Positions 1-64,000 of a stretch of 64,000 nucleotides of DNA are shown here, piece by piece. The notes beneath the pieces are model-generated. The model was not told the DNA's origin and made no database searches. It was given only the letters and a program-made list of their open reading frames with translations. Position 1 is the first letter of the stretch; the number at the start of each line of letters is the position of its first letter. Origin of the DNA: Lachnospiraceae bacterium (GTDB lineage: Bacteria; Bacillota; Clostridia; Lachnospirales; Lachnospiraceae); assembly GCA_017411305.1 (NCBI GenBank), contig JAFQQI010000052.1, positions 186,001-250,000 on the forward strand, in the 5' to 3' direction. The position numbers and the translations under genes are program-made.

Positions 1-1
1 C

Positions 2-490
2 GGTGCCAACGGCATCGGAAAAACCACTTTATTAAAGAGCATTTTGGGATTAATCGCCCCTCTTGAAGGCTCTGTAACACAGGGGGATTACTTAAGCATC
101 GGTTATTTCGAGCAGGAAATGGACCAAAGCATTTCCACTACCTGTATTGAAGAAATCTGGAAGGATTTTCCCGGCTTTAGTCAATACGAAGTCCGTTCCG
201 CCCTTGCCAAATGCGGACTGACCACCAAACATATCGAAAGTCTGGTAAAGGTTCTTAGCGGCGGGGAACAGGCAAAGGTACGTCTCTGCAAGCTGATTAA
301 CAGAGAAACTAATATCCTGCTTCTTGACGAACCTACCAATCATTTGGATGTAGATGCCAAAGAAGAACTAAAGCGCGCACTCAAAGCATATAAAGGAAGT
401 ATCCTGATGGTATGCCATGAACCGGAATTCTATGAGGGTCTGGCAACAGATGTATGGGACTGTACCAAGTGGACAACAAGGTTGTTCTAA
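2..490 (+). CDS. ABC-F family ATPase, C-terminal part (5' truncated by window edge)
   Basis: The reading frame is already open at the window edge and holds a second nucleotide-binding domain of an ABC-F protein. A Walker A (GANGIGKTTL) lies in the first ten codons, then the signature LSGGEQAK, and a Walker B with the ABC-F hallmark LLLDEPTNHLD. ABC-F proteins are soluble, have no membrane domain and act on the ribosome, either as translation factors or as antibiotic-resistance (ribosome-protection) factors. The truncated N-terminus and interdomain linker are not visible, so the subfamily (Lsa/Vga-like versus EttA/Uup-like) cannot be decided. A strong terminator follows the stop codon directly. 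This is the only plus-strand gene near this end of the window. Confidence 0.9.
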   Translation, partial: GANGIGKTTLLKSILGLIAPLEGSVTQGDYLSIGYFEQEMDQSISTTCIEEIWKDFPGFSQYEVRSALAKCGLTTKHIESLVKVLSGGEQAKVRLCKLINRETNILLLDEPTNHLDVDAKEELKRALKAYKGSILMVCHEPEFYEGLATDVWDCTKWTTRLF

Positions 491-493
491 GGC

Positions 494-531
494 AAAAGAG
501 TATAACCGGCTCTCCGGTTATACTCTTTTTT
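494..531 (+). terminator. Rho-independent terminator after ABC-F gene (bidirectional)
   Basis: A near-perfect hairpin lies here: arms at 498-509 (GAGTATAACCGG) and 514-525, a four-base loop CTCT, then a run of T at 526-531. A-rich sequence before the left arm lets it work for the convergent glycogen phosphorylase gene too. Confidence 0.9.
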
Positions 532-540
532 AGGCTCGTA

Positions 541-2850
541 TTATTTTAGCTTCCAAATATCCCTGTTATATTCCGCAATGGTTCTGTCAGATGAGAAGAA
601 GCCTGCCTTGGCAATATTCACCAGCATCATCTTTTTCCATTTATCTCTGTCTTCATAATCTGCAAACATCTTATCCTTAGTTTTAATATAATCTTCCAAA
701 TCAAGTAATGTCATGAACCAGTCTTTGTTCAGAAGTTCCTTGTAAAGACGCTCTAAGTTTTCCTTATGACCTACTTTAAGTGCCTGCTTACTTACAATAA
801 AGTCAACTGCCTCTTTAATCACAGGACTCTTCTTATAATAATCCTTGGAAACATAATCTGCCTTTTCGTAGTGCTTAATAACTGTCTCGGACTTTTCACC
901 GAAGATATAAATGTTATCGTCGCCTACCAACTGGTGTATTTCTACATTTGCACCGTCAGAAGTACCCAAAGTTACTGCACCGTTTAGCATAAACTTCATG
1001 TTACCGGTACCGGATGCTTCTTTGGAAGCCAAGGAAATCTGCTCAGAAATATCACATGCAGGAATCAGCTTCTCTGCATAGCTTACGTTATAGTTTTCTA
1101 CCATAAGCACTGTCATATAAGGACTTACATCAGGATCATTGTTAATAATCTCCTGCAGTACAAGAATCAGATGAATGATATCCTGGGCAATAACATAAGC
1201 AGGTGCTGCCTTTGCACCAAAGATAAAGGTAAGCGGTCTTACCGGCTTCTTGCCTGCTTTGATTTCCAGGTACTTATGAATGATATACAACGCGTTCATC
1301 TGCTGACGCTTATACTCATGCAGTCTCTTAATCTGAATATCAAAGATAGAGTCGGGATTTAATGTTACGCCTTCCTTTTGACTTACATAGTCAGCAAGTT
1401 CTTTCTTACGATTCATCTTAATTTCTTCAATTCCGTCAAGCACCTGCTGGCAATCAGCATATTCAAGCAACTTTTCTAATTTGTCTGCATCCTTCTTATA
1501 TCCGTCGCCGATGGTCTCTGATAAGAATGAAGCAAGTTCTCTGTTACAGGACAATAACCATCTTCTGAAGGTAATACCGTTAGTTTTGTTGTTGAACTTT
1601 TCAGGATAAAGCTTATAGAATGAGTTCAGCTCTGTATCTTTCAAAATCTCTGTATGGATAGCAGCCACTCCGTTTACGGAAAATCCGTAATGGATATCGA
1701 TATGTGCCATATGCACTCTGCCGTCCTTGTCAATAATCTGCACCTTAGGGTCTTTATACTTAGCAGCAACTCTCTTATCCAGCTCTTTAATATAAGGAAT
1801 TAACTGGGGCACTACCTTCTCTAAGTACTTAAGCGGCCACTTTTCCAATGCTTCCGCTAAAATCGTATGATTGGTATATGCACATGTCTTACTTACCACA
1901 TCAATAGCCTCATCCACGGTAAATGCTTTTTCTTCTACCAGAATACGGATTAATTCCGGAATAATCATGGTAGGATGGGTATCGTTAATCTGGATTACCG
2001 CATGGTTATACAGCTTACGAAGGTCATACTTCTTTTCCTTCATTTCGCGTAAAATCAGCTGTGCTGCATTACTTACCATAAAATACTGCTGGTAAATACG
2101 AAGCAGATTACCCGCTTCATCGGAGTCATCCGGATAAAGGAATAAGGTTAAGTTCTTTGCAATTTCTTCCTTATCAAAGCTGATGCCGTCCTTCACAAGA
2201 CTTTCGTCAATGGTTTCGATATCAAACAGACGAAGCTTATTAACGCCGCTCTTATAGCCCGCTACATCAATATTATATAAGCGTGAGGTTACCTTCTTCT
2301 TACCAAAATAAACATCAAAGCTCACATCTGTCTTGGTCAGCCAGGAATTCTGCTCAATCCAGTCATTCTTTTCTGCGTTCTGTAATCTGTCCTTAAACAC
2401 CTGCTTGAACAGACCGAAGTGATAATTTAAACCGATACCTTCACCGGGCAGTCCCAAAGAAGCGATAGAATCAAGGAAACATGCCGCAAGTCTTCCAAGT
2501 CCACCGTTTCCTAAAGAAGGTTCCGGCTCAATTTCCTCAATTACAGAAAGGTCTTTGCCGTATTTTGATAAGACACTCTTCATCTTATCATAAACGCCCA
2601 GATTAAGGAGATTATTAGATAACAGCTTACCAATCAGAAACTCTGCAGAAATGTAATAAATCTTCTTTTCTCCTTCATTGCCGTCGGACACGGACATCAG
2701 ACGCTTAGTCAGTGTCAATACTACATAATAGGTTTCTCGGTCACTTAAATCCGTAAGCTCCTTGCCAAACATATCCTTGGCAATCTCTTTCAGCTGTGCC
2801 TCCAGATTTAAAACAAGTACATCTTTTTGTAAGTTTGTTTGTGCAGACAT
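541..2850 (-). CDS. glgP: Glycogen/maltodextrin phosphorylase
   Basis: A 769-residue GT35 alpha-glucan phosphorylase. These enzymes release glucose-1-phosphate from the non-reducing ends of glycogen or maltodextrins in the cytosol, using pyridoxal phosphate. The N-terminal part carries the family signature [19 protein letters not shown]. The PLP-binding segment is [10 protein letters not shown], and Lys619 should form the Schiff base. The length is slightly below the usual 800 or so. A good ribosome site (AGGAGG) precedes the ATG. A LacI regulator lies immediately upstream on the same strand, suggesting control by sugar supply. The 78-bp gap to it holds an inverted repeat (GCGTTT/AAACGC, about 2905-2921) that could be an operator or a weak terminator. 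Glycogen versus maltodextrin preference cannot be read from the sequence. Confidence 0.95.
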
Positions 2851-2927
2851 AACTACCTCCTAAAAATAATTTCTCTTTTCATTGACTCCTATTTTTATCA
2901 TTAGCGTTTCCAAAAAACGCCTGTTTA

Positions 2928-3917
2928 TCAACAAATAATATCTTCATATTTCATTCTTACAAGCTGATGGGGCAAAACCACTTTTCTGCCTTCACCACCC
3001 GCAAGCAATGTATGCAATTCTTCCATGGCATTTCGCGAAACCTCAGCAAAATTCTGCCGCACCGTATTCATTTGTTTCCCTACATACCCCATCAACACAA
3101 TTCCGTCAAAACCGCAAACCGGACGGAAAATATCCATATCAATCAGTGCTTTCATGGCTCCGATAGCCATCAGATCAGAGGCACAGACCACAACATCTTT
3201 ATTTTTTGCATATTTCATTGTAATGTTTCTTGCCAAGAGTTCTGAAAACTCCCCGTTTCTAACCAGCACGGTCAGCCCTAACTCCTTTGCCAGTTGCTCC
3301 ATTCCCAAAAGCCTTTCATCAGTCACGTAACCGTTTCTCTTACCGGCAATATACAGAACACGTTTACAATTATTCTCTTCTATCGTCTTCCGCGCCACAT
3401 CATATTGGGCTTTCCTGTCATCAATCCCTACGCTGGAAGTACTTTTATTTACCAAAGGAGCATTTACTACCACGCATTTAAACTCCTGAGTCTCTACCAG
3501 TTTATGAAGCACCTTATCTTCTTTAGACATTCCGTAAATAATGATACCGGCAATGCTTTGTGATTTTAAATACCTGATAAGTTCCTCTACTGTCATATTC
3601 CGGTACATAAAAGAAAACAGGGTAATCACATCCAGATTCAGCTCCATGGCTCTGTTCAGCGCTCCCGTAATATGCTGCATATTTATCTCATCAATTGCGC
3701 TTGTCTTGCTGTTAATATCAACAAGAAGTGCCACTCTGCCAGCCTGCTTGGAAGAAAGTGCTGCTGCCACAGAGTTTGGTACAAAGTTTAATTCCTCTAC
3801 TGCACGGTTTACCCTTTCTCTTGTTTCCTCGCTTACATTGGGATAATCGTTCAGCACCTTGGATACTGTGGAAATTGCCACACCTGCGCATCTTGCTACA
3901 TCCTTAATCGATACCAT
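2928..3917 (-). CDS. LacI/GalR family transcriptional regulator
   Basis: 329 residues with the standard LacI layout. The N-terminal helix-turn-helix and hinge begin MVSIKDVARCAGVAISTVSKVLN, followed by a periplasmic-binding-protein-like effector domain (about 60-329) that includes a DDRKAQYDVA-type segment and CGFDGI near the end. It is probably a sugar-responsive repressor. It sits just upstream of and in line with glycogen phosphorylase, so that gene is the likeliest target. A palindrome matching LacI-type operators lies 29 bp upstream of its own start, pointing to autoregulation. The inducer is unknown. Confidence 0.93.
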   Translation of the reverse strand: MVSIKDVARCAGVAISTVSKVLNDYPNVSEETRERVNRAVEELNFVPNSVAAALSSKQAGRVALLVDINSKTSAIDEINMQHITGALNRAMELNLDVITLFSFMYRNMTVEELIRYLKSQSIAGIIIYGMSKEDKVLHKLVETQEFKCVVVNAPLVNKSTSSVGIDDRKAQYDVARKTIEENNCKRVLYIAGKRNGYVTDERLLGMEQLAKELGLTVLVRNGEFSELLARNITMKYAKNKDVVVCASDLMAIGAMKALIDMDIFRPVCGFDGIVLMGYVGKQMNTVRQNFAEVSRNAMEELHTLLAGGEGRKVVLPHQLVRMKYEDIIC

Positions 3918-3945
3918 AATGTTTCTGCTTTCTGCTATTCTTCTC

Positions 3946-3959
3946 GGAAAACGTTTTCC
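3946..3959. promoter_or_regulatory. Candidate LacI-family operator, perfect 14-bp palindrome
   Basis: GGAAAACGTTTTCC is a perfect palindrome with the central CG typical of LacI-family operators. It lies just downstream of the -10 box of the regulator's own promoter, a position suited to repression. Confidence 0.6.
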
Positions 3960-3967
3960 TTGCTTTG

Positions 3968-3996
3968 ACTATACTATACCTTCTTCTTTTTTGCAA
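3968..3996 (-). promoter_or_regulatory. Sigma-A promoter for the LacI gene
   Basis: On the minus strand, TTGCAA (3991-3996) is followed after 17 bp by TATAGT (3968-3973). The predicted start of transcription falls right at the edge of the palindromic operator. Confidence 0.6.
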
Positions 3997-4042
3997 GTAC
4001 TTTTTTCTGATAAAACCGCTATGTTAAAAATGCTCGACTGCA

Positions 4043-4074
4043 ATAGAAAAGCCGGCGGTATTTCTCCGCCGGCT
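4043..4074 (-). terminator. Terminator of the CheX-like/CheY operon
   Basis: Nine-base GC-rich arms at 4050-4058 and 4066-4074 (AGCCGGCGG on the minus strand) are followed by TTTTCTATT on the minus strand. It lies between cheY and the LacI promoter. Confidence 0.8.
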
Positions 4075-4100
4075 CACTGCTTCTATTTATAAAAATACTA

Positions 4101-4457
4101 CTATACTATCTTACCGATAATCTTTACAACTTCTTCCTTGTCAAAAGGCTTGGTAATAAACTCTGCTGCACCTTCCTTCAACGCCTGAAGCATCTTATCC
4201 TTCTGTCCTGCTGCCGTAATCATAACTACGCATGCATCCTTATCATAGTGTTTAATCAACTGCAGTGCCTGAATACCGTCTGTTGTAGGCATGGTAATAT
4301 CCATGGTAACCAGCTCGGGCTTTAACTCCTGGTATTTTAAATAGCCGTCATCACCATTTACCGCTTCTCCCACTATTTCATGTCCCGCCTCTTCCAACAA
4401 GGTTCGCAACATCTTCCGGGATGTTCTGGAATCGTCTACTATTAATATCTTAGCCAT
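4101..4457 (-). CDS. cheY: CheY-like single-domain response regulator
   Basis: 118 residues forming a stand-alone receiver domain and no output domain. All phosphorylation residues are present: acidic pair D8/D9, phospho-acceptor D53 in ELVTMDITMP, switch residue T81 in VMITAAG and K103 in ITKPF. In chemotaxis such proteins bind the flagellar motor switch when phosphorylated. The gene starts 9 bp after the CheX-like gene, so the two are made together and the upstream product probably dephosphorylates this protein. No kinase, receptor or flagellar gene is nearby, so a non-motility output is also possible. Confidence 0.9.
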   Translation of the reverse strand: MAKILIVDDSRTSRKMLRTLLEEAGHEIVGEAVNGDDGYLKYQELKPELVTMDITMPTTDGIQALQLIKHYDKDACVVMITAAGQKDKMLQALKEGAAEFITKPFDKEEVVKIIGKIV

Positions 4458-4466
4458 GTCGTCCTC

Positions 4467-5354
4467 CTAATTCATTTCGATCTTATTATCTATTGCCATC
4501 ACGAAATTCACTTTGCATCCATTAATTACTAAAGGAAGTACCAGCATTTCACCGGAAGTAACCTTAGTAATCCGATCGGAATATTCCGGAGGCATCAACT
4601 CCATGGATATCCCCTCCTTGCTCAGTGCAGAAGCATATAATCCGTTAATACAGTTTATCAGTTCCGCAACCGCATCAAGTGCATCCATATCAACAGAGGC
4701 AAATTCTTCCTGTCCAAACACGGAAGCTGTATAAAGCAGATTATTTTCTTTGGCTGCTAAACCACAGTGAATACCCGGATTGCCCTCTACATACTGAATC
4801 GCACCGTTATCTGCTTCCAGCTCAGTAACCATCGCTGCCTTCATAGGATAAAGTTCCGTATCCACCAGACGCATCAACGTTCTGACTGCAATCCCTGCCA
4901 TAGGAAGATACTTTTCACCCTCTACAGGAAGATATAATCGAAGCACTCTGTCTACATCATTACTCTTAATATCTTCTAAATCCGATACGGTCAGATTATT
5001 TTCACATCTGAAATCTATCAAATACTGCTCTAGCTGTTCAATACTCATAAGCTGCTGGTTCTCAAGTGCCTGGGCAAAGGCAAGGTATGCATTTCCCTGC
5101 TTCTTCAGCAATGATTCCACCTGACCTTCAGTCAGATACCCCTTATCCACAGCAATATCTCCAAAACGCTTATCCATGATTGCCTGAAGCTGATTCACGC
5201 GGTCAGCTTCATCCTGACTCATTAATCCCTCTGCAACTGCGATTAATCCCAGCTTAACACGCACCTTACTCTGCTCCCTCAGTACATCATTAAGCTGCTC
5301 TGCCGTAATCAGGTCTTTTGCTACTAAATAATTTCCCACAATACTAGCTACCAT
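4467..5354 (-). CDS. CheX-type CheY-P phosphatase with N-terminal MshEN-like repeats
   Basis: 295 residues in two parts. The C-terminal half (about 150-295) resembles the CheC/CheX phosphatase fold and contains E231-L-I-N234 followed by CING, matching the catalytic ExxN motif of CheX. The N-terminal part holds three copies of a pattern like the c-di-GMP-binding MshEN motif, (R)LGxxL-x3-G-x2-[ST]-x5-L-x2-Q: residues 7-28, 34-57 (KLG start) and 63-86 (RFG start, best match). The family assignment of each half is by motif, and the fusion reading is inference. The gene is first in an operon with cheY, with a sigma-A promoter and a strong ribosome site (GGAGG) in front. A c-di-GMP-tuned CheY phosphatase would fit. 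Confidence 0.7.
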   Translation of the reverse strand: MVASIVGNYLVAKDLITAEQLNDVLREQSKVRVKLGLIAVAEGLMSQDEADRVNQLQAIMDKRFGDIAVDKGYLTEGQVESLLKKQGNAYLAFAQALENQQLMSIEQLEQYLIDFRCENNLTVSDLEDIKSNDVDRVLRLYLPVEGEKYLPMAGIAVRTLMRLVDTELYPMKAAMVTELEADNGAIQYVEGNPGIHCGLAAKENNLLYTASVFGQEEFASVDMDALDAVAELINCINGLYASALSKEGISMELMPPEYSDRITKVTSGEMLVLPLVINGCKVNFVMAIDNKIEMN

Positions 5355-5386
5355 GGTGTAACCTCCTTATCATTAGCCATATTAAT

Positions 5387-5415
5387 AGAATAATATATTT
5401 CACAACTTTAGTCAA
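5387..5415 (-). promoter_or_regulatory. Sigma-A promoter for the CheX-like/CheY operon
   Basis: TTGACT (5410-5415 on minus) and TATTCT (5387-5392) are separated by 17 bp, about 35 bp upstream of the start codon. Confidence 0.6.
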
Positions 5416-5441
5416 TACAACGAGCTTTTTCCGTTTCCATT

Positions 5442-6809
5442 TTAAGATATCTTTTGCAAGCTCTCCTTTGATACTATTTTATTAATATTAAGAAGAAACA
5501 GAACAGTTGCCGTCATTGCCGAAATAACATCCGAAACCGGTTCCGCGTAATAAACTCCCATCACGCCAAATTTTAGCGGCAGAATAAGTGCCAAAGGAAC
5601 CAATAATATTATTTTTCTTAAAACTGCAATGAACAGAGAAATCTTCGCCTGCCCCAATGCAAGAAATGTTGGTTGAATTCCCTGTTGCAAACCAAAAACC
5701 AGCATGCCGCACATGAATATAGGCATTACCTGCTTCACAAGGGCTATCAGCTCTGCATCATCGGTAAACATTCCCGCAAAAAAACCGGGAAATATCATTA
5801 CCAACGCCGTGGCTGCTGCCGCAAACAGAAAACATGCTGTTATCATCGTCCGATAGAGCTTCTTTACTCTGTCAAATTTTCCTGCTCCAAAATTGTAACT
5901 GATAATAGGCTGTACCCCTTGCGTAAATCCACCAAGCGGCGCTGAATACATCTGCATCACGCTTTGCATAATGGTAAGTGAACCTACATACACATCCCCT
6001 CCATAACGCTGCAAACCACTGTTCATCACAATACTGATTAAGCTCTCGGTAGCACGCATAATAAAGGGAGATACGCCAAGAGCCATAGTCCGTCCGATAA
6101 TGAAAAATTCCGGCTTCATAGCCTTCCATTTAATGGATAGAGATGACCTTTTACTAATCAGGAAGCCTACTGTCCAAGCTGCACTGAGTGCCTGGGAAAT
6201 TACCGTAGCAACTGCTGCTCCCCTTACACCCATACCGAATCCGAAAATCAAAACAGGGTCAAGTACAATATTGGCTACTGCGCCCAAAAGTACTGCAATC
6301 ATTGCACATCTTGACTGTCCCTGTGAAATAATAAATGCATTTAGTCCAAGCGCAAGCTCTACAAAAATTGTTCCGGCCAAATAGATTGATATATAATCCG
6401 ATGCATAACCGATTGTAGCATCACTGGCTCCGAACAAGTACAACAATGGCCGCTTAAAGGAATAGAAAAACAGCATTAATACAACAGTAAATATTATCAA
6501 CATGGTAACACCATTGCCCAATATCTTCTCCGCCTTCTGTTTTTCTCCCTTTCCCAACCAAATTGCCGCAAGTGGGGCACCGCCGGCACCAACAAAAGCT
6601 GAGAAAGCTGAAATCAGTGTGATAATCGGAAAAGTAACCCCCACACCGGTAAGTGCTTCCATCCCTACGCCTTCTATATGACCGATGTAAATTCTGTCAA
6701 CAATACTGTAGAGAATATTAATCAACTGTGCCACAATAGAAGGAACCGCCATACTAATCATCAATTTCCCAATATTTTCCGTTCCCATTCTTTCTTCTTT
6801 ACTACTCAT
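5442..6809 (-). CDS. MATE family efflux transporter
   Basis: A 455-residue, 12-helix membrane protein of the multidrug and toxin extrusion family, which exports cationic compounds using Na+ or H+ gradients. Conserved features include PSIVAQLINILYSIVDRIYIGH in the first helix region and the internally repeated PIISYNFGAG in the second half. An in-frame start further upstream (6884) would run into a terminator hairpin. The ATG at 6809, preceded by AAAGGAAGG, is therefore preferred. The substrate is unknown. A second MATE gene lies at 9268-10650. Confidence 0.92.
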   Translation of the reverse strand: MSSKEERMGTENIGKLMISMAVPSIVAQLINILYSIVDRIYIGHIEGVGMEALTGVGVTFPIITLISAFSAFVGAGGAPLAAIWLGKGEKQKAEKILGNGVTMLIIFTVVLMLFFYSFKRPLLYLFGASDATIGYASDYISIYLAGTIFVELALGLNAFIISQGQSRCAMIAVLLGAVANIVLDPVLIFGFGMGVRGAAVATVISQALSAAWTVGFLISKRSSLSIKWKAMKPEFFIIGRTMALGVSPFIMRATESLISIVMNSGLQRYGGDVYVGSLTIMQSVMQMYSAPLGGFTQGVQPIISYNFGAGKFDRVKKLYRTMITACFLFAAAATALVMIFPGFFAGMFTDDAELIALVKQVMPIFMCGMLVFGLQQGIQPTFLALGQAKISLFIAVLRKIILLVPLALILPLKFGVMGVYYAEPVSDVISAMTATVLFLLNINKIVSKESLQKIS

Positions 6810-6882
6810 AATCTGCCTTCCTTTCTGCGAACTACACTTCTGCACTTTTACTTCATAAGGTATGAGCGCTTTCCTGTGAAGC

Positions 6883-6913
6883 AAAAAACAGCGGCATCAT
6901 ACGATTCCGCTGT
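6883..6913 (-). terminator. Terminator downstream of tRNA-Leu
   Basis: On the minus strand, ACAGCGG (6907-6913) pairs with CCGCTGT (6888-6894) and is followed by a run of T (6883-6888). It ends the tRNA-Leu transcript before the MATE gene. Confidence 0.7.
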
Positions 6914-6930
6914 CTCACCCCTCTTAAGGA

Positions 6931-7012
6931 TGCGGGTAACAGGAGTTGAACCTGCACGTCTGTTGACACCAGAACCTAAATCTGGCGCGTCTGCCAATTC
7001 CGCCATACCCGC
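6931..7012 (-). tRNA. tRNA-Leu (anticodon TAG)
   Basis: An 82-nt class II tRNA. The acceptor stem GCGGGTA pairs with TACCCGC and the discriminator is A. The anticodon stem CCAGA/TCTGG encloses a loop with TAG, a long variable arm follows, and the T-arm has GGTTCAACTCC. A 9-bp dyad (7016-7024 with 7029-7037) lies directly before the 5' end and may be a processing hairpin. Confidence 0.96.
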
Positions 7013-7055
7013 TGATTACATTTGCTTCCAAATGTAACTTCCATATGGTATCTTA

Positions 7056-8150
7056 TCATTCTCCCAAAATGCTGTCAACTTTTAAATCACAAATCTCTTC
7101 CGTTTTGCATGCTTCAAAATAGCGGTTCTCCATGGGAATCCACTTGTCCCGGAATATCTCATACATTTCTTTTCCGTTGCGCGCCATGATTCTTTGCTTT
7201 TGCACATCTTCCTGTAGTTTTAAAAAGATTTTGCAATCATATACTTCCCTGAAATCCTCACGCATGGAATAGGAGCCTTCTATAATCAGCATTTTCCTGT
7301 TACTGATTCTTTTCACACCAGTATAATTCATATCACTACATGAGAATACCCGGTATTCAAACGCCTTTCCGCTTCGTATACCTTCCACCACCTCGGCGAT
7401 AAACCGTTCATAATGGATGTTTCCTCCCACCTCTTCCATACGCATGGGCGTACGCAATTGTCCCGGCAGAAAGAATTCATCCATATGAATTACTTCACCA
7501 TCATACAGTTCCATAAGACATTGTGCCAGAGTTGTTTTTCCTGCTGCCGCATTTCCGTCAATTCCTATGATAAGATTGGGTTTCTTTTGTTGCTGCTTAT
7601 CTACGGCTGCAAGAATTTTCATAAAAGGAACATACTTTTCCTCTATTACACGGTAAGCCGGCCGGTATGCCTTCCGGTAATCCTCACTATGGCTAACCGG
7701 CGGATATCCACATTCCTTTTGCTTTCTGATATACGCGATATATTCCTCTTTTGAAAAACCAAATGACATTTCATCCAAGTATGCTTCTACTGTCTTTAGC
7801 TTTTTTTCAAAGTTTTTTTCATCTCCCCGGCGATGATTTGCAGAATGTATAAACACACGGTTTAGAATTATTAATTCTGTCTCATCCGTTCCGGATAGAT
7901 AATAACGGCACAATCCGTTTCCGATGCTCTCTTTCTTTCCATTGTTTCTTTTGTCCGTGTGCTTTATCTGCCTGCCAAGCTCTTTTTCTGCAAGATATTC
8001 TTTTTCAAGCCTCTGCATAGATTGCTTCGGATTCTCCACAAAATGTCCGGGGCCAAACTCGTTTTGATAAATCAGCTTTACCAAATCCTGCACCTGCATA
8101 ACCGGATACTTTTCTTTATGCCTTCTGATGATTTCCAAAAGCTCATTCAT
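7056..8150 (-). CDS. Uridine kinase-like P-loop kinase with extra N-terminal domain
   Basis: 364 residues. The C-terminal half (from about residue 195) is a P-loop kinase of the uridine kinase/phosphoribulokinase/CoaA class, with Walker A GIDGNAAAGKTT and a downstream VIHMDEFF motif. The N-terminal half of roughly 180 residues (starting MNELLEIIRRHKEKYPVMQVQD, with NEFGPGHFV) is a separate conserved-looking domain of unknown function. Its start codon overlaps the stop of the ECF S-subunit gene by 8 bp, indicating translational coupling. Transport followed by phosphorylation would trap a vitamin or nucleoside in the cell. The substrate cannot be assigned from sequence, and uridine is only the nearest named homologue. 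Confidence 0.75.
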   Translation of the reverse strand: MNELLEIIRRHKEKYPVMQVQDLVKLIYQNEFGPGHFVENPKQSMQRLEKEYLAEKELGRQIKHTDKRNNGKKESIGNGLCRYYLSGTDETELIILNRVFIHSANHRRGDEKNFEKKLKTVEAYLDEMSFGFSKEEYIAYIRKQKECGYPPVSHSEDYRKAYRPAYRVIEEKYVPFMKILAAVDKQQQKKPNLIIGIDGNAAAGKTTLAQCLMELYDGEVIHMDEFFLPGQLRTPMRMEEVGGNIHYERFIAEVVEGIRSGKAFEYRVFSCSDMNYTGVKRISNRKMLIIEGSYSMREDFREVYDCKIFLKLQEDVQKQRIMARNGKEMYEIFRDKWIPMENRYFEACKTEEICDLKVDSILGE

Positions 8151-8679
8151 GTTCTGTCATTCCCGCTTTCTTAAGTACCATAACAATCGGTGGAATCAAT
8201 AAAATATGACAAACAATACCGGGAATTGCTGTCATAAATGCACCTGCAAAAAAAGCCTGCCATGTAAAAGGTGCCTTGGTAATTCCCGATAAAATCACCT
8301 GCACGATACCCCAAACGACTCTCCCCGAAATCATTGCTCCTATCAGCGCTATGTATATATTCCCGTTCTTCTTGGGAAGCTTCCCATTAAGAATACCGGT
8401 CATCATACCATACACCGCCAGTTCAAATGCCATTGCCGTTCCTGTGGGAAATAACGGCGGCATCTGAAAAAGAGCAAACCGAAGTAACGGTGCCAGAAAA
8501 CCGACCACTCCTCCATACTGCCAACCACAAAGAAATCCGCACAAAAGTACCGGAATATGCATGGGACATAATGCGCTTCCTATCTCCGGAATCTGACCGG
8601 TAAAAAAAGGAAGTACGAGGCAAAGTGCCAAACATACTCCCGATAAAGTTAACGCTTCTGTTTTCTTTTTCATCATCAT
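8143..8679 (-). CDS. ECF transporter S component (substrate-binding membrane subunit)
   Basis: 178 residues, about six hydrophobic segments. The pattern TGQIPEIGSALCPMHIPVLLCGF is typical of ECF S components that use a shared EcfA-A'-T energising module to import vitamins or precursors. No EcfA/T genes are in the window, so it would use the housekeeping module. It overlaps the downstream kinase gene by 8 bp. The 96-bp gap to the upstream DUF3842 gene carries a duplicated 12-mer that may mark a leader element. The substrate is unknown. Confidence 0.8.
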   Translation of the reverse strand: MMMKKKTEALTLSGVCLALCLVLPFFTGQIPEIGSALCPMHIPVLLCGFLCGWQYGGVVGFLAPLLRFALFQMPPLFPTGTAMAFELAVYGMMTGILNGKLPKKNGNIYIALIGAMISGRVVWGIVQVILSGITKAPFTWQAFFAGAFMTAIPGIVCHILLIPPIVMVLKKAGMTEHE

Positions 8680-8702
8680 TTCATCCTTTCATAAAAACAC
8701 CG

Positions 8703-8738
8703 CTTCCGGCTTCATCTGTTCCTTGCCTTCCGGCTTCA
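8703..8738 (-). repeat. Duplicated 12-mer in the ECF gene leader
   Basis: TGAAGCCGGAAG (minus strand) occurs at 8703-8714 and again at 8727-8738, exactly 24 bp apart. Small hairpins flank it (ATACC/GGTAT around 8742-8757, and GCC-GGAA-GGC). It lies between the DUF3842 stop codon and the ECF start. It may be part of a leader RNA fold; no known riboswitch consensus was matched with confidence. Confidence 0.45.
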
Positions 8739-8775
8739 CCATACCTTCCCGGTATTATTATAAAAGTAGACTCAT

Positions 8776-9174
8776 TTAGTTTGTAATTTCTTCTACTGCT
8801 AAATCAACCAGCTTATCTAATGTAATATCTTTGGTTCCTACCACATAATTATTGCACTTCAGACTGGGAATTAGAACCTTTTTAGCCGGACTGCTTCCTA
8901 TAGCCACTGCCATAGCCGGCGTGATTTCTCCCAGCATGGAATCTGCTATTACCATTCCGATTGGTCCTACCACATAATCAGCATCACGGACATTTACAAT
9001 GGTTGCATTTTCACCGGTTGCTCCAAGCTTCACACCTGCTTTCAGCATCGTCGCCGTAGCAATACTGTTGGTTCCCACTGCAACAATACACGCATCCGGT
9101 ATCTTTTTTAGCAGTCGTTCAATTAACATACGTCCAACGCTTCCGCCCTGTCCGTCAATTACCACTATTTTCAT
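8776..9174 (-). CDS. DUF3842 family protein
   Basis: 132 residues, Rossmann-like. It starts with a beta strand and glycine loop (MKIVVIDGQGGSVG) and is rich in alternating hydrophobic strands with the motif VGPIGMVIADSMLGEITPAM. This matches the Clostridia-specific DUF3842 family, whose function is not known. The GQGG loop suggests nucleotide or cofactor binding. It lies just upstream of and in line with the ECF S-subunit/kinase pair and may be co-transcribed with them. Confidence 0.75.
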   Translation of the reverse strand: MKIVVIDGQGGSVGRMLIERLLKKIPDACIVAVGTNSIATATMLKAGVKLGATGENATIVNVRDADYVVGPIGMVIADSMLGEITPAMAVAIGSSPAKKVLIPSLKCNNYVVGTKDITLDKLVDLAVEEITN

Positions 9175-9267
9175 ATATCTTCACCCTTCATGGGATATCA
9201 CCGTACTTCTGTACGGAACTGATTTGTATTTTAGCATAAACGCATAGGAAAGGCAAGCTGTTGCATC

Positions 9268-10650
9268 TTACAGGTGCTGTTGTTCCTTTCCGATATGACT
9301 GATAATTTCCTTATTAATTCTGATATAGAAAATAATAGTCATGGTAAGCGATGCTATCTCTGCAATCGGGAAAGAAAGCCATACATAATCTACATTTCCA
9401 AGCTTTGCAAGAAGCCACGCTACCGGCAAAAGTACAACCAGCTGCCTTGTCAGGGAAACCCACATACTGTACATACCGTTTCCAAGAGCCTGGAACACGG
9501 AACCGATAATAATACAAAAGCCTGCCAGCAAAAAGGAAAAACTAATAATCCGAAGTGCCGGCACACCAATGGTAAGCATGGTTTCCGACGCCTCAAACAG
9601 CATAAAAAGCTGTACCGGGAACAATTGGAAGACCAAGAAACCAACACACATAATACCTGTTGCATAAATCACACTCAGCTTCACGGCTTTTAACAGTCTG
9701 TCTCTTTTTCCTGCACCATAGTTATACGCAATAATCGGTATCATACCGTTGTTTAAACCGAACACCGGCATAAAAATAAAGCTTTGCAGTTTGAAATAAA
9801 CACCAAATACTGCTGCTGCCGTTGAAGTAAATGCCATCAGTATCTGATTCATGCCATAGGTCATGACAGAGCCGATAGACTGCATAATAATGGAAGGAAG
9901 GCCGACTGCATAAATGCTGCCGATGATTTTAAAATCCGGTCGGAATCCCTTTATGTGCAGTTTAATCTCTGTATTCTTTTTCACATTAAGAATCACACCT
10001 GCAATACCGCCAATTATCTGACCGATTACGGTTGCCACGGCAGCACCCGCAACTCCCATCTCCGGGAATCCGAAATAACCGAATATTAAAATCGGATCCA
10101 GAATAATGTTGATTATGGCACCCAATCCCTGGGTAATCATCGAATAAACTGTTTTTCCCGTTGACTGAAGCAGTCGCTCGCAAATCAATTGAGTATATAA
10201 CCCAAAAGAGAGGCAACACACAATCATCATATACTGTTTTCCGTATTCCATAATCTGAACATCTTTCGTCTGACTTGCATAAAAAGGCGTTACCGCAAAC
10301 AGACCGATTAATAAAAACAGCAGATAGCTGACTCCCGCCAGAAACACACCGTTCATTGCGGCTTTATTTGCTTTTTTATAGTCCTTTTCCCCAAGAGATT
10401 TGGAAAGCAGTGCATTAACACCAACACCGGTTCCGCCTCCGATTGCAATCATCAACGTCTGCAGCGGAAAAGCCAATGATACAGCTGTTAAAGCATTTTC
10501 ATTAATCTGAGCCACAAAAACACTGTCTACAATATTATATAATGCCTGTACCAGCATAGACATCATCATCGGAAAAGACATATTAAGTAAAAGCTTCCCT
10601 ACAGGCATTACACCCATTTTATTCTCTGCCATAGGAGCATTCTTATTCAT
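9268..10650 (-). CDS. MATE family efflux transporter
   Basis: A 460-residue, 12-helix MATE protein, distinct in sequence from the one at 5442-6809. It has the family patterns FPMMMSMLVQALYNIVDSVFV near the N-terminus and GMIPIIAYNYGAGKRDR at the start of the second half. It should export organic cations or drugs at the cytoplasmic membrane. It is a single gene, with no regulator adjacent. It is preceded by a CCTCTTTCTC (minus GAGAAAGAGG) ribosome site. Confidence 0.92.
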   Translation of the reverse strand: MNKNAPMAENKMGVMPVGKLLLNMSFPMMMSMLVQALYNIVDSVFVAQINENALTAVSLAFPLQTLMIAIGGGTGVGVNALLSKSLGEKDYKKANKAAMNGVFLAGVSYLLFLLIGLFAVTPFYASQTKDVQIMEYGKQYMMIVCCLSFGLYTQLICERLLQSTGKTVYSMITQGLGAIINIILDPILIFGYFGFPEMGVAGAAVATVIGQIIGGIAGVILNVKKNTEIKLHIKGFRPDFKIIGSIYAVGLPSIIMQSIGSVMTYGMNQILMAFTSTAAAVFGVYFKLQSFIFMPVFGLNNGMIPIIAYNYGAGKRDRLLKAVKLSVIYATGIMCVGFLVFQLFPVQLFMLFEASETMLTIGVPALRIISFSFLLAGFCIIIGSVFQALGNGMYSMWVSLTRQLVVLLPVAWLLAKLGNVDYVWLSFPIAEIASLTMTIIFYIRINKEIISHIGKEQQHL

Positions 10651-10784
10651 TATCTGTAAACCTCTTTCTCTTCACAATCTTTCTCTGCGCAAAAATACTT
10701 TTCTATTATGCTATATTTTCTTCTGTGTTGCAAGTACTTATCCTTAAGCCTAAAAAGAAAACTAAAAAACTTTTAAAATTGTTG

Positions 10785-10813
10785 TTGACAGAATCCTTTT
10801 CTTCGAATATAAT
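10785..10813 (+). promoter_or_regulatory. Consensus sigma-A promoter of the tRNA operon
   Basis: TTGACA (10785-10790) and TATAAT (10808-10813) are both perfect consensus with a 17-bp spacer, about 38 bp before the first tRNA. This is the strength expected of a stable-RNA promoter. Confidence 0.88.
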
Positions 10814-10850
10814 AATTCTTGCGTTGTGTGAGTGTAAGGACAAAGAACAG

Positions 10851-10925
10851 CGGGGTGTGGCTCAGCTTGGCTAGAGCACCTGGTTTGGGACCAGGGGGTC
10901 GCAGGTTCGAATCCTGTCACCCCGA
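10851..10925 (+). tRNA. tRNA-Pro (anticodon TGG)
   Basis: Acceptor CGGGGTG pairs with CACCCCG and the discriminator is A. The anticodon loop reads TTTGGGA with TGG, and the T-loop is GGTTCGAATCC. It is the first of six tRNAs in one plus-strand cluster. The CCA is not encoded. Confidence 0.96.
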
Positions 10926-10946
10926 TTACCAACGCTTAACATATAC

Positions 10947-11017
10947 GCGGGTGTAGTTCAATGGTAGAACACCAGCCTTCCAAGCTGGATACGTGGGTTC
11001 GATTCCCATCACCCGCT
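10947..11017 (+). tRNA. tRNA-Gly (anticodon TCC)
   Basis: A 71-nt tRNA. Acceptor GCGGGTG pairs with the 3' strand ending ACCCGC, the anticodon stem CCAGC/GCTGG holds the loop CTTCCAA, and the discriminator is T. It is second in the cluster. Confidence 0.96.
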
Positions 11018-11046
11018 TTTGCATTGTAATTTATCCAAATGCATGT

Positions 11047-11120
<74 letters not shown>

Positions 11121-11125
11121 TTTAT

Positions 11126-11200
11126 GGTGGGTATGGCGCAGTTGGTTAGCGCGCCAGATTGTGGCTCTGGAGGCCGAGGGTTCGAGTCCCTCTATCCACC
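11126..11200 (+). tRNA. tRNA-His (anticodon GTG)
   Basis: Anticodon stem CCAGA/TCTGG with loop TTGTGGC. The extra 5' G characteristic of tRNA-His (11126) can pair with C at 11200, extending the acceptor stem to eight pairs. It is fourth in the cluster. Confidence 0.95.
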
Positions 11201-11253
11201 CTCTACCGGACTTGTCGAGGAGATTTTGTCCCGGGTGGCAAGCTTGGTGTTTT

Positions 11254-11325
11254 TGGGCTATCGCCAAGCGGTAAGGCACAGGACTTTGACTCCTGCATTC
11301 GCTGGTTCGAATCCAGCTAGCCCAG
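11254..11325 (+). tRNA. tRNA-Gln (anticodon TTG)
   Basis: A 72-nt tRNA. Acceptor TGGGCTA pairs with TAGCCCA and the discriminator is G. The anticodon stem CAGGA/TCCTG holds the loop CTTTGAC. It is fifth in the cluster. Confidence 0.96.
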
Positions 11326-11341
11326 TTTTTAAATATAATAT

Positions 11342-11414
11342 GGGCCACTAGCTCAGGTGGTAGAGCACTTGACTTTTAATCAAGTTGTCCGGGGTTCGAG
11401 TCCCCGGTGGCTCA
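11342..11414 (+). tRNA. tRNA-Lys (anticodon TTT)
   Basis: A 73-nt tRNA. Acceptor GGGCCAC pairs with GTGGCTC and the discriminator is A. The anticodon stem CTTGA/TCAAG holds the loop CTTTTAA. It is last in the cluster, directly followed by a terminator. Confidence 0.96.
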
Positions 11415-11416
11415 CG

Positions 11417-11449
11417 AAAAACTGTATCAAGTTTTGATACAGTTTTTTT
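11417..11449 (+). terminator. Terminator of the tRNA operon
   Basis: A hairpin with arms AAAACTGTATCAA and TTGATACAGTTTT and a three-base loop runs straight into a T tract at 11443-11449. Confidence 0.92.
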
Positions 11450-11474
11450 CTGTGTATTTTTAGCCGCACTGTAT

Positions 11475-11498
11475 CAAAAAAAGAGCCACTAGGGCTCT
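11475..11498 (-). terminator. Terminator of the methyltransferase-to-YfcE operon
   Basis: On the minus strand, AGAGCC (11493-11498) pairs with GGCTCT (11482-11487) and is followed by TTTTTTT. It lies 7 bp after the YfcE-like stop codon. Confidence 0.85.
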
Positions 11499-11505
11499 AT
11501 CTTTG

Positions 11506-11988
11506 CTATTCCAGATAATTAATTGTAAAATGTGCATCTCCGTTCTTATCCAGCTCCATAATAATAAAGGAAGGCTTTCTGCCATCCTGTCTGGGATAAG
11601 TCAGGCTTCCCGGATTAATCGCAATAATCCCATCATCAATATCCACCACCGGCTTATGGGAATGCCCATACATTACAATATCCACTCCCTTGTCCATTGC
11701 TTCTGCTTTGATAAGATTATTTCCAACCGATACTCCGTATGTATGTCCATGGGTCAACCACACCTTATATTTCCCCAGCTGAAATTCCTTTTCTCTTGGT
11801 AAATCGGAAAAGAAATCATTATTTCCCTGTACCATCTGAACCGGACATCCGGCACTCTTAGCTATGGTATACTCACTGCCCTCAATATCGCCGCAATGAA
11901 TTACCATATCTACCGGCGCAACACGCTTAAGCACCTGCAGATAGTTTTCATGATACCGGTGCGTATCGCTGACTATTAGTATTTTCAT
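11506..11988 (-). CDS. YfcE/MJ0936 family metallophosphoesterase
   Basis: 160 residues with all calcineurin-like phosphoesterase motifs in order: VSDTH near residue 7, HCGDIEGSE, GNNDFFSD, THGHTYG and YGHSHKP. These form the di-metal site. Small YfcE-type enzymes hydrolyse phosphodiesters such as bis-pNPP, and their natural substrate is unclear. It begins 12 bp after rdgB and ends the operon, in front of a terminator. The RdgB-phosphoesterase pairing is common in Clostridia. Confidence 0.92.
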   Translation of the reverse strand: MKILIVSDTHRYHENYLQVLKRVAPVDMVIHCGDIEGSEYTIAKSAGCPVQMVQGNNDFFSDLPREKEFQLGKYKVWLTHGHTYGVSVGNNLIKAEAMDKGVDIVMYGHSHKPVVDIDDGIIAINPGSLTYPRQDGRKPSFIIMELDKNGDAHFTINYLE

Positions 11989-12000
11989 TGGTGCCGCTCC

Positions 12001-12612
12001 TTACCTTTTTCCTTCAAGTCTTTCTCTGATTGCGCGCAGCGCCTTTCCTCTATGACTGATTTCGTTCTTTTCGTCTTCTGATAATTCTGCAGTTGTTCTG
12101 GCATACGAGGGTACATAAAAAATCGGATCATAGCCAAAGCCGTTACTGCCCTTTTCTTCATAACCGATCGTTCCTTCGATAGTTGCTTTTTCACAGAGCA
12201 CTTCGCCTCCCGGCAGCACTGCCGCAATGGCACACACAAATCTCGCCGTACGCTTAGCTTCCGCCACACCCTCAAGCAGTTTAATGATATGACTGTTTTT
12301 CACAGAATAAGGTGTTTCTTCTCCTAAATATCTGGCAGAATAAATTCCCGGTTCCCCACCCAGATAATCAACTTCCAGTCCGGAATCATCCGCAAGAACA
12401 ATGGCGTCCTTAGCAAGCTCTGCCACTGCCTTAGCTTTGATTGCCGCATTCTCTTCAAAGCTCTGCCCGTCTTCCACGATATCGGGATTCAGACCTGCTT
12501 CCTTCATGGACAAAATCTGTGTTTCTTCACCGTTCACTATCATATTTTCAAGAATTTTGCGTATTTCACGCATTTTCCCTTCGTTGCCCGTAGCAAATAT
12601 AATCTTACGCAT
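12001..12612 (-). CDS. rdgB: XTP/dITP pyrophosphatase (RdgB/HAM1 family)
   Basis: 203 residues from the preferred start. The N-terminal FATGNEGKMREI and the central VLADDSGLEVDYLGGEPGIYSARY are diagnostic of the Ham1/RdgB fold, as is GFGYDPIF later on. The enzyme cleaves deaminated purine nucleoside triphosphates to monophosphates plus pyrophosphate, protecting DNA and RNA from inosine or xanthosine. An ATG six codons further upstream has no ribosome site. The chosen ATG at 12612 has GGAAGG seven bases before it. It sits between the amidase-like gene and the YfcE-like gene. Confidence 0.95.
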   Translation of the reverse strand: MRKIIFATGNEGKMREIRKILENMIVNGEETQILSMKEAGLNPDIVEDGQSFEENAAIKAKAVAELAKDAIVLADDSGLEVDYLGGEPGIYSARYLGEETPYSVKNSHIIKLLEGVAEAKRTARFVCAIAAVLPGGEVLCEKATIEGTIGYEEKGSNGFGYDPIFYVPSYARTTAELSEDEKNEISHRGKALRAIRERLEGKR

Positions 12613-12632
12613 ACTATTTCCTTCCGTCATTT

Positions 12633-13685
12633 TTATTTTTGTTCATACACTTGCATTATGGCCCGGTAAATGCCGGTAGCAATTTTATCAACATACTCGT
12701 CTCTTACCAAAAGCGTCGCTTCCTGTTTATTGGTAATATATCCCACACGTATCAGTGCTGCCGGAACCGTAGCATTCCGGATCGTATAATCGCTTTCTGT
12801 TGCTTCTGTAAGCCCCAACGCCTTTCCCTTAATGCTCGTTACCACTTCCTTTTCCAAAAAGTCCGCAAGTTCCACACTGCCGAAACCGGGAATGAAATAA
12901 TCTCCGTTATATACCGTTTCCGTGCCGTATATCGAGCTGTCTTCTCCCGCATTTACGCCAATTCCGATAAACATATCGGCTTTGGTTTCATTGGCAAGTC
13001 CTATTCTGTTTTGTTCAGACGGATTCACATCATCCATTCTTGTATAATATGCCTTAATGTCACTTCCGTCCAGTTTTTCCTTCAGCTTTCGGGCTATCTG
13101 CAGGGCAATATCCTTTTCCAGTGTATTCCCCTCTGCATATCCTGCATCTGCTCCTCCGCATACCGGGTCAATCACTACAATTTTGTCATATAACTCTCTG
13201 GGTGACAAAAAACTGATATAAAGGTTCCCATTCTCTAAAATGGTGCGGCATTCATATATTCCCGTAAGCTGAAACTTCAACCGGCTGCCTTCTTCCGAAA
13301 ACTCAAAACTGCCTTGCTTAATTGCTTCCCGATTACCTGAAATTGCATTATCCGCATAAAAGTTTTCCTCTGCTTTGGGAATCAACAGCCACAGTTCTTT
13401 ATCCATATAATGATTTTCAATTACGATATCATCTGCTTTACACCCTTCCGGTAACGGAATTCTCAAATAACTGGTATCTGCTTCTCCTATTAAAAAGGTA
13501 AGATTCCATTCCCCGTCATTTTCAGGCATTTCTTTTTTTACAGTAGTTTCTTCTCTCACCTCATCCTGCGCCACATCTGTAATCGTAATTACTTTGTGAG
13601 AAGAAAGATACAAAATGAGTGAAAACGAAACCATGAAAAAAACAATGCTGCCGATTGCAGTTTTTTTCATCAAATCATATTTCAT
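12633..13685 (-). CDS. Amidase_3 (CwlD-like) protein with degenerate zinc site; probable pseudoenzyme
   Basis: 350 residues. An N-terminal membrane anchor (about 8-28) precedes an extracytoplasmic beta-rich region (about 55-165), then an N-acetylmuramoyl-L-alanine amidase_3 fold (168-350). The fold is clear (EKDIALQIARKLKEKL, RIGLANETKADMFI, PAALIRVGYITN). However, the first zinc histidine of DPGHGG is Cys176 (DPVCGG), the second histidine (SIHxNA in the family) is Gly243, and the catalytic Glu near the C-terminus is Arg313. Only the middle ligand, Glu190, remains. I infer loss of hydrolase activity and a regulatory or peptidoglycan-binding role. It lies 6 bp downstream of the methyltransferase gene. 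Confidence 0.85.
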   Translation of the reverse strand: MKYDLMKKTAIGSIVFFMVSFSLILYLSSHKVITITDVAQDEVREETTVKKEMPENDGEWNLTFLIGEADTSYLRIPLPEGCKADDIVIENHYMDKELWLLIPKAEENFYADNAISGNREAIKQGSFEFSEEGSRLKFQLTGIYECRTILENGNLYISFLSPRELYDKIVVIDPVCGGADAGYAEGNTLEKDIALQIARKLKEKLDGSDIKAYYTRMDDVNPSEQNRIGLANETKADMFIGIGVNAGEDSSIYGTETVYNGDYFIPGFGSVELADFLEKEVVTSIKGKALGLTEATESDYTIRNATVPAALIRVGYITNKQEATLLVRDEYVDKIATGIYRAIMQVYEQK

Positions 13686-13691
13686 AATATA

Positions 13692-14846
13692 CTACTCTCT
13701 GTCCTTTTGCCTTGGCGGCTTCGGTCCGGGGAACTGATAAAAATATGTTTTCATCATCCCGTTATAAATCTTTCTGTTCTTTGCTGCTTTAATTTTCATT
13801 GATTCCTGCGCCTGCTCATACGCAGTAATCAGGTACATCGACCAGCTGTCAAGTGCCCGGTACCGTTCACCGATTGTTTGGTACAAAGCCGGCAAATTAC
13901 TTTTATCCTCAATTCTTTCACCATAAGGCGGATTGGTAATAATAAAACCGTACTTTTTACTATGACTGAGTTGTTCAACTCCCCTTTTTTGAAAATGAAT
14001 CAATTTCTCTACACCTGCAAGAGCCGCATTTGCTCTTGATACAGCTACCATCTTATCATCGATATCGTATCCCTGAATATCCGTTTCCACAGAAAGGTCG
14101 ACCATCTCCCGGGCTTCTTCAAGAGCATCCGTCCAAAGACCACCTGGCACAATATGCTGCCATTCTTCTGCCGTATAATGCCGGTTCATTCCCGGAGCAA
14201 TGTTTGCTGCCATCAGCGCTGCTTCTATGGGAAAGGTTCCGCTTCCGCAGAAAGGATCTACCAATATTCTGTCCCCGCGCCAGGGAGTCAGCATAATAAG
14301 GGCTGCCGCAAGATTTTCAGCAATAGGCGCTTTCGCAGTCAGCTTACGATACCCTCTCTTATGTAAGGATTCTCCCGTAGTGTCCAGTCCCACTGTCACT
14401 TCATCCTTCATTAAAAAAACGCGAATCGGAAAACTCAAGCCATCCTCAGCAAACCAATTCACATGATAGGTTTCCTTTAATTTTTCTACCATCGCTTTTT
14501 TCATAATTGACTGAATATCGGAAGGACTGAACAGCTTACTTTTCACACTGGCTGCTTTTGCCACCCAAAACTTACCGTCTGCCGGTATAAAATCTTCCCA
14601 TGGCAATGCTTTCGTCCCTTGAAACAATTCCTCATATGTCTCTGCATGAAAGCTCCCTATTTTAATCAAAATACGTTCTGCTGTTCTGGAAAATATATTA
14701 ATACGACATATGGCTTCTTCATCGCCTTCAAAGGTTACCCTTCCGTCTTCTACCTTGGTCACATCATAACCTAAATCTGTAATTTCTCTTTTCAGTACCG
14801 CTTCTAACCCAAAATGGCAAGGTGCAACTAATTCATATCTTCTCAT
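13692..14846 (-). CDS. THUMP-domain class I RNA methyltransferase (RlmL N-terminal-like / YpsC)
   Basis: 384 residues. A ferredoxin-like/THUMP RNA-binding region (1 to about 160) is followed by a SAM-dependent methyltransferase domain with ILVDPFCGSGTFPIEA (SAM loop) and the catalytic ITNPPYGERIED, the NPPY motif of N2-guanine methyltransferases. It probably methylates a guanine in 23S rRNA. It is first in a four-gene run: methyltransferase, amidase-like, rdgB, yfcE-like. A bidirectional terminator lies upstream, so a promoter should lie between about 14,850 and 14,915. Confidence 0.92.
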   Translation of the reverse strand: MRRYELVAPCHFGLEAVLKREITDLGYDVTKVEDGRVTFEGDEEAICRINIFSRTAERILIKIGSFHAETYEELFQGTKALPWEDFIPADGKFWVAKAASVKSKLFSPSDIQSIMKKAMVEKLKETYHVNWFAEDGLSFPIRVFLMKDEVTVGLDTTGESLHKRGYRKLTAKAPIAENLAAALIMLTPWRGDRILVDPFCGSGTFPIEAALMAANIAPGMNRHYTAEEWQHIVPGGLWTDALEEAREMVDLSVETDIQGYDIDDKMVAVSRANAALAGVEKLIHFQKRGVEQLSHSKKYGFIITNPPYGERIEDKSNLPALYQTIGERYRALDSWSMYLITAYEQAQESMKIKAAKNRKIYNGMMKTYFYQFPGPKPPRQKDRE

Positions 14847-14914
14847 ATTGTTCTCTCTGCATTAGTTTATATCTCTGTGTCTATGATAACACAAGGTTGT
14901 GGTCGTGGAAAGTG

Positions 14915-14940
14915 AAAAAAGCGCCTTATGGCGCTTTTTT
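14915..14940. terminator. Bidirectional terminator
   Basis: Perfect palindromic arms AAAAAAGCGCC and GGCGCTTTTTT with loop TTAT. It ends the small Asn/Gln-rich gene on the minus strand. Confidence 0.85.
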
Positions 14941-14947
14941 CGTGGAA

Positions 14948-15094
14948 CTAATATTCGTTGTTCTTCTTGTTGCTGTTAGAAGACTTGTCAGAAGAATTGT
15001 TCTTCTGGCTGTTCTGACAGTTCTGGCTGTTCTTGTTTTCCTGATTCTGCTTATTGCTGTTCTGGTTGTTCTGGTTATAATCGTTCTTAGACAT
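14948..15094 (-). CDS. Small Asn/Gln/Ser/Lys-rich protein (48 aa)
   Basis: A 48-residue gene. It has a strong ribosome site (AGGAGG at 15102-15107) eight bases before the ATG and a terminator directly after the stop. The protein begins MSKNDYNQNNQNSNK and contains about 17 Asn, 9 Ser, 7 Gln and 7 Lys, one Cys and almost no hydrophobic residues, so it must be disordered and very hydrophilic. Its function is unknown. Low-complexity hydrophilic proteins of this kind in spore-formers are sometimes spore components, but nothing here proves it. An ATG two codons earlier is too close to the ribosome site. Confidence 0.7.
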   Translation of the reverse strand: MSKNDYNQNNQNSNKQNQENKNSQNCQNSQKNNSSDKSSNSNKKNNEY

Positions 15095-15249
15095 TTCCAT
15101 TACCTCCTGTTTCATTAAGTTACAGCAATAGTATCTGTCTAAGCTTTTTCTTTTATTCTTCTTTGAATTAGTACTTTGGTACCGCTTTTTTATTGATTTT
15201 GCACAAAAAACAGCTTTTTTCAGTATAGTACTTTTGGACTATCCGCTCA

Positions 15250-15278
15250 TTGCTTTTTATCAGCATTCCATTTATAAT
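15250..15278 (+). promoter_or_regulatory. Candidate plus-strand promoter in the 15.1-15.9 kb gene-free region
   Basis: TTGCTT (15250-15255), a 17-bp spacer, then TATAAT (15273-15278). It points toward a terminator hairpin 70 bp downstream, with no ORF between. Confidence 0.4.
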
Positions 15279-15284
15279 AGTAAA

Positions 15285-15389
15285 TGTAAAGGGAAACCCT
15301 TCATAATTCCTATTTACAACCCTTATATTAATTATTTATACTCCCCGGTAAAGCCTGTCAGCCCCTCTGACGGGCTTTATCTATTTTTT
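15285..15389 (+). ncRNA. Candidate small RNA ending at the palindrome border
   Basis: Between the promoter-like boxes and a terminator there is no reading frame. There is a foldable segment (GTAAAT with ATTTAC enclosing AAGGG-AAA-CCCTT, about 15,280-15,316). A terminator follows: arms at 15350-15361 and 15367-15378, loop CCCCT, T tract at 15384-15389 after a five-base gap. The transcript would be about 105 nt. This is inference from layout only. Confidence 0.3.
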
Positions 15390-15839
15390 GCAATGATTTG
15401 AGAAATTTATAATATAATCGTTTCTTTCAAATCCCATATAAACTTTTGGTATTTTTTGAATCCGCCCTTTTCATATGTTTATTAGCTGCCTGCCGTAAAA
15501 CTCGAAGCCAGCAGGCAATAAGCAGTTTTTATAAGCCTTTTGAAACTTTTTATAAAAAATCAATCAGCACACAATTAAAAGATGTACAGGCCATTTCAAC
15601 TGTTCGAAGCGCAGCAAGTTTTGAAATGGCCTGTTAATATCATCTTTAAAGTGTGCTGATTAGATTTTTCAAAAAGTTTCATAGGCTTTAAAACTGTTAT
15701 TGCTGCGGCTTCTCAGACAGTTACGTTCAGGCAGCACATATATGAAAAGGGCGATTCTAAAAAATCCAGCAAAAGTTTATATAAGGCTTATGAAAGAAAA
15801 CAATTATATATCATAACGTTCTCAAATCATTGCAAAAAA
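15384..15839. repeat. 456-bp imperfect palindrome (giant inverted repeat), possible structured RNA or fold-back element
   Basis: The two halves are reverse complements of each other over the whole length at roughly 80% identity by eye. Paired blocks are 15384-15404 with 15819-15839 (21 bp, perfect), 15436-15448 with 15770-15782, 15463-15476 with 15740-15753, 15542-15551 with 15671-15680, 15562-15572 with 15651-15661, and 15586-15599 with 15621-15634 around a 21-nt loop. Each half also carries its own short hairpin at matching places (GCCTGC/GCAGGC near 15488-15515 on the left, TGCTGC/GCAGCA near 15701-15736 on the right), which would make a four-way junction. Both outer ends coincide with T tracts of terminators facing inward. 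No credible ORF is inside. It could be a large non-coding RNA, a MITE-like fold-back, or a duplicated-and-inverted intergenic segment. Confidence 0.85.
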
Positions 15840-15866
15840 GACGCCCTGACCGAAGTCAGAGCGCCT
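15834..15866 (-). terminator. Terminator of the sugar ABC transporter operon
   Basis: Minus-strand arms GGCGCTCTGAC (15856-15866 region) and GTCAGGGCGTC with loop TTCG, then TTTTTT at 15834-15839. The stem contains two G-T wobbles. The T tract is also the outer end of the giant palindrome. Confidence 0.85.
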
Positions 15867-15903
15867 CATTATTTTTGGTTAGACTTTATTCTAAATCGAA
15901 TAA

Positions 15904-17466
15904 TTAGTTAGCCTTCCAAGCATCGTACTGAGCTGTGAACTCAGCTAATACATCCTGGTAACCAGCTTCGTCAAGAGCTGCGTTGTATTCAGCGATGATA
16001 TCAGCTACGTCTGCTGCAGCGTATCCACCAAGTTCAAGAACGAATCCGTACTGGTCAAATACGTTGTTACAAGCTGCTAACTGAGCTTCTACAGGAGCTG
16101 CGTTGAATCTGAAACCAGCTGCACAAGAAGCTGCTGCTGCACCGTTGTTGTCAAGGTACATCTGAACCTTATCATCAGGTTCGCCAGCGCACAGTGTAAG
16201 AGGAACTACAGATGTTGATTCCCAAGCAGAGTGAGAATACTTTTCATTTGTAGAAACAACCTTACCGTCAGCATCTAATGTGTAGTCTTCACCTTCGATA
16301 CCATATGTATAAAGGTCAGCTACAGTTGTATCTGTGTACAGTAAGCCTAAGAAGTCGATACAAGCCTTAGCCTGTTCTTCTGTAGAGTTAGCTGTAATTG
16401 CGAAACAAGAACCAAGTGTTGTTGTAGAGTGAGCGTACTTGCCTGTGAATCCTTCTACAAATACTTCTTCCTGACCGTCACGGCTTTCGGAGTTGGATTC
16501 GTCACCAGGTACACATGTCCACCAGTTAACGCCCCAGTTCTGTGTCTGAGCTTCGTTATCTGCTGTAGTCTTTGTAACTTCGTCTTCAGAGATATATCCC
16601 TTTTCGCCCCATTCACACATTAATGTACAGAAATCAAGGTAATCCTGTGTTAATGTAGGGTTAACAACTGTGTTAGTTGCTCTGTCGATAGCGAATAAGG
16701 AGTTTGTTCCTGTAAAGAAATCATACTTGTCGATGTAATATCTGAAGAACATAGGTGTCTTACCTGCAAGGTAAGGATACTTAAGTCCCTTTTCTGTCTT
16801 ACACCATTCAAGGTAAGGTTCAAGATCCTTTAATTCCTTAATGGAAGCTGTGTCAAGACCGAACTCTGTAGCGTATCCTTCAGGGAACTTTAAGTCATAG
16901 CCTTCGTAAGCTTCTTTGTATACGGGAACATATAAGTCCTTGCCGTCATAACGGGAAGCTGCCCAAATAGATTCAGGCATGGAATCGTAAAGAGCTGTTC
17001 CGGGTAATAATGCAGAAATGTCATATGCTGCATTAGCCTTGTACAGATCGTTTGTTCCGATGGTTCCCATCCAAGATGCTGTCCAAAGTAAGTTGATTTC
17101 GTTGTTTGCAAGTGCAAGGTTAGCCTTGTCAGCATATTCACCGGAGGGAATATCTGTAATAGTGATTTCTACGTTAATCTTGTCAGCGATGTATGCGTTG
17201 ATAGCATCCTGAACCTTCTTAACCTGATCACCATCGGGCTGTCCTAAGTTGTAAGTAGCACGGTATACAGAAATCTGTACCTTTTCGCCACTTGCTTCTG
17301 CTGTGTCAGCAGGAGCTGCTTCTTCTGTCTTTGTTTCTTCTGCAGCTGCTTCAGTCTTTGTTTCTTCAGCGGGTGCTGCAGCTTCTTCTGTGCTGCCGCC
17401 ACAACCAGCGAGAACGCTAACTGTCATAGCTGCTACCAGCAATGCTGATAAAAGTTTTTTCTTCAT
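15904..17466 (-). CDS. Sugar ABC transporter solute-binding lipoprotein (DUF3502-type)
   Basis: 520 residues from the chosen start, with a signal peptide and lipobox LAGC (lipidated Cys22). An acidic Ala/Glu/Thr-rich linker and a family 1-type oligosaccharide-binding fold follow. The C-terminal part (SCAAGFRFNAAPVEAQ ... EAGYQDVLAEFTAQYDAW) matches the DUF3502 module seen in large oligosaccharide-binding proteins. The start at 17466 has GGGAGG before it, and an upstream in-frame ATG lacks one. It is the third gene of the transporter operon. Codon use looks highly expressed. Given the adjacent GH94 gene, cellobiose or cello-oligosaccharides are the likely ligands. Confidence 0.88.
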   Translation of the reverse strand: MKKKLLSALLVAAMTVSVLAGCGGSTEEAAAPAEETKTEAAAEETKTEEAAPADTAEASGEKVQISVYRATYNLGQPDGDQVKKVQDAINAYIADKINVEITITDIPSGEYADKANLALANNEINLLWTASWMGTIGTNDLYKANAAYDISALLPGTALYDSMPESIWAASRYDGKDLYVPVYKEAYEGYDLKFPEGYATEFGLDTASIKELKDLEPYLEWCKTEKGLKYPYLAGKTPMFFRYYIDKYDFFTGTNSLFAIDRATNTVVNPTLTQDYLDFCTLMCEWGEKGYISEDEVTKTTADNEAQTQNWGVNWWTCVPGDESNSESRDGQEEVFVEGFTGKYAHSTTTLGSCFAITANSTEEQAKACIDFLGLLYTDTTVADLYTYGIEGEDYTLDADGKVVSTNEKYSHSAWESTSVVPLTLCAGEPDDKVQMYLDNNGAAAASCAAGFRFNAAPVEAQLAACNNVFDQYGFVLELGGYAAADVADIIAEYNAALDEAGYQDVLAEFTAQYDAWKAN

Positions 17467-17583
17467 TTTAAAAAACCTCCCTTTGAAATTTATATTCTCT
17501 AAGACAACACCGGAATTGATGTTGCCCGGAATACCGTAATTAGTATGTACTATCATGTGTAGCTGATAATATCAACCACCATT

Positions 17584-18516
17584 TTAACCCTTAACGGAAC
17601 CTACTGTCAAGCCCTTAATGAAATATTTCTGGAAGAAGGGATATACTACCATAATAGGTCCGATAACTACCAGTACTGTTGCCATTGTGGAAGAATACTG
17701 AGGAATATTACCACCCATAGCTGCTCTAGCTGCCGGAGGCACATTGGTGTTATTAAGTAAGAACTCAATACTCTTCTGGATACTTACAAGCAAAAGCTGT
17801 AAGGGTTTCTTGCTGTCTGTGGTAATGTACAGCAACGCATTCTGCCAATCATTCCAGTATGCTGTTGCCATCATGAAGCCTACAGCTGCCATGGAAGGCT
17901 TCAAGAGGGGCAGGGTAATCTGGAAGAATGTTCTGTATTCACCTGCGCCGTCAATCTTAGCAGCTTCCATCAATTCGTTAGGAATACTGTTTGCAATGTA
18001 TGTTCTCAAAATGATAACGTTCATTGTAGTAACACACAGAGGCAGAATCAAAAGCCATAAGCTGTCTTTCAATCCGTAGTAGCTTGTAAAGATAATATAT
18101 CCGGAAAGCTGACCACCGTTAAACAGCATGGGAATCAATAAATAAACTGATAAGAACTTGGATAGCCGGAAGTCCTTTCTGCTGATGGAATAAGCAAACA
18201 TTGCCATTACCAACAAGCCCAAAAACGTACCGAACACTGTAATGAAAATAGTTACGGCATAGGATGTCATCAGCTGATCACCGTATTTCAAAACGGAATT
18301 AATACCTGCAAGTGACCATTTCTCCGGGAAATAGCTGAAGCCGTTTTCCAAAATCGATTTTTCGTCGGAAAATGCTGCAATAAATACTAACAGCACGGGC
18401 AAAAAGCAAAACAATGTGTATAACAAAAGGAAGAATCCAAGAATATACTGGCCAAGTCCTTTTTTCTCTTTTCTGGATGGTGCCAAATCGGCAGCATTAC
18501 CTTTTTTCTTGCTCAT
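17584..18516 (-). CDS. Carbohydrate ABC transporter permease (MalG/LplC type)
   Basis: 310 residues with six predicted membrane segments. The EAA loop that contacts the ATPase reads ELMEAAKIDGAGEYRTFFQITLPLLKP. It is the second permease of the importer, following the MalF-type permease by 18 bp. No ATPase gene is in the cluster, so it probably shares an MsmX-like ATPase encoded elsewhere, as is common in Firmicutes. Confidence 0.92.
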   Translation of the reverse strand: MSKKKGNAADLAPSRKEKKGLGQYILGFFLLLYTLFCFLPVLLVFIAAFSDEKSILENGFSYFPEKWSLAGINSVLKYGDQLMTSYAVTIFITVFGTFLGLLVMAMFAYSISRKDFRLSKFLSVYLLIPMLFNGGQLSGYIIFTSYYGLKDSLWLLILPLCVTTMNVIILRTYIANSIPNELMEAAKIDGAGEYRTFFQITLPLLKPSMAAVGFMMATAYWNDWQNALLYITTDSKKPLQLLLVSIQKSIEFLLNNTNVPPAARAAMGGNIPQYSSTMATVLVVIGPIMVVYPFFQKYFIKGLTVGSVKG

Positions 18517-18534
18517 AGTTTCTCCTCCCTTTCC

Positions 18535-19440
18535 TTAGAATAATGCATTTTCAGGTGCAATCTTACGAACCATACCGTTTGCAAACAACATCATCAGCAG
18601 ACCAACTACAGACTGGAAGAAACTGGTTGCAGCGGTAAAGCCGAAGTTAGAGTTTCTGAAGATTGCATTAAGCACGTAGGAGTCAATAACCTGAGTTGTG
18701 GGATAAAGCACACCACTGTTTCTAGTCACCTGATAGAACAAACCGGTATCAGACTTCATAATACTACCAACAGAAAGCAGTAACATAACGGTAATCATAG
18801 GAATCAATGCAGGAATGGTAATATGCCAAATCTTCTGCCATTTGTTTGCGCCGTCGATTTCTGCCGCTTCGTATAATTCGGTATCGATACCTGCAAGTAC
18901 GGACATGTAAAGTACGGATCCGTAACCTACGCTGTTCCATATTTTAACAATTGTTAAAATCAGTGGCCACCAGGATGCGGTGGAATAAAATCTGATGGGT
19001 GAATCCATCATATGATTAATAATACCTGTATCGGTACTGATAAACGCATAAACAATAAACTGTACAGCTGCGTAAGAAATAAATACAGGGATAATCATCA
19101 GTGTCTGCATTGTCTTAGCAACTTTTTTGAATACGAACTGGTCAATTGCAATTGCCAAGGTTACGTTCAGGAAAGTTCCGAGAGCTGTAAAAATCACATA
19201 ATAGATTAATGTATTTCTCGTCATTTCCACAAAGGTCTTTTTGGACGCTAACAGGAACTTGAAGTTCTCAATTCCGTTCCAGGGGCTTCCCCAAATACCC
19301 AATGTGTAATCAAAATTCTTAAATGCCATTACTAAACCGGCCATGGGGACATACATGATAAAAAACAATATCAGGAATGCCGGCAAAGCCATTACAACGT
19401 GAGCTCTGTGTCTCCACGTGTTTCTTAAGAAGCTCTTCAT
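18535..19440 (-). CDS. Carbohydrate ABC transporter permease (MalF/LplB type)
   Basis: 301 residues with six membrane segments and the EAA motif ELYEAAEIDGANKWQKIWHITIPALIP. The ATG at 19440, eight bases after GGAGAG, is taken as the start. Earlier in-frame codons extend into a Lys/Arg-rich run that looks non-coding. It is the first transporter gene after the LacI regulator on the same strand (82 bp gap) and forms the importer with the MalG-type permease and the lipoprotein. Confidence 0.9.
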   Translation of the reverse strand: MKSFLRNTWRHRAHVVMALPAFLILFFIMYVPMAGLVMAFKNFDYTLGIWGSPWNGIENFKFLLASKKTFVEMTRNTLIYYVIFTALGTFLNVTLAIAIDQFVFKKVAKTMQTLMIIPVFISYAAVQFIVYAFISTDTGIINHMMDSPIRFYSTASWWPLILTIVKIWNSVGYGSVLYMSVLAGIDTELYEAAEIDGANKWQKIWHITIPALIPMITVMLLLSVGSIMKSDTGLFYQVTRNSGVLYPTTQVIDSYVLNAIFRNSNFGFTAATSFFQSVVGLLMMLFANGMVRKIAPENALF

Positions 19441-19522
19441 AGTCATCTCTCCTTTTTGTTTTACTTTTTGCCTTTTTACCTTATATATAAAGAAGCCTGC
19501 TTTCGCTCTCTTCTTAATATAT

Positions 19523-20536
19523 CTAATTAATTTTCTTAACCGATTTTCCTTCGAACACCGTTCCTTCAACGATAATCTGTTCTGTCAGGGTAGTCTTGGG
19601 ACTTTCTATCAGGTTAATCAGCTTAATAGCCGCTTCTCTTCCCAATCTTCCGGTATCCTGCACAATGGTGGTCAGCTGCGGTTCAAAATGCCTTCCGATT
19701 CTAATGCCGTCATACCCTGCTATGGAAATATCATCCGGTATTTTAAGACCTTTGGCATTAATTGCATTAATACCTCCGAAACAGGAAAAATCATCGGGAT
19801 ACATAATGCAGGTAGGCGGGTTCTTAAGTTCCAGAAGCTTTAAGGTTTCTTCATAAGTACCTTTGGTATTTCGGTACGGTGCCTCCCTTATGTACTCAGC
19901 CGGTGTGTCAAGCCCCAGTTCCTCACATGTTCTATAATAGGAAGAAAGTCTGCTTTGGGTAACTGCCGAATCAGCTCCATGGATATAGGCAATCTTACGG
20001 TGTCCCATTTGATATATGTAGTAAAGCAGTTCCCTGATACCCTTCACATTGTCTGAAACAATGGTGCTTCTGTTATTAAAAAGGTGGTCAATGGTCACTA
20101 CCGGTATATCACTCCTAACCAGTTCCTCCACCTCGGGATCTTCAAAATCCACACAAGCGATTACTACGCCGTCAAATCTGCGGTATCTGCTGTGTTCCAG
20201 ATAAGACATTCTCTCTGTTCTCGTCTTACAGCTGTTAATGAAGGTAATGTCATATCCCTTTTCTTCTGCGGTGCTCTTAAAGCTGTCAAGCACATGAGCA
20301 AAGTAGTCATGCGTCAGTCCGCTTCTCTCGTCATCTACAAAAAGCACCCCTAAACTATAGGTACGGTTCGTCTTAAGCGACTTCGCCGCCGAATTAGGAA
20401 AGTATCCCATTTCCTTGGCAACCCGTCTGATATGCTCTTTTGTTTCTTCTCCGATATCCTTATGGTTGTTCAGCGCCTTGCTGACCGTGGCTATTGATAC
20501 ACCACACACCACCGAAATGTCTTTCATGGATACCAT
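19523..20536 (-). CDS. LacI family regulator of the cellobiose locus
   Basis: 337 residues. The helix-turn-helix begins MVSMKDISVVCGVSIATVSKALN and the effector domain contains IYQMGHRKIAYIHG and ISIAGYDGIRIG. It heads the transporter operon and is divergent from the GH94 gene. A 13-mer, CTTAATCGTTTTC, occurs twice in the shared 549-bp intergenic region, once near each transcription unit. This suggests one repressor for both sides, with a sugar derived from cellulose or beta-glucan as inducer. Confidence 0.93.
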   Translation of the reverse strand: MVSMKDISVVCGVSIATVSKALNNHKDIGEETKEHIRRVAKEMGYFPNSAAKSLKTNRTYSLGVLFVDDERSGLTHDYFAHVLDSFKSTAEEKGYDITFINSCKTRTERMSYLEHSRYRRFDGVVIACVDFEDPEVEELVRSDIPVVTIDHLFNNRSTIVSDNVKGIRELLYYIYQMGHRKIAYIHGADSAVTQSRLSSYYRTCEELGLDTPAEYIREAPYRNTKGTYEETLKLLELKNPPTCIMYPDDFSCFGGINAINAKGLKIPDDISIAGYDGIRIGRHFEPQLTTIVQDTGRLGREAAIKLINLIESPKTTLTEQIIVEGTVFEGKSVKKIN

Positions 20537-20648
20537 TATCTACACCCCCTCTGCATAAATTAGAAACCGGAGTATTTACTTTTATCACCCAGGCTTCCTA
20601 CAGATGAGTGCTATTGAGTGTTGTTTCGAAAACATTATGTACAAAACC

Positions 20649-20661
20649 CTTAATCGTTTTC
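20649..20661. promoter_or_regulatory. Candidate operator copy 1 (regulator side)
   Basis: CTTAATCGTTTTC, an exact match to the copy at 20976-20988. Close by at 20622-20634 is TGTTTCGAAAACA, a near-palindrome centred on CG that may be a further site. Confidence 0.45.
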
Positions 20662-20929
20662 GTGTTTCAAGTATATCGCAACTTTTATACTTTTGCAATA
20701 CTTTTCAAATTTTTTTTATGCACTTTTTATACTTTTGGTAATCTTAAATAGATTTTTCTACTATTTTTTTGCAGTTTTTTACAATTTACATTTCACTATT
20801 CACTTAACATTTTCTCAAATTTAAGTTTTTTAGTCCGATTAGGCGAGTTTTTTACTCTTTTTTAGCCTTTTCCCCTAATTACTTTTCTTCTCTGCTACGA
20901 TAAAGCGTCCAAATTGCACAATTTTCTTG

Positions 20930-20958
20930 TTGCAATATACAAATGTTTTATGTATAAT
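20930..20958 (+). promoter_or_regulatory. Sigma-A promoter of the GH94 gene
   Basis: TTGCAA (20930-20935), a 17-bp spacer, then TATAAT (20953-20958). The predicted start of transcription is about 20965, ten bases before operator copy 2. The rest of the 20,537-21,085 gap is AT-rich with no ORF or RNA gene that I can see. Confidence 0.65.
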
Positions 20959-20975
20959 TCAGAATATAGAGGGAA

Positions 20976-20988
20976 CTTAATCGTTTTC
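20976..20988. promoter_or_regulatory. Candidate operator copy 2 (phosphorylase side)
   Basis: The second exact CTTAATCGTTTTC, placed just downstream of the predicted transcription start. Repressor bound here would block elongation or open-complex formation. Confidence 0.5.
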
Positions 20989-21085
20989 TGAACATAATTC
21001 GATTCCGGTATTTTTTTACCCCGATATGGATGGAAAACATTAAAGTTTTACAAAACAATACATTATTATTAAAGGAGAAGGAGCT

Positions 21086-23521
21086 ATGAAATTTGGTTAT
21101 TTCGATGACGCCAATCGTGAATATGTCATCACCACACCCAAAACACCGCTTCCCTGGATCAACTACCTTGGCTGCAAGGATTTCTTCAGCCTCATTTCCA
21201 ACACTTGCGGTGGTTATACCTTTTATAAGGATGCTAAGCTGTTAAGACTTACCCGTTATCGTTACAACGATGTTCCCGCGGACATCAACGGTAAGTACAT
21301 TTATATTAAGGATGGCGATACCATTTGGAATCCCGGATGGCAGCCCACCAAGACTGCACTTGACTCCTATGAATGCCGTCACGGTATCGGCTACAGCCGC
21401 TTTACCTCATCCAAAAATGATGTACAGGCTTCCGTTCTCACCTTTGTTCCTATGGATGATGCTTGTGAAGTCAGCCAGCTTAAGCTGACCAACAACTCTT
21501 CAGCTCCTAAGACTCTTTCTATTTTCTCATATGTAGAATGGTGTCTGTGGAATGCAGATGATGACAGCAGAAACTTCCAGAGAAACTACAGCACCGGTGA
21601 AGTAGAAGTTGTTGACTCTACTATTTTCCATAAAACAGAATACAGAGAACGTCGTAATCATTACGCTGTTTACTCCGTAAATGCCAAGATTGACGGCTTT
21701 GATACTATCAGAGAAGCATTCTTAGGCTCCTACAGAGGTGCCGGCGAACCCGAAGCTGTTGAAAACGGCGCATGCACAAACTCTGTAGCAAGCGGATGGC
21801 AGCCTATCGCTTCCCACCAGATTAATGTTACCTTACAGCCCGGCGAGACCAAGTCTTATGTATTTGTTCTCGGTTACATAGAGAATCCCGAAGAAGAAAA
21901 GTGGGAATCCTACGGCATTATTAATAAGAAGCCTGCTTATGCAATGCTTGATAAGTACAAAACAGATGCAGATGTTGACAAGGCTTTTGCAGCATTAAAT
22001 GAATACTGGCAGAATCTTCTTGCTAAGTACACCATTAAGTCCTCCAATGAAAAGGTTGACCGTATGGTAAATATCTGGAATCAGTATCAGTGTATGGTAA
22101 CCTTTAACATGTCACGTTCCGCTTCCTATTATGAATCCGGTATCGGCCGTGGTATGGGCTTTAGAGATTCCTGTCAGGATTTACTTGGCTTCGTACATCT
22201 GATCCCCGACAGAGCAAGAGAAAGAATTATCGATATCGCTTCCACCCAGTTCCAGGACGGTAGCGCATATCATCAGTACCAGCCTCTTACCAAGAAGGGT
22301 AACTCCGACATCGGTAGCGGCTTCAATGATGACCCGTTATGGCTCATTGCAGGTACCAGCGCATATGTAAGAGAAACCGGTGACGTTTCCATCTTAAAGG
22401 AAATGGTTCCTTTTGATAATGACGAATCCGTTGCACAGCCTCTTATGGAGCACCTTAAGAGATCCTTTGATTACATCGTAAATCATAAGGGACCTCATAA
22501 CCTTCCTTTAATCGGACGTGCTGACTGGAATGACTGTCTGAACTTAAACTGCTTCTCCGAGCATCCCGGCGAATCCTTCCAGACCTTTGGTCCCAGTGAA
22601 GGTCCCGTTGCGGAATCCGTATTTATCGGCGGTATGTTCGTTAAGTATGGTGAAGAATATGCACAGCTTTGTGAGTTATTAGGTGACCAGGCAGAAGCTG
22701 ACAGAGCTCGCGAAGAAGTAAAGACCATGAACGCAGCTGTTCTTAAGGACGGTTGGGATGGCGAATGGTTCGTTCGTGCTTATGATGCTTACAGCCAGAA
22801 GGTTGGTTCCAAGGAATGTGAAGAAGGTCAGATTTACATTGAGCCTCAGGGCTTCTGTGTACTTGCAGGAATCGGTGTGGAAGAAGGTCATGCTAAGAAA
22901 GCACTTGACTCCGTTAAGGAAAGACTTGATACCGACTACGGTGTAATGATTCTCCAGCCTGCTTATACCAGATATCATTTAGAGCTTGGTGAAATCTCCT
23001 CCTATCCTCCCGGATACAAAGAGAACGCAGGTATTTTCTGCCACAACAATCCTTGGGTTTCCATCGCAGAAACCGTAATCGGACGTGGTGACCGTGCATT
23101 TGAAGTTTATAAGAAAACATGTCCCGCTTACATTGAGGACATCAGTGAAATCCACAGAACAGAGCCTTATGTTTATTCTCAGATGGTTGCAGGCCGTGAT
23201 GCGAAGTTCCACGGCGAAGCAAAGAACAGCTGGCTTACCGGTACTGCTGCATGGACCTTCGTAAATATCTCCCAGTATATTCTGGGTGTATATCCTACAC
23301 ATACAGGTCTTAGCATCAATCCTTGTATTCCTAAGGGCTTTGGTGATTTCGAAATTACAAGAAAGTTCCGTGAAGGAACCTACAACATCAAGGTTGTAAA
23401 TCCTGACAACGTAGAAAAGGGCATCAAGAGCATTACTGTTGACGGCGTTGCTGTTGACGGATGTGTAATTCCTTATGTTGCAGGCAAAGAAAGCTACGAT
23501 GTAGTAGTTACAATGGGTTAA
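21086..23521 (+). CDS. Cellobiose phosphorylase (GH94)
   Basis: 811 residues, the normal length for GH94. An N-terminal beta-sandwich (1 to about 280) and linker helices lead into an (alpha/alpha)6 barrel. The catalytic acid segment [13 protein letters not shown] puts the proton donor at Asp480. The [14 protein letters not shown] and [18 protein letters not shown] segments are typical of cellobiose phosphorylases. The enzyme converts cellobiose plus phosphate to glucose-1-phosphate and glucose in the cytosol, saving ATP. AAAGGAGAAGGAG precedes the ATG. It is divergent from the LacI-ABC importer operon. Activity on longer cellodextrins cannot be excluded. Confidence 0.93.
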
Positions 23522-23550
23522 GGGAGTATTAACTATAAAGTTATCTATCA

Positions 23551-23583
23551 AAAGAGGCTTGGCAGATTCTGCCAAGCCTCTTT
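23551..23583. terminator. Bidirectional terminator between convergent genes
   Basis: Long arms (AAAGAGGCTTGGCA and TGCCAAGCCTCTTT) around a five-base loop. It serves the GH94 gene and, on the other strand, the gene ending at 23598. Confidence 0.88.
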
Positions 23584-23597
23584 ACTTATACCACTAC

Positions 23598-25340
23598 TTA
23601 TCTTTCTAGCTTTAAATAATAATTTACACCTGGTGTCAGCTGCATGCTTATCTTGCCTCCCACCACAGGCAAGTCATTACCATAAAGTAGCTCTGTCGCC
23701 TTGGTATAGCCGTCCTTTAATTGCAGCGATACTGTTTCGTAATAATTAAGATCCGAACGGATTACTACCATACCATTGTCGTATACAAACGTCTGTATTT
23801 TGGAAGGTCCTTCCAAAATTGCAGGCATCTCTTTACAGAACAACTCTCTGACCGTTCCCCATACTTGGGCAGGGTAATGATACAGCTCACCCATATTGTC
23901 GGGAATGGTAAGAATACCAAGACTTCCTTCCCCATAACTGCAGCGAAGCAGAACCGGGAAATTATTATCGGTGCCATACGCTGCCGCCAGCTCCCAGATA
24001 TCATTAGTGCAATAATCCATTTGAGGAATCAGTACATTCTTATCGCCCATATATCTTCCGGTTACACAAACCCCTTTATCCCTGGAAATTGCATATTCAT
24101 TCACAAGTGCTTTTCGCGCAGAATAGGATACATTCACAAATTCCTTAAAGGCATCTCCAAGCTTTCTTACAAAGCCGCTTGTTACAATCACTTCTGCCCC
24201 TTCCAGCATGCTATCCTGCATCTTTTTCACAATGTCTTCATCCCATGCCGCTCCCTCTGAAAGGAAAATCACCTTCTCACCTTCAGGATACTCAATATAG
24301 GGTTCAAAAGGAATTCCGCACATGCCAAGATAATTGTGCACATTATTTTCACCTCTTGCATTGCCCGGTCTGTAAGCTGCCACCCCTATAGGTCTTCCTA
24401 ATTGACTTAGCCAGTCATCCATCTCTGCAAACATTTGACCAAGTGCAGGTGCAAATGATAGAAATGCCGGATCCTTAATCAGGGAATCCATACAGAATAA
24501 AGTCACTTCTTTTGCCTTGCCCAGCAAGGTCAGATATCCCTGCTCCAAGTAAGAGGTTATGTTATAGGAGCACTCATAAGGGTCAAACCAACCGCCCAAG
24601 TTTCTGCCGGGAGCTGCACTTTCTAAATATCGCATAATAAAATAGCTGATATATTTAGGAAGATGCTGCTGTGAATAGGTAGGATTTCTGGTTTCCGTTC
24701 CGGTATAAATAGTATCAAACTGTGCCGGCTCCATAATTAAATCATAGCCCGTCTCATTATAATCCTCATACCACTGCGGATACTTGATTATGACATTGAT
24801 GTCAGGATTGATTTCCTTCGCCGTCTTCATCACAATTTCTTCTGTGATATACTTTTTCTGTGCCAGTCTGAATTCTGACCAGCTACGTGTACCTTTTTCC
24901 TTCACACATTTTGCACAACGGCAGTTCAAAAAGTAGAAATCATCAAAAATAAACTCGTCAAATACTTCCGCATTCAGCGCAACTGCCCTGCGTAAGGTAT
25001 CCTGCCCCTTTTCATCGGAATAGCAAAGGGAAGCAAATCCATCCTGCTTTTCGCCATCGCAAGTAGTAATACCACCGGACGTAGCAATTCCTTTACTCTC
25101 AAAGAAGGCTTTTACCTTAAGAAGCTGCTCCTTGGTAATCCATTCCGTACCGCGATAACATTCCAGATACGCATGTCCCAGCTTTACATTACTGTACAAA
25201 TGCCTAAGCTTTTCATCAAATGCCTCAAAGTCTTCAATTTGATTAATGTTTCCTACCGGACAATATACGCTGACATTGAAATTCCGGTAACTCATGCGGC
25301 TTTTTCTTTCCGCAACTTTCTTATGAATCATTTTTTCCAT
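23598..25340 (-). CDS. Unrecognised TIM-barrel-like, possible glycoside-hydrolase-related protein
   Basis: 580 residues with no signal peptide. I do not recognise a named family. The N-terminal two thirds have the strand pattern of a (beta/alpha)8 barrel, with acidic residues at strand ends (EFIFDDFYF, YDLIMEPAQFDTIYTG, GWFDPYECS). A cysteine cluster, CRCAKC, follows the first acidic motif. The C-terminal third resembles the glutamine-amidotransferase-like trimerisation plus beta domain found in some hydrolases (EKVIFLSEGAAWDED, GEGSLGILTIPDN). The ATG at 25340 follows GGAGGGG. An upstream ATG would place the ribosome site inside the gene. It converges on the cellobiose phosphorylase gene and may act on related oligosaccharides. 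Intracellular location is likely. Confidence 0.7.
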   Translation of the reverse strand: MEKMIHKKVAERKSRMSYRNFNVSVYCPVGNINQIEDFEAFDEKLRHLYSNVKLGHAYLECYRGTEWITKEQLLKVKAFFESKGIATSGGITTCDGEKQDGFASLCYSDEKGQDTLRRAVALNAEVFDEFIFDDFYFLNCRCAKCVKEKGTRSWSEFRLAQKKYITEEIVMKTAKEINPDINVIIKYPQWYEDYNETGYDLIMEPAQFDTIYTGTETRNPTYSQQHLPKYISYFIMRYLESAAPGRNLGGWFDPYECSYNITSYLEQGYLTLLGKAKEVTLFCMDSLIKDPAFLSFAPALGQMFAEMDDWLSQLGRPIGVAAYRPGNARGENNVHNYLGMCGIPFEPYIEYPEGEKVIFLSEGAAWDEDIVKKMQDSMLEGAEVIVTSGFVRKLGDAFKEFVNVSYSARKALVNEYAISRDKGVCVTGRYMGDKNVLIPQMDYCTNDIWELAAAYGTDNNFPVLLRCSYGEGSLGILTIPDNMGELYHYPAQVWGTVRELFCKEMPAILEGPSKIQTFVYDNGMVVIRSDLNYYETVSLQLKDGYTKATELLYGNDLPVVGGKISMQLTPGVNYYLKLER

Positions 25341-25444
25341 TTGGCACCCCTCCAAATACATTATTCTTACCCTAAAGATATCACTGCTTTCAAAGAAATT
25401 CTATGATACTTTCATGTATTTATTGTAACATTCTATTTTTCAAC

Positions 25445-25477
25445 AAAAAAAGAGTTCTTGAGGGAACTCTTTTTTTG
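25445..25477. terminator. Bidirectional terminator after pyridoxamine kinase gene
   Basis: Arms AAAAAAAGAGTTC and GAACTCTTTTTTT around loop TTGAGG. It follows the pdxY-like gene on the minus strand. Confidence 0.85.
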
Positions 25478-25506
25478 TAATGTCTATTCTATCTTAAAAT
25501 AAAATA

Positions 25507-26337
25507 TCATACTTTTAATTTATCCATAACTTCTTCGAAGCACACACCATTCTTGCGGGGAATCTCCATCTCAATGGATTTCTGCATACACTTCTTTACA
25601 AAGGAGGATGCCTTTTTAACCGAGGTTTGAAAAGGTACTCCGTTTACCGCATCTGCTGCAATGATAGACGCAAACAGATCTCCGGTTCCGCACCGTTCAT
25701 CTCCTACTTTATAGGTTTTGATAAAATGGGGTTCCTGCCCCTTCTCATAAACAAAGTTAGCAATAAATTCTCCTTGCGGTATTCCGGTTATCACTATTTT
25801 CTCCGGTCCCATCGCTTCCAGCTTATCTGCCATATCAAGCAATTCTTTCTTTTTCCATCCCTTTTCTTTGTAGGGGGTGTCACTTAATTTGCAGGCTTCT
25901 GTCAAATTAGGTGTAATAATATCAGCCAATGAAACCAGTCGTCTCATTTCCGTACACATTTCTTCCGTATAGGTTCCCGCAATGGTTCCGTGATCTCCCA
26001 TCACCGGATCTATGACTACTTTGGTCAATTCTGTTGCAAATGCCTTAATAAAGTCCTCTACCATACCAATCTGCTCTTTAGAGCCAAGAAATCCCGACAT
26101 AATACCGTCAAAGCTAAGTCCCAGCTTCTTCCACATAGAAAGATACTCCGGCAACCGGTCAGAATAGTCATCAAAAAAGTATTCTTCATAACCTGTATGA
26201 TTGGACAAAATAGAAGTAGGCACAGGACAGCACTGTATTTTCATATGGGAGATTATGGGAATGGTTACCGTAAGGGCACATCTTCCGTAGCCTGATAAAT
26301 CGTTAATTGCCGCTATTTTTTTCTGCCTGTTTTGCAT
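25507..26337 (-). CDS. Pyridoxal/pyridoxamine kinase (PdxK/PdxY, ribokinase superfamily)
   Basis: 276 residues. It starts with NDLSGYGRCALTVTIPI, the typical PdxY substrate segment, and has VIDPVMGDHG, TPNLTEACKLSDT and the anion-hole motif GDERCGTGDLFASI with the catalytic Asp. It phosphorylates pyridoxal, pyridoxine or pyridoxamine to the 5'-phosphate (vitamin B6 salvage) using ATP. It stands alone, 5 bp downstream of hipA on the same strand, and may be read from the hipBA transcript. Confidence 0.9.
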   Translation of the reverse strand: MQNRQKKIAAINDLSGYGRCALTVTIPIISHMKIQCCPVPTSILSNHTGYEEYFFDDYSDRLPEYLSMWKKLGLSFDGIMSGFLGSKEQIGMVEDFIKAFATELTKVVIDPVMGDHGTIAGTYTEEMCTEMRRLVSLADIITPNLTEACKLSDTPYKEKGWKKKELLDMADKLEAMGPEKIVITGIPQGEFIANFVYEKGQEPHFIKTYKVGDERCGTGDLFASIIAADAVNGVPFQTSVKKASSFVKKCMQKSIEMEIPRKNGVCFEEVMDKLKV

Positions 26338-26342
26338 GCTGC

Positions 26343-27629
26343 TTACTCCAATCGTATATGTTGTTTCTTTATCGTCTCACTTACTTCTTCCCTTAATTTC
26401 GCCTTCACCGCAAATTCCGGCCAGCGAATCACCGCATCCTGTACTTCTCTAATCATCTTTTCACATCGTATCTTGCTAATATTCATTTTTTTACCTGATT
26501 CAATCAGGTCATTTATTATAAATCCTTCTAACTTTCCATTTAGGCTCACTTGATGCCTTTTCAACCAGATATTAGACGGTTCGTAAGCATACGTAACATC
26601 ATATGCCGGCGACAAAGTCCAATTACCTCTCATATCCATCAGAAATGATGTGTTTTTTACGTGGTCATCCTGATTTCTTGTTATAACATTAAATACCATT
26701 CTCCTGAAAAGTTGTTCTATATCACTCTGCTGCATTCCCAGACGATAGATAGCATTAGCCGCCTGCTCATAACTGTATATCCCCGGCTCATTGTAATCAT
26801 AATGAGCCAATGCACCTAAGGTCTGCATATGCAATTTCTTTCCTGTATCCGGTTCACGATCAAAACGTCTCGTCATAAAATGATAATTATCATTTTCTTC
26901 ATACAGCCTACATTCACTCATGATAATTCCGGCTGTCTTGGCCATTAGATGGTAAGCATATTCTATTCGTGTATATGACGGACTATCCGCCTTATCGCTT
27001 TTATCTTTGTTATTCTCAACACCGTCAAACTTAATAAGCCAATACCCATAGCCTAAACCAGCCTCTACTTGTCCGGATCTTATATCATTAGTATTTTCAT
27101 TCCATGCAACAATTGCTTTCGCTCTGGCCCCGCCTGCTGATGTTCCCACTTTAATAATTTGTTCCATCACCCTTTCTCTTGAATCAATATGAAGGGAACT
27201 TCTTTCTGTCAAGATATCTGAAGCTAACCTTACAAGAGCATTAATATCAATTGTCTCATCGGGAATATCACTTTCTCGGGCCGGTACATACTCAAGGGCT
27301 CCCATACCCCTTTTTCCAATGTAGCATAATTTCTCTACAGAAGAAAAGCTCAGTTCGTCCCTTCCCTGTTCCAATAAATACCGTTCAATCAGCTTCGTTC
27401 CATACTTATCCGGAAGCGAATCCGCCAGTAGTCCCGGCAGTCCATGAAACGTCTTCCGGTTCAGTTCTGGAAATTGATACACTTGTGATGACAGCGGCAT
27501 TCTTAACGGTGATATTTCCATTCCACTTTTTACAAATTTATCATCATACTTAAAACGCGCAATACTGCCGGCATCTTCCTGTGCTACTATTCCGATTCGT
27601 GTTCCCCATAAGTACACTTCTGCTGTCAC
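26343..27629 (-). CDS. hipA: HipA family serine/threonine kinase toxin
   Basis: 428 residues. An N-terminal HipA domain is followed by the kinase-like HipA_C. Visible motifs: the flexible GTSAGGARAK loop (162-171) corresponding to the autophosphorylation/P-loop region, the catalytic N-x-DDHxKN (321-326) and the metal-binding PAYD (341-344). In E. coli HipA phosphorylates glutamyl-tRNA synthetase, halting growth and producing persisters. The target here is unknown. The start overlaps the antitoxin stop by one base, the usual toxin-antitoxin arrangement. All catalytic residues look intact, so it should be active. Confidence 0.92.
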   Translation of the reverse strand: MTAEVYLWGTRIGIVAQEDAGSIARFKYDDKFVKSGMEISPLRMPLSSQVYQFPELNRKTFHGLPGLLADSLPDKYGTKLIERYLLEQGRDELSFSSVEKLCYIGKRGMGALEYVPARESDIPDETIDINALVRLASDILTERSSLHIDSRERVMEQIIKVGTSAGGARAKAIVAWNENTNDIRSGQVEAGLGYGYWLIKFDGVENNKDKSDKADSPSYTRIEYAYHLMAKTAGIIMSECRLYEENDNYHFMTRRFDREPDTGKKLHMQTLGALAHYDYNEPGIYSYEQAANAIYRLGMQQSDIEQLFRRMVFNVITRNQDDHVKNTSFLMDMRGNWTLSPAYDVTYAYEPSNIWLKRHQVSLNGKLEGFIINDLIESGKKMNISKIRCEKMIREVQDAVIRWPEFAVKAKLREEVSETIKKQHIRLE

Positions 27630-28015
27630 TATAATTCATCTCCCCATTTCCATCCGCTTGCTTCTTTATCTTCTACACGTTTTTTGGAAGCTCTTTGCCT
27701 CTTTTTTGAATGTTCTTCTTGTGTTAAAAATTCCTGTTCCGGAACCAAAATTTCAAAATTTTGTAATAAGTTTAAAACTCTTAGCACGTTGAGCAGATTT
27801 TCTATCTTAACATTCTCGCCATTTTCAATACGTTCTATGGTTTTGGGTGCTACTCCCGCTTTCAGCGCCATATCTTTCTGAGTCAGTGAAAGAACTATCC
27901 TGGTATCTTTAATTCGTTTCCCTATCTCTTTTAATATATAATTATTATTTTCCGTTCCATAAATTTTCATCAACGCATCCTCAATATTTAATTCGTCTTT
28001 ATTTACGAATAACAT
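27629..28015 (-). CDS. hipB: HipB-like XRE family antitoxin/regulator
   Basis: 128 residues. The central helix-turn-helix is LTQKDMALKAGVAPKTIERIENG. The C-terminal tail is Lys/Arg-rich and ends in WKWGDEL. It precedes hipA with a one-base overlap. HipB proteins bind HipA and repress the operon. The unit sits immediately after the 3' end of tRNA-Arg. Between them is the tRNA terminator, so a hipBA promoter must lie at about 28,016-28,064. Confidence 0.9.
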   Translation of the reverse strand: MLFVNKDELNIEDALMKIYGTENNNYILKEIGKRIKDTRIVLSLTQKDMALKAGVAPKTIERIENGENVKIENLLNVLRVLNLLQNFEILVPEQEFLTQEEHSKKRQRASKKRVEDKEASGWKWGDEL

Positions 28016-28063
28016 ATCATATCTGTGTATAATTCGTCAATAGAGACCATTTACTTTTAATAC

Positions 28064-28097
28064 AAAAAAACCTCGCAAGAACTAAGCTTACGAGGTT
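28064..28097 (-). terminator. Terminator after tRNA-Arg
   Basis: Minus-strand arms AACCTCGTAAG and CTTGCGAGGTT (one G-T wobble) with a 7-base loop, then a T run (28064-28070). Confidence 0.82.
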
Positions 28098-28125
28098 TTC
28101 ATCGCGTGCACAATCGCACTCTTCG

Positions 28126-28199
28126 CGTGCGCTAGAAGATTCGAACTCCCGACCTTTTGGTCCGTAGCCAAACGCTCTATCCAGCTGAGCTAAGCGCAC
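28126..28199 (-). tRNA. tRNA-Arg (anticodon ACG)
   Basis: A 74-nt tRNA. Acceptor GTGCGCT pairs with AGCGCAC and the discriminator is G. The anticodon stem TTTGG/CCAAA encloses loop CTACGGA, and the T-arm has GAGTTCGAATC. An 8-mer, TCGCGTGC, overlapping its 3' end (28123-28130) recurs at 28102-28109. Confidence 0.96.
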
Positions 28200-28286
28200 A
28201 TATGTTACGTACGTCGCAACAAATGATATTATATTATACCCTTCGGCACTTGTCAAGTGCTCAAACCGATTTTTTACTAACTTTTC

Positions 28287-28529
28287 CTATACCGGGCACA
28301 CCTTCAGCGGATTCAAAATGTTTAGCGCTATCTTAAAACATCCGATTCCCACCGGTATCAGTAACAGGGTACAGCAAAATACCAGTCCAAGCGCTGCCAT
28401 GATTAATGCGCAAGGCAAGCAAAACACCAGTTTTAGCACAAATTTCAGCAGACTGCCGATCACCTTAAAGCTAAAGGAAAGTACCACCAATAAAAGAAGT
28501 ATTACTAAAATTAAAATTGCAGTTACCAT
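28287..28529 (-). CDS. Small hydrophobic membrane protein (80 aa)
   Basis: 80 residues, almost wholly hydrophobic: one long segment (about 3-20) and one or two more (28-70), with Cys residues at CLPC and FCC. It starts inside the end of the alpha/beta-hydrolase gene (7-bp overlap) with the ribosome site GGAGG in that gene's last codons. This supports translation and makes it the fifth member of the PadR-headed operon. Family and function unknown. Confidence 0.65.
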   Translation of the reverse strand: MVTAILILVILLLLVVLSFSFKVIGSLLKFVLKLVFCLPCALIMAALGLVFCCTLLLIPVGIGCFKIALNILNPLKVCPV

Positions 28530-30112
28530 TCAATTTCCTCCTTATTCAAAGCTTCTTTTACAATCTTACCAAACTCCTGCGGGGCATCAAATTGGGGACT
28601 ATGACTACAGCCCTCCATAACACACAGTTTCTTTGCCGGAGCCGTAATCCCATTCATATATTCCTCCGTACATGCCACCGGTGTGGTAAAATCACAGGAA
28701 CCGGTAATAAAGGTTACCGGCACCCGGTAATCACTTTTCTGATGAAGCAGTTCCACGGAAAAGGTATAATCCAAAAGTTCCTTATTCAAAGCAATATACT
28801 CATCCATATGTAACATCGGCTTTAACTGCCAGCGAAAATCCGTTAGATTTGCATTGGGAGAAGTCAGTCCGATCCAAATCGTATTTTTCGCTCTCGGTGC
28901 TTTGTGGTAAGGGGCCGTTTGTTTCCGGAGTGCCATCATATGATCCAGATTTGCTTCCTTTTGATAGGCTTCATAGGCTGCAGTCATTTTTGTGGTATCA
29001 TTGCCCTTTGCCTTAGTAGCGGCAAGTGCATTCTCGTAGCTTACTCTCTCACCGCCCGCCGTGGAAACAAACTGTCCGATGCCAATGTACGCAGATACCT
29101 TTTCAGGATGATTCTGCACGTACTCACTTCCCAAAAGGGTTCCGTAAGAGTGACCCATAATAACCACTTTTTCTTTTCCGAATCGGTCGCAGGCATAATC
29201 CACAAGGGCATCCAAATCCTTCTGAGCCTGTTCAAAGGTCACTGTTTTATTGTCAGGATCTTCTTTACAATTTTTGTAATAGGTTCTGCCGCAGCCTCTC
29301 TGGTCCCAGCAAATCACCGTATATTCGTCCGATAAATACCTTGTGAAGGTATAGGTTGCCAAGCTGTCAGGTGATGCCGGGCCTCCATGCAAATAAATCA
29401 TAACGGGATTCTCTGTATTCTCACCGCTGATATGTAAGTACTGCTCCTGTCCTGATAACGGCACATAAATCCCTTCATAAATGCCGGTATCTGAAGAAAT
29501 AAAACACTTGATGTAATTAAAATTCCTGAAACCGATGATAACCGTAAGTGCTAAGGCTATCAGAATTCCTACTGATACAATAATTCCCAGCACAACGCCT
29601 AAAATTATTTCAATCAACTTTTTCTTTCCTTTTCTTCCGACTACAATTTCCCGATAATGCTGATAATGAATCCCAATATGTCCAATCCCTAAAATAATTG
29701 TCGCCACCATCAAAAATGCATTGCATCCGTAAATACCAAGCAAAAAGAATGCACATACCGGAAGGGTTGCTCCCGCTACCGGCACACCGCATACGCTTCT
29801 GTAAAAGTCGCACATCCGCTTTTTACTTTTGAAATAGCAAATCCAGTAGTACTCATAAAAAAGCATCAGTACAAATGACGCAACCAGCCACAAGCTCCAC
29901 AGGGATAAGGGACGTATATTAAAGTCCCTAAATATCAGCACAACGCAACACACCGACACTTCTCCGATTTTTTCCAAAAGCTGAAGTATTCTGTTTTCCT
30001 TTTTTACATATTGCTCATAGTCCGCGGGCTGATTTTTTGTCCATATTATGTTAGGTATAAACAGCATCAAAAGATAAATCAGCCCCACATAGGAAAAGCC
30101 AAAACGAAACAT
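28523..30112 (-). CDS. Membrane-anchored alpha/beta hydrolase (proline iminopeptidase-like)
   Basis: 529 residues. The first 220 or so hold about six hydrophobic segments. The remainder is an alpha/beta hydrolase with the oxyanion segment MIYLHGGPASPDS, CWDQRGCGRTY, the nucleophile elbow GHSYG and a catalytic histidine in EGCSHSPQF. The HGGP and DQRGxGRS-like patterns are those of the proline iminopeptidase/aminoacyl peptidase group. The catalytic domain would face one side of the cytoplasmic membrane. The gene starts 2 bp after the DUF4097 gene, so it belongs to the PadR operon. The fusion of a polytopic membrane domain to this hydrolase is unusual. The substrate is unknown, possibly a peptide or lipid. 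Confidence 0.8.
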   Translation of the reverse strand: MFRFGFSYVGLIYLLMLFIPNIIWTKNQPADYEQYVKKENRILQLLEKIGEVSVCCVVLIFRDFNIRPLSLWSLWLVASFVLMLFYEYYWICYFKSKKRMCDFYRSVCGVPVAGATLPVCAFFLLGIYGCNAFLMVATIILGIGHIGIHYQHYREIVVGRKGKKKLIEIILGVVLGIIVSVGILIALALTVIIGFRNFNYIKCFISSDTGIYEGIYVPLSGQEQYLHISGENTENPVMIYLHGGPASPDSLATYTFTRYLSDEYTVICWDQRGCGRTYYKNCKEDPDNKTVTFEQAQKDLDALVDYACDRFGKEKVVIMGHSYGTLLGSEYVQNHPEKVSAYIGIGQFVSTAGGERVSYENALAATKAKGNDTTKMTAAYEAYQKEANLDHMMALRKQTAPYHKAPRAKNTIWIGLTSPNANLTDFRWQLKPMLHMDEYIALNKELLDYTFSVELLHQKSDYRVPVTFITGSCDFTTPVACTEEYMNGITAPAKKLCVMEGCSHSPQFDAPQEFGKIVKEALNKEEIEW

Positions 30113-30114
30113 CT

Positions 30115-31071
30115 CTAATCCTCAAAATCCACCGTAATATTTCCAAGTCCGCACTTAATTTCAAAATTGCTTTCTACGCCGTTATCAATTACTTTTTCCG
30201 CGGACACGCCTGATACGGAACGGTCTCCGATTTCAATATTACCGGCATCGCATTCAATTGCATAATTATGATCCGCTTCGCTTCCGGTTAAAACAATATC
30301 CAGATTACCCATGTCGCAATCGGCTTCCATATTTCCGTTAATCGTGCCTTCATAAACACACTCACCAAGATCTACAGACAGTTCGGCATTTACACTGTTT
30401 ATTTCTTTCGCAGACAAACTTCCCGCATTAATCTCTGCCGTAAATTCATCTGCAGTAATGTCTTTCATAATAGCCTCTCCGGCTCCGATTTTAGCTTCCA
30501 GTTCCTTTGCATCTACATCCGAAAGAGTAAGCGTTCCTGCTCCCACCTGAATATCAACCTCTTCAAAATAGCTGTCCTTAGGAATCTTAACAGTGATTTC
30601 CCCAACATTCATGGTTTGAATCACATCGTCAAAAGCATTCATGCACAAGGTATCCTCATCCACATGATATTCCCACTCTCCCAGGCCGGTTACGGAAATT
30701 TCAATATTTCCGTCAGTAAGCTCTTTTTCTTCTATGCTAAGTTCTCCTGCTCCAATTGCTATTTCCAGCTTTTTCACCTCTGCAAGAGGTACCACATAAG
30801 AAGTATCTTCTACCGCAAGAGACTCAATTACATCGCCGTCTATAACAATGCTTCCGTCAAAGGCCGGAAACCAGTCTCCGCCTGTCACCTTATTTAGAAT
30901 AGAACAAACAGAATTAACCAATACCTCTATTTTATCATCCAGTTCCTCATCTGATGTAATCGTATTCACCAGCTTGCGGCCGCCTACAATACCGCTAATC
31001 AGGCAGAGACTGATGCCCAGTGCCATAAAAATACCTGCCAGTATTAAACTTATCTTAACAAACTTATTCAT
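30115..31071 (-). CDS. DUF4097-type beta-repeat membrane-anchored protein
   Basis: 318 residues. A single N-terminal membrane helix (ISLILAGIFMALGISLCLISG) precedes a long extracytoplasmic region of short beta repeats such as VQVGAGTLTLSDVDAKELEAKIGAGEA. The pattern matches DUF4097/DUF2807-like right-handed beta structures. The ATG at 31071, nine bases after AGGAGG, is preferred to an upstream in-frame codon. It overlaps the DUF1700 gene by 8 bp. The PadR-DUF1700-DUF4097 order is widespread in Firmicutes and is thought to sense or respond to envelope conditions. Confidence 0.85.
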   Translation of the reverse strand: MNKFVKISLILAGIFMALGISLCLISGIVGGRKLVNTITSDEELDDKIEVLVNSVCSILNKVTGGDWFPAFDGSIVIDGDVIESLAVEDTSYVVPLAEVKKLEIAIGAGELSIEEKELTDGNIEISVTGLGEWEYHVDEDTLCMNAFDDVIQTMNVGEITVKIPKDSYFEEVDIQVGAGTLTLSDVDAKELEAKIGAGEAIMKDITADEFTAEINAGSLSAKEINSVNAELSVDLGECVYEGTINGNMEADCDMGNLDIVLTGSEADHNYAIECDAGNIEIGDRSVSGVSAEKVIDNGVESNFEIKCGLGNITVDFED

Positions 31072-31786
31072 GTGCCGGCACCTCCTTTTTACCAAAAAGC
31101 TTTTTCCAAATATAGGCAATTCCCTGACAAATTCCGGGGATGCATTTACCTACCAGCAAATAAAACAGCAGCATAAAAAGAATTCCCACTGCTGCGCAAA
31201 TCAGTGCCGCACCAATTATTCCGATTCCTGCCAGCGGACTTACTAAAATACAGCCAAAACCTGCTACCAAAAGGGCAATTGCTGCTACATACAGAGCCAG
31301 GGTTGCCGCTCCGATACCGATAACAATGCCAAACACAGAGCAAAGAGCACCAAACAAAACACCAAACAAAGAAATTACTGCGCCAAGAATAACCGGAGAA
31401 AAGATGATTCCGGCAATCACAAGGAGCACAATTGCCCATGTAGGAAGTCCCTTTTTCTCTGTAGTCTGTTCTGCCTTTTCCTCTTCTGACCATGCATCTT
31501 TTGTATTAGTATCAGAAGAATACCCCACCAATTCATTCTGTAACGGTTTGCTGCTCTGGAACCCCTGCTCTGTAAATGCACCACGGTTTTCACCGTCAAA
31601 CAGTCCATCTTTTACAATCTGCGCAACCTGCTCCGGTGTGCCCAGGGCAGAAATAACCTCCTGCTCATTCTCTCTTCCTGCATCATTAAAATAATCATTA
31701 TAATATTGAAGTGCTTCCTCCCGCTCTGCGGGAGCAATATCGGAAAGCAGTTCTTCCAGCTGCCTCATAAATTCCCATCTGCTCAT
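31064..31786 (-). CDS. DUF1700 family membrane protein
   Basis: 240 residues. The cytoplasmic N-terminal region has the DUF1700 signature (FMRQLEELLSDIAPAEREEALQYYNDYF ... ALGTPEQVA). A linker with EEEKAEQTTEKK follows, then about four membrane helices. It starts with an ATGA overlap on the PadR gene. The N-terminal helical domain may contact PadR, as proposed for similar pairs; that is inference. Confidence 0.88.
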   Translation of the reverse strand: MSRWEFMRQLEELLSDIAPAEREEALQYYNDYFNDAGRENEQEVISALGTPEQVAQIVKDGLFDGENRGAFTEQGFQSSKPLQNELVGYSSDTNTKDAWSEEEKAEQTTEKKGLPTWAIVLLVIAGIIFSPVILGAVISLFGVLFGALCSVFGIVIGIGAATLALYVAAIALLVAGFGCILVSPLAGIGIIGAALICAAVGILFMLLFYLLVGKCIPGICQGIAYIWKKLFGKKEVPAHE

Positions 31787-32106
31787 TGTTTCATTCCTCC
31801 CTCGAATATTCCGTTAATCTTTGCCGAATATTTGTACCATTCACTTTCATACAAATTTAGTTGAAGTCTGCCCCTTTCGGTTGCCTTATAATATCGTCTG
31901 TTCCTGCCGGCACATTCCTTATCATATACCTCCAGGCATTCATCCTTCTGTAACCTTCTCAAAACCGGATACAATGTAGATTCCGAAAGTTCAATTACCT
32001 GTCGGACATCCTGGGTAATCTTGTAGCCATAGGCTCCCTCCGCTTCTCTGGAAACTACTGCAAGTACAATTGCATCCAGCAAAGCCGCTCCTGTATTAAA
32101 AACCAT
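31783..32106 (-). CDS. PadR family transcriptional regulator
   Basis: 107 residues. The winged-helix PadR core is AYGYKITQDVRQVIELSESTLYPVLRRLQKDECLEVYDKE, ending with a C-terminal helix for dimerisation. PadR proteins repress detoxification or envelope genes until a ligand or partner relieves them. It is the first gene of an operon in which four junctions overlap or nearly touch. A 58-bp dyad upstream is the probable operator, so it should regulate itself. Confidence 0.93.
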   Translation of the reverse strand: MVFNTGAALLDAIVLAVVSREAEGAYGYKITQDVRQVIELSESTLYPVLRRLQKDECLEVYDKECAGRNRRYYKATERGRLQLNLYESEWYKYSAKINGIFEGGMKQ

Positions 32107-32152
32107 GCCCGTCTCCTTTCTTTGCGTTTTCTTCTCATCTTTATATGTTTAT

Positions 32153-32210
32153 AATATTATACGTCGTATAGTATTATTGTTTGTATAGATACTATATGAC
32201 ATATAATATT
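32153..32210. promoter_or_regulatory. Large operator dyad upstream of padR
   Basis: Two 22-bp arms, 32153-32174 and 32189-32210, are inverted copies agreeing at 20 of 22 positions, separated by 14 bp. They contain TATAAT-like sequence, so binding would mask the promoter. It is probably the PadR site. Confidence 0.7.
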
Positions 32211-32231
32211 ATTTTGTCAATACCTTTTTAT

Positions 32232-32277
32232 AAAAAAAGAGCCCGATATTTTATGACTTACATAAAATATCAGACTC
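32232..32277 (-). terminator. Terminator of the CAP-domain lipoprotein gene
   Basis: Seventeen-base arms (minus strand 32261-32277 with 32239-32255) around a five-base loop, then seven T residues (32232-32238). Confidence 0.9.
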
Positions 32278-32298
32278 CCGTCTCTTCTTTGACGCTAC

Positions 32299-33111
32299 TT
32301 AATCCGTAAATATCTGTACCACACAGATACCGTTTGGTGTCTCTGCCACACCGATTCCTATATGGGTAAAGCCACTATTCATAATATTTTCCAAATGAAT
32401 CTGTGAATCGTTCCATGCATTTTGAACTGCTGTTACAGATTGCATTCCCGAAAAAAGATTTTCTCCGATGCTTCCAAAGCTGCCGCCGGCCTCTGTCACG
32501 GCTGTGGAATAATCTGCTCCTCCCGGTCTTGTATGAGAAAAGCTTCCTGCAATTTCTGCCGCCCTTTTTGACGCCGCTGCGGAAAGCTCCGGTGTTGTAC
32601 TCAGCTCCGAAAGACCTGCCGCTTTTCGTGTATCATTCACCGCCTGACAAACTCCTGCCGAAAAAGCCGAGGCATCAAAAGCTTCCTCCGGCTGCTTTGT
32701 CTCCGGTTGCTTTGTCTCCGGCTGCTTTGTCTCCGGCTGCACGACTTCTTCGCCCGTTTCCACTATCACTTCTATCGATACATCATCTTCCTCGAGAAGC
32801 ACCTCCACTTCCTGCGTCGGTACCGGTTGTTGTATCTCCTCCTGCTGCAGCTCTGCTTCTTGCGCCGCATCCTCCTGCAAAGGGCTTTCATCAATGGTTG
32901 CAGGTGTTGCTTCTGCATCTCCGGACCCAGGTACTGCCGAAAGAGGAACCTCTTCTTCCTGAATCATTACATAAGCATCCGTTACATTTCCTCTATTTTG
33001 CAACGTTTCTTCCGCCGTTGCCGATACATTTTCCCGGTTGCCGCAACCGTATAGTAATGCAGTAAACGAAAGCAGTATTACTGCTAACCTTTTCCTTTTC
33101 CTAATTAACAT
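32299..33111 (-). CDS. CAP/SCP-domain (YkwD-like) lipoprotein
   Basis: 270 residues. The signal peptide has lipobox-like LLYGCGN (lipidated Cys about 23). A long acidic, Gln/Glu-rich linker includes three tandem ETKQP units (about 130-144). The C-terminal CAP domain has DTRKAAGLSELSTTPELSAAASKRAAEIAGSFSHTRPG and GENLFSG, the usual YkwD/SCP pattern. The CAP cleft His of FSHTRP is kept. It should be anchored on the outer face of the membrane. Function of bacterial CAP proteins is largely unknown. Confidence 0.9.
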   Translation of the reverse strand: MLIRKRKRLAVILLSFTALLYGCGNRENVSATAEETLQNRGNVTDAYVMIQEEEVPLSAVPGSGDAEATPATIDESPLQEDAAQEAELQQEEIQQPVPTQEVEVLLEEDDVSIEVIVETGEEVVQPETKQPETKQPETKQPEEAFDASAFSAGVCQAVNDTRKAAGLSELSTTPELSAAASKRAAEIAGSFSHTRPGGADYSTAVTEAGGSFGSIGENLFSGMQSVTAVQNAWNDSQIHLENIMNSGFTHIGIGVAETPNGICVVQIFTD

Positions 33112-33155
33112 TTCCTTTTCCCTTTCCCTTCTTAATTATATATCTCCCGTTCCCC

Positions 33156-34172
33156 TTATCGGATCATATCCGCTGTAATTTCTGCAATACTGTGCGCACC
33201 GCACATTGCCATTGCATCCTCTAACTCGGAGGCCAGCTTATCAATATATACCTTCACACCTTCTTCTCCGCCGCCGTACACTGCGGTAACGAAGGGTCTT
33301 GCAATCACAACACCGTCTGCGCCCATTGCCAAAGCTTTAAATACATCCACACCGCTTCTGATACCGCCATCTACCAAAATGGTAATACCGGACCCCTTAA
33401 GCGCTTCTACGATTTCAGGCAATACCTCTGCTGTGGACGGACACTGATCCAGAACACGTCCACCATGATTGGATACAATAATTGCAGAAGCACCGGCTTC
33501 TTTTGCCTTTAATGCTCCCTTTACCGTAATAATTCCCTTTACAATAAAGGGTACATCCACGCCATCTATAATTTCCTTTAACTCTTCCACCGTCTTGCTT
33601 CCTGCAGGCGGTTCACAATTCTTAAGGAAAGGAAGCCCTGCCGCATCAATATCCATAGCTACCGCAAAGGCACCTGACTGTTTCACCAATTCCATCTTTC
33701 GCTCTACCACTTCTTTACTCCATGGCTTAATGGTAGGAACACCTGCTCCTTCTACCGCTGCAATTGCTTTGGCTGCCGCGATTACTACCTGCTCATTGGT
33801 TCCGTCGCCGGTAAAAGCAGCAATTCCGTTATCTGCACAGCTCTTAAGAAGCACCTGATTATAGGAAAGGTCATCATACTTTTCACCGTAATGAAGATTT
33901 AATGCACCAACCGGTCCTGCAAAAACAGGCATTCTGAATTTTCTTCCGAATAAAGTTACAGAAGTATCTACCTTACCTGCGTTGCAAATAGTATCCATAT
34001 TTACCCGGATTTCCTGCCACTTTTCAAAATTCCGGATTGCTGTGTCCCCGCTTCCCTTAGCACCCGGACCGGGAATCTGATTTCCGCAGGCTCTTCCGTT
34101 ACAAACCGGACATGCCTTACAGTACTTACCAATTACTCCTCTGGCTTCTGCCAAAACCTCCTGATAATTCAT
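33156..34172 (-). CDS. FMN-dependent alpha-hydroxy-acid oxidizing protein
   Basis: 338 residues, an FMN-binding TIM barrel of the lactate/glycolate oxidase family. Conserved parts: PVFAGPVGALNLHYG, the FMN-site IVKGIITVKGALKAKEAGASAIIVSNHGGRVLDQCPS (catalytic His in SNHGGR) and ILVDGGIRSGVDVFKALAMGADGV. The N-terminus has an unusual cysteine cluster, CKACPVCNGRACG, absent from classical oxidases and reminiscent of a metal or iron-sulfur site. It is found in anaerobes, where the physiological acceptor may not be oxygen. Substrate unknown. Confidence 0.85.
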   Translation of the reverse strand: MNYQEVLAEARGVIGKYCKACPVCNGRACGNQIPGPGAKGSGDTAIRNFEKWQEIRVNMDTICNAGKVDTSVTLFGRKFRMPVFAGPVGALNLHYGEKYDDLSYNQVLLKSCADNGIAAFTGDGTNEQVVIAAAKAIAAVEGAGVPTIKPWSKEVVERKMELVKQSGAFAVAMDIDAAGLPFLKNCEPPAGSKTVEELKEIIDGVDVPFIVKGIITVKGALKAKEAGASAIIVSNHGGRVLDQCPSTAEVLPEIVEALKGSGITILVDGGIRSGVDVFKALAMGADGVVIARPFVTAVYGGGEEGVKVYIDKLASELEDAMAMCGAHSIAEITADMIR

Positions 34173-34382
34173 GGTACCTCCTCACCACCGCTATGCGATT
34201 TCTCTTGTTTCTTTATCAGTTTACCATATTTCCTACCTTCTGTACATGAAAAAATCATCATTGACCAATTCGGTATTTTTTATGTTTTGAATTATTTGAC
34301 TTTCATTTTTTATCTAAAAAACAATGAATAAAATGTCATTCTTTTTTCACAAAATTCAAAGAAATCCCCAATTTCCACAAAG

Positions 34383-34406
34383 TTATCCACAATGACACAA
34401 GTGTCA
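34383..34406. promoter_or_regulatory. DnaA-box-like 9-mer next to a TGACAC/GTGTCA dyad
   Basis: TTATCCACA (34383-34391) matches the DnaA box consensus. Directly after it, TGACAC-AA-GTGTCA (34393-34406) is a perfect dyad, loosely like CRP/FNR-family half-sites (TGTGA on the minus strand). It lies in the AT-rich 274-bp region between the oxidase gene start and the helicase gene end, otherwise featureless. Confidence 0.4.
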
Positions 34407-34446
34407 CATAATATGACTTGCCTATTATTTTCGACAAAACACGACG

Positions 34447-36903
34447 TCATTTTTTAAAATTTCCTTCATTTTCATTTTTATTCTGCAATTTTCGTCTTTC
34501 CCAAAATTCTCTCACAGCTTTATCTACATTCTGAAGGGTAATGCGCTCATAGTTCTCCCATTCACGGGGAAACATCCGAAGATAAGAAAGGCTTAGAAAC
34601 CGTTCATCCAGTAACACAATGATTCCCTCATCCTCCACGGTTCTTATCACTCGTCCTGCAGCCTGTAACACCTTATTCATCCCCGGGTACTTATAAGCAT
34701 AATCAAAACCGCCGTCATCCTGCTCTTCAAAATACCCTCGCAGAATCTCCCTTTCATTACATACCATGGGGAGTCCCGTTCCTACAATCAAGGCACCGAT
34801 TAAACTATCGTTTTTCAAATCAATCCCTTCACTAAAAATCCCTCCCAACACACAAAAGCCTAAAAGAGTTTTGTCTTTCTCCGGCACAAATTGCTTCAAA
34901 AACTCCTCTCGGGTCTGCTCATCCATATACTCTTCCTGTACCAAACACTTGATACCGGTGTCGTTTAAGAAATAGGTAAGGTAAGTCTGATAAACATTCT
35001 GAAGGAAAGCGTAAGAAGGAAAGAATGCCATATAGTTTCCCTTTTTGCACATCACTACCTTATGTAAATAAGAAGCAATATTGTAGTACTCCATATCAGA
35101 ACGTCTGCTGTATTTGCTGGTAACATCCGAAGCAATAAACAGTCCTTTCTGCTCCGGCAGGAAAACAGACTTGGCATATACCTCGTAATCCCCTTCCGAT
35201 GCACCGAGCAGCTTCTTATAATACTGAATCGGTAGTAAGGTTGCCGAAAACAAAATACTGCTGCGTCCCCGCATCATACAGTCCCTTAAATTACCGGAAG
35301 GATTCACGCAAAACAAACGCAGGGCAAAGCTGTCATCCGATTGTAACTGCGCATATATCACATAATTTTCATCCAGGCATTCATATATCATCAGAAAATG
35401 TGATACTTCAAAATAGAATTCCAATATATCCTTTTTAACCGGACTGTCATCATGATCCTCCAGATAAGCTTCTATCCCGGCAGCCAGACGCATCAAAGAC
35501 TTTCCGAAAGGCAGAATGTCACTATCCGAGAGAATCACACAATCCTCACACTGTCGTTTCAATTCCAGCAGCTCATGATTACACTTCTCCAGCTGCTTAT
35601 ACATTTTGGCATCATATTCCTTTACAATCTTCCGTAAGGCCAGAAAATCCTCCTTAATCAGAACTGCACTATACATTTCCCTGCCACGTTCTACCAGATT
35701 GTGCGCTTCATCAATCAAAAAAATATAGTCTTCCCTGACACCTTCGGTAAAGAAGCGCTTCAAATATACATGAGGGTCAAACAAGTAATTGTAATCACCG
35801 ATAACAGCATCCGCAAAAAGACTCATATCCAGGCACATCTCAAAGGGGCAGACCTGATGCTTCATGGCATATTTCTCAATATTTTCCCTGGAAAAATCGT
35901 CCTCTGCCATCAGAAGGTCATACATGGCATCATTTACCCTGTCAAAATGCCCCTTCGCATAAGGACAATACTCCGGATTGCATTCCGTCTCCTCCATAAA
36001 ACAAATCTTGTCCTTCGCTGTCAGTACTACTGACTTAAGCTTTAGCCCTTTGTCTCTCATAATTTGAAGCGTATCGTTTGCCACAGTTCTTGTAATTGTT
36101 TTGGCCGTCAGATAAAAAATCTTCCTGCAAAGTCCCTCCCCCATTGCTTTCACGGAAGGAAACAAGGTAGAAATTGTTTTTCCCACACCGGTGGGCGCTT
36201 CTACAAACAGCTTCTTACGATGATAAACCGTCTGATACACATAGGTTACCAACTCCTTTTGACCACTGCGATAGGAAAAAGGAAATGCCAGTTGCTTAAT
36301 AGAGTCCGTCCTGATTTCCTCCCACTGCACCTGAAAATCTGCCCATCTTCGATATTTCTCCATTACGCCTTCAAACCATTCTTCCAGCTCCCGGCTATCA
36401 AATTCATAATGAAAGTATCGAATTTCTTCCGTATCAATATTACAGTAAGTCATCCGCACACGAATATGTGCCAAATGATTCTGTTTACTATATATATATG
36501 CATAACACTTAGCCTGAGCCAAATGCACAGGCGCTGCTTCTTTCATTTTATGGATATCCCGGTAAGTTCCCTTAATCTCATCTATCGTAACTGTAACACT
36601 GTCTTTAAACGCAGGCAGCACATGATGTTCCGTAAGCTCCGGCGGCTGAGCAATATCCCCCACTGCATCAATCATAATGCCGTCTGCCCGCCCCTCGATT
36701 AATATAGTATACTTCTCCGTTTCCACCATATGCCGGAGTGTCACTTCAGCATGATAGTTAGCCCCCATTCTGCGTTGTATCATCCGGTGAATTCTACCGC
36801 CCTCTGCCATGGCATTGTCTGATACCGCTGCTCTTCTGTTGTCAATATTCCCGCTGCGAAGCACAAACTCCACCAGATTTCTTACCGATATTTGTATTTC
36901 CAT
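34447..36903 (-). CDS. XPD/DinG-like iron-sulfur DNA helicase with N-terminal RecB-type nuclease domain
   Basis: 818 residues. Residues 1-150 read as a PD-(D/E)XK nuclease of the RecB/Cas4 class: H39, D74 in EGRADG, E109-x-K111 in IDEIKG, and QxxxY at 130-134. The helicase part follows: Walker A EAPTGVGKTIS, four cysteines of an XPD-type iron-sulfur cluster (KICFMEETECNPEYCPYA then HQVCPFE), DEAH in LIDEAHNLVERG, and C-terminal motifs including QAAGRVIRTVED. It should translocate 5' to 3' on single-stranded DNA and could cut it. It probably functions in repair. It follows a terminator, so it must have its own promoter close to its start. Confidence 0.88.
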   Translation of the reverse strand: MEIQISVRNLVEFVLRSGNIDNRRAAVSDNAMAEGGRIHRMIQRRMGANYHAEVTLRHMVETEKYTILIEGRADGIMIDAVGDIAQPPELTEHHVLPAFKDSVTVTIDEIKGTYRDIHKMKEAAPVHLAQAKCYAYIYSKQNHLAHIRVRMTYCNIDTEEIRYFHYEFDSRELEEWFEGVMEKYRRWADFQVQWEEIRTDSIKQLAFPFSYRSGQKELVTYVYQTVYHRKKLFVEAPTGVGKTISTLFPSVKAMGEGLCRKIFYLTAKTITRTVANDTLQIMRDKGLKLKSVVLTAKDKICFMEETECNPEYCPYAKGHFDRVNDAMYDLLMAEDDFSRENIEKYAMKHQVCPFEMCLDMSLFADAVIGDYNYLFDPHVYLKRFFTEGVREDYIFLIDEAHNLVERGREMYSAVLIKEDFLALRKIVKEYDAKMYKQLEKCNHELLELKRQCEDCVILSDSDILPFGKSLMRLAAGIEAYLEDHDDSPVKKDILEFYFEVSHFLMIYECLDENYVIYAQLQSDDSFALRLFCVNPSGNLRDCMMRGRSSILFSATLLPIQYYKKLLGASEGDYEVYAKSVFLPEQKGLFIASDVTSKYSRRSDMEYYNIASYLHKVVMCKKGNYMAFFPSYAFLQNVYQTYLTYFLNDTGIKCLVQEEYMDEQTREEFLKQFVPEKDKTLLGFCVLGGIFSEGIDLKNDSLIGALIVGTGLPMVCNEREILRGYFEEQDDGGFDYAYKYPGMNKVLQAAGRVIRTVEDEGIIVLLDERFLSLSYLRMFPREWENYERITLQNVDKAVREFWERRKLQNKNENEGNFKK

Positions 36904-36922
36904 TCTTTTCCTCTCTCTATAG

Positions 36923-36965
36923 AAAAACTCCCTATTAAGATAGTACGCTATCTTTAATAGGGAGT
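36923..36965 (-). terminator. Terminator of the HPr/Crh-like gene
   Basis: On the minus strand, long arms (36948-36965 with 36927-36943) surround a four-base loop and are followed by TTTTTC. Confidence 0.88.
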
Positions 36966-36990
36966 CAATCAGGGGTTACATATTCACTTG

Positions 36991-37218
36991 TTAGCAAGCC
37001 ACTGCAAAACGATTCAAGTATTCATCAAATGCCGCATCATATCCATAGCAGGTAACTGTCAGTACCTGTTTAAAATCCAATCCGAGTACACCTACAATGG
37101 ATTTGGCATCCAACACGTAGCTGTTGTAGGAAATGTCAATATCGAAATCACACTTACAGGCCTCATCTACAAAGCCCTTTACTTCGTCCGGTCGCAACCT
37201 GATTTTTCTAGTCATCAT
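36991..37218 (-). CDS. HPr/Crh-like protein lacking the phosphorylatable histidine
   Basis: 75 residues from ATG at 37218 (AGAAGGTG ribosome site before it); the frame further upstream is ignored. The fold and length fit HPr: beta-alpha-beta with DAKSIVGVLGLD matching the regulatory Ser46 segment (AKSIMGV in HPr). The active-site region of HPr, GLHARPAA, is replaced here by IRLRPDEV, with no histidine. It cannot carry PTS phosphate on His15 but could be phosphorylated on Ser by HPr kinase. That is the property of Bacillus Crh, a CcpA co-effector. An alternative is a simple HPr-fold protein of other function. It is a single gene with its own terminator. Confidence 0.72.
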   Translation of the reverse strand: MMTRKIRLRPDEVKGFVDEACKCDFDIDISYNSYVLDAKSIVGVLGLDFKQVLTVTCYGYDAAFDEYLNRFAVAC

Positions 37219-37240
37219 ACGCTCACCTTCTACCTTTCTT

Positions 37241-37270
37241 ATACCTTCTAAGGTATGAAAAAAACGTTTT
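37241..37270. promoter_or_regulatory. Operator-like palindromes upstream of the HPr/Crh-like gene
   Basis: A 16-bp dyad ATACCTT-CT-AAGGTAT (37241-37256) is followed by AAAACGTTTT (37261-37270), a core shared with LacI/CcpA-type sites. Both lie within 55 bp of the start codon. Confidence 0.45.
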
Positions 37271-37411
37271 CTTGTGCTTTTAGAAAGATTACCACTCCGC
37301 AAAAGTTTTGTAAAGCGTGGTTTTTCATAGATTTTCACAAATTAAAAATTCAAATTTGTATATTATTACCAATAAAATACGTCATCATCCGGCTATAAAA
37401 GATACCTGAAA

Positions 37412-38188
37412 TTATTTATTCATAAGAAATTCCGTCATGTATTTCCGATATCTGATAGGCAACATATTCCGTTGCAGCAAAAGGTTTTCACGTTCCCGTA
37501 TGGCTATGGAACGAAAAAAGCTGTAAAACAATTCACTATAGTGCTCCTCTCCCTGAGAGCACCGTAATCTATCCTCGGGAAATTCGCCCCCTCCGGAATA
37601 TAAATACCAGTCACCCTTAGCCGGATGTATGGCATATATATTCCGCTTTTCATCATGGATGATAAAATTTTCAAGAGGTAATCTGTCTGCAAAGTGAGGC
37701 ATAATAAACGTAATGATATTATTTTTCGGTCCGATTACAGAATAAAGAATCTCATTCTCCAGCTCCTGAAACCTTACAAACTCCACATGAAAATGCGCTT
37801 CATGTGCCACAAATCTGGCAAGCTCAAATACCCTATACACATACGGATTTGCAAGATTGCCCATGACCTCCATGGGATTTTTCATGGAAAGTCCTGCCAC
37901 TATCGTTTTGTATACTGCTTCCGCTTTGTCTGTTTCCGGTGATGCCATGGCACGGCAAAGTGACAAATAGGCTTCCTGACCAAATCTTCTGACAACTGTT
38001 TTTGCCACCTTGGCAGCCTTTACCTCATCGACAGGGCACTCACGATATACTGCAAACAGGCGCAGATTTTCATCCTCTCCCAAGCATAAATGAATCTGTT
38101 CATGAGGCATTTTCATTAGGTAAGCATCGTATACACCACTGAATATCCCTTCCAGTGAGTCCTCACATATTAAATAGTATTCTTCCAT
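37412..38188 (-). CDS. TIGR03915-family putative DNA repair protein
   Basis: 258 residues. It begins MEEYYLICEDSLEGIFSGVYDAY and has a helical middle with NPYVYRVFELARFVAHEAHFHVEFVRF. These match the TIGR03915 family, which is always encoded next to the TIGR03916 radical SAM protein and is predicted to act in DNA repair or modification. The C-terminal part contains uracil-DNA-glycosylase-unrelated sequence that I do not recognise. The start is set by GGAGG within the end of the upstream gene, with only one base between that stop and this ATG. Confidence 0.85.
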   Translation of the reverse strand: MEEYYLICEDSLEGIFSGVYDAYLMKMPHEQIHLCLGEDENLRLFAVYRECPVDEVKAAKVAKTVVRRFGQEAYLSLCRAMASPETDKAEAVYKTIVAGLSMKNPMEVMGNLANPYVYRVFELARFVAHEAHFHVEFVRFQELENEILYSVIGPKNNIITFIMPHFADRLPLENFIIHDEKRNIYAIHPAKGDWYLYSGGGEFPEDRLRCSQGEEHYSELFYSFFRSIAIRERENLLLQRNMLPIRYRKYMTEFLMNK

Positions 38189-38189
38189 T

Positions 38190-39611
38190 TCAGCCTCCCG
38201 CTGCCTGCTTCCACTCATATACCATATTGTCGTCAAACAGGGACAATTGCCTGTAAGTCATACCATCCCTATCAAAAGGAAGTTTTTCTTTCACGGAAAT
38301 CAAGTTCCGGGTAATATAGTCTTCTTCTATTTTGGTATTGTACATCATACGTCCGTTGCAGGTAATGAAATAAAGGGCACGCTTCAAAACCACACCTATT
38401 TTTTTCAAATCCTCAAAGCTGAGATTTCCGTTTCTTCTGGCACGCACAATTCTTTGGGCACTTTTGACTCCGATTCCCGGTACTCTCAAAATAGTTTGAT
38501 AATCTGCTCTGTTTACTTCTACCGGAAACTGCTCCAGATGCCGGAGTGCCCAATCCGCCTTGGGATCTAAAAGCACATTAAAATTCGGTTTCTCTTCACT
38601 TAAAAGCTCTCCTGCTTCAAATCCGTAGAACCGGAGCAGCCAGTCTGCCTGATATAACCTATGCTCCCGAAGAAGAGGCGGTCCTCCCGGCAAAGCTGGC
38701 AGTTCACTATCCTCATTCACATTTACAAATGCAGAATAATACACTCTCTTCAAATCAAATTTCTTGTACAGATTCTCCGCCACCATCATCAGGTGATAAT
38801 CGCTCTCCGGGGTGGCACCTACTATCATCTGGGTTGACTGACCGGCAGGCACAAAAGAAGACGCATGTTTATAAACAACAATTTCTTCCTTATTTTGTTC
38901 AATGCCCTGCTGAATCTGTCTCATGGGAGCCAAAATATTTTTGCGGTGCTTATTGGGGGCTAAGGTTTTTAGTCCCTCTGCCGTAGGCAGCTCCAAATTC
39001 ACACTCATCCTATCTGCCAAAAGCCCCAGCCTCTGAATTAAAAGCGGATCTGCTCCGGGAATGGCTTTCACATGAATATATCCTTGAAACCGGTACAAAG
39101 TCCGTAACTTATATACCGCTTCATAAATCAGCTCCATGGTATAAGTCGGACTATGAATAATACCGGAGCTCAAAAACAAGCCTTCTATATAATTTCTCCG
39201 GTAAAATTGTATGGTCAGTTCACAAATCTCATCCGGTGTAAAAGAAGCCCGTGGCACATCATTGGAGCGCCTGTTAATACAATACTTACAATCATATATA
39301 CATTCATTGGTAAACAAAATTTTCAACAGGGAAATGCATCTGCCGTCAGAACTGAAGCTATGGCAAATTCCGGCAGCGGAGGTATTTCCGATTCCTGTTC
39401 CGTCCCCTTTTCGTCCCACGCCACTGGAGGAACAGGATACATCATACTTCGCTGCATCCGACAAAATCTCCAATTTCCTTTGCAAGGTCATTTTGTCTGT
39501 TTGACCTTTGCAGTCAACAATATATGGCTTTTGTATCGTAGAAGGAGAGGTTCCCGGCACCACTGTCAGGTGCTGCATTTCCTTCTGTATTCCTGTCACT
39601 TGCTTTAACAT
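38190..39611 (-). CDS. Radical SAM protein, putative DNA modification/repair (TIGR03916)
   Basis: About 473 residues. The radical SAM cluster is TNECIYDCKYCINRRS (CxxxCxxC). A C-terminal helix-hairpin-helix, ILRVPGIGVKSAQRIVRARR, should bind DNA. The conserved opening MTLQRKLEILSDAAKYDVSCSSSG begins at residue 41 here, so a start at 39491 is also possible. 39611 is chosen because AGGAAAG lies five bases upstream. A GTG at 39632 has no ribosome site. It is coupled to the TIGR03915 gene. The pair is thought to repair or modify a base, with chemistry not established. Confidence 0.88.
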   Translation of the reverse strand: MLKQVTGIQKEMQHLTVVPGTSPSTIQKPYIVDCKGQTDKMTLQRKLEILSDAAKYDVSCSSSGVGRKGDGTGIGNTSAAGICHSFSSDGRCISLLKILFTNECIYDCKYCINRRSNDVPRASFTPDEICELTIQFYRRNYIEGLFLSSGIIHSPTYTMELIYEAVYKLRTLYRFQGYIHVKAIPGADPLLIQRLGLLADRMSVNLELPTAEGLKTLAPNKHRKNILAPMRQIQQGIEQNKEEIVVYKHASSFVPAGQSTQMIVGATPESDYHLMMVAENLYKKFDLKRVYYSAFVNVNEDSELPALPGGPPLLREHRLYQADWLLRFYGFEAGELLSEEKPNFNVLLDPKADWALRHLEQFPVEVNRADYQTILRVPGIGVKSAQRIVRARRNGNLSFEDLKKIGVVLKRALYFITCNGRMMYNTKIEEDYITRNLISVKEKLPFDRDGMTYRQLSLFDDNMVYEWKQAAGG

Positions 39612-39638
39612 ATCTTTCCTGTACGCTTTCACATTCTT

Positions 39639-40985
39639 TTATCTTTTCTTATCATTTGCTTCCCTTAAGACCTTTTTCTGCTGAATAATATCCGCAAGCC
39701 TCTTAGAAATTTGTGCTTCCTGTCCCTGCATGGTAGGTTCATAATAACGTTTGCCTGCTAAGGAGTCCGGCAGGCACTGCATGTCAGTAATCTTATTTTC
39801 AGTATCGTGTGCATATTGATAGCCTTCTCCGTAGTGAAGACTTTGCATCAGTTCTGTCACTCCGTTACGGATTTGTAACGGTACCGGTTCAGTCAACATA
39901 CTGCGTGCATCTTCTCTGGCTTTTCCATAGCCCACATACAACGCATTGGACTTAGGAGCCATAGAAAGATATACAACGGCATGCGTCAGATTCACATCGC
40001 ACTCCGGCATACCGTTAAAATGACTTGCCTGATATGCTGCAACTGCTATTTGTAATGCCTGCGGATCAGCCATTCCGATATCCTCACTGGCAAACCGCAC
40101 CAGACGTCTTGCCACATAAAGCGGATCCTCTCCGGCCTCCAGCATACGGGCAAGCCAGTAAACTGCAGCATCCGGGTCACTGTTGCGCATAGACTTATGT
40201 AATGCGGATATCAGATTGTAATGCTCTTCTCCTGCCCTGTCATAAAGCAGCATCTTCTTACCGGTGCACTGCTCCAGCAGCTCTTCAAGTACTGTTATGG
40301 AACCGTCCGGTTCAATCCTGCCGTTTAATACAGCCATATCCAATGTGTTTAAAGCTGTTCTTGCATCTCCGTTGGCAAAAACTGCAATAGCATCGATAAT
40401 TCTTTCATCAATATGTATCTTTTGGTTGCCTAACCCCTTAGCGTCTGTTAACGCTCTTTCTATCAGCTTCTTCATATCTGATGTATTCAGCGCCTGCAAC
40501 ACAAACACTTTGCATCTGGACAATAGAGCAGAATTAATTTCAAAGGAAGGATTCTCCGTGGTAGCTCCAATTAAAATAATGCTTCCTTTCTCTACATAGG
40601 GTAAAAAGGCATCCTGTTGCGCCTTATTAAAACGATGGATTTCATCAACAAATACAATGGTCTTAAGTCCCACCATCCTGTCGTTTTCTGCCTGTTTCAT
40701 CACATCCTTAATTTCCTTGATGCCACTGGTTACTGCACTGAAATCAATAAAAGAAGACTTTGTTTTCCGGGCAATAATCCTGGCAAGGGTAGTCTTGCCT
40801 ACGCCCGGCGGTCCCCAAAATATCATCGAGCTGATACTATCCTTATCCAGCATGTTACGAAGCACTTTCCCTTCGCCTACCAGATGCTCCTGACCGATAT
40901 ATTCCTCCAAAACTTCCGGGCGCAATCTGCTGGCCAGAGGTGCATTTCTGTTTATTCCTTCTGAAAAAAGTGATAGTTGTTCCAT
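39639..40985 (-). CDS. rarA: Replication-associated recombination protein A (RarA/MgsA), AAA+ ATPase
   Basis: 448 residues. ASRLRPEVLEEYIGQEHLVGEGK leads into Walker A FWGPPGVGKTTLARI, Walker B VFVDEIHRFNKAQQD and a sensor motif GATTENPSFEINSALLSRC. The C-terminal MgsA domain has YLARMLEAGEDPLYVARRLVRFASEDIGMADPQAL. RarA is a tetrameric ATPase acting at stalled replication forks. The start at 40985 follows GGAGGGC, and an upstream ATG at 41087 lacks a site. The next gene toward 3' is the TIGR03916 radical SAM protein, giving a genome-maintenance cluster with the helicase. Confidence 0.95.
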   Translation of the reverse strand: MEQLSLFSEGINRNAPLASRLRPEVLEEYIGQEHLVGEGKVLRNMLDKDSISSMIFWGPPGVGKTTLARIIARKTKSSFIDFSAVTSGIKEIKDVMKQAENDRMVGLKTIVFVDEIHRFNKAQQDAFLPYVEKGSIILIGATTENPSFEINSALLSRCKVFVLQALNTSDMKKLIERALTDAKGLGNQKIHIDERIIDAIAVFANGDARTALNTLDMAVLNGRIEPDGSITVLEELLEQCTGKKMLLYDRAGEEHYNLISALHKSMRNSDPDAAVYWLARMLEAGEDPLYVARRLVRFASEDIGMADPQALQIAVAAYQASHFNGMPECDVNLTHAVVYLSMAPKSNALYVGYGKAREDARSMLTEPVPLQIRNGVTELMQSLHYGEGYQYAHDTENKITDMQCLPDSLAGKRYYEPTMQGQEAQISKRLADIIQQKKVLREANDKKR

Positions 40986-41196
40986 TTCTGCCCTCCAAAA
41001 GTCAAGAACGTTTGTTTGTTTAATCATATCATAAACTTCTACGCAAACCAACATTTTTTCGAACAGTTGTTCTTTCTCCGTATCCATGACATTACTACAA
41101 GTATTCCGTTAAAATTCGAAGAGAAATTTGATGAAAGATTTGAATTACCTCTGTAAATATGTTATATTCTTCTATGTTAGAAATGAGGGTGATTAT

Positions 41197-41913
41197 ATGC
41201 CAAGATTTTGTTTTGTAATTATTGTATCCTTGCCCATTATTATTTTCTACATGCTGAAAGTGGGCTATATTGAGCATCACGCAAAGGATTATACCGAAGC
41301 GGACCGTTATCATGTGGCGAAAAAAGCCATTTCCGTGATGCAGCGGAACGGCTTTATTCATACTGACGTATACGGTACAGAGCATCTGCCCAAAACAGGC
41401 GGTTATATCATGTATCCCAATCATCAGGGCAAATATGACGCACTGGGAATCATATCCGTTCATGATACTCCATGTACGGTTGTCATGGATAAGAAGCGTG
41501 CCTCACTTCCCATTGCAGACCAGTTCATCACACTGTTGCAGGGAAGCCGGCTTGACAAGACCGATATGAAAAGCCAGCTCAAAACCATGGCGGGCATTAC
41601 TTCCCAGGTAAAATCCGGTCGCAGATACATAATTTTCCCGGAGGGCGGTTATCATCATAACCGCAATGATGTAAAGGAATTTCTTCCCGGCTCCTTTAAA
41701 TGTGCGATTAAATCCCAAAGTCCCATTGTACCGGTGGCTTTAATTGATTCCTATAAACCGTTCGAACTTAATTCCCTAAAACCGGTTACTACTCAGGTTC
41801 ATTTTTTGGAACCGATTTATTATGAAGAATATAAAGAAATGACTACCAAAGAAATTGCCGAGTTAACGAAAAGTAAAATCGTTGCTCAAATACAAAAAGT
41901 GTGTGAAGCCTAA
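41197..41913 (+). CDS. 1-acyl-sn-glycerol-3-phosphate acyltransferase family protein (PlsC-like)
   Basis: 238 residues. An N-terminal membrane helix (RFCFVIIVSLPIIIFYML) is followed by the acyltransferase motifs: block I NHQGKYD (NHxxxxD), block III FPEGG and block IV VPVALID. It should transfer an acyl chain to lysophosphatidate or a related lysophospholipid at the membrane. The ATG at 41197 follows GAGGGTG. It is divergent from rarA and convergent with the CPBP gene. Confidence 0.88.
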   Translation: MPRFCFVIIVSLPIIIFYMLKVGYIEHHAKDYTEADRYHVAKKAISVMQRNGFIHTDVYGTEHLPKTGGYIMYPNHQGKYDALGIISVHDTPCTVVMDKKRASLPIADQFITLLQGSRLDKTDMKSQLKTMAGITSQVKSGRRYIIFPEGGYHHNRNDVKEFLPGSFKCAIKSQSPIVPVALIDSYKPFELNSLKPVTTQVHFLEPIYYEEYKEMTTKEIAELTKSKIVAQIQKVCEA

Positions 41914-41931
41914 TGTTTCACACACTTTTTT
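41894..41931. terminator. Terminator overlapping the acyltransferase stop codon
   Basis: Arms AAAAAGTGTGTGAA and TTTCACACACTTTTTT. The stop codon lies in the loop. It works in both directions for the convergent CPBP gene. Confidence 0.88.
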
Positions 41932-41936
41932 CTTAC

Positions 41937-42830
41937 TTATGGTTCTGTAAGTTTATATTCACGTCTGATATACAAAAACAAAACTACCGCTATTAAAAGT
42001 GCTGCTGCTGCCATAATCCATGCCACAGACGGTGACAGTCCGCTCATACGGTTTTGATAGCCAAGGGCATATACACTGATATTGGCCATGCTGTGAAATA
42101 AAACCGGAATCTCAAATCCGCCTATGATTTCATACAGATACGCGATGACAATTCCCAGCATAGTTCCGTATACGGCCTGCACGATATTCCCGTGATAACA
42201 ACCGAACAAAAGCGCCGATAATCCAATAGCCACTCTTGTGGAGAAGCACCGCTTCATTCTGTTATACAAAAGCCCGCGAAACACCGCTTCCTCCGCAAAG
42301 GGAGATACCACACCATAAAGAAGTAACCCCATTACAAACTGTACTCCGTACTGCTGCCGGTAAACTGCATCAAAGCTTTCGGAGCTTTGCACAAAACCAA
42401 TCTGTGTCAGTACCAAGTTCAACCCAATTGCCAGGCTAAAGGAAATTCCCAAAACCATAGCGTATTTTGTGGCCGTCCCTGCAATATCACCGGGTTTTTC
42501 GGTGTTACTTTTCTGCTTAAAAACAGTTTCTTCCTCTCCTCTGAGCTCGTTACCGATTGCCGGCCAAATTACTGCCGTTCCGATCAAAATGACTGCTCCG
42601 TTAATGATGCCGCGAAGCGTATCCGCATGCTTTGACACAAAAGCTACTGCCTGTTCATTGCCGCTTCGCACCACATAATCCATGCTTGCCCACAAAAGCA
42701 GTTCTGCTGCATCATGAATACAAAAGTAAAACAATAACGGTAGCAGCATATAGGCACTTTTTTTCAGGGAGGGCCATAGCCTTAGTGTTTCCTTATCCCA
42801 TCTGTAAATCATTGATTTCCAAAATGTCAT
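41937..42830 (-). CDS. CPBP family intramembrane glutamic endopeptidase
   Basis: 297 residues with about eight hydrophobic segments. The Abi/CPBP signature is present: motif 1 EEAVFRGLLYNRM, motif 2 FGCYHGN and motif 3 HSMANISVYALG. Members are membrane proteases of the CAAX-processing superfamily, linked in some bacteria to bacteriocin immunity. No bacteriocin gene is adjacent. It is followed by nothing on its strand but the bidirectional terminator, and comes 9 bp after the HAD gene. Confidence 0.9.
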   Translation of the reverse strand: MTFWKSMIYRWDKETLRLWPSLKKSAYMLLPLLFYFCIHDAAELLLWASMDYVVRSGNEQAVAFVSKHADTLRGIINGAVILIGTAVIWPAIGNELRGEEETVFKQKSNTEKPGDIAGTATKYAMVLGISFSLAIGLNLVLTQIGFVQSSESFDAVYRQQYGVQFVMGLLLYGVVSPFAEEAVFRGLLYNRMKRCFSTRVAIGLSALLFGCYHGNIVQAVYGTMLGIVIAYLYEIIGGFEIPVLFHSMANISVYALGYQNRMSGLSPSVAWIMAAAALLIAVVLFLYIRREYKLTEP

Positions 42831-42839
42831 GATTCTCTC

Positions 42840-43511
42840 CTACCCAAGTAAAAAGATCTGTAAATCCTCTACGGTTTCCGCTATGTAATCAGCGCTTTCC
42901 TCTTCCAGCTCTCCTTCCGGGGCAAATCCAAACCGCACGCCTACACCGGTTAGTCCGTGAGCCTTAGCTCCCAGGATATCAAACTTTCTGTCCCCAATCA
43001 TGGCACATTCCGTTTTTTTCTCCGATTCCGGCAGTTCCAAAATTCCAAGCTGTTTTAAAGCCTCTTCTACTACTTCTTCTTTGGAATCCCTGCGTCCGTC
43101 AAGCTCACTGCCCACTACTACATCAAAATAGGTATCAATCTCAAAATGCTTCAATATCTTTTTCACAAAAATTGTGGGCTTACTGGAGGCAATCGCAATC
43201 TTGGTACCTTTTTCGGAAAGTGCTTTTAGCAATTCCGGAATTCCGTCAAAAATCCGGTTTTCAAACACGCCAATAGGTGCAAAACGCTCTCTGTATATGG
43301 CAACCGCTTCCTCTGCCGCCTCACGGTCCATGCCGTACTTTTCCATAAAGCTGTCCCGAAGCGGCGGACCGATAAAATCTTCCAGCTTCTTTAAATCCGG
43401 CTCATCAATGCCCTTTTTTTGCAGTGCATACTGCACCGATTTCGTAATTCCTTCCCTGGGGTCCGTTAAGGTCCCATCCAGGTCAAACAAGCAATACCGA
43501 AACATCTGCAT
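42840..43511 (-). CDS. HAD family hydrolase (phosphoglycolate phosphatase-like)
   Basis: 223 residues. HAD motif I is FDLDGTLTDPREG (nucleophile and acid Asp), motif II is IASSKPTIF, and motif III/IV is MIGDRKFDILGAK. The cap domain includes IGPPLRDSFMEKYGMD, a pattern common to the Gph/YjjG-like group that dephosphorylates small phosphorylated metabolites. It is in line with the DUF3592-like gene upstream (9-bp gap) and the CPBP gene downstream. Confidence 0.92.
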   Translation of the reverse strand: MQMFRYCLFDLDGTLTDPREGITKSVQYALQKKGIDEPDLKKLEDFIGPPLRDSFMEKYGMDREAAEEAVAIYRERFAPIGVFENRIFDGIPELLKALSEKGTKIAIASSKPTIFVKKILKHFEIDTYFDVVVGSELDGRRDSKEEVVEEALKQLGILELPESEKKTECAMIGDRKFDILGAKAHGLTGVGVRFGFAPEGELEEESADYIAETVEDLQIFLLG

Positions 43512-43520
43512 TTTCTCCTT

Positions 43521-44087
43521 TTATCCGAATACTACCGTAATCAATACCACACAGAACATCATCAGCATCATTATTCCGGCAAACAATGCCACTATATTTG
43601 CAGCCGGTAAACTCTTTTTGGTAATAAATGCTTCCGGCGCGTTTTCATTAATCCAAATCGGATAAAGCTGACCGTAAGCAAACTTCTTATTGATCTTTTT
43701 CAGGGAATAGCTTTCATGGGTCTGCCTTTGGTATTCTTTGCCGCCAAAGTTATACCGGAATACCGGAAAATAGCTCCGGTATCCCTTATTTCCTCTATGA
43801 ATCTGATACGTCACATAAGTTCCCCAAATCTGCATCTTACATTTTCGCAGTCTGTATAGTGCAAAGAAAAATGCCACCACGCAAAGAATTCCTACGGATA
43901 AAAGTACACAGGTTGCCTGTAGCAGTGTGCTGTGAAAAATATCTCCCAGCACGCCGCAAATCGCAAAAAAGCCAAAAAAGATTCCCCATGCAATTCCGAT
44001 TTTCTCTGCTTTGCTGTTGCTTTTGTCACGCTTTGCAATGCAAAGCCATGCACATAATCCCCACAGCAATCCTATTTTCAGTCCCAT
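43521..44087 (-). CDS. DUF3592-like membrane protein
   Basis: 188 residues. Three hydrophobic segments (about 3-18, 28-50 and 55-80) precede a small soluble beta domain with YFPVFRYNFGGKEYQRQTHESYS and YPIWINENAPEAFI, and a final membrane helix (about 165-187). The YxPVxxY-x-G pattern of the soluble part resembles DUF3592 proteins, whose function is unknown. It is 15 bp downstream of the S1-domain gene and probably in the same operon. Confidence 0.65.
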   Translation of the reverse strand: MGLKIGLLWGLCAWLCIAKRDKSNSKAEKIGIAWGIFFGFFAICGVLGDIFHSTLLQATCVLLSVGILCVVAFFFALYRLRKCKMQIWGTYVTYQIHRGNKGYRSYFPVFRYNFGGKEYQRQTHESYSLKKINKKFAYGQLYPIWINENAPEAFITKKSLPAANIVALFAGIMMLMMFCVVLITVVFG

Positions 44088-44102
44088 CTCTCTCTCCTGT
44101 TA

Positions 44103-45038
44103 CTAAAATCCTAAGTTTTTAAATAAATCGCCTAAGCTGGTACCCACACTTTCATCAGAAGAAAACTGCGCCGTATCAAGCTCTTCCCTTTCCTGGGCTT
44201 CCTGTTCTTCCTCTACAGCCTTTATACTTAAAGATATTTTCCCGTCATTGGTATTTAAAACCTTTACCTTCACTTTGTCTCCTACCTTATGTACTTCCGA
44301 AGGTTTTTTGATACGTTTCTGACTGATTTGAGAAATATGCACCAATCCGCTAAGCCCGTCTTTTAAATCCACAAAGGCACCGTAGGTCTGCAGACTCTCT
44401 ACCGTTCCTTCCAAAACAGTCCCGGGCACAATCATTGCCACTTTATGGTCATGGGCTTCCTTCTCTTTCTCCCTGAGCACCTCTTTTGCTGATAAAATCA
44501 GCCTCTCTTTGGCGCGTTCCAGAGCGGTGACTCTAACAGTCAATTTCTTACCTACAAAAGGCGCAACATCCTCCACATATGCCATATCCAGCTGGGAAGC
44601 AGGAATAAACCCGCGGATTCCTTCCACATAAGCAACTACACCTGCATTTACCGCTTCACTTACCTTCACTGTAATATCCTTCTTTTCCTGCAGATAGCTG
44701 TTAAGGATATCCCAGGAAAGCACTGCATTTGCTTCCTTCTTGGACAAAAGAATATTTCCCTGTCCGTCATCCATTTTCACCACAATTGCTTCAATAACAT
44801 CGCCTTCATGAACTTCCTCTAATACTGCAAACCCGGGGTCAGCACTCATATCCTTGGCTTTGATAATTCCCTGGGTGTAATATTTTAAATCCAATGTTAC
44901 TTCTTCTTCATTTACGTCAATAACAGTTCCTGAAATGACATCTCCCTCGTTAATCTTACGAAAAGAAGCCTCCAGCTCCCGCTCATAGTCCATCATGGTC
45001 TCTTCTGCTACTATTTCCTCTGTCATATGTTCTTCCAT
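44103..45038 (-). CDS. S1 RNA-binding domain protein (ribosomal protein S1 homologue)
   Basis: 311 residues with four S1-like segments: GDVISGTVIDVNEEEVTLDL, GDVIEAIVVKMDDGQGNILLS, the AGVVAYVEGIRGFIPASQLD repeat, and a final well-kept one, GTVLEGTVESLQTYGAFVDLKDGLSGLVHISQIS. Such short S1 homologues in Firmicutes bind mRNA or the ribosome without being stable 30S components. The ATG at 45038 follows GGAGG. It is 34 bp downstream of hflC and likely co-transcribed, placing it under the riboswitch in front of hflK. Confidence 0.9.
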   Translation of the reverse strand: MEEHMTEEIVAEETMMDYERELEASFRKINEGDVISGTVIDVNEEEVTLDLKYYTQGIIKAKDMSADPGFAVLEEVHEGDVIEAIVVKMDDGQGNILLSKKEANAVLSWDILNSYLQEKKDITVKVSEAVNAGVVAYVEGIRGFIPASQLDMAYVEDVAPFVGKKLTVRVTALERAKERLILSAKEVLREKEKEAHDHKVAMIVPGTVLEGTVESLQTYGAFVDLKDGLSGLVHISQISQKRIKKPSEVHKVGDKVKVKVLNTNDGKISLSIKAVEEEQEAQEREELDTAQFSSDESVGTSLGDLFKNLGF

Positions 45039-45072
45039 CGCAAATTCCTCCACTCTCTCTTCTATTTTATAC

Positions 45073-45936
45073 TTAATAGAAAATCTGCGCAATAGGCGAG
45101 GTTTCATCAATAATCAGTGTCTTATTCTCGCCACCCATGGTAATCTTTGCGGCATCCAGTGATCGAAGGAAAATATAAAACTCTGCCTTATCAGGATCAT
45201 TGTAGGCTTCACCCAAAATTCTCATATACTCTGCCTCACCTTTTGCAATAATCTGCGCTGCCTGGGCATCCGCCTCTGACTGCATTACGATAATTTCAGC
45301 TTGGGTATTGTTGGAAATCTGCTTTGCTTCCTCGGCACCTTCCGCCTGATAGGTTGCCGCAATATTATTACGTTCGGAAATCATTCTTTCATATACGGCT
45401 GCTTTATTTTCATCCGGCAAATCCAATGACTTGGTTTCTACCGCTAAAAGCTCAATACCGTACTGCGTAAGTGTATCACCAATGTTGGCCATGATAGCCG
45501 CTGTCAGCTCACCGTCACGTCCGCTGATTACTTCTTCCTGGGTCATACTACTGATTACATTTTTTAAACTGTTGTACACAATGGTATCAATTCTGAATTC
45601 CGCATTGCTCTTCTGGGCACTTAAGGTTTCCGTGTATTTCTGTGGGTCATCAATCCGCCAAAGCGCAAAACAATCCGCAATCATGGACTTTTTGTCCTTA
45701 GTCATAACATCGCTGACCGCAAGGTCATATAAAAGTACTTCGTTTTCAATTTTTTCTGCCGTCTGAATTATCGGAAGTTTAAAGCTAAGTCCCGCATCTT
45801 CTCTGATTCCTACAATTTTACCGAACTGCTTAATCACAGTAAACTCGTTGGGGTATGTTACTACCATGGAAGACTCGGCAACAATCCATATACCGGCCAA
45901 AATGATAAGAATTACAATCCATTTACTCTTTTTCAT
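45073..45936 (-). CDS. hflC: HflC, SPFH-domain membrane protein
   Basis: 287 residues. An N-terminal membrane helix is followed by a periplasm-facing SPFH domain (EFTVIKQFGKIVGIREDAGLSFKLPIIQTAEKIENEVLLYDL) and a helical part with the conserved MISERNNIAATYQAEGAEEAKQI. HflC pairs with HflK in a cage around the FtsH protease and modulates its proteolysis of membrane proteins. It begins 17 bp after hflK. Confidence 0.93.
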   Translation of the reverse strand: MKKSKWIVILIILAGIWIVAESSMVVTYPNEFTVIKQFGKIVGIREDAGLSFKLPIIQTAEKIENEVLLYDLAVSDVMTKDKKSMIADCFALWRIDDPQKYTETLSAQKSNAEFRIDTIVYNSLKNVISSMTQEEVISGRDGELTAAIMANIGDTLTQYGIELLAVETKSLDLPDENKAAVYERMISERNNIAATYQAEGAEEAKQISNNTQAEIIVMQSEADAQAAQIIAKGEAEYMRILGEAYNDPDKAEFYIFLRSLDAAKITMGGENKTLIIDETSPIAQIFY

Positions 45937-45953
45937 ACTATTCTCCTTCCCTC

Positions 45954-47003
45954 CTACTGTGCACTTTCATCTGTTGTTTCTGAAGATGTATAGGCAGTCG
46001 CACCGGAAACAACTTCACTTGTTGACAAAGAAGCGCCTCCAAGGTCCACGAAAGACTCTAAAGGTAACATAGTCTGGGTTGTGCCGTCGCTTTTTTCAAT
46101 AATAATCTTCATACCGGGAAGAATTTCTTCCATAGTCTCATAGAACATTCTCTGTTTCGTAATCAACGGATATTTCTGATATTCTGCATAGAGCTCATTT
46201 AGTCTTGCCACCTGTCCTTCCGCTTCGTTGATTCTCTCCTCAGCGGTAGCCTGTGCCGTTTTAATGGTTTCATCTGCCTTCGCTCTGGCAGCGGGAATAT
46301 CCTCATTGCGCTTCTGATTTGCTTTATTAATAGAGGTTTCTTTTCCCTGTTTTGCATTTTCAACGTTCTTAAATGCATCAATAACCTCTGTGGTGGGCGG
46401 TTCTGCATCCTGAATGGTAATATTAACCAGCTGGATACCGATATCCTCTGCCTCTAATCTGGTCATAATTTTTTCTTTGATGGATGCCTGAATTTCACTC
46501 TTGCCTGTAGTAATGACACTGTCTACATCATACAGACCGATGGTATCTCTTATGTAACTCTGGGTCAGATTTTTAAGAATCGCCACAGGACTTTCCGAGG
46601 CATACAAATATTTCACAGGGTCAGTTACTCTGTATTCCACATAGAAATCCACATTTACGAAATTGTAGTCTCTGGTAATCATAAAGGATTCCTTCGCAAT
46701 GGGCTCATCCGTCTCCGCATCATAACCAATGGGGAAACCGTTAATTGTCTTAGGTACCTTGCGCATTTGCTGAATATAAGGTACTTTCAAATGGATACCG
46801 GATTCCTCTACTACCTGCGGTACACCGAAGGTGGTAATTACCGCATATTCATTTTCTTTTAGGGAATATACACTGCCAAACAGCAGGTATACCGCGAGAA
46901 ATACCAATAGTAAAATTCCCGCACCCTTCCCTACATTTGCCAAAAGCTTCTTATTCTGCTCATTTGGCTGGTCATACACATTTTTGTCTTTTCTTCTGAA
47001 CAT
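45954..47003 (-). CDS. hflK: HflK, SPFH-domain membrane protein
   Basis: 349 residues. A cytoplasmic N-terminal segment with charged residues is followed by a membrane helix (about 31-50) and an SPFH domain (ENEYAVITTFGVPQVVEESGIHLKVPYIQQM). The long helix region includes VENAKQGKETSINKANQKRNEDIPAARAKADE. With HflC it forms the HflKC complex controlling FtsH. AGGAGG precedes the ATG. The 5' untranslated region is long and contains a yybP-ykoY-type riboswitch and terminator. Confidence 0.93.
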   Translation of the reverse strand: MFRRKDKNVYDQPNEQNKKLLANVGKGAGILLLVFLAVYLLFGSVYSLKENEYAVITTFGVPQVVEESGIHLKVPYIQQMRKVPKTINGFPIGYDAETDEPIAKESFMITRDYNFVNVDFYVEYRVTDPVKYLYASESPVAILKNLTQSYIRDTIGLYDVDSVITTGKSEIQASIKEKIMTRLEAEDIGIQLVNITIQDAEPPTTEVIDAFKNVENAKQGKETSINKANQKRNEDIPAARAKADETIKTAQATAEERINEAEGQVARLNELYAEYQKYPLITKQRMFYETMEEILPGMKIIIEKSDGTTQTMLPLESFVDLGGASLSTSEVVSGATAYTSSETTDESAQ

Positions 47004-47083
47004 ATTTTCCTCCTTTTCACACTTGCATTAGTACAAGTCACCGTTTTTGCAGATGGTCTGCTTCACGGGAGTTCCCGTGATGT

Positions 47084-47127
47084 AAAAAAAGACCCTTATT
47101 GCAGCCACCTGCTACAATAAAAGTCTT
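47084..47127 (-). terminator. Riboswitch-controlled terminator upstream of hflK
   Basis: On the minus strand, AAGACTTTTATTG (47115-47127) pairs with CAATAAGGGTCTT (47089-47101) and is followed by seven T (47084-47090). The left arm is the same sequence as the 3' half of aptamer helix P1, so the two structures are mutually exclusive. A further hairpin CACGGGA-ACT-CCCGTG (about 47064-47079) lies between here and the hflK ribosome site. Confidence 0.8.
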
Positions 47128-47220
47128 GCTACAGTTCATCGCTGATTCGGAACGGATACCTCCATCGTCTTGACGATTCCGAATATATCTTGGGAAAGAT
47201 ATAAGCTACTCCCTTTTATT
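47116..47220 (-). promoter_or_regulatory. yybP-ykoY family (manganese) riboswitch aptamer
   Basis: Reading the minus strand: P1 AATAAAAG (47213-47220) pairs with CTTTTATT (47116-47123). Inside P1 are the family's conserved GGAGTAGC (47205-47212) and GCAAGA (47124-47129). Between them are three hairpins: P2 (TTATATCTT/AAGATATA), P3 (TTCGGAA/TTCCGAA enclosing an internal loop with GGAGGTATCCG) and a short P4 (CAG/CTG). The family senses Mn2+ and usually controls metal exporters. Here the downstream operon is hflK-hflC-S1 protein. The terminator competing with P1 predicts an ON switch: Mn2+ stabilises P1 and prevents termination. Confidence 0.75.
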
Positions 47221-47231
47221 TGATGGAATTA

Positions 47232-47260
47232 ATAATATCACCTTGTTAATTAACTGTCAA
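47232..47260 (-). promoter_or_regulatory. Promoter of the riboswitch-hflKC transcript
   Basis: TTGACA (47255-47260 on minus), a 17-bp spacer, TATTAT (47232-47237). Transcription would begin about 47,225, directly before the aptamer. Confidence 0.78.
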
Positions 47261-47380
47261 TAGCTTCAATTCTTAATATTTTATAAACAATCTTCCCGGT
47301 ATTTATTCCGCATTTGCATGAATGCTGAGATTTTGTAAATCATATGATTAAAGTAAGCACTTTACATAAGGATATATCCT

Positions 47381-48481
47381 ATGAAATCTAAAAAACCTGC
47401 CTCATTTTATTTGTCATTTTTTCTGTTGTTTTGTGTTTCCGTATCCGTTTACCTGCTCAAGACGTTGACGGTTTCTTATACAACCGGCTCTGATACCTCA
47501 TCTTCACAAAGTTCTGCCATTGAAGTTGTGGCCGGTAATGACGCCGACTATATCAAATGGGTTGACTTTAACATTACCTGTGAAGCACTTTCTGCCGCGT
47601 ATAATCTGGATGTGGAAAGCTATGATACGCCGGTTCACTTAAACTGGATTGAATTACTTGCCTACGCCGGAGCCAAGAGCGGCGGTACTTTTGACAAAAA
47701 AAGTGTTTCTTTGATTCAAAAACTGGCCGACGAACTGACTTGCGGCGAAACTACTATGGATGACCTTACGACAGACATGAAATATTATGATTATTATTTG
47801 GAAGCTTATGAAGCCGTCCTTGGCGGCATGGTGGGGGAATACGAAACGGAGCAGCCTTGTGAAGACGGCAGTAAGGTTTGGAAAAAGGTTTACGGACTGA
47901 AGGCCTTTTCCCCCATTGCCAAGGGCTTTCCTTACAGTGATTATGATGACTTCGGCTCCTCCAGAAGTTATGGCTACAAAAGGAGGCATTTAGGACACGA
48001 CATGATGGGTCAAATCGGCACACCCATCGTGGCGATTGAATCCGGTTATGTAGAGGCACTCGGTTGGAACCAATACGGCGGCTGGCGCATCGGCATCAGA
48101 AGCTTCGATAAGAAACGCTACTATTACTATGCCCACTTACGCCAGAATTTCCCTTATGCCCTGAATCTTGAAGAGGGCAGCATTGTCACAGCAGGCGATG
48201 TTATCGGTTATATGGGGCATACCGGCTACAGCACGGTGGAAAACACAAACAATATTGATACCGTTCATCTGCACTTAGGCCTTCAGCTTATTTTTGATGA
48301 ATCCCAGAAAGAAGGCAATAACGAAATCTGGATTGACTGCTATGAACTTACTAAATTTTTATATAAAAACCGTAGTGAAACGCAAAAAAACACGGAAACC
48401 AAAGAATGGCTCCGTGTTTATGAAATGAAAGATCCTGTTGTGTTGCAAAATCTTACCGATAAACAAACTCCTTCTGAATAA
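47381..48481 (+). CDS. M23 family metallopeptidase (membrane-anchored)
   Basis: 366 residues. An N-terminal membrane helix (about 8-27) is followed by a Ser/Thr-rich segment and a domain of about 130 residues without a recognised name. The peptidase_M23 (LytM) domain has zinc ligands in HLGHDMMG (H-x3-D) and VHLHLGLQ (HxH). It should cut peptidoglycan cross-bridges outside the membrane. Members of this shape in spore-formers include SpoIIQ-like and cell-separation enzymes, but the assignment stays open. The ribosome site is AAGGATAT. Its last 29 bp overlap the convergent glycosyltransferase gene. Confidence 0.88.
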   Translation: MKSKKPASFYLSFFLLFCVSVSVYLLKTLTVSYTTGSDTSSSQSSAIEVVAGNDADYIKWVDFNITCEALSAAYNLDVESYDTPVHLNWIELLAYAGAKSGGTFDKKSVSLIQKLADELTCGETTMDDLTTDMKYYDYYLEAYEAVLGGMVGEYETEQPCEDGSKVWKKVYGLKAFSPIAKGFPYSDYDDFGSSRSYGYKRRHLGHDMMGQIGTPIVAIESGYVEALGWNQYGGWRIGIRSFDKKRYYYYAHLRQNFPYALNLEEGSIVTAGDVIGYMGHTGYSTVENTNNIDTVHLHLGLQLIFDESQKEGNNEIWIDCYELTKFLYKNRSETQKNTETKEWLRVYEMKDPVVLQNLTDKQTPSE

Positions 48482-49535
48482 AAAAACTTAAGAAAAACAG
48501 CATCACATCCACAGGCACCTTTACCAGCACTTCAAGTCCGCCGAACAGCGGATACAAAAGGTCCACAAGCAGTGCGCTGCAAAGCATCTGACATACCGCC
48601 AGCAAAATATACTTAAAAAGTGTACTACGCACTGAGCTTTTGCTCTGAAATACCACTTTATAATTGATGAAGTAATTATAAGCTGCAGATAAAACTCTTG
48701 CCAGTACCGTTGATGCCACAATATAAGAAACCGCTCCCCACTGTTTCCCCTTCAGTAAATAGCAAAACAGCGAAAACAGTGCCAGGTCCACTACACTGGA
48801 GGACAGGGAAGAAAACAAAAACTTTCCGAACATCATATAGATTCTGACAGAGTCCTTAATGGGGTTAAAGTGGCTGCTTTTATTCTCTTCAATATAAATA
48901 GTCTGAATGGGAACTTCCACAATGGAAACCTTTTGGGCTTTGGTTTCCAAAAGCATATTGGTTTCAAACTCAAACCGCTCGCCCTTAACCGAAAGCAAGG
49001 TCTTCATGAAGGCTGCCGGAATTCCCCTAAGACCGGTCTGCGTGTCACTTACGGATACACCTGCCATATACTTCATAATCACTCTGGTACATTTATTGCC
49101 AAACTCCGACCTGGCAGGAACATTCTCCTGGTCAAAGCAGCGGCATCCCATAATCAGACTGTCTTTATTTTGAAGCAATGCCTCTGCACACAACCGGATA
49201 CAGTCCGGTGTATGCTGCCCGTCTGAATCTGCCGTAATACATCCTACTGCATCCGGCATAGTTTCAAGCACATAAGAAAACGCTGTCTTTAAAGCCCTTC
49301 CCTTTCCCTGATTCACAGAATGCTGAAGCAAACAGATGTTAAACCGGGTCTTTGCCCGGTCAAAAATATGCTGATATTCCAATCCGCTTCCGTCATCCAC
49401 AATAATGATATTGCTATAACCGTCCTTCTGTAACTCTTCCAGCAAATTTATTAACTTTTCATCCGGCTCATAAGAAGGAATTATCAGCGGAATCTCCCTG
49501 ACTTCCCGATTCATTACTTCCGTATTCATCATCAT
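48453..49535 (-). CDS. Bifunctional GT2 glycosyltransferase / GtrA-type membrane protein
   Basis: 360 residues. Residues 1-225 form a family 2 glycosyltransferase: IIPSYEPDEKLINLLEEL, IIVDDGSGLEYQ, and TADSDGQHTPDCI with the DxD-type metal site; SDTQTGLRGIP is typical of polyprenyl-phosphate sugar synthases. The rest (about 230-360) is a four-helix GtrA-like domain, thought to flip the lipid-linked sugar. Together they should make and translocate polyprenyl-P-sugar for decorating a cell-surface polymer. The gene follows the large membrane protein gene by 15 bp, which may be the partner GT-C transferase. Confidence 0.92.
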   Translation of the reverse strand: MMMNTEVMNREVREIPLIIPSYEPDEKLINLLEELQKDGYSNIIIVDDGSGLEYQHIFDRAKTRFNICLLQHSVNQGKGRALKTAFSYVLETMPDAVGCITADSDGQHTPDCIRLCAEALLQNKDSLIMGCRCFDQENVPARSEFGNKCTRVIMKYMAGVSVSDTQTGLRGIPAAFMKTLLSVKGERFEFETNMLLETKAQKVSIVEVPIQTIYIEENKSSHFNPIKDSVRIYMMFGKFLFSSLSSSVVDLALFSLFCYLLKGKQWGAVSYIVASTVLARVLSAAYNYFINYKVVFQSKSSVRSTLFKYILLAVCQMLCSALLVDLLYPLFGGLEVLVKVPVDVMLFFLSFFIQKEFVYR

Positions 49536-49550
49536 TTTCCTTTTCCGATT

Positions 49551-51437
49551 TTATCCGCTTACCTTTAAAAGAGTTACTTTGCCGTTTCCGGCACACACCT
49601 CATAAAGACAACCGTATTCAAATTCTGTGCCGTCCGTAAGCTGCCTAAAAGCATCATTTCCGCCGGCAATCTCATCTACATATAAGTATCCTGCATGAGC
49701 ATCATCAATGGCACGGACGATGTCCGTCTCGTTTACTGCATTTCCGTCAATATTGCCATACATCACACTCACCGGTGCCGCTTCAAATCCTATATAAGTA
49801 TTACGCACCCAGCTGACATCCGAAGCATCCCGCAAATAAAGGACACGCTTTCCGTTTCCCCGCTGCCTTGCGCCTACCCTTTCAAGGAACTGTCTTGCCT
49901 GACCATCAATAATGTCTGCTCTTTCCTGCAGCGTTTGTTCTCTTGTATCCCGATAACCGATTATTCCGCGATATGCACATTCATAATTTGCCGTCAATAA
50001 TACAAATCCCATGCAAACAAGCAGCCCTCTGTTTATGCCCATAAACTGCTTATCCGTCTTCATGGCAAAATAGGCAAGCAGATATAAACCGCCTATGGTA
50101 AAAGGAGCACCGTACCGTTCAATAGAAGATACCATTCCGAAGGGTTCCAAATACTGTGTTTCCACTGCAAAAATCGTCAAATGACTGAGCAGATTGATAC
50201 TGTAAAAAACCACACCGCTGATTGCCAGGAACGCTCCCACATACCGGCACTGCCATTTAGTAATCAGTTTCTTTTTATAAAGGATTATCACAAATACCGT
50301 TAGTAATAAATAAAGTGCCAGCGGACTTAAATCAATGGAAAATGTCTTCCATCTGTGCAGAGGATAACTGATAAATGCTGTCACAAAAGCATCTATCATT
50401 TCTTCCTTTACCTCCGGCACATTCATATTCCCGGTTGCCATGCGGACCGCCGCCCCTGTCAGCTTTGCAACTCTTCGGTTTCCTATACAGAACAGTAGCC
50501 ATCCGGCTTCTGAAAGAACCGGCAGGATTGTTACAACAATCATCCTCTTTACCGTTTTGGCTGCTACTGCCTTTTGCCCGTATTTATGTCGGAAAATCTC
50601 ATAGCCGTAAGCGAACAGCAAACCAAAGGCCACCCAGATAAAGCCGGTATTTTTGCAAAGTACCATTACCATAAGGTATAACGACAGCCTTGCATAATAA
50701 AACAACTCACTGTGACCGTCTTTATCTACCACAGCCACCAAAAATGCTCCGTAAATCAGTGCCATCGTCAAATCAGCACAGCATCCGTCCATCCCGAAAA
50801 CTTCCGTACAGGTAGGAAACAACCACAAAACAATTGCTGACAATACCATAATAAACGGATTCGTCTTTTTAACAAACCGTAATAACGGAAGCAAAAAGCA
50901 CAAATTCATAAAGTAGTAGCCGGAAAACATAAGTCCTTCCTGCAGCTCATCGGGGCTTAAGTGCATAAACCACCATTTCAGCATTTGGGTTCCGGGTGGA
51001 TAGTCTCCGAACTCCGGGGCAACATTCTGATATTTCTTCGCGAAACCATCCAAATAATACAATGCCTTAACATCGGTTGCCCAAAAATTATAATCATCCC
51101 ACCAGGTAACTACTTTTTGGGATGTCAGCAGCGGAACGAAAAGCAACATAACAAGTCCTACAATAACTCCGGGCTTTTTTAGCTCCGCTTTTAGAAAATC
51201 TCCTAATTCCCCGATTTGCTTCTTTCTGACCAAAGCAAATCCCCATATGATTGCCACCAGACAAACAAATAACGCACCGTAATCGGACCATGATAATCTG
51301 CCCAAAAATGCAAGTCCGCATAAGCAGAGAGTCAGCAGACATGTGACAACAGGTATCACATCCGTTACTGTTTCTTTTTCTTTATATGCAATCCAAATAA
51401 CCATTATGGCAAATGCCGCTATTTGAACAATGCCCAT
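49551..51437 (-). CDS. Large polytopic membrane protein, probable GT-C glycosyltransferase
   Basis: 628 residues with about 11-13 hydrophobic segments and a soluble C-terminal region. Near the first extracytoplasmic loop it has TWWDDYNFWATDVKALYYLDG and GDYPPGTQ. The acidic pair and YPPG motif resemble GT39/GT-C transferases that use polyprenyl-phosphate sugars. Overall similarity is not strong enough for a named family. Its place beside the GT2-GtrA gene supports a role in the same glycan decoration. The ATG at 51437 is preferred, because the frame upstream of it crosses a terminator hairpin. Confidence 0.75.
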   Translation of the reverse strand: MGIVQIAAFAIMVIWIAYKEKETVTDVIPVVTCLLTLCLCGLAFLGRLSWSDYGALFVCLVAIIWGFALVRKKQIGELGDFLKAELKKPGVIVGLVMLLFVPLLTSQKVVTWWDDYNFWATDVKALYYLDGFAKKYQNVAPEFGDYPPGTQMLKWWFMHLSPDELQEGLMFSGYYFMNLCFLLPLLRFVKKTNPFIMVLSAIVLWLFPTCTEVFGMDGCCADLTMALIYGAFLVAVVDKDGHSELFYYARLSLYLMVMVLCKNTGFIWVAFGLLFAYGYEIFRHKYGQKAVAAKTVKRMIVVTILPVLSEAGWLLFCIGNRRVAKLTGAAVRMATGNMNVPEVKEEMIDAFVTAFISYPLHRWKTFSIDLSPLALYLLLTVFVIILYKKKLITKWQCRYVGAFLAISGVVFYSINLLSHLTIFAVETQYLEPFGMVSSIERYGAPFTIGGLYLLAYFAMKTDKQFMGINRGLLVCMGFVLLTANYECAYRGIIGYRDTREQTLQERADIIDGQARQFLERVGARQRGNGKRVLYLRDASDVSWVRNTYIGFEAAPVSVMYGNIDGNAVNETDIVRAIDDAHAGYLYVDEIAGGNDAFRQLTDGTEFEYGCLYEVCAGNGKVTLLKVSG

Positions 51438-51505
51438 TTTATTTTCCTTTTCTGTTGTTAATCTTTGTAAGCACAGTCCGTGCACACAATCTGTTTTGAT
51501 TATAA

Positions 51506-51539
51506 CAAAAAGATGTGTGGTATGCCACACATCTTTTTA
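51506..51539. terminator. Terminator after hpf (bidirectional)
   Basis: Arms AAAAAGATGTGTGG and CCACACATCTTTTT with loop TATG. Confidence 0.9.
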
Positions 51540-51565
51540 TTTTCCATATGACTTTTCAATATCTT

Positions 51566-52093
51566 TTAGTTTTCAGGTTCAATCAAACCGTAGGTATTTC
51601 CTTTTCTCTTATAAACTACATTCACCTGGTCTGTTTCAGCATTACAAAATACATAAAAACTATGTCCTAAAAGCTCCATCTGAATACATGCATCTTCCGG
51701 ATACATGGGCTTAATATCAAACTTTTTGCTTCTGATAATTTTAATTTCCTCTTCCTCCATATATTCCTTTTCGAGGAAATCCTGCTTGAAGTAGCTTGCT
51801 GCCTGCTTCTGGCTGATTAATTTATTCTTATATTTCTTTAATTGTCTTTCAATGATTTCTTCTACCAAATCGATAGAAACATACATATCATTGCTTACCT
51901 GCTCAGAACGGATGATATTACCCTTAACAGGAATGGTCACTTCAATTTTCTGTCTGTCCTTTTCCACACTTAAGGTAACATGAACTTCTGTTTCCGGATT
52001 AAAATACTTCTCCAGTTTACCAATCTTGTCCTCTACTGCACTGCGCAATCCCGGAGTAACTTCAATATTCTTACCTACTATAATAAACTTCAT
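51566..52093 (-). CDS. hpf: Ribosome hibernation-promoting factor, long form
   Basis: 175 residues. The N-terminal S30AE domain (KFIIVGKNIEVTPGLRSAVEDKIGKLEKYF) and the C-terminal domain (RSKKFDIKPMYPEDACIQMELLGHSFYVFCNAETDQVNVVYKRKGNTYGLIEP) together define the long HPF. This form dimerises 70S ribosomes into inactive 100S particles in stationary phase. The start at 52093 gives an eight-base spacing from AAGGA, whereas the ATG at 52102 is too close. It has its own promoter and terminator. Confidence 0.95.
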   Translation of the reverse strand: MKFIIVGKNIEVTPGLRSAVEDKIGKLEKYFNPETEVHVTLSVEKDRQKIEVTIPVKGNIIRSEQVSNDMYVSIDLVEEIIERQLKKYKNKLISQKQAASYFKQDFLEKEYMEEEEIKIIRSKKFDIKPMYPEDACIQMELLGHSFYVFCNAETDQVNVVYKRKGNTYGLIEPEN

Positions 52094-52127
52094 ATACATC
52101 ATCCTTTCCTTGGATTATTTATTGATA

Positions 52128-52157
52128 ATTATACCACAGCATCCCCCTATTATGCAA
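52128..52157 (-). promoter_or_regulatory. Sigma-A promoter of hpf
   Basis: TTGCAT (52152-52157 on minus), an 18-bp spacer, TATAAT (52128-52133), 35 bp upstream of the start codon. Confidence 0.6.
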
Positions 52158-52318
52158 CAATTTACTTAATTTGATTTGAAATGAGTGCTATTTTCATACA
52201 ATTCTATTCGCCTTTTTTTCTCGACATTTTTTCACAAAAAAATACTTTTTATCACAACTTCACAAAACGCCTGTTCCGATTTTTCCATTTCAATTTATGA
52301 ATATTTCGTTATTTCGTT

Positions 52319-52389
52319 GGTGGATAATGTGGATAACTCCGTGTATAAATAAGAAACCCTTATTTTATGCGCCTTTTTATTGTGGATAA
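52319..52389. promoter_or_regulatory. Cluster of DnaA-box-like 9-mers in an AT-rich gap
   Basis: Three TGTGGATAA-type 9-mers: GGTGGATAA (52319-52327) abutting TGTGGATAA (52328-52336), and TGTGGATAA again at 52381-52389. They sit in a 510-bp gene-free, AT-rich stretch (52,103-52,613). No dnaA, dnaN or rpmH is nearby, so this is not evidence of the main origin. A DnaA-titrating or regulatory site is possible. A promoter-like CTGACA-17-TATAAT (about 52,503-52,531, plus) is also in this gap with no gene behind it. Confidence 0.45.
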
Positions 52390-52561
52390 CTTTATATTCA
52401 AATTTTTCAAACATATTTTGTTTTTAGAACATTTCAAATTAAGATTTGTTCATCTTGTACAATGGTTTTTTTGTCAATCCTTTTTTTTCCAAAAAAAGAA
52501 GTCTGACAGTTCCGCAAGCTGACAGTATAATAAAATAATGGTTTCAATAAACGTTCCTATG

Positions 52562-52591
52562 AAAAAGCCTCCGACATATCGCCGGAGGCTT
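52562..52591 (-). terminator. Terminator of the NlpC/P60 gene
   Basis: On the minus strand, AAGCCTCCG (52583-52591) pairs with CGGAGGCTT (52566-52574) and runs into TTTTTC. Confidence 0.85.
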
Positions 52592-52613
52592 ATGCATTTT
52601 ATTCTATTGCTTT

Positions 52614-53963
52614 TTAGAAAATTCTTCTGATTGAAAGAATTGAACGGTAGCTTGCATTGGAAATAATAATACCTGTCTTAGATGTGGATGCATGCACAAT
52701 CTGTCCGTTACCAATGTAGATTGCCACATGACCGGAATAACAGATGATGTCGCCCGGTTGTGCATTCTCAAGACCGTTTACTGCATAGCCTACATTTCTG
52801 TCCGCTGCCGATGAGTGCGGCAGGCTGACTCCGAAGTTTGCATATACGCTCATTACGAATCCCGAACAATCCGCACCGTTCGTAAGTGAAGTACCGCCCC
52901 AAACATAAGGATTACCTACAAACTGGCAGGCAAAATCTGCTACCGACTGTCCCAGCGCACTGCTGTTACTGTTTGTCGGAATGACAGGCGGTGTGACTTC
53001 CTGACTTCCCTTAGGTGCATTCTTGGCTGCAGCAGCCTGCGCTGCCGCCTGTGCTGCTCTTCTTTCTGCTTCTTCCTCCGCAAGTCTTGCTTCTTCTTCC
53101 GCTTTAGACTCTGCTTTTACAAACTCTGTGGAAAGTGTAACATAATCAAGCGATACATAGCCATCACCTTCCTCAATATTAACCTTAACCCATTCTTCCA
53201 GTTCTTCCGTTACCAGAAGTTCGTCTTCAATGGGAACCATACCGATAACGGCAGATTCCGTACTGGGTTCTTCTCTTACATAAAGTGTAGTGGTGGTTAC
53301 CGTTGCAATTCTGGTGCCTACCTCCTTGGCAAGGTCTACAGCATCCTCACCGGTGACACAATACTCTGCTTTTACAAAACCGGTTACATTTCCGGAAGTA
53401 ATTTCATACCAGCCATCCTGTTCAGAGATAAACTCTCCTACTGAGTCATCATAAAGCTTTCCTAAAATTTCTCCCTCTTCACTGGGAATACTTCTGACAT
53501 TGACATAATCGTTTACATCTGCAATAACCAGTGACTTAAAGCTTTCTTCTTCTTTTTTGGTTGCTAACTCCTTTTCCTTCTCGGAAACGGTTTTTGTGGT
53601 AGATGCCATCATAGTTTCTTCAATCACCTTAGCATCTTTGATTTCTTCTGCCGGCACCTCATCCGTACTTTCCTGCTTCTGCGGCACGATCAGCGCTGCA
53701 GTAGGGGCGACGGTTGCTGAGATGGTGGGCGAAGCAGTCTGCACACTGTCTAATGTATTTTCCGTACTTTCTGTCTTCTTAACCGTACTCTCGGTTTCAT
53801 CCTGCAGGCTCTTGACACTTGTTCCGTTATTAGAGAAGAAATAGTCAACACCTGCCGAAGGCAGTCCGTTTGCTTCTTTCGCAAATGCATTAATATCCAT
53901 GCCGGAAAATAAAAGTGTTGCTGACATCAGACACACTGCTATTTTCACGTTTATGTTATGCAT
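52614..53963 (-). CDS. Secreted SH3b-NlpC/P60 peptidoglycan hydrolase
   Basis: 449 residues. A signal peptide (cleavage after INAFA) and a Ser/Thr/Glu-rich linker are followed by two bacterial SH3 domains (about 155-205 and 217-275, each with VRSIPSEEGEILG/VREEPSTESAVIG) and an Ala/Glu-rich helix. The C-terminal NlpC/P60 domain has the catalytic Cys in NGADCSGFVMSVYANFG and His in DIICYSGHVAIYIG, with a third polar residue in IVHAS. It should cleave gamma-D-Glu-diamino-acid bonds in the stem peptide. It has its own terminator. Confidence 0.94.
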   Translation of the reverse strand: MHNINVKIAVCLMSATLLFSGMDINAFAKEANGLPSAGVDYFFSNNGTSVKSLQDETESTVKKTESTENTLDSVQTASPTISATVAPTAALIVPQKQESTDEVPAEEIKDAKVIEETMMASTTKTVSEKEKELATKKEEESFKSLVIADVNDYVNVRSIPSEEGEILGKLYDDSVGEFISEQDGWYEITSGNVTGFVKAEYCVTGEDAVDLAKEVGTRIATVTTTTLYVREEPSTESAVIGMVPIEDELLVTEELEEWVKVNIEEGDGYVSLDYVTLSTEFVKAESKAEEEARLAEEEAERRAAQAAAQAAAAKNAPKGSQEVTPPVIPTNSNSSALGQSVADFACQFVGNPYVWGGTSLTNGADCSGFVMSVYANFGVSLPHSSAADRNVGYAVNGLENAQPGDIICYSGHVAIYIGNGQIVHASTSKTGIIISNASYRSILSIRRIF

Positions 53964-54088
53964 AAAATCCTCCGTTAAATATTACAAATTTGTTACATCT
54001 GTTAACAAATATATCATCTCCGGCCGTTTATGTCAACTGCTTCCGGAAATTGCCATTTTAGTTACAGACTCACAAATTGTACCCCTCG

Positions 54089-55060
54089 TTACTTCTTCCC
54101 CCGAAGGAGGTACTCCTGTACGGAAGTAATTGCATTGGCTCCGTCTGCTGCTGCCGTAATAATCTGGCGTAGCTTTTTGGTACGGACATCACCGGCCACA
54201 AAAAGCCCCGGCATACTGCTTACACCGTCTTCTCCTGCAACTACATATCCTTTTTCATCACAATCCGCAATATCCCGAAGTAACATACTTTCCGGCAAAA
54301 TTCCTACTGCTACAAATACACCATCTACTGAAAGATTTCTCTGTTCTCCGGATTTGACATTTTTCAGCATAAGTGTCTCAACCTGGTCTTCTCCCTCAAT
54401 TTTTTCTGCTACGGTATCCCAGATAATTTCCACGTTGGATAAAGACTTTAACTCCTTCTGAAGGATTTCTGCCCCGCGCAGTTCATCTCTCCTATGAATC
54501 AGGTATACCTTTTCACACCCTCTTGCCAAAAAAATGGCATCTTCTATGGCTACATCTCCGCCTCCGATTACGGCAGTAGTTCTTCCTTTAAAAAACGCCC
54601 CGTCACAGGTAGCACAATAAGATACCCCCATGCCGGCTAATTCCTCCTCGCCGGGAATGCCCAGCTTGGCATGCACCGCTCCCATTGCTGCTACTACTGT
54701 CCTTGACTCTATGATACCCTGATTTGTTTCTATTAAAAACACTTCTTCTTCAGCACCGCATGTATTGACCGATGCCGCTTGAAGCAAATTTTCCTTTTCT
54801 GATTTTTTCCTGATACAAGATACATTCGCTGTCAGAAATTCACAGCCAAGTTTGTCCGCATGCTCTCTGAATTTCATCCCCATGTCAAAACCGTTTATTC
54901 CCGGCAGCCCCGGATAATTATCCACCTCATAAGTATTTACTACCTGTCCGCCGCTAAAAGGGCTTTTTTCTATGGTAACTGCATTCAGCCCGGCTCTTTT
55001 TGCATAAATAGAAGCACTGAGCCCTGCAGGTCCCGAACCGATAATTACTACATCATACAT
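54089..55060 (-). CDS. trxB: Thioredoxin reductase (FAD/NAD(P)H-dependent)
   Basis: 323 residues. FAD-binding VVIIGSGPAGLSASIYAKRAGL, redox-active disulfide in YCATCDGAFFKG, NAD(P)-binding VIGGGDVAIEDAIFLAR, and the C-terminal FAD motif GLFVAGDVRTKKLRQIITAAADGANA. It reduces thioredoxin or a thioredoxin-like partner. An insertion in the first FAD domain (KKSEKENLLQAASVNTCGAEE) is slightly longer than usual. It follows the SDR gene by 29 bp. Confidence 0.92.
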   Translation of the reverse strand: MYDVVIIGSGPAGLSASIYAKRAGLNAVTIEKSPFSGGQVVNTYEVDNYPGLPGINGFDMGMKFREHADKLGCEFLTANVSCIRKKSEKENLLQAASVNTCGAEEEVFLIETNQGIIESRTVVAAMGAVHAKLGIPGEEELAGMGVSYCATCDGAFFKGRTTAVIGGGDVAIEDAIFLARGCEKVYLIHRRDELRGAEILQKELKSLSNVEIIWDTVAEKIEGEDQVETLMLKNVKSGEQRNLSVDGVFVAVGILPESMLLRDIADCDEKGYVVAGEDGVSSMPGLFVAGDVRTKKLRQIITAAADGANAITSVQEYLLRGKK

Positions 55061-55089
55061 GATTTATTCTTCCTTTCCGATTATATTTA

Positions 55090-55809
55090 CTAGATCCATC
55101 CGCCGTCCATGGTGATTACCTGTCCTGTCAGATAATCCGGCGAATGCAAAATCTGTTTTACCATCTGCGCCGCTTCCTTTACAGTTCCCATCCGGTCAGC
55201 TGGAATCTCCTCCGCAAGCGCCGCCTTTTCTTCTTCTGAAAAGCAGGCATTCATGTCTGTATCAATTACTCCGAAAGCAATTGCATTCACCTGTATGTTA
55301 CTAGGTGCAAGCTCCTTTGCCAATGCTTTGGTAAAGCTGTTTACGCCTCCTTTTGCTGCACTGTAAGCAACCTCTGTAGAAGCGCCTACATTCCCCCAGA
55401 CGGATGAGATATTAATAATCTTTCCTTTTTTCTTTCTAACCATTCCCGGCACCAAATATTTGCAGGTATAAAAAAGTGCATCCAGATTGGTACCGATTAC
55501 CTGCTTCCACTGTGTAACTGACATTTCTGTCAGAAGCCCTACATGTGCAACGGCTGCATTATTTATCAGTACATCTACCTCTCCGATTTCTTTACAAAAA
55601 GCTTTCACGGCATCTGCGTCAGATACATCACATAAGTAAACAATGCAGGAAATCCCATGTTGACTAATTAAGTCATTTCTAATTCCATTTATTTCTTTTT
55701 CCGAATAACGGCAGACCAGATATAAATCATACCCTTCCTCTGCCAGCATATATGCTATTGCCTTTCCGATTCCCCGGGAGGCTCCTGTCACCAGTGCTTT
55801 CGGTCGCAT
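55090..55809 (-). CDS. SDR family oxidoreductase (FabG-like)
   Basis: 239 residues. Cofactor loop TGASRGIGKAIA, NNAAVAHVG, and catalytic Ser with YSAAKGG (Tyr and Lys). It ends with TGQVITMDGGWI, as in 3-oxoacyl-ACP reductases. The isolated position, away from fatty-acid synthesis genes, leaves the substrate open. It is downstream of metF on the same strand (27-bp gap). Confidence 0.9.
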   Translation of the reverse strand: MRPKALVTGASRGIGKAIAYMLAEEGYDLYLVCRYSEKEINGIRNDLISQHGISCIVYLCDVSDADAVKAFCKEIGEVDVLINNAAVAHVGLLTEMSVTQWKQVIGTNLDALFYTCKYLVPGMVRKKKGKIINISSVWGNVGASTEVAYSAAKGGVNSFTKALAKELAPSNIQVNAIAFGVIDTDMNACFSEEEKAALAEEIPADRMGTVKEAAQMVKQILHSPDYLTGQVITMDGGWI

Positions 55810-55836
55810 AACAGCTTCTCCTTACTAAATTTGTAT

Positions 55837-56709
55837 TTATACCAAGTTACGAATTCCGTCACAAATCCGCTTAGCTACAGCAGGATTATTCATGGTATAA
55901 ATATGTACTCCGTCCACTTCATTGGCAATCAAATCCACAATTTGGTTAATGGTATAGGCAATGCCCGCATCCAATAAAGCTTCTTTATTATTCTCATACT
56001 TCTGCAATACTTTTTGGAACTTTACCGGCAACGAGGCTCCGCACATATTTACCATTCTTTCAATTTGCGCCCGGTTAGTAACCGGCATCACGCCTGCATC
56101 TACCGGCACATTAATCCCCGCAATTCTTGTTTTTTCATAAAAACGGTAAAATACGTCATTATCAAAGAAAAGCTGGGATACCAGATGCTCTGCACCATCA
56201 TCTACTTTTCTTTTCAAATTTCTGATATCTGTAATTGCATCCGGTGCTTCCAAGTGGGTTTCCGGATAGCAGGCACCACTGACGCTGAAGTTTCCTCTGC
56301 TCTTAACGTAGGAAACTAGTTCGTTAGCGTACTTAAAATCATGTTTCATGGGAATATCAGGATTAATATCTCCTCGGAGCGCAAGTACATTTTCAATTCC
56401 TGCATCTTCAAGCTGCTTCAAAATCTCTTCCAGCTCCTTTTTTCCGTAATGGAGACATGTCAAATGAACCAAAGGTTCAATATTGTATTCTTTTTTTATT
56501 TTCTTAGCAATCTCTACCGTCTTATTATCCACGGTGCTTCCGCCTGCTCCAAAGGTTACACTGATAAAATCAGGCTTTAAATCACACATCAGAGCCAGCG
56601 TTTCATCAATATTCTGTAGTGCCGCATCCTTTTTGGGAGGAAATATCTCAAAGGAAAGCACCGGTTTATTTGCTTTTTTCTTTTCTTCAAAAATAACTGG
56701 AATTCTCAT
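55837..56709 (-). CDS. metF: Methylenetetrahydrofolate reductase
   Basis: 290 residues. The TIM-barrel MTHFR pattern SFEIFPPKKD at the start, DFISVTFGAGGS, LALRGD and GACYPETH are all diagnostic. It reduces 5,10-methylene-THF to 5-methyl-THF for methionine synthesis or one-carbon metabolism. It lies in a row of minus-strand genes (metalloprotease-like, metF, SDR, trxB), but a functional link between them is not evident. Confidence 0.95.
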   Translation of the reverse strand: MRIPVIFEEKKKANKPVLSFEIFPPKKDAALQNIDETLALMCDLKPDFISVTFGAGGSTVDNKTVEIAKKIKKEYNIEPLVHLTCLHYGKKELEEILKQLEDAGIENVLALRGDINPDIPMKHDFKYANELVSYVKSRGNFSVSGACYPETHLEAPDAITDIRNLKRKVDDGAEHLVSQLFFDNDVFYRFYEKTRIAGINVPVDAGVMPVTNRAQIERMVNMCGASLPVKFQKVLQKYENNKEALLDAGIAYTINQIVDLIANEVDGVHIYTMNNPAVAKRICDGIRNLV

Positions 56710-56736
56710 ACTTTTCTTCCTTTCACATGACTCTTT

Positions 56737-57747
56737 TTATTCTCTGTTCAGCTGAGGGAACATTTCTATTTCATCCGTTTCATCAATCCAGCCCAAATGA
56801 TATGCCGTAATAGGAGATAGGTCTGCATCTATCGCTGTATTTGTGTTGCCGCTTCCCGTAACCGTCAGCATAATCTCTTTTGGATAGGTCTGCTCTACAT
56901 AATCCGTTACCTCTGCTGTAAACTCAGCATCTTCGTAAAGATCATGAGCCCCAAACAAATGCATAATCTCATGCGCATAGGTAACCGGCTTCTCCTGCTT
57001 TCCTCCATTATAATAATCTCCTGTAAACAGTACCAGACTTTCTTTTATGTTATCCGTACCGTCATATACGATTGCATAAGAGATTCCCGGATTATTTACA
57101 AGCACCATGGTTGCAATTCCCTCTGCCTGATACTCGGTAAGCAGTGCGTCATAATCAATGCTTGTCTCAAACCACAACGCAATTTCTTCATCCAGCATGT
57201 CAAGGAAATCCGTCTCCTCATTAATACAAAAATCAGTAGTTGCTTCCGCATATAGCCCGGGATATTCTTTATAGTCATATATTAATTGTAGTTCTGTACC
57301 ATACTCTGCTGCCTTAGTTTCAATGTACTCTGTGGCCACACTTATTTTATTGAGTATTGTCTGCTTTTCTTCTTCACTCCAGCCACTTTCCGGTGTTGTC
57401 ACAAACATACTCACCAATAGATTGTCACCTTCCAAATACGGTGCACTTCCAAGTCCATAGCTGCTTCTGGGATTCCCCAGTGTTTCCGGTGTGGTTGTTG
57501 CAACCGGCTCGGGCTCAGGTATGACTTCTGTTTCTTCATCCGCTTCCGGCTTGGTCGTTGCCTCAGGTTCCGATATCTCCCCGGACTTCGGTGCTTCCGG
57601 TAGTTCTTCCGTAACATGTTTCTTTGTAAGCATGCTGTCTGCCGCGCCTTGTTCCTCTACCGGCACGTTCTCTTTAACACCACCACAAGCCGCAATAAAA
57701 AGTAAGCATATTGTTAAAAAAAGAAGTTTTATTATCTTTTTCTTCAT
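56737..57747 (-). CDS. Metzincin-like zinc-protease lipoprotein
   Basis: 336 residues. A lipoprotein signal with IAACGG (Cys about 21) is followed by a long Glu/Pro/Thr-rich linker (about 30-100) and a compact C-terminal domain. The zinc site is AHEIMHLFGAHDLYED (HExxHxxGxxD), an extended metzincin-type motif with Asp as third ligand or nearby acid. I do not recognise a named family beyond that. It should be tethered outside the membrane. The SPL-like gene lies 8 bp upstream. Confidence 0.75.
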   Translation of the reverse strand: MKKKIIKLLFLTICLLFIAACGGVKENVPVEEQGAADSMLTKKHVTEELPEAPKSGEISEPEATTKPEADEETEVIPEPEPVATTTPETLGNPRSSYGLGSAPYLEGDNLLVSMFVTTPESGWSEEEKQTILNKISVATEYIETKAAEYGTELQLIYDYKEYPGLYAEATTDFCINEETDFLDMLDEEIALWFETSIDYDALLTEYQAEGIATMVLVNNPGISYAIVYDGTDNIKESLVLFTGDYYNGGKQEKPVTYAHEIMHLFGAHDLYEDAEFTAEVTDYVEQTYPKEIMLTVTGSGNTNTAIDADLSPITAYHLGWIDETDEIEMFPQLNRE

Positions 57748-57755
57748 GATTCTCC

Positions 57756-58631
57756 CTATAAGTCAAAAAGACTTAACTGTTCTCCTGCCTGCTTATCCTC
57801 AAATTCATGAAGATAAGCGAAATTTTTATTTACATTACTTTCAATCCCATGACTGTTGCAAAAGTCGTAAAAAATCCGCATCAGTTCCTTATTATGTACT
57901 GAACTAACTTCATAAGAAAGGCCATACTTCTTCTGATATTTTTCCTTAAGTCCCGGGAAATGCTCATCCAGCTTCTGGTAAAAGTATTCCCGGTTTCCTT
58001 CTCTGAGCGTAAGCCCCATTCCAAAACAAATAATACCATGCACCTTTGCCTCGCCGCAATAGGAAAGAATACCCCGCAGGTTTTCTTCCGTATCATTGAT
58101 AAACGGCAAAATCGGATCCAGCCACACCACGGTGGGAATGTTATTATCCCGCATGATATTAAGCACCTCTGCCCTTCTCTTTGTTGTACAAACATTAGGC
58201 TCCAAAATCCTGCAAAGCTTTTCGTCATAGGTTGTCAGTGTCATCTGTACAACTGCCTTGGTCTTTTCATTAATGCTTTTCAGCAAATCAAGATCCCGCA
58301 AAATCCTGTCGGATTTCGTCTGCACTGCCACACCGAAACCATACCTGTCAATCAGTTCCAAACATTTACGCATGTTCATAAGCTTTTCTTCGCAGTGCAT
58401 GTAAGGATCCGTCATAGCCCCTGTTCCTATCATGCACTTTTTGCGCTTGCCTCGCAGTGCATTTTCCAAAAGCTGTGGTGCATTTACTTTCACTTCCACA
58501 TCTTCAAAAGGAAAATCCATTTGATAGCAACGGCTTCTGGAATCACAGTAAATGCAACCATGGGTACAGCCCCTGTATATGTTCATTCCGTTTTGTGATG
58601 ATAGCAAAACTTTTGCTTCTTTTTCGTGCAT
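57756..58631 (-). CDS. SPL-family radical SAM protein
   Basis: 291 residues. The cluster motif is NIYRGCTHGCIYCDSRS (CxxxCxxC), followed by MIGTGAMTDPYMHCEEKL and AVQTKSDRILRDLDLL, the layout of the spore-photoproduct-lyase-like family (Rv2578c/SplB-related). True spore photoproduct lyase carries an extra conserved Cys near the C-terminus, which I do not see. It is therefore better called SPL-like of unknown substrate. Confidence 0.87.
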   Translation of the reverse strand: MHEKEAKVLLSSQNGMNIYRGCTHGCIYCDSRSRCYQMDFPFEDVEVKVNAPQLLENALRGKRKKCMIGTGAMTDPYMHCEEKLMNMRKCLELIDRYGFGVAVQTKSDRILRDLDLLKSINEKTKAVVQMTLTTYDEKLCRILEPNVCTTKRRAEVLNIMRDNNIPTVVWLDPILPFINDTEENLRGILSYCGEAKVHGIICFGMGLTLREGNREYFYQKLDEHFPGLKEKYQKKYGLSYEVSSVHNKELMRIFYDFCNSHGIESNVNKNFAYLHEFEDKQAGEQLSLFDL

Positions 58632-58657
58632 TTGCAGCCTCTCATATAATCTCTCAT

Positions 58658-58692
58658 ATAATAAAGTACGGGGAATACCCGTACTTTATTAT
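58658..58692. terminator. Hairpin after the small gene at 58735 (probable terminator)
   Basis: Fifteen-base arms (58658-58672 and 58678-58692) with a five-base loop. The T tract is interrupted (TTTATTAT), so strength is uncertain. Confidence 0.6.
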
Positions 58693-58734
58693 AACCTCTT
58701 TATCTTTTCGTTGCCAACCATTAATTGCCAATCT

Positions 58735-58956
58735 TTATCCGATACTTGGCCCGCTGAAAATATTTCTCATTTCATCATCGTCGGATACGGCATCCTTAAT
58801 TCGTTCTTTTTCTTTCTCACTCTCTGCATCTTTATATTTAAAAATAAGTTCTTCCTTTTCCGCCTCGCTCAGCGCACGGTTACCGACATTCAAGTCATCA
58901 CCAATTAGTCCTGTTGCTGCAAGTCCAAGTGGGAAATTGCCATTTTGATAATCCAT
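58735..58956 (-). CDS. Small acidic conserved-looking protein (73 aa)
   Basis: 73 residues. The N-terminal GNFPLGLAATGLIGDD is Gly-rich and hydrophobic. A charged helix (LSEAEKEELIFKYKDAESEKEKERI) and a tail DDDEMRNIFSGPSIG follow. It has a good ribosome site (GGAGGTG, seven bases before the ATG at 58956). No known family is recognised. It is a single gene between two membrane/enzyme genes, followed by a hairpin. Confidence 0.68.
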   Translation of the reverse strand: MDYQNGNFPLGLAATGLIGDDLNVGNRALSEAEKEELIFKYKDAESEKEKERIKDAVSDDDEMRNIFSGPSIG

Positions 58957-59003
58957 CTTCACACACCTCCGATGTTAGTATGTGAAGATAAGCATGATTT
59001 AAA

Positions 59004-59693
59004 TCAGGAATTTTTTTCAAAAATTTCACCGTTGCTCTGCAACGCCCAGATACATCCCGGCAAAAACACAAACCCAATTGTAATAAATCCGCAAAATGCT
59101 GACCAATCCCAAATAAAGATATACTCATCAAGACGCAGTATTGCCTGTAAGATATCACTGAATACGATATATGCTACAAGCCACATAAAAATTAACACTA
59201 TCACCCGAAAGATAACCTGAAGAATATATCCCGGAATGGACTTCCCGTATCTTCTGTATGCCGCACAAGCAATCAAAAATATCATACCAAGCAGATAACC
59301 TGCCAAAAGAATCACAGAAAACCGCTTTGGCACCAAAGAGGTTCCCACTAGCCAGTCTACCATGATTGCAAGAGGCGCCCACAAAATGCAAAGTAACGTT
59401 TTTTTGCGGCTACCTTCATACCTGATTTCCAAAAGGAAAACACCAAATCCCCAAAAAAGGATAACACTAAATAAATATCCAAGCGGAGCATTTATCGTAT
59501 CTGTAATCGCCTGTGCATGCTCCGGTATTTGATAATACAGTATGTCCAAAGCAAAGCTTATCCCACCGGAAACAGTCCATAGTAGAATCATAATCAATGT
59601 TGCTTTGTAGCCACCAAATGTGTTTATTAATGATGTTCTAATTTTCCAACAACATGCCGCCAATATTGACATGAGTGATTTCCATGTTTTCAT
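59004..59693 (-). CDS. Polytopic membrane protein of unknown function
   Basis: 229 residues with about six hydrophobic segments. Between them are FGGYKATLIMILLWTVSGGISFALDILYYQIPEHAQ and WAPLAIMVDWLVGTSLVPK. No transporter or enzyme signature is seen. It stands alone on the minus strand between two small genes. The region 59,694-59,814 upstream probably holds its promoter. Confidence 0.7.
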   Translation of the reverse strand: MKTWKSLMSILAACCWKIRTSLINTFGGYKATLIMILLWTVSGGISFALDILYYQIPEHAQAITDTINAPLGYLFSVILFWGFGVFLLEIRYEGSRKKTLLCILWAPLAIMVDWLVGTSLVPKRFSVILLAGYLLGMIFLIACAAYRRYGKSIPGYILQVIFRVIVLIFMWLVAYIVFSDILQAILRLDEYIFIWDWSAFCGFITIGFVFLPGCIWALQSNGEIFEKNS

Positions 59694-59813
59694 AATTTTC
59701 TCCTTTGCAACCGTTACAATTTTTATAGTTCTCCTTTATTTGATGTTTTCCTGTTATCCTGTGCATACTGCTTTCGCTTCATAAGTAATACCCATCACTA
59801 TGTCCAAAGGTTG

Positions 59814-59847
59814 CAAAAAAAGACGTAAGCTTTTCTTACGTCTTTTT
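59814..59847 (-). terminator. Terminator of the coiled-coil gene (bidirectional)
   Basis: Arms AAAAAGACGTAAG and CTTACGTCTTTTT with a short T-rich loop. Confidence 0.88.
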
Positions 59848-59854
59848 CATACTC

Positions 59855-60526
59855 TTATGCTGTTTCCAGCCTGCGAATTGCTTCGCTATGTTCTCCGACT
59901 ACAGCTTCCATATGTCCCATTCTCTCATCCAACAACGAAATTTTGGCAATTTCTTCATTCGCATGAAAGTTTCTGTCATTAAACGGAATTAACAGTACTT
60001 CAATATGATTTTTGTTTTGCAAGGAAATTTGATAGACAGAATCTATTTCTGTGTCCAACGCATCTTCAACCATATCGATTTTCGCACTCAATGTTGTTTC
60101 TACTTCATCAATTCTGGCTTCTAAATTATCAATTCTGTCACTTAGCCTTGCTTCTACTTCATCAATTCTGTCACTTAGCCTTGCTTCTACTTCATCGATT
60201 CTGGCTTCTAACTTATCGATTCTGTCACTTAGCCTTGCTTCTACTTCATCGATTCTGGCTTCTAACTTATCGATTCTGTCACTTAGCCTTGCTTCTACTT
60301 CATCGATTCTGGCTTCTAACTTATCAATTCTGTCACTTAGCCTTGCTTCTACTTCATCAATTCTGTCATTTAGCCTTGCTTCTACTTCATCAATTTTTAT
60401 ATCTAATGTATCAACCTTCTCTTCCAGTACTTCTATTTTCCGATTCAAATTTCCTACTTCGTCTCGGATATCATCAACTTTCTCTGAAATGTTTTTAAGA
60501 TAAAAAATTACATCATTTTCTGACAT
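59855..60526 (-). CDS. Coiled-coil repeat protein
   Basis: 223 residues, no signal peptide or membrane segment. Residues 1-160 are a continuous coiled coil, with the centre (45-149) made of IDEVEARLSDR (11 residues) and IDKLEAR (7 residues) units: seven hendecads and four heptads. The last 60 residues (SVYQISLQNKNHIEVLLIPFNDRNFHANEEIAKISLLDERMGHME) form a non-repetitive tail. Cytosolic scaffold, spacer or filament roles are possible. No family name is justified. It has its own promoter and terminator. Confidence 0.82.
   Translation of the reverse strand: MSENDVIFYLKNISEKVDDIRDEVGNLNRKIEVLEEKVDTLDIKIDEVEARLNDRIDEVEARLSDRIDKLEARIDEVEARLSDRIDKLEARIDEVEARLSDRIDKLEARIDEVEARLSDRIDEVEARLSDRIDNLEARIDEVETTLSAKIDMVEDALDTEIDSVYQISLQNKNHIEVLLIPFNDRNFHANEEIAKISLLDERMGHMEAVVGEHSEAIRRLETA
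60080..60394 (-). repeat. Tandem DNA repeats encoding the coiled coil (33-bp and 21-bp units)
   Basis: Near-identical nucleotide copies of a 54-bp unit (33 + 21) occur in a row, with two extra 33-bp units. The close nucleotide identity indicates recent slippage or recombination and likely length variation between strains. Confidence 0.85.
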
Positions 60527-60588
60527 TCTATCACCTCTTTCCTATCAGAATTCAGCGCTTTCTCACATACAAATCACGTTATAAATTT

Positions 60589-60618
60589 ATCCTACCGTAA
60601 AGGTTTTTTCCTGTCAAC
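60589..60618 (-). promoter_or_regulatory. Promoter of the coiled-coil gene
   Basis: TTGACA (60613-60618 on minus), an 18-bp spacer, TAGGAT (60589-60594), 63 bp before the ATG. Confidence 0.55.
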
Positions 60619-60653
60619 ATATAGTCCTATGTGTCAAAAAAGTTGCACAACGC

Positions 60654-60693
60654 AAAAACATGTAGCATCTTTTTTGCCAGATACTACATGTTG
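60654..60693 (-). terminator. Terminator of the YitT gene cluster
   Basis: Thirteen-base arms (60681-60693 with 60658-60670, one mismatch), a ten-base loop, then TTTTTG on the minus strand. The gene-free interval 60,527-60,827 holds only this and the coiled-coil promoter. Confidence 0.7.
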
Positions 60694-60827
60694 TACTTTT
60701 TTCATTTTTTTCATGTAAATGAGGTTGAATTTTTTAAAAAATTCGGCATTTTTACCATTACAAATCCGCACACGCATATTTGTAATTACGAACATCATCT
60801 TCTAATGTTTCACACTACTTCTTTCAA

Positions 60828-61688
60828 TCAGTCTGCCGGTTTTTGATAAAACCGTCCATACAATTGTTCAGTTCTGATGGCATTTACGAAAGCATCCTCA
60901 TCTACTGCTTTCACTGCCCGAATCACCTTTTTACTCTCTGCACTGGAAACTACGGAATATACCACGTTTCTTTCGTGATGTCCGTAGGAACCTTTTCCAT
61001 CCAGAACCGTAGCTCCATGGTGGCTTATTTCATAAATGGCTGCGCACACCTCTTCGGCCCGGTTAGTAACAATAAACAGAGTCTGTTGCTGATACTTTTT
61101 GTATAATACATGTAGCACCTGGGTAGAAACAAATTGGAAAATAATCGAATATAGCGCCTTATCCCAGCCAAATAAAATGCCTGCCGCACCCAGAATTACT
61201 ACATTTAGTCCAAGCACAATATTAAAGGAATCCACACCCTTTTTATCAGAAAGATAGATAGCAATAAAATCCGTACCGCCTGTCGTCGCGTTCATGGTAA
61301 GACACATGCTAATCACAAGACCGTTAATCATACCGCCGAACACACTGATAAGTAACGTATCATAGGTGATTACATAACCGGGTATCATATCCGTCAGCAC
61401 ACTGGTAAGTACTATCATCAGGCAGGAATATAAGGTGAATTTCTTCCCGATAAACCTAAAGCCGATATACACCGGAAATGCATTCAGCAAAAGATTTACA
61501 ATACTGTACGGAATCTCTACCTTAAAAAACAATTCTCCGATTCTCTGTATCAGAATAGTAAGACCGGTTGCTCCGCCGGGATATAGACCGCCTGTCCGTA
61601 CAAAGGTCTTAATATTTATTGCCATCAACACTGCTGCAAGACAAACCACCAGAATTCTTTTACCGTCCTCTTTGATGCGAAATTTCAT
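60828..61688 (-). CDS. YitT family membrane protein (DUF161/DUF2179)
   Basis: 286 residues. Five to six membrane helices with GGLYPGGATGLTILIQRIG and TGGTDFIAIYLSDKKG, the duplicated glycine-rich motifs of YitT, are followed by a cytosolic DUF2179 domain (IVTNRAEEVCAAIYEISHHGATVLDGKGSYGHHERNVVYSVV). Function is unknown, and transport of a small metabolite is often suspected. The start at 61688 follows GGAGAG. It is the last gene of a four-gene run. Confidence 0.92.
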   Translation of the reverse strand: MKFRIKEDGKRILVVCLAAVLMAINIKTFVRTGGLYPGGATGLTILIQRIGELFFKVEIPYSIVNLLLNAFPVYIGFRFIGKKFTLYSCLMIVLTSVLTDMIPGYVITYDTLLISVFGGMINGLVISMCLTMNATTGGTDFIAIYLSDKKGVDSFNIVLGLNVVILGAAGILFGWDKALYSIIFQFVSTQVLHVLYKKYQQQTLFIVTNRAEEVCAAIYEISHHGATVLDGKGSYGHHERNVVYSVVSSAESKKVIRAVKAVDEDAFVNAIRTEQLYGRFYQKPAD

Positions 61689-61692
61689 ATAT

Positions 61693-62430
61693 TTACCACT
61701 CTCCGTCATTTGTGTATTCTGTTCCGTCTATCAAAAGCGTATCTTCGTCTACCCATTCAAAATCAATTTCATCCCATAATCCCCAACCTCTATGACATAA
61801 AATAACCGGATTCTTTGATATCCTGCCAATAAAAAAGGAAACAGCTTCCGTTCTCCTTACTTCCACAGTCGTAGAGCCGCCCAGTGCTCCCTCATCATAA
61901 TCAATTATCTCTGCAACATATTTTCCCTCCGGCGACTGCTTGCTGTGCATAACACTGGTTACACCAAAATCTCCAAGCAAAAGGCACAAAAATAACCAAA
62001 CGCCAACTCCACTTCCAATTACCATCGTTGTAATTGTAAATGCAATCTTCACACCTTTTTCCTGCACTTCATGGAACATCATCACTCCTGAAGCAGAAAT
62101 CGAAATGATGATAAGCAAAATAAAAACGACAAAAGAATACTCCCATTTTGCCAAATATTCCCCAAAGCATCCTGCCCAAATCAGTGTTAACGGAAGTAAT
62201 ACCGCAGTACTTATTTGTGACGTTTCTCCCAGTTTTATCTTAAGTAAGTATATCCCCGCATAAACTATTAATTCTATTATTACCAAAACAGCATATGTGA
62301 TGAGTGGCTCATACAACTCCAGTGTAAATCCCGCAAATGCTATTTGAAATCTTCCGTAAACTCCTACGCAAGGAAGAACAGCAAAAAGAACACACAGCCA
62401 AACAGGTCCAAATGCCAACAGTTTTTTCAT
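61693..62430 (-). CDS. Membrane protein with DUF5412-like C-terminal domain
   Basis: 245 residues. Four or five hydrophobic segments in the first 160 residues are followed by an extracytoplasmic beta domain (SPEGKYVAEIIDYDEGALGGSTTVEVRR ... WGLWDEIDFEWVDEDTLLIDG). The SPDGKY-x-A/EIxxx-D-x-GALGGST pattern resembles DUF5412. It is joined to the small gene upstream (stop and start 3 bp apart, ribosome site GGAGGT in that gene's end) and to yitT downstream (4 bp). Confidence 0.7.
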   Translation of the reverse strand: MKKLLAFGPVWLCVLFAVLPCVGVYGRFQIAFAGFTLELYEPLITYAVLVIIELIVYAGIYLLKIKLGETSQISTAVLLPLTLIWAGCFGEYLAKWEYSFVVFILLIIISISASGVMMFHEVQEKGVKIAFTITTMVIGSGVGVWLFLCLLLGDFGVTSVMHSKQSPEGKYVAEIIDYDEGALGGSTTVEVRRTEAVSFFIGRISKNPVILCHRGWGLWDEIDFEWVDEDTLLIDGTEYTNDGEW

Positions 62431-62433
62431 CCT

Positions 62434-62649
62434 TTATTCACCTCCCGGATCCTCTAAATCAAAAAGCGCACCTTTTGCAAAAGGGCTACCCACATCACAT
62501 CTTCCATGGTGATAGGACTTCTTTGCCTCTCCTTCTTTTATATCCTCAGAGGTTTCCACCTTGATACGGCTGACGCCACCTTCTGCCATATTATCCAGAA
62601 TCTTGATAAGCTTATCAATATCATCCCCTTGGTTTGTTTGATTATCCAT
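62434..62649 (-). CDS. Small hydrophilic protein (71 aa), unknown
   Basis: 71 residues. An N-terminal acidic part (DDIDKLIKILDNMAEGG) is followed by a His/Cys-containing stretch SYHHGRCDVGSPFAKG and an acidic end. Good AGGAGG ribosome site. It lies 13 bp after the 75-residue gene upstream. Such paired small genes recur in Lachnospiraceae, with function unknown. Confidence 0.68.
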   Translation of the reverse strand: MDNQTNQGDDIDKLIKILDNMAEGGVSRIKVETSEDIKEGEAKKSYHHGRCDVGSPFAKGALFDLEDPGGE

Positions 62650-62662
62650 TTTGGTATTCCTC

Positions 62663-62890
62663 CTATCTTCCTAAATCCTGAAGGCTCTGCAATAAATCAA
62701 GGTCTGACTGCAACACCTTGATATTGGAGGTAATCGCCTCCTGTCCCGGTTTTTGCACCGTAATTTCTATAATAGTCCCTTCTTCAATGCCGTTTCGAAA
62801 TACAGTATTCAAAAATGCCGCAAATTTAGGATGATTTGCTGTAAATGTATTTTTTGCATTCATTACTTTCATAAGTATCGCAGGATTCAT
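62663..62890 (-). CDS. Small conserved hypothetical protein (75 aa)
   Basis: 75 residues. A helical first half (ILMKVMNAKNTFTANHPKFAAFLNTVF) and a beta strand segment (EGTIIEITVQKPGQ) are followed by a helical end (LQSDLDLLQSLQDLG). It appears to be a compact soluble domain common in Lachnospiraceae, of unknown role. It is first of the four-gene run 62663-60828. Confidence 0.75.
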   Translation of the reverse strand: MNPAILMKVMNAKNTFTANHPKFAAFLNTVFRNGIEEGTIIEITVQKPGQEAITSNIKVLQSDLDLLQSLQDLGR

Positions 62891-62967
62891 TGTATATCAT
62901 TCCCTTCCTTTTTCTTTTATTATATCCTCATCTTCAAATAGGTACAAGCTTCTCTTAATTTTGTTGC

Positions 62968-62998
62968 TAAAAGGGAGTGACACTATCGCGCCACTCCC
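62968..62998 (-). terminator. Probable terminator of carB
   Basis: On the minus strand, GGGAGTG (62992-62998) pairs with CACTCCC (62973-62979), followed by TTTTAG. The T tract is short. Confidence 0.6.
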
Positions 62999-63035
62999 TC
63001 GTTCATCACTTTTCACTTTACATGAAAGCGTTTTC

Positions 63036-64000
63036 TTATTTGTCATGAATTTCGCTGTGTAATTCCTGTAAGGACTTCACTTCACTGGTTTCGTGATTCT
63101 TCACATAATGAATACCCTCTGCCGTTGCCTTTGCAGCCACAACAGTTGTGAAATAAGGAACCTTTGCTTTAATAGCCGCTTTACGCAGATAACTGTCATC
63201 GTTCACACTATCTTTACCTACAGGAGAATTAATGATAAGCTGTACATCTCCGTTGGTAATGATATCTGCCACATTAGGACGTCCTTCATAAAGCTTTTTT
63301 ACCTTACTTACAGGGATACCGTTAGCTGAAATTAAATCATAGTTTCCTTCGGTAGCTACTAACTTGAATCCGTCTTCAGCAAGCATTCTTGCCACTTCCA
63401 CCACCTCAGACTTATCCTTATTATTCACAGAAATCAATACTGTTCCTTCTAACGGAAGCTTGGACTGGCATGCTTCCTGTGCCTTAAAGAATGCTTCACC
63501 ATAGGAATGAGATAAACCAAGCACTTCACCGGTAGAACGCATTTCAGGTCCTAAAATAGGGTCAACCTCCTGGAACATGTTGAAGGGGAATACCGCTTCT
63601 TTCACACCATAGTTGGGAATTACCTGTTCCTTAAGAGTCGGTACCGGTGACGGACGGCCTGTAATTTCTGAGGTAATAATATCTGTTGCAATAGGTACCA
63701 TACGAATGTTACACACCTTAGAAACAAGGGGTACGGTACGGGATGCTCTGGGGTTTGCTTCCAGAACAAATACCTTGCCGTTTTCGATGGCATACTGCAT
63801 GTTCATAAGACCTTTTACATGCATCTCTTCTGCAATCTTTCTGGTATATTCTTTAATGGTTGCTACATTTTCTTCACTAATGTGTACGGAAGGAATGATA
63901 CATGCCGAGTCACCGGAGTGAATACCTGCAAGCTCAATATGTTCCATAACTGCCGGGACAAACGCATGGGTTCCGTCACTGATTGCATCTGCTTCACATT
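63036..64000 (-). CDS. carB: Carbamoyl-phosphate synthase large subunit, C-terminal part (truncated by window edge)
   Basis: The frame is open to the window end (reading CEADAISDGTHAFVPAVMEHIELAG there) and covers about the last 320 residues. It includes the end of the second ATP-grasp domain (VFVLEANPRASRTVPLVSKV) and the MGS-like allosteric domain (GFKLVATEGNYDLISANGIPVSKVKKLYEGRPNVADIITNGDVQLIINSPVG). The enzyme makes carbamoyl phosphate for pyrimidine and arginine synthesis together with CarA. An internal Met at 63947 is not the start. The ATP-grasp and MGS order is normal. Confidence 0.95.
   Translation of the reverse strand, partial: CEADAISDGTHAFVPAVMEHIELAGIHSGDSACIIPSVHISEENVATIKEYTRKIAEEMHVKGLMNMQYAIENGKVFVLEANPRASRTVPLVSKVCNIRMVPIATDIITSEITGRPSPVPTLKEQVIPNYGVKEAVFPFNMFQEVDPILGPEMRSTGEVLGLSHSYGEAFFKAQEACQSKLPLEGTVLISVNNKDKSEVVEVARMLAEDGFKLVATEGNYDLISANGIPVSKVKKLYEGRPNVADIITNGDVQLIINSPVGKDSVNDDSYLRKAAIKAKVPYFTTVVAAKATAEGIHYVKNHETSEVKSLQELHSEIHDK

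Follow-up and report, generated by a model that had tools for sequence, protein, structure and literature searches.

On the minus strand of the window, by which we mean the whole 64,000-nucleotide stretch analyzed here, a promoter, an aptamer and an intrinsic terminator are followed by hflK, hflC and a gene with S1 RNA-binding domains, in that order (Table 1). An AGGAGG sequence precedes the hflK start at 47003. The HflK and HflC products pass their NCBIfam equivalog cut-offs and S1 domains were found in the third product, in agreement with the gene identities proposed in an earlier note on this DNA. The TTGACA-17-TATTAT promoter that the note had placed immediately ahead of the aptamer was likewise recovered, at 47260-47232, and is retained with small changes across the leaders of the genus. 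Because the shuffled region yields 1.9 such sites on average, the promoter scan alone is no evidence for a promoter. The spacer between its two boxes, which is close to AATTAACAATATG, is conserved throughout the genus beyond the needs of a promoter. We considered a second regulator acting at this spacer and dropped the idea, because the promoter motif, with three mismatches or fewer allowed, has a single match in the genome (47232-47260), so that no regulon could be drawn.

Table 1. Coordinates of the features of the hflK-hflC locus in the window
Feature	Position	Strand	Basis or detail
Promoter, sigma-70-type, TTGACA-17-TATTAT with TG extension	47232..47260	minus	11 of 12 consensus positions
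Aptamer, yybP-ykoY (Mn2+) type (probable), four-way junction, 106 nt	47115..47220	minus	R1, R2, covariation
P1.1 switch helix, 5' strand, AAUAAAAG	47213..47220	minus	covariation and folding
P1.1 switch helix, 3' strand, CUUUUAUU	47116..47123	minus	common to the terminator 5' arm
Conserved core GGGAGTAGC	47213-47205	minus	
Conserved core GCAAGAC	47129-47123	minus	
L1, 5' side, GGAGUA	47207..47212	minus	
L1, 3' side, AAGA	47127-47124	minus	
L3 metal-site loop (putative), UCAAGAC	47167..47173	minus	fits UCAnnAC
P4 hairpin, CAG/CUG	47132..47144	minus	three pairs
Intrinsic terminator, 17 pairs, loop of 5	47084..47127	minus	hairpin 47127-47089, seven T at 47090-47084
hflK (SPFH; FtsH modulator)	45954..47003	minus	NCBIfam equivalog TIGR01933, 211.4 against a cut-off of 159.4 bits
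hflC	45073..45936	minus	NCBIfam equivalog TIGR01932, 140.9 against a cut-off of 134.4 bits
Gene with S1 RNA-binding domains	44103..45038	minus	start 45038 placed by its Shine-Dalgarno sequence

The leader RNA begins with AATAAAAGGGAGTAGC at 47220 and terminates in GTAGCAAGACTTTTATTG at 47115. The region 47225-47080 folds with a z-score of -4.37, which none of 200 shuffles equaled, and a blast search with the leader against 98 genomes, its own included, found it in 29, with HflK adjoining most of the strong matches. An alignment (A1) comprises 28 leaders, of which 25 are counted as hflK leaders (L008 across a contig break) and three (L023, L027 and L031) precede other genes. The segments GAGTA, CGTCA, ACG and AAGACTTTTA are invariant in A1. 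The five helices P1.1, P1.2, P2, P3 and P4 are paired in 97.1% of the alignment cells and 13 of their 29 pairs change on both sides; none of 500 shuffles reached any of five measures, and partners slid out of register pair in only 32-44% of cells. P4 covaries weakly, with CGG/CCG in L026 and L028, and because this variant is shifted by one column the covariation count understates the helix. Thus, given its conservation in other species and its covariation, the structure of the leader is beyond chance. The covarying helices P1.2, P2, P3 and P4 form a four-way junction, and the paired P1 arms, conserved motifs and three inner hairpins that had been read from the letters beforehand agree overall with the unconstrained fold as well.

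L1 has GGAGUA (47212-47207) on its 5' side and, on its 3' side, the (G/A)AGAC form as AAGAC at 47127-47123; GAGTA and AAGAC are invariant in A1, the leading G varying in three rows, and all 97 aptamers of a wider set carry GAGTA, a set that counts one locus twice (L023 is L045) and so represents 96 places. In the Mn2+ riboswitch of Lactococcus lactis, the metal site is described as comprising a G of L1 together with U39, C40, A41, U44 and C45 of L3, with the N7 of the invariable A41 serving as a ligand (PMC9190785; PMC6754395). L3 of the window leader likewise holds U, C, an invariable A and a C four places on. None of the 28 A1 leaders departs from its U, C, A, A and C (UCAnnAC), and CGUCAnnAC is present in all 36 parsed hflK leaders, the misparsed L006 showing it on direct reading. 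From this correspondence of letters we propose that the A at 47171 may be the counterpart of A41. Across the 97 aptamers a simple pattern search, in which off-site matches are possible, gave UCAnnAC in 61, UCAnnUC in three, the longer UCAACAUAC in three, a looser pattern alone in four and neither in 26.

The check that had been suggested for the class assignment, a match to Rfam RF00080 above threshold, failed at every level, an outcome that the earlier note had named as refuting its reading. Rfam at gathering thresholds returned only tRNAs from the 64-kb window, the leader alone matched none of 4227 Rfam families at E values up to 10, and RF00080 run on the whole genome gave nothing at the leader position, so the leader falls short of the 45-bit gathering score, which is a database criterion and carries no biological definition. 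We calibrated the model on the Escherichia coli alx and mntP leaders, two riboswitches of the yybP-ykoY family that sense Mn2+ (PMC9603457): alx was unmatched at E values up to 1 and mntP scored 41.6 bits against the cut-off of 45. Because RF00080 misses alx and under-scores mntP, its miss of the window leader says little, and we dropped it as decisive judge since these two proven riboswitches fail it too. Over 60 genomes, the source genome and its relatives, RF00080 exceeded its cut-off in none and reached an E value of 0.1 in seven; a cmscan of 20 chosen loci found it in one, the MntP leader L036, itself originally located through RF00080. The shortfall of RF00080 at the two E. coli loci (L209:964-1075 and L210:1874-2003) means that Rfam surveys may undercount Mn2+ riboswitches. 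Separately, sub-threshold matches to RF02617 (Streptococcus sRNA 10) overlap aptamers at L047:1503-1626, L085:3178-3297 and L111:299-399, and these sRNAs may be the riboswitch leader under another name.

Covariance models of our own support a yybP-ykoY (Mn2+) riboswitch. R1, built from the 28 A1 leaders with the window leader included, scores this training member at 100.5 bits (E 2.1e-21). It matches five of the seven places located with RF00080 (L035 at 59 bits, although L035 resembles L031, a training sequence; L034 at 52, L032 at 39, L036 at 31 and L033 at 27) and fails on L037 and L038. To E. coli mntP it gives 25.3 bits (E 1.3e-4 in 7 kb), and to alx just 11.7 bits (E 0.24). To lessen the circularity we made a second model, R2, from 32 aptamers that lie ahead of cation ATPase genes and include no hflK leader; these were located with R1, so that the model, but not the discovery of its sequences, is independent of the hflK leaders. 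R2 gives the window leader 59.7 bits (E 3.5e-11), while the matches ranking next within the window have E 3 and 3.4; at E values up to 0.001 the leader is its sole match in the genome. It also matches all eight other loci supplied at E below 0.01, namely L034 (53.9 bits), L037 (22.3 bits), the MntP leaders L111 (47.0) and L036 (33.9), the GDT1 leaders L032 (30.9) and L033 (30.5) and, weakly, the two E. coli leaders, mntP with 21.4 bits (E 0.0058) and alx with 20.6 bits (E 0.0089). A model that finds the window leader strongly and gives the leaders of MntP and GDT1 genes 30-47 bits thus relates the leader to those of Mn2+ exporters. Across the class, R2 is found in 103 of 291 genomes at E values up to 0.001.

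Comparison with individual members points the same way. Like the window leader, the alx leader has a GGGGAGTAAC and GTGAGACC core and escapes RF00080, and its L3 arm, ATCGTCATTACGATG...CATCCG, is nearly identical to the ATCGTCAAGACGATG...TATCCG of the window leader. The two differ in the stem ahead of GTGAGACC, which by eye is long in alx whereas P4 of the window leader is CAG/CUG, and in the target, annotated as the Mn2+ exporter Alx in one case and hflK in the other. The L. lactis yoaB riboswitch, to judge from its published description, is alike in the L3 letters U, C, A and C and in an ON design that sets P1.1 against a terminator, but has yoaB rather than hflK as its target (PMC9190785; PMC11087558). 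The cation ATPase leaders of the same family, whose kinship is seen in the R2 cross-match to the window leader (E 3.5e-11), differ on the 3' side of L1, where they have TGAGAC in 16 of 32, CAAGAC in eight, CGAGAC in seven and CCAGAC in one, compared with CAAGAC in 27 of 28 A1 leaders and TAAGAC in the other. Riboswitch sensing of Mn2+ was reportedly shown by Dambach 2015 and Price 2015, and Martin 2019 reportedly concerns a Streptococcus ATPase. Together these data make it very probable that hflK-hflC is controlled by a riboswitch of the yybP-ykoY (Mn2+) class that has an alx-like L3 arm and switches transcription ON.

The genes downstream of some relatives led us to consider a Na+ riboswitch, since several lead oxaloacetate decarboxylase genes, as Na+-I (DUF1646) occasionally does (PMC9337991). 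Na+-I is described in the same source as two extended helices, whereas the helices of the leader form a four-way junction, and none of the 4227 Rfam families matched at E values up to 10. A Na+ riboswitch was accordingly rejected, and that the leader belongs to Na+-I or to any other catalogued riboswitch is extremely improbable.

The strand that the earlier note had assigned to both P1 and the terminator is indeed shared in the sequence and in the folds: the 5' arm of the terminator contains the P1 3' strand. Similar terminators are found in 35 of the 36 parsed hflK leaders, and the 36th, which was misparsed, shows one as well. When the transcript is ended at the P1.1 3' strand, the minimum-energy fold (-22.7 kcal/mol) contains both P1.1 and P1.2 together with a junction of three inner arms. 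The energy model departs from the covarying structure in the interior of the third arm and in the small fourth hairpin, which pair differently; L3, open in the covarying structure, is replaced in the free fold by a CGUC/GACG hairpin. The bare covarying pairs evaluate to -2.7 kcal/mol, and the transcript when folded freely to -22.7, by a model that excludes tertiary and metal contacts. That this energy model prefers another fold to the covarying structure counts against the riboswitch reading. The full leader favors the terminator fold (-43.0), in which P1.1 is gone, over a fold with the covarying pairs enforced (-15.1). Because P1.1 and the terminator share a strand, the two structures are mutually exclusive, and Mn2+ should therefore turn hflKC on.

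Published accounts of the direction differ. In L. lactis, Mn2+ is described as stabilizing P1.1 and permitting read-through (PMC11087558), and the riboswitch is called an ON switch (PMC9190785; PMC11087558); a review, contrary to this primary work, labels Mn2+ riboswitches OFF switches (PMC11477304). By analogy with L. lactis, the window leader is likely to be switched ON with Mn2+. At low Mn2+, the P1.1 3' strand would enter the 17-pair terminator and transcription would halt ahead of hflK. Mn2+ bound between L1 and L3 would hold P1.1 and block the terminator, so that hflK and hflC, and in this genome the S1 gene too, would be made; in an excess of Mn2+ the turnover of membrane proteins by FtsH would be expected to be adjusted. 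We observed the anatomy with its conservation and covariation, the shared strand, the kinship to leaders of cation ATPase, MntP and GDT1 genes and the recurrence ahead of hflK; the Mn2+ ligand, the ON direction and the consequence for FtsH are inferred.

The survey of other Clostridia that had been suggested found the arrangement repeatedly. Within the genus, HflK is present at E values up to 1e-30 in 29 of 37 genomes, and the aptamer lies before hflK in 25 of these 29, 24 times on the same contig and once (G016) with the leader at one contig end and hflK opening another. In G001 the contig ends 172 bases upstream of hflK, with no aptamer in those bases, and in G002 and G025 hflK has other upstream sequence and no aptamer. 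In G027 only GTAGCAAGAC and the terminator remain, behind another gene; the stretch (L029:1477-1552) between a gene that by eye is reductase-like and hflK lacks the promoter and the aptamer's 5' portion, a loss that is either a natural deletion or a misassembly. A leader reduced to its 3' piece and terminator is what might be expected of a constitutive attenuator or a protein-bound leader with no small ligand, in which a protein or the rate of transcription would relieve the terminator. The letters of L1 and L3, however, are conserved across genera beyond the needs of an attenuator, which makes such a leader highly unlikely.

Taking one genome per genus across the family, R1 is found in 71 of 150 and HflK in 51 of 150. 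The R1 aptamer adjoins HflK in seven genera (G000, G116, G120, G138, G170, G218 and G223), and beyond the window's genus it precedes hflK in six other genera of the family. Among the best 80 HflK loci listed from named genomes, which partly overlap the genomes of the other counts, the aptamer precedes hflK in 25 and is absent in 52, the upstream sequence of the remaining three being too short. Named carriers include Parablautia muri, P. intestinalis, Konateibacter massiliensis and Murimonas intestini, the record for the last being flagged as possibly contaminated. When mapped on a quickly made HflK tree, this trait requires at least 11 changes, against 25.4 with shuffled labels, and the starred branches force at least three, so that the aptamer-hflK association is clustered yet has been repeatedly gained or lost. 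Just upstream of the hflK aptamer in L069 and L207 lies a palindrome, GAACGTTC within GAACGTTCATTCATTTG, that is perhaps a protein operator.

The S1 gene does not share this distribution. Among the 71 named loci that extend at least 1000 bases past hflC, it follows hflC only in L129, the nearest relative, and the "hflK-hflC-S1 operon" of the earlier note is thus no general description of the target; the S1 gene is a lineage-specific part of the unit. What R2 and the covariation bear out from that claim is a riboswitch of yybP-ykoY type ahead of hflK-hflC.

The genes led by the aptamer elsewhere in the family bear on what it senses. A family scan with R1 gave 96 places, the window and 95 others, of which 89 (L040-L128) were read and the six weakest left out. 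The first downstream gene, grouped by blastp with most groups named from a single member, is a cation ATPase in 32 of these 89 loci, a protein of 140-150 aa in 14, OadB in 10, a Na/Ca exchanger in 10 and HflK in six; the rest are CNNM/CorC (three), the AI-2E family (two), citrate-transporter-like (two), MntP (one) and seven singles, one of which is the SPFH protein of L121, and in two loci no gene begins before the contig end. Thus hflK is a minority target and the cation ATPase is the main target of the family-wide switch. The one ATPase tested, a partial sequence, has PMR1-type calcium ATPases as its best NCBIfam match, below the cut-off, and cation ATPases are described behind Mn2+ riboswitches in L. 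lactis and Clostridium difficile (PMC11477304).

Several of the other targets are observations in their own right. The 140-150 aa family, most members of which have a GLWDMxGGG-like motif, directly follows the aptamer in 14 of the 89 loci (L045, L064, L066, L067, L077, L086, L090, L093, L104, L112, L113, L114, L117 and L124), and gave no Pfam match for the one member searched and no NCBIfam match for four. OadB, the beta subunit of the oxaloacetate decarboxylase Na+ pump, is led by the aptamer at L041, L068, L091, L094, L100, L101, L103, L108, L110 and L119, and also at L031 and L225-L227, and Na/Ca exchangers at L072, L088, L089 and others. At L121 a second SPFH (Band 7) protein (2176-3045), below the HflK cut-off, is likewise led by an aptamer (3174-3272), and at L142 a second aptamer (7352-7451) lies downstream of hflK-hflC, before an apparent Na/Ca exchanger gene.

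That many of these downstream genes (OadB, the Na/Ca exchangers and the 140-150 aa family) are no known Mn2+ genes counts against the Mn2+ reading. A relative of the Mn2+ riboswitch might have been retuned to another signal, be it another divalent ion or one linked to Na+ or to pH, which hflKC would then answer: the same type of aptamer leads OadB in 10 of 89 loci, Na/Ca exchangers in 10 and the 140-150 aa family in 14, and alx, by L3 its nearest proven relative, is reported to respond to alkaline pH as well (PMC9603457). Against this, the leader retains the letters named for the metal site in L3 of L. lactis, which are U, C, A and, four positions further, C; the cation ATPase is the commonest target in the family, and MntP and GDT1 leaders are among the relatives, and we regard retuning as unlikely. 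A tentative proposal, and a rather improbable one, is that a branch of yybP-ykoY in this family runs a broader membrane-ion stress regulon, taking in HflKC, the other SPFH protein, OadB, the Na/Ca exchangers and the 140-150 aa family, under a signal other than or besides Mn2+, so that an ion-sensing RNA would set FtsH-dependent membrane quality control.

HflKC forms a cage around FtsH. By its NCBIfam name it is a modulator of FtsH, and the genome has two FtsH-type (PF01434) peptidase matches. An action of Mn2+ through FtsH has a precedent, by a different route, in Bacillus subtilis, where FtsH and the rhomboid adaptor YqgP are described as degrading the MgtE transporter at high Mn2+ (PMC7231995). 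A search for a rhomboid gene in the source genome, which is 82.6% complete, found none, so the YqgP-FtsH route cannot simply be transferred to this organism and serves here as a precedent only. In the literature searched we found no Mn2+ riboswitch linked to hflK or another SPFH gene, although hflK might be among the genes listed in Dambach 2015, Price 2015 or Martin 2019; a survey of RNA regulons places tellurium-resistance and other transporters behind yybP-ykoY, hflK being absent from its main text (PMC3766115). On the class assignment made above, the leader belongs to a known riboswitch class, has a form that escapes the standard model and has a target, hflK, unreported in the literature searched.

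The form that RF00080 overlooks is widespread in the family, with R1 found in 71 of 150 genomes, one per genus, compared with none of 60 genomes above the RF00080 cut-off, and the same switch brings to light an unnamed protein family behind it. With hflK-hflC, a protease-scaffold operon joins a riboswitch class known for metal exporters, and a link between Mn2+ load and the control of FtsH by HflKC becomes directly testable. If the Mn2+ reading is true, manganese would turn on proteins that restrain a membrane protease in a gut bacterium.
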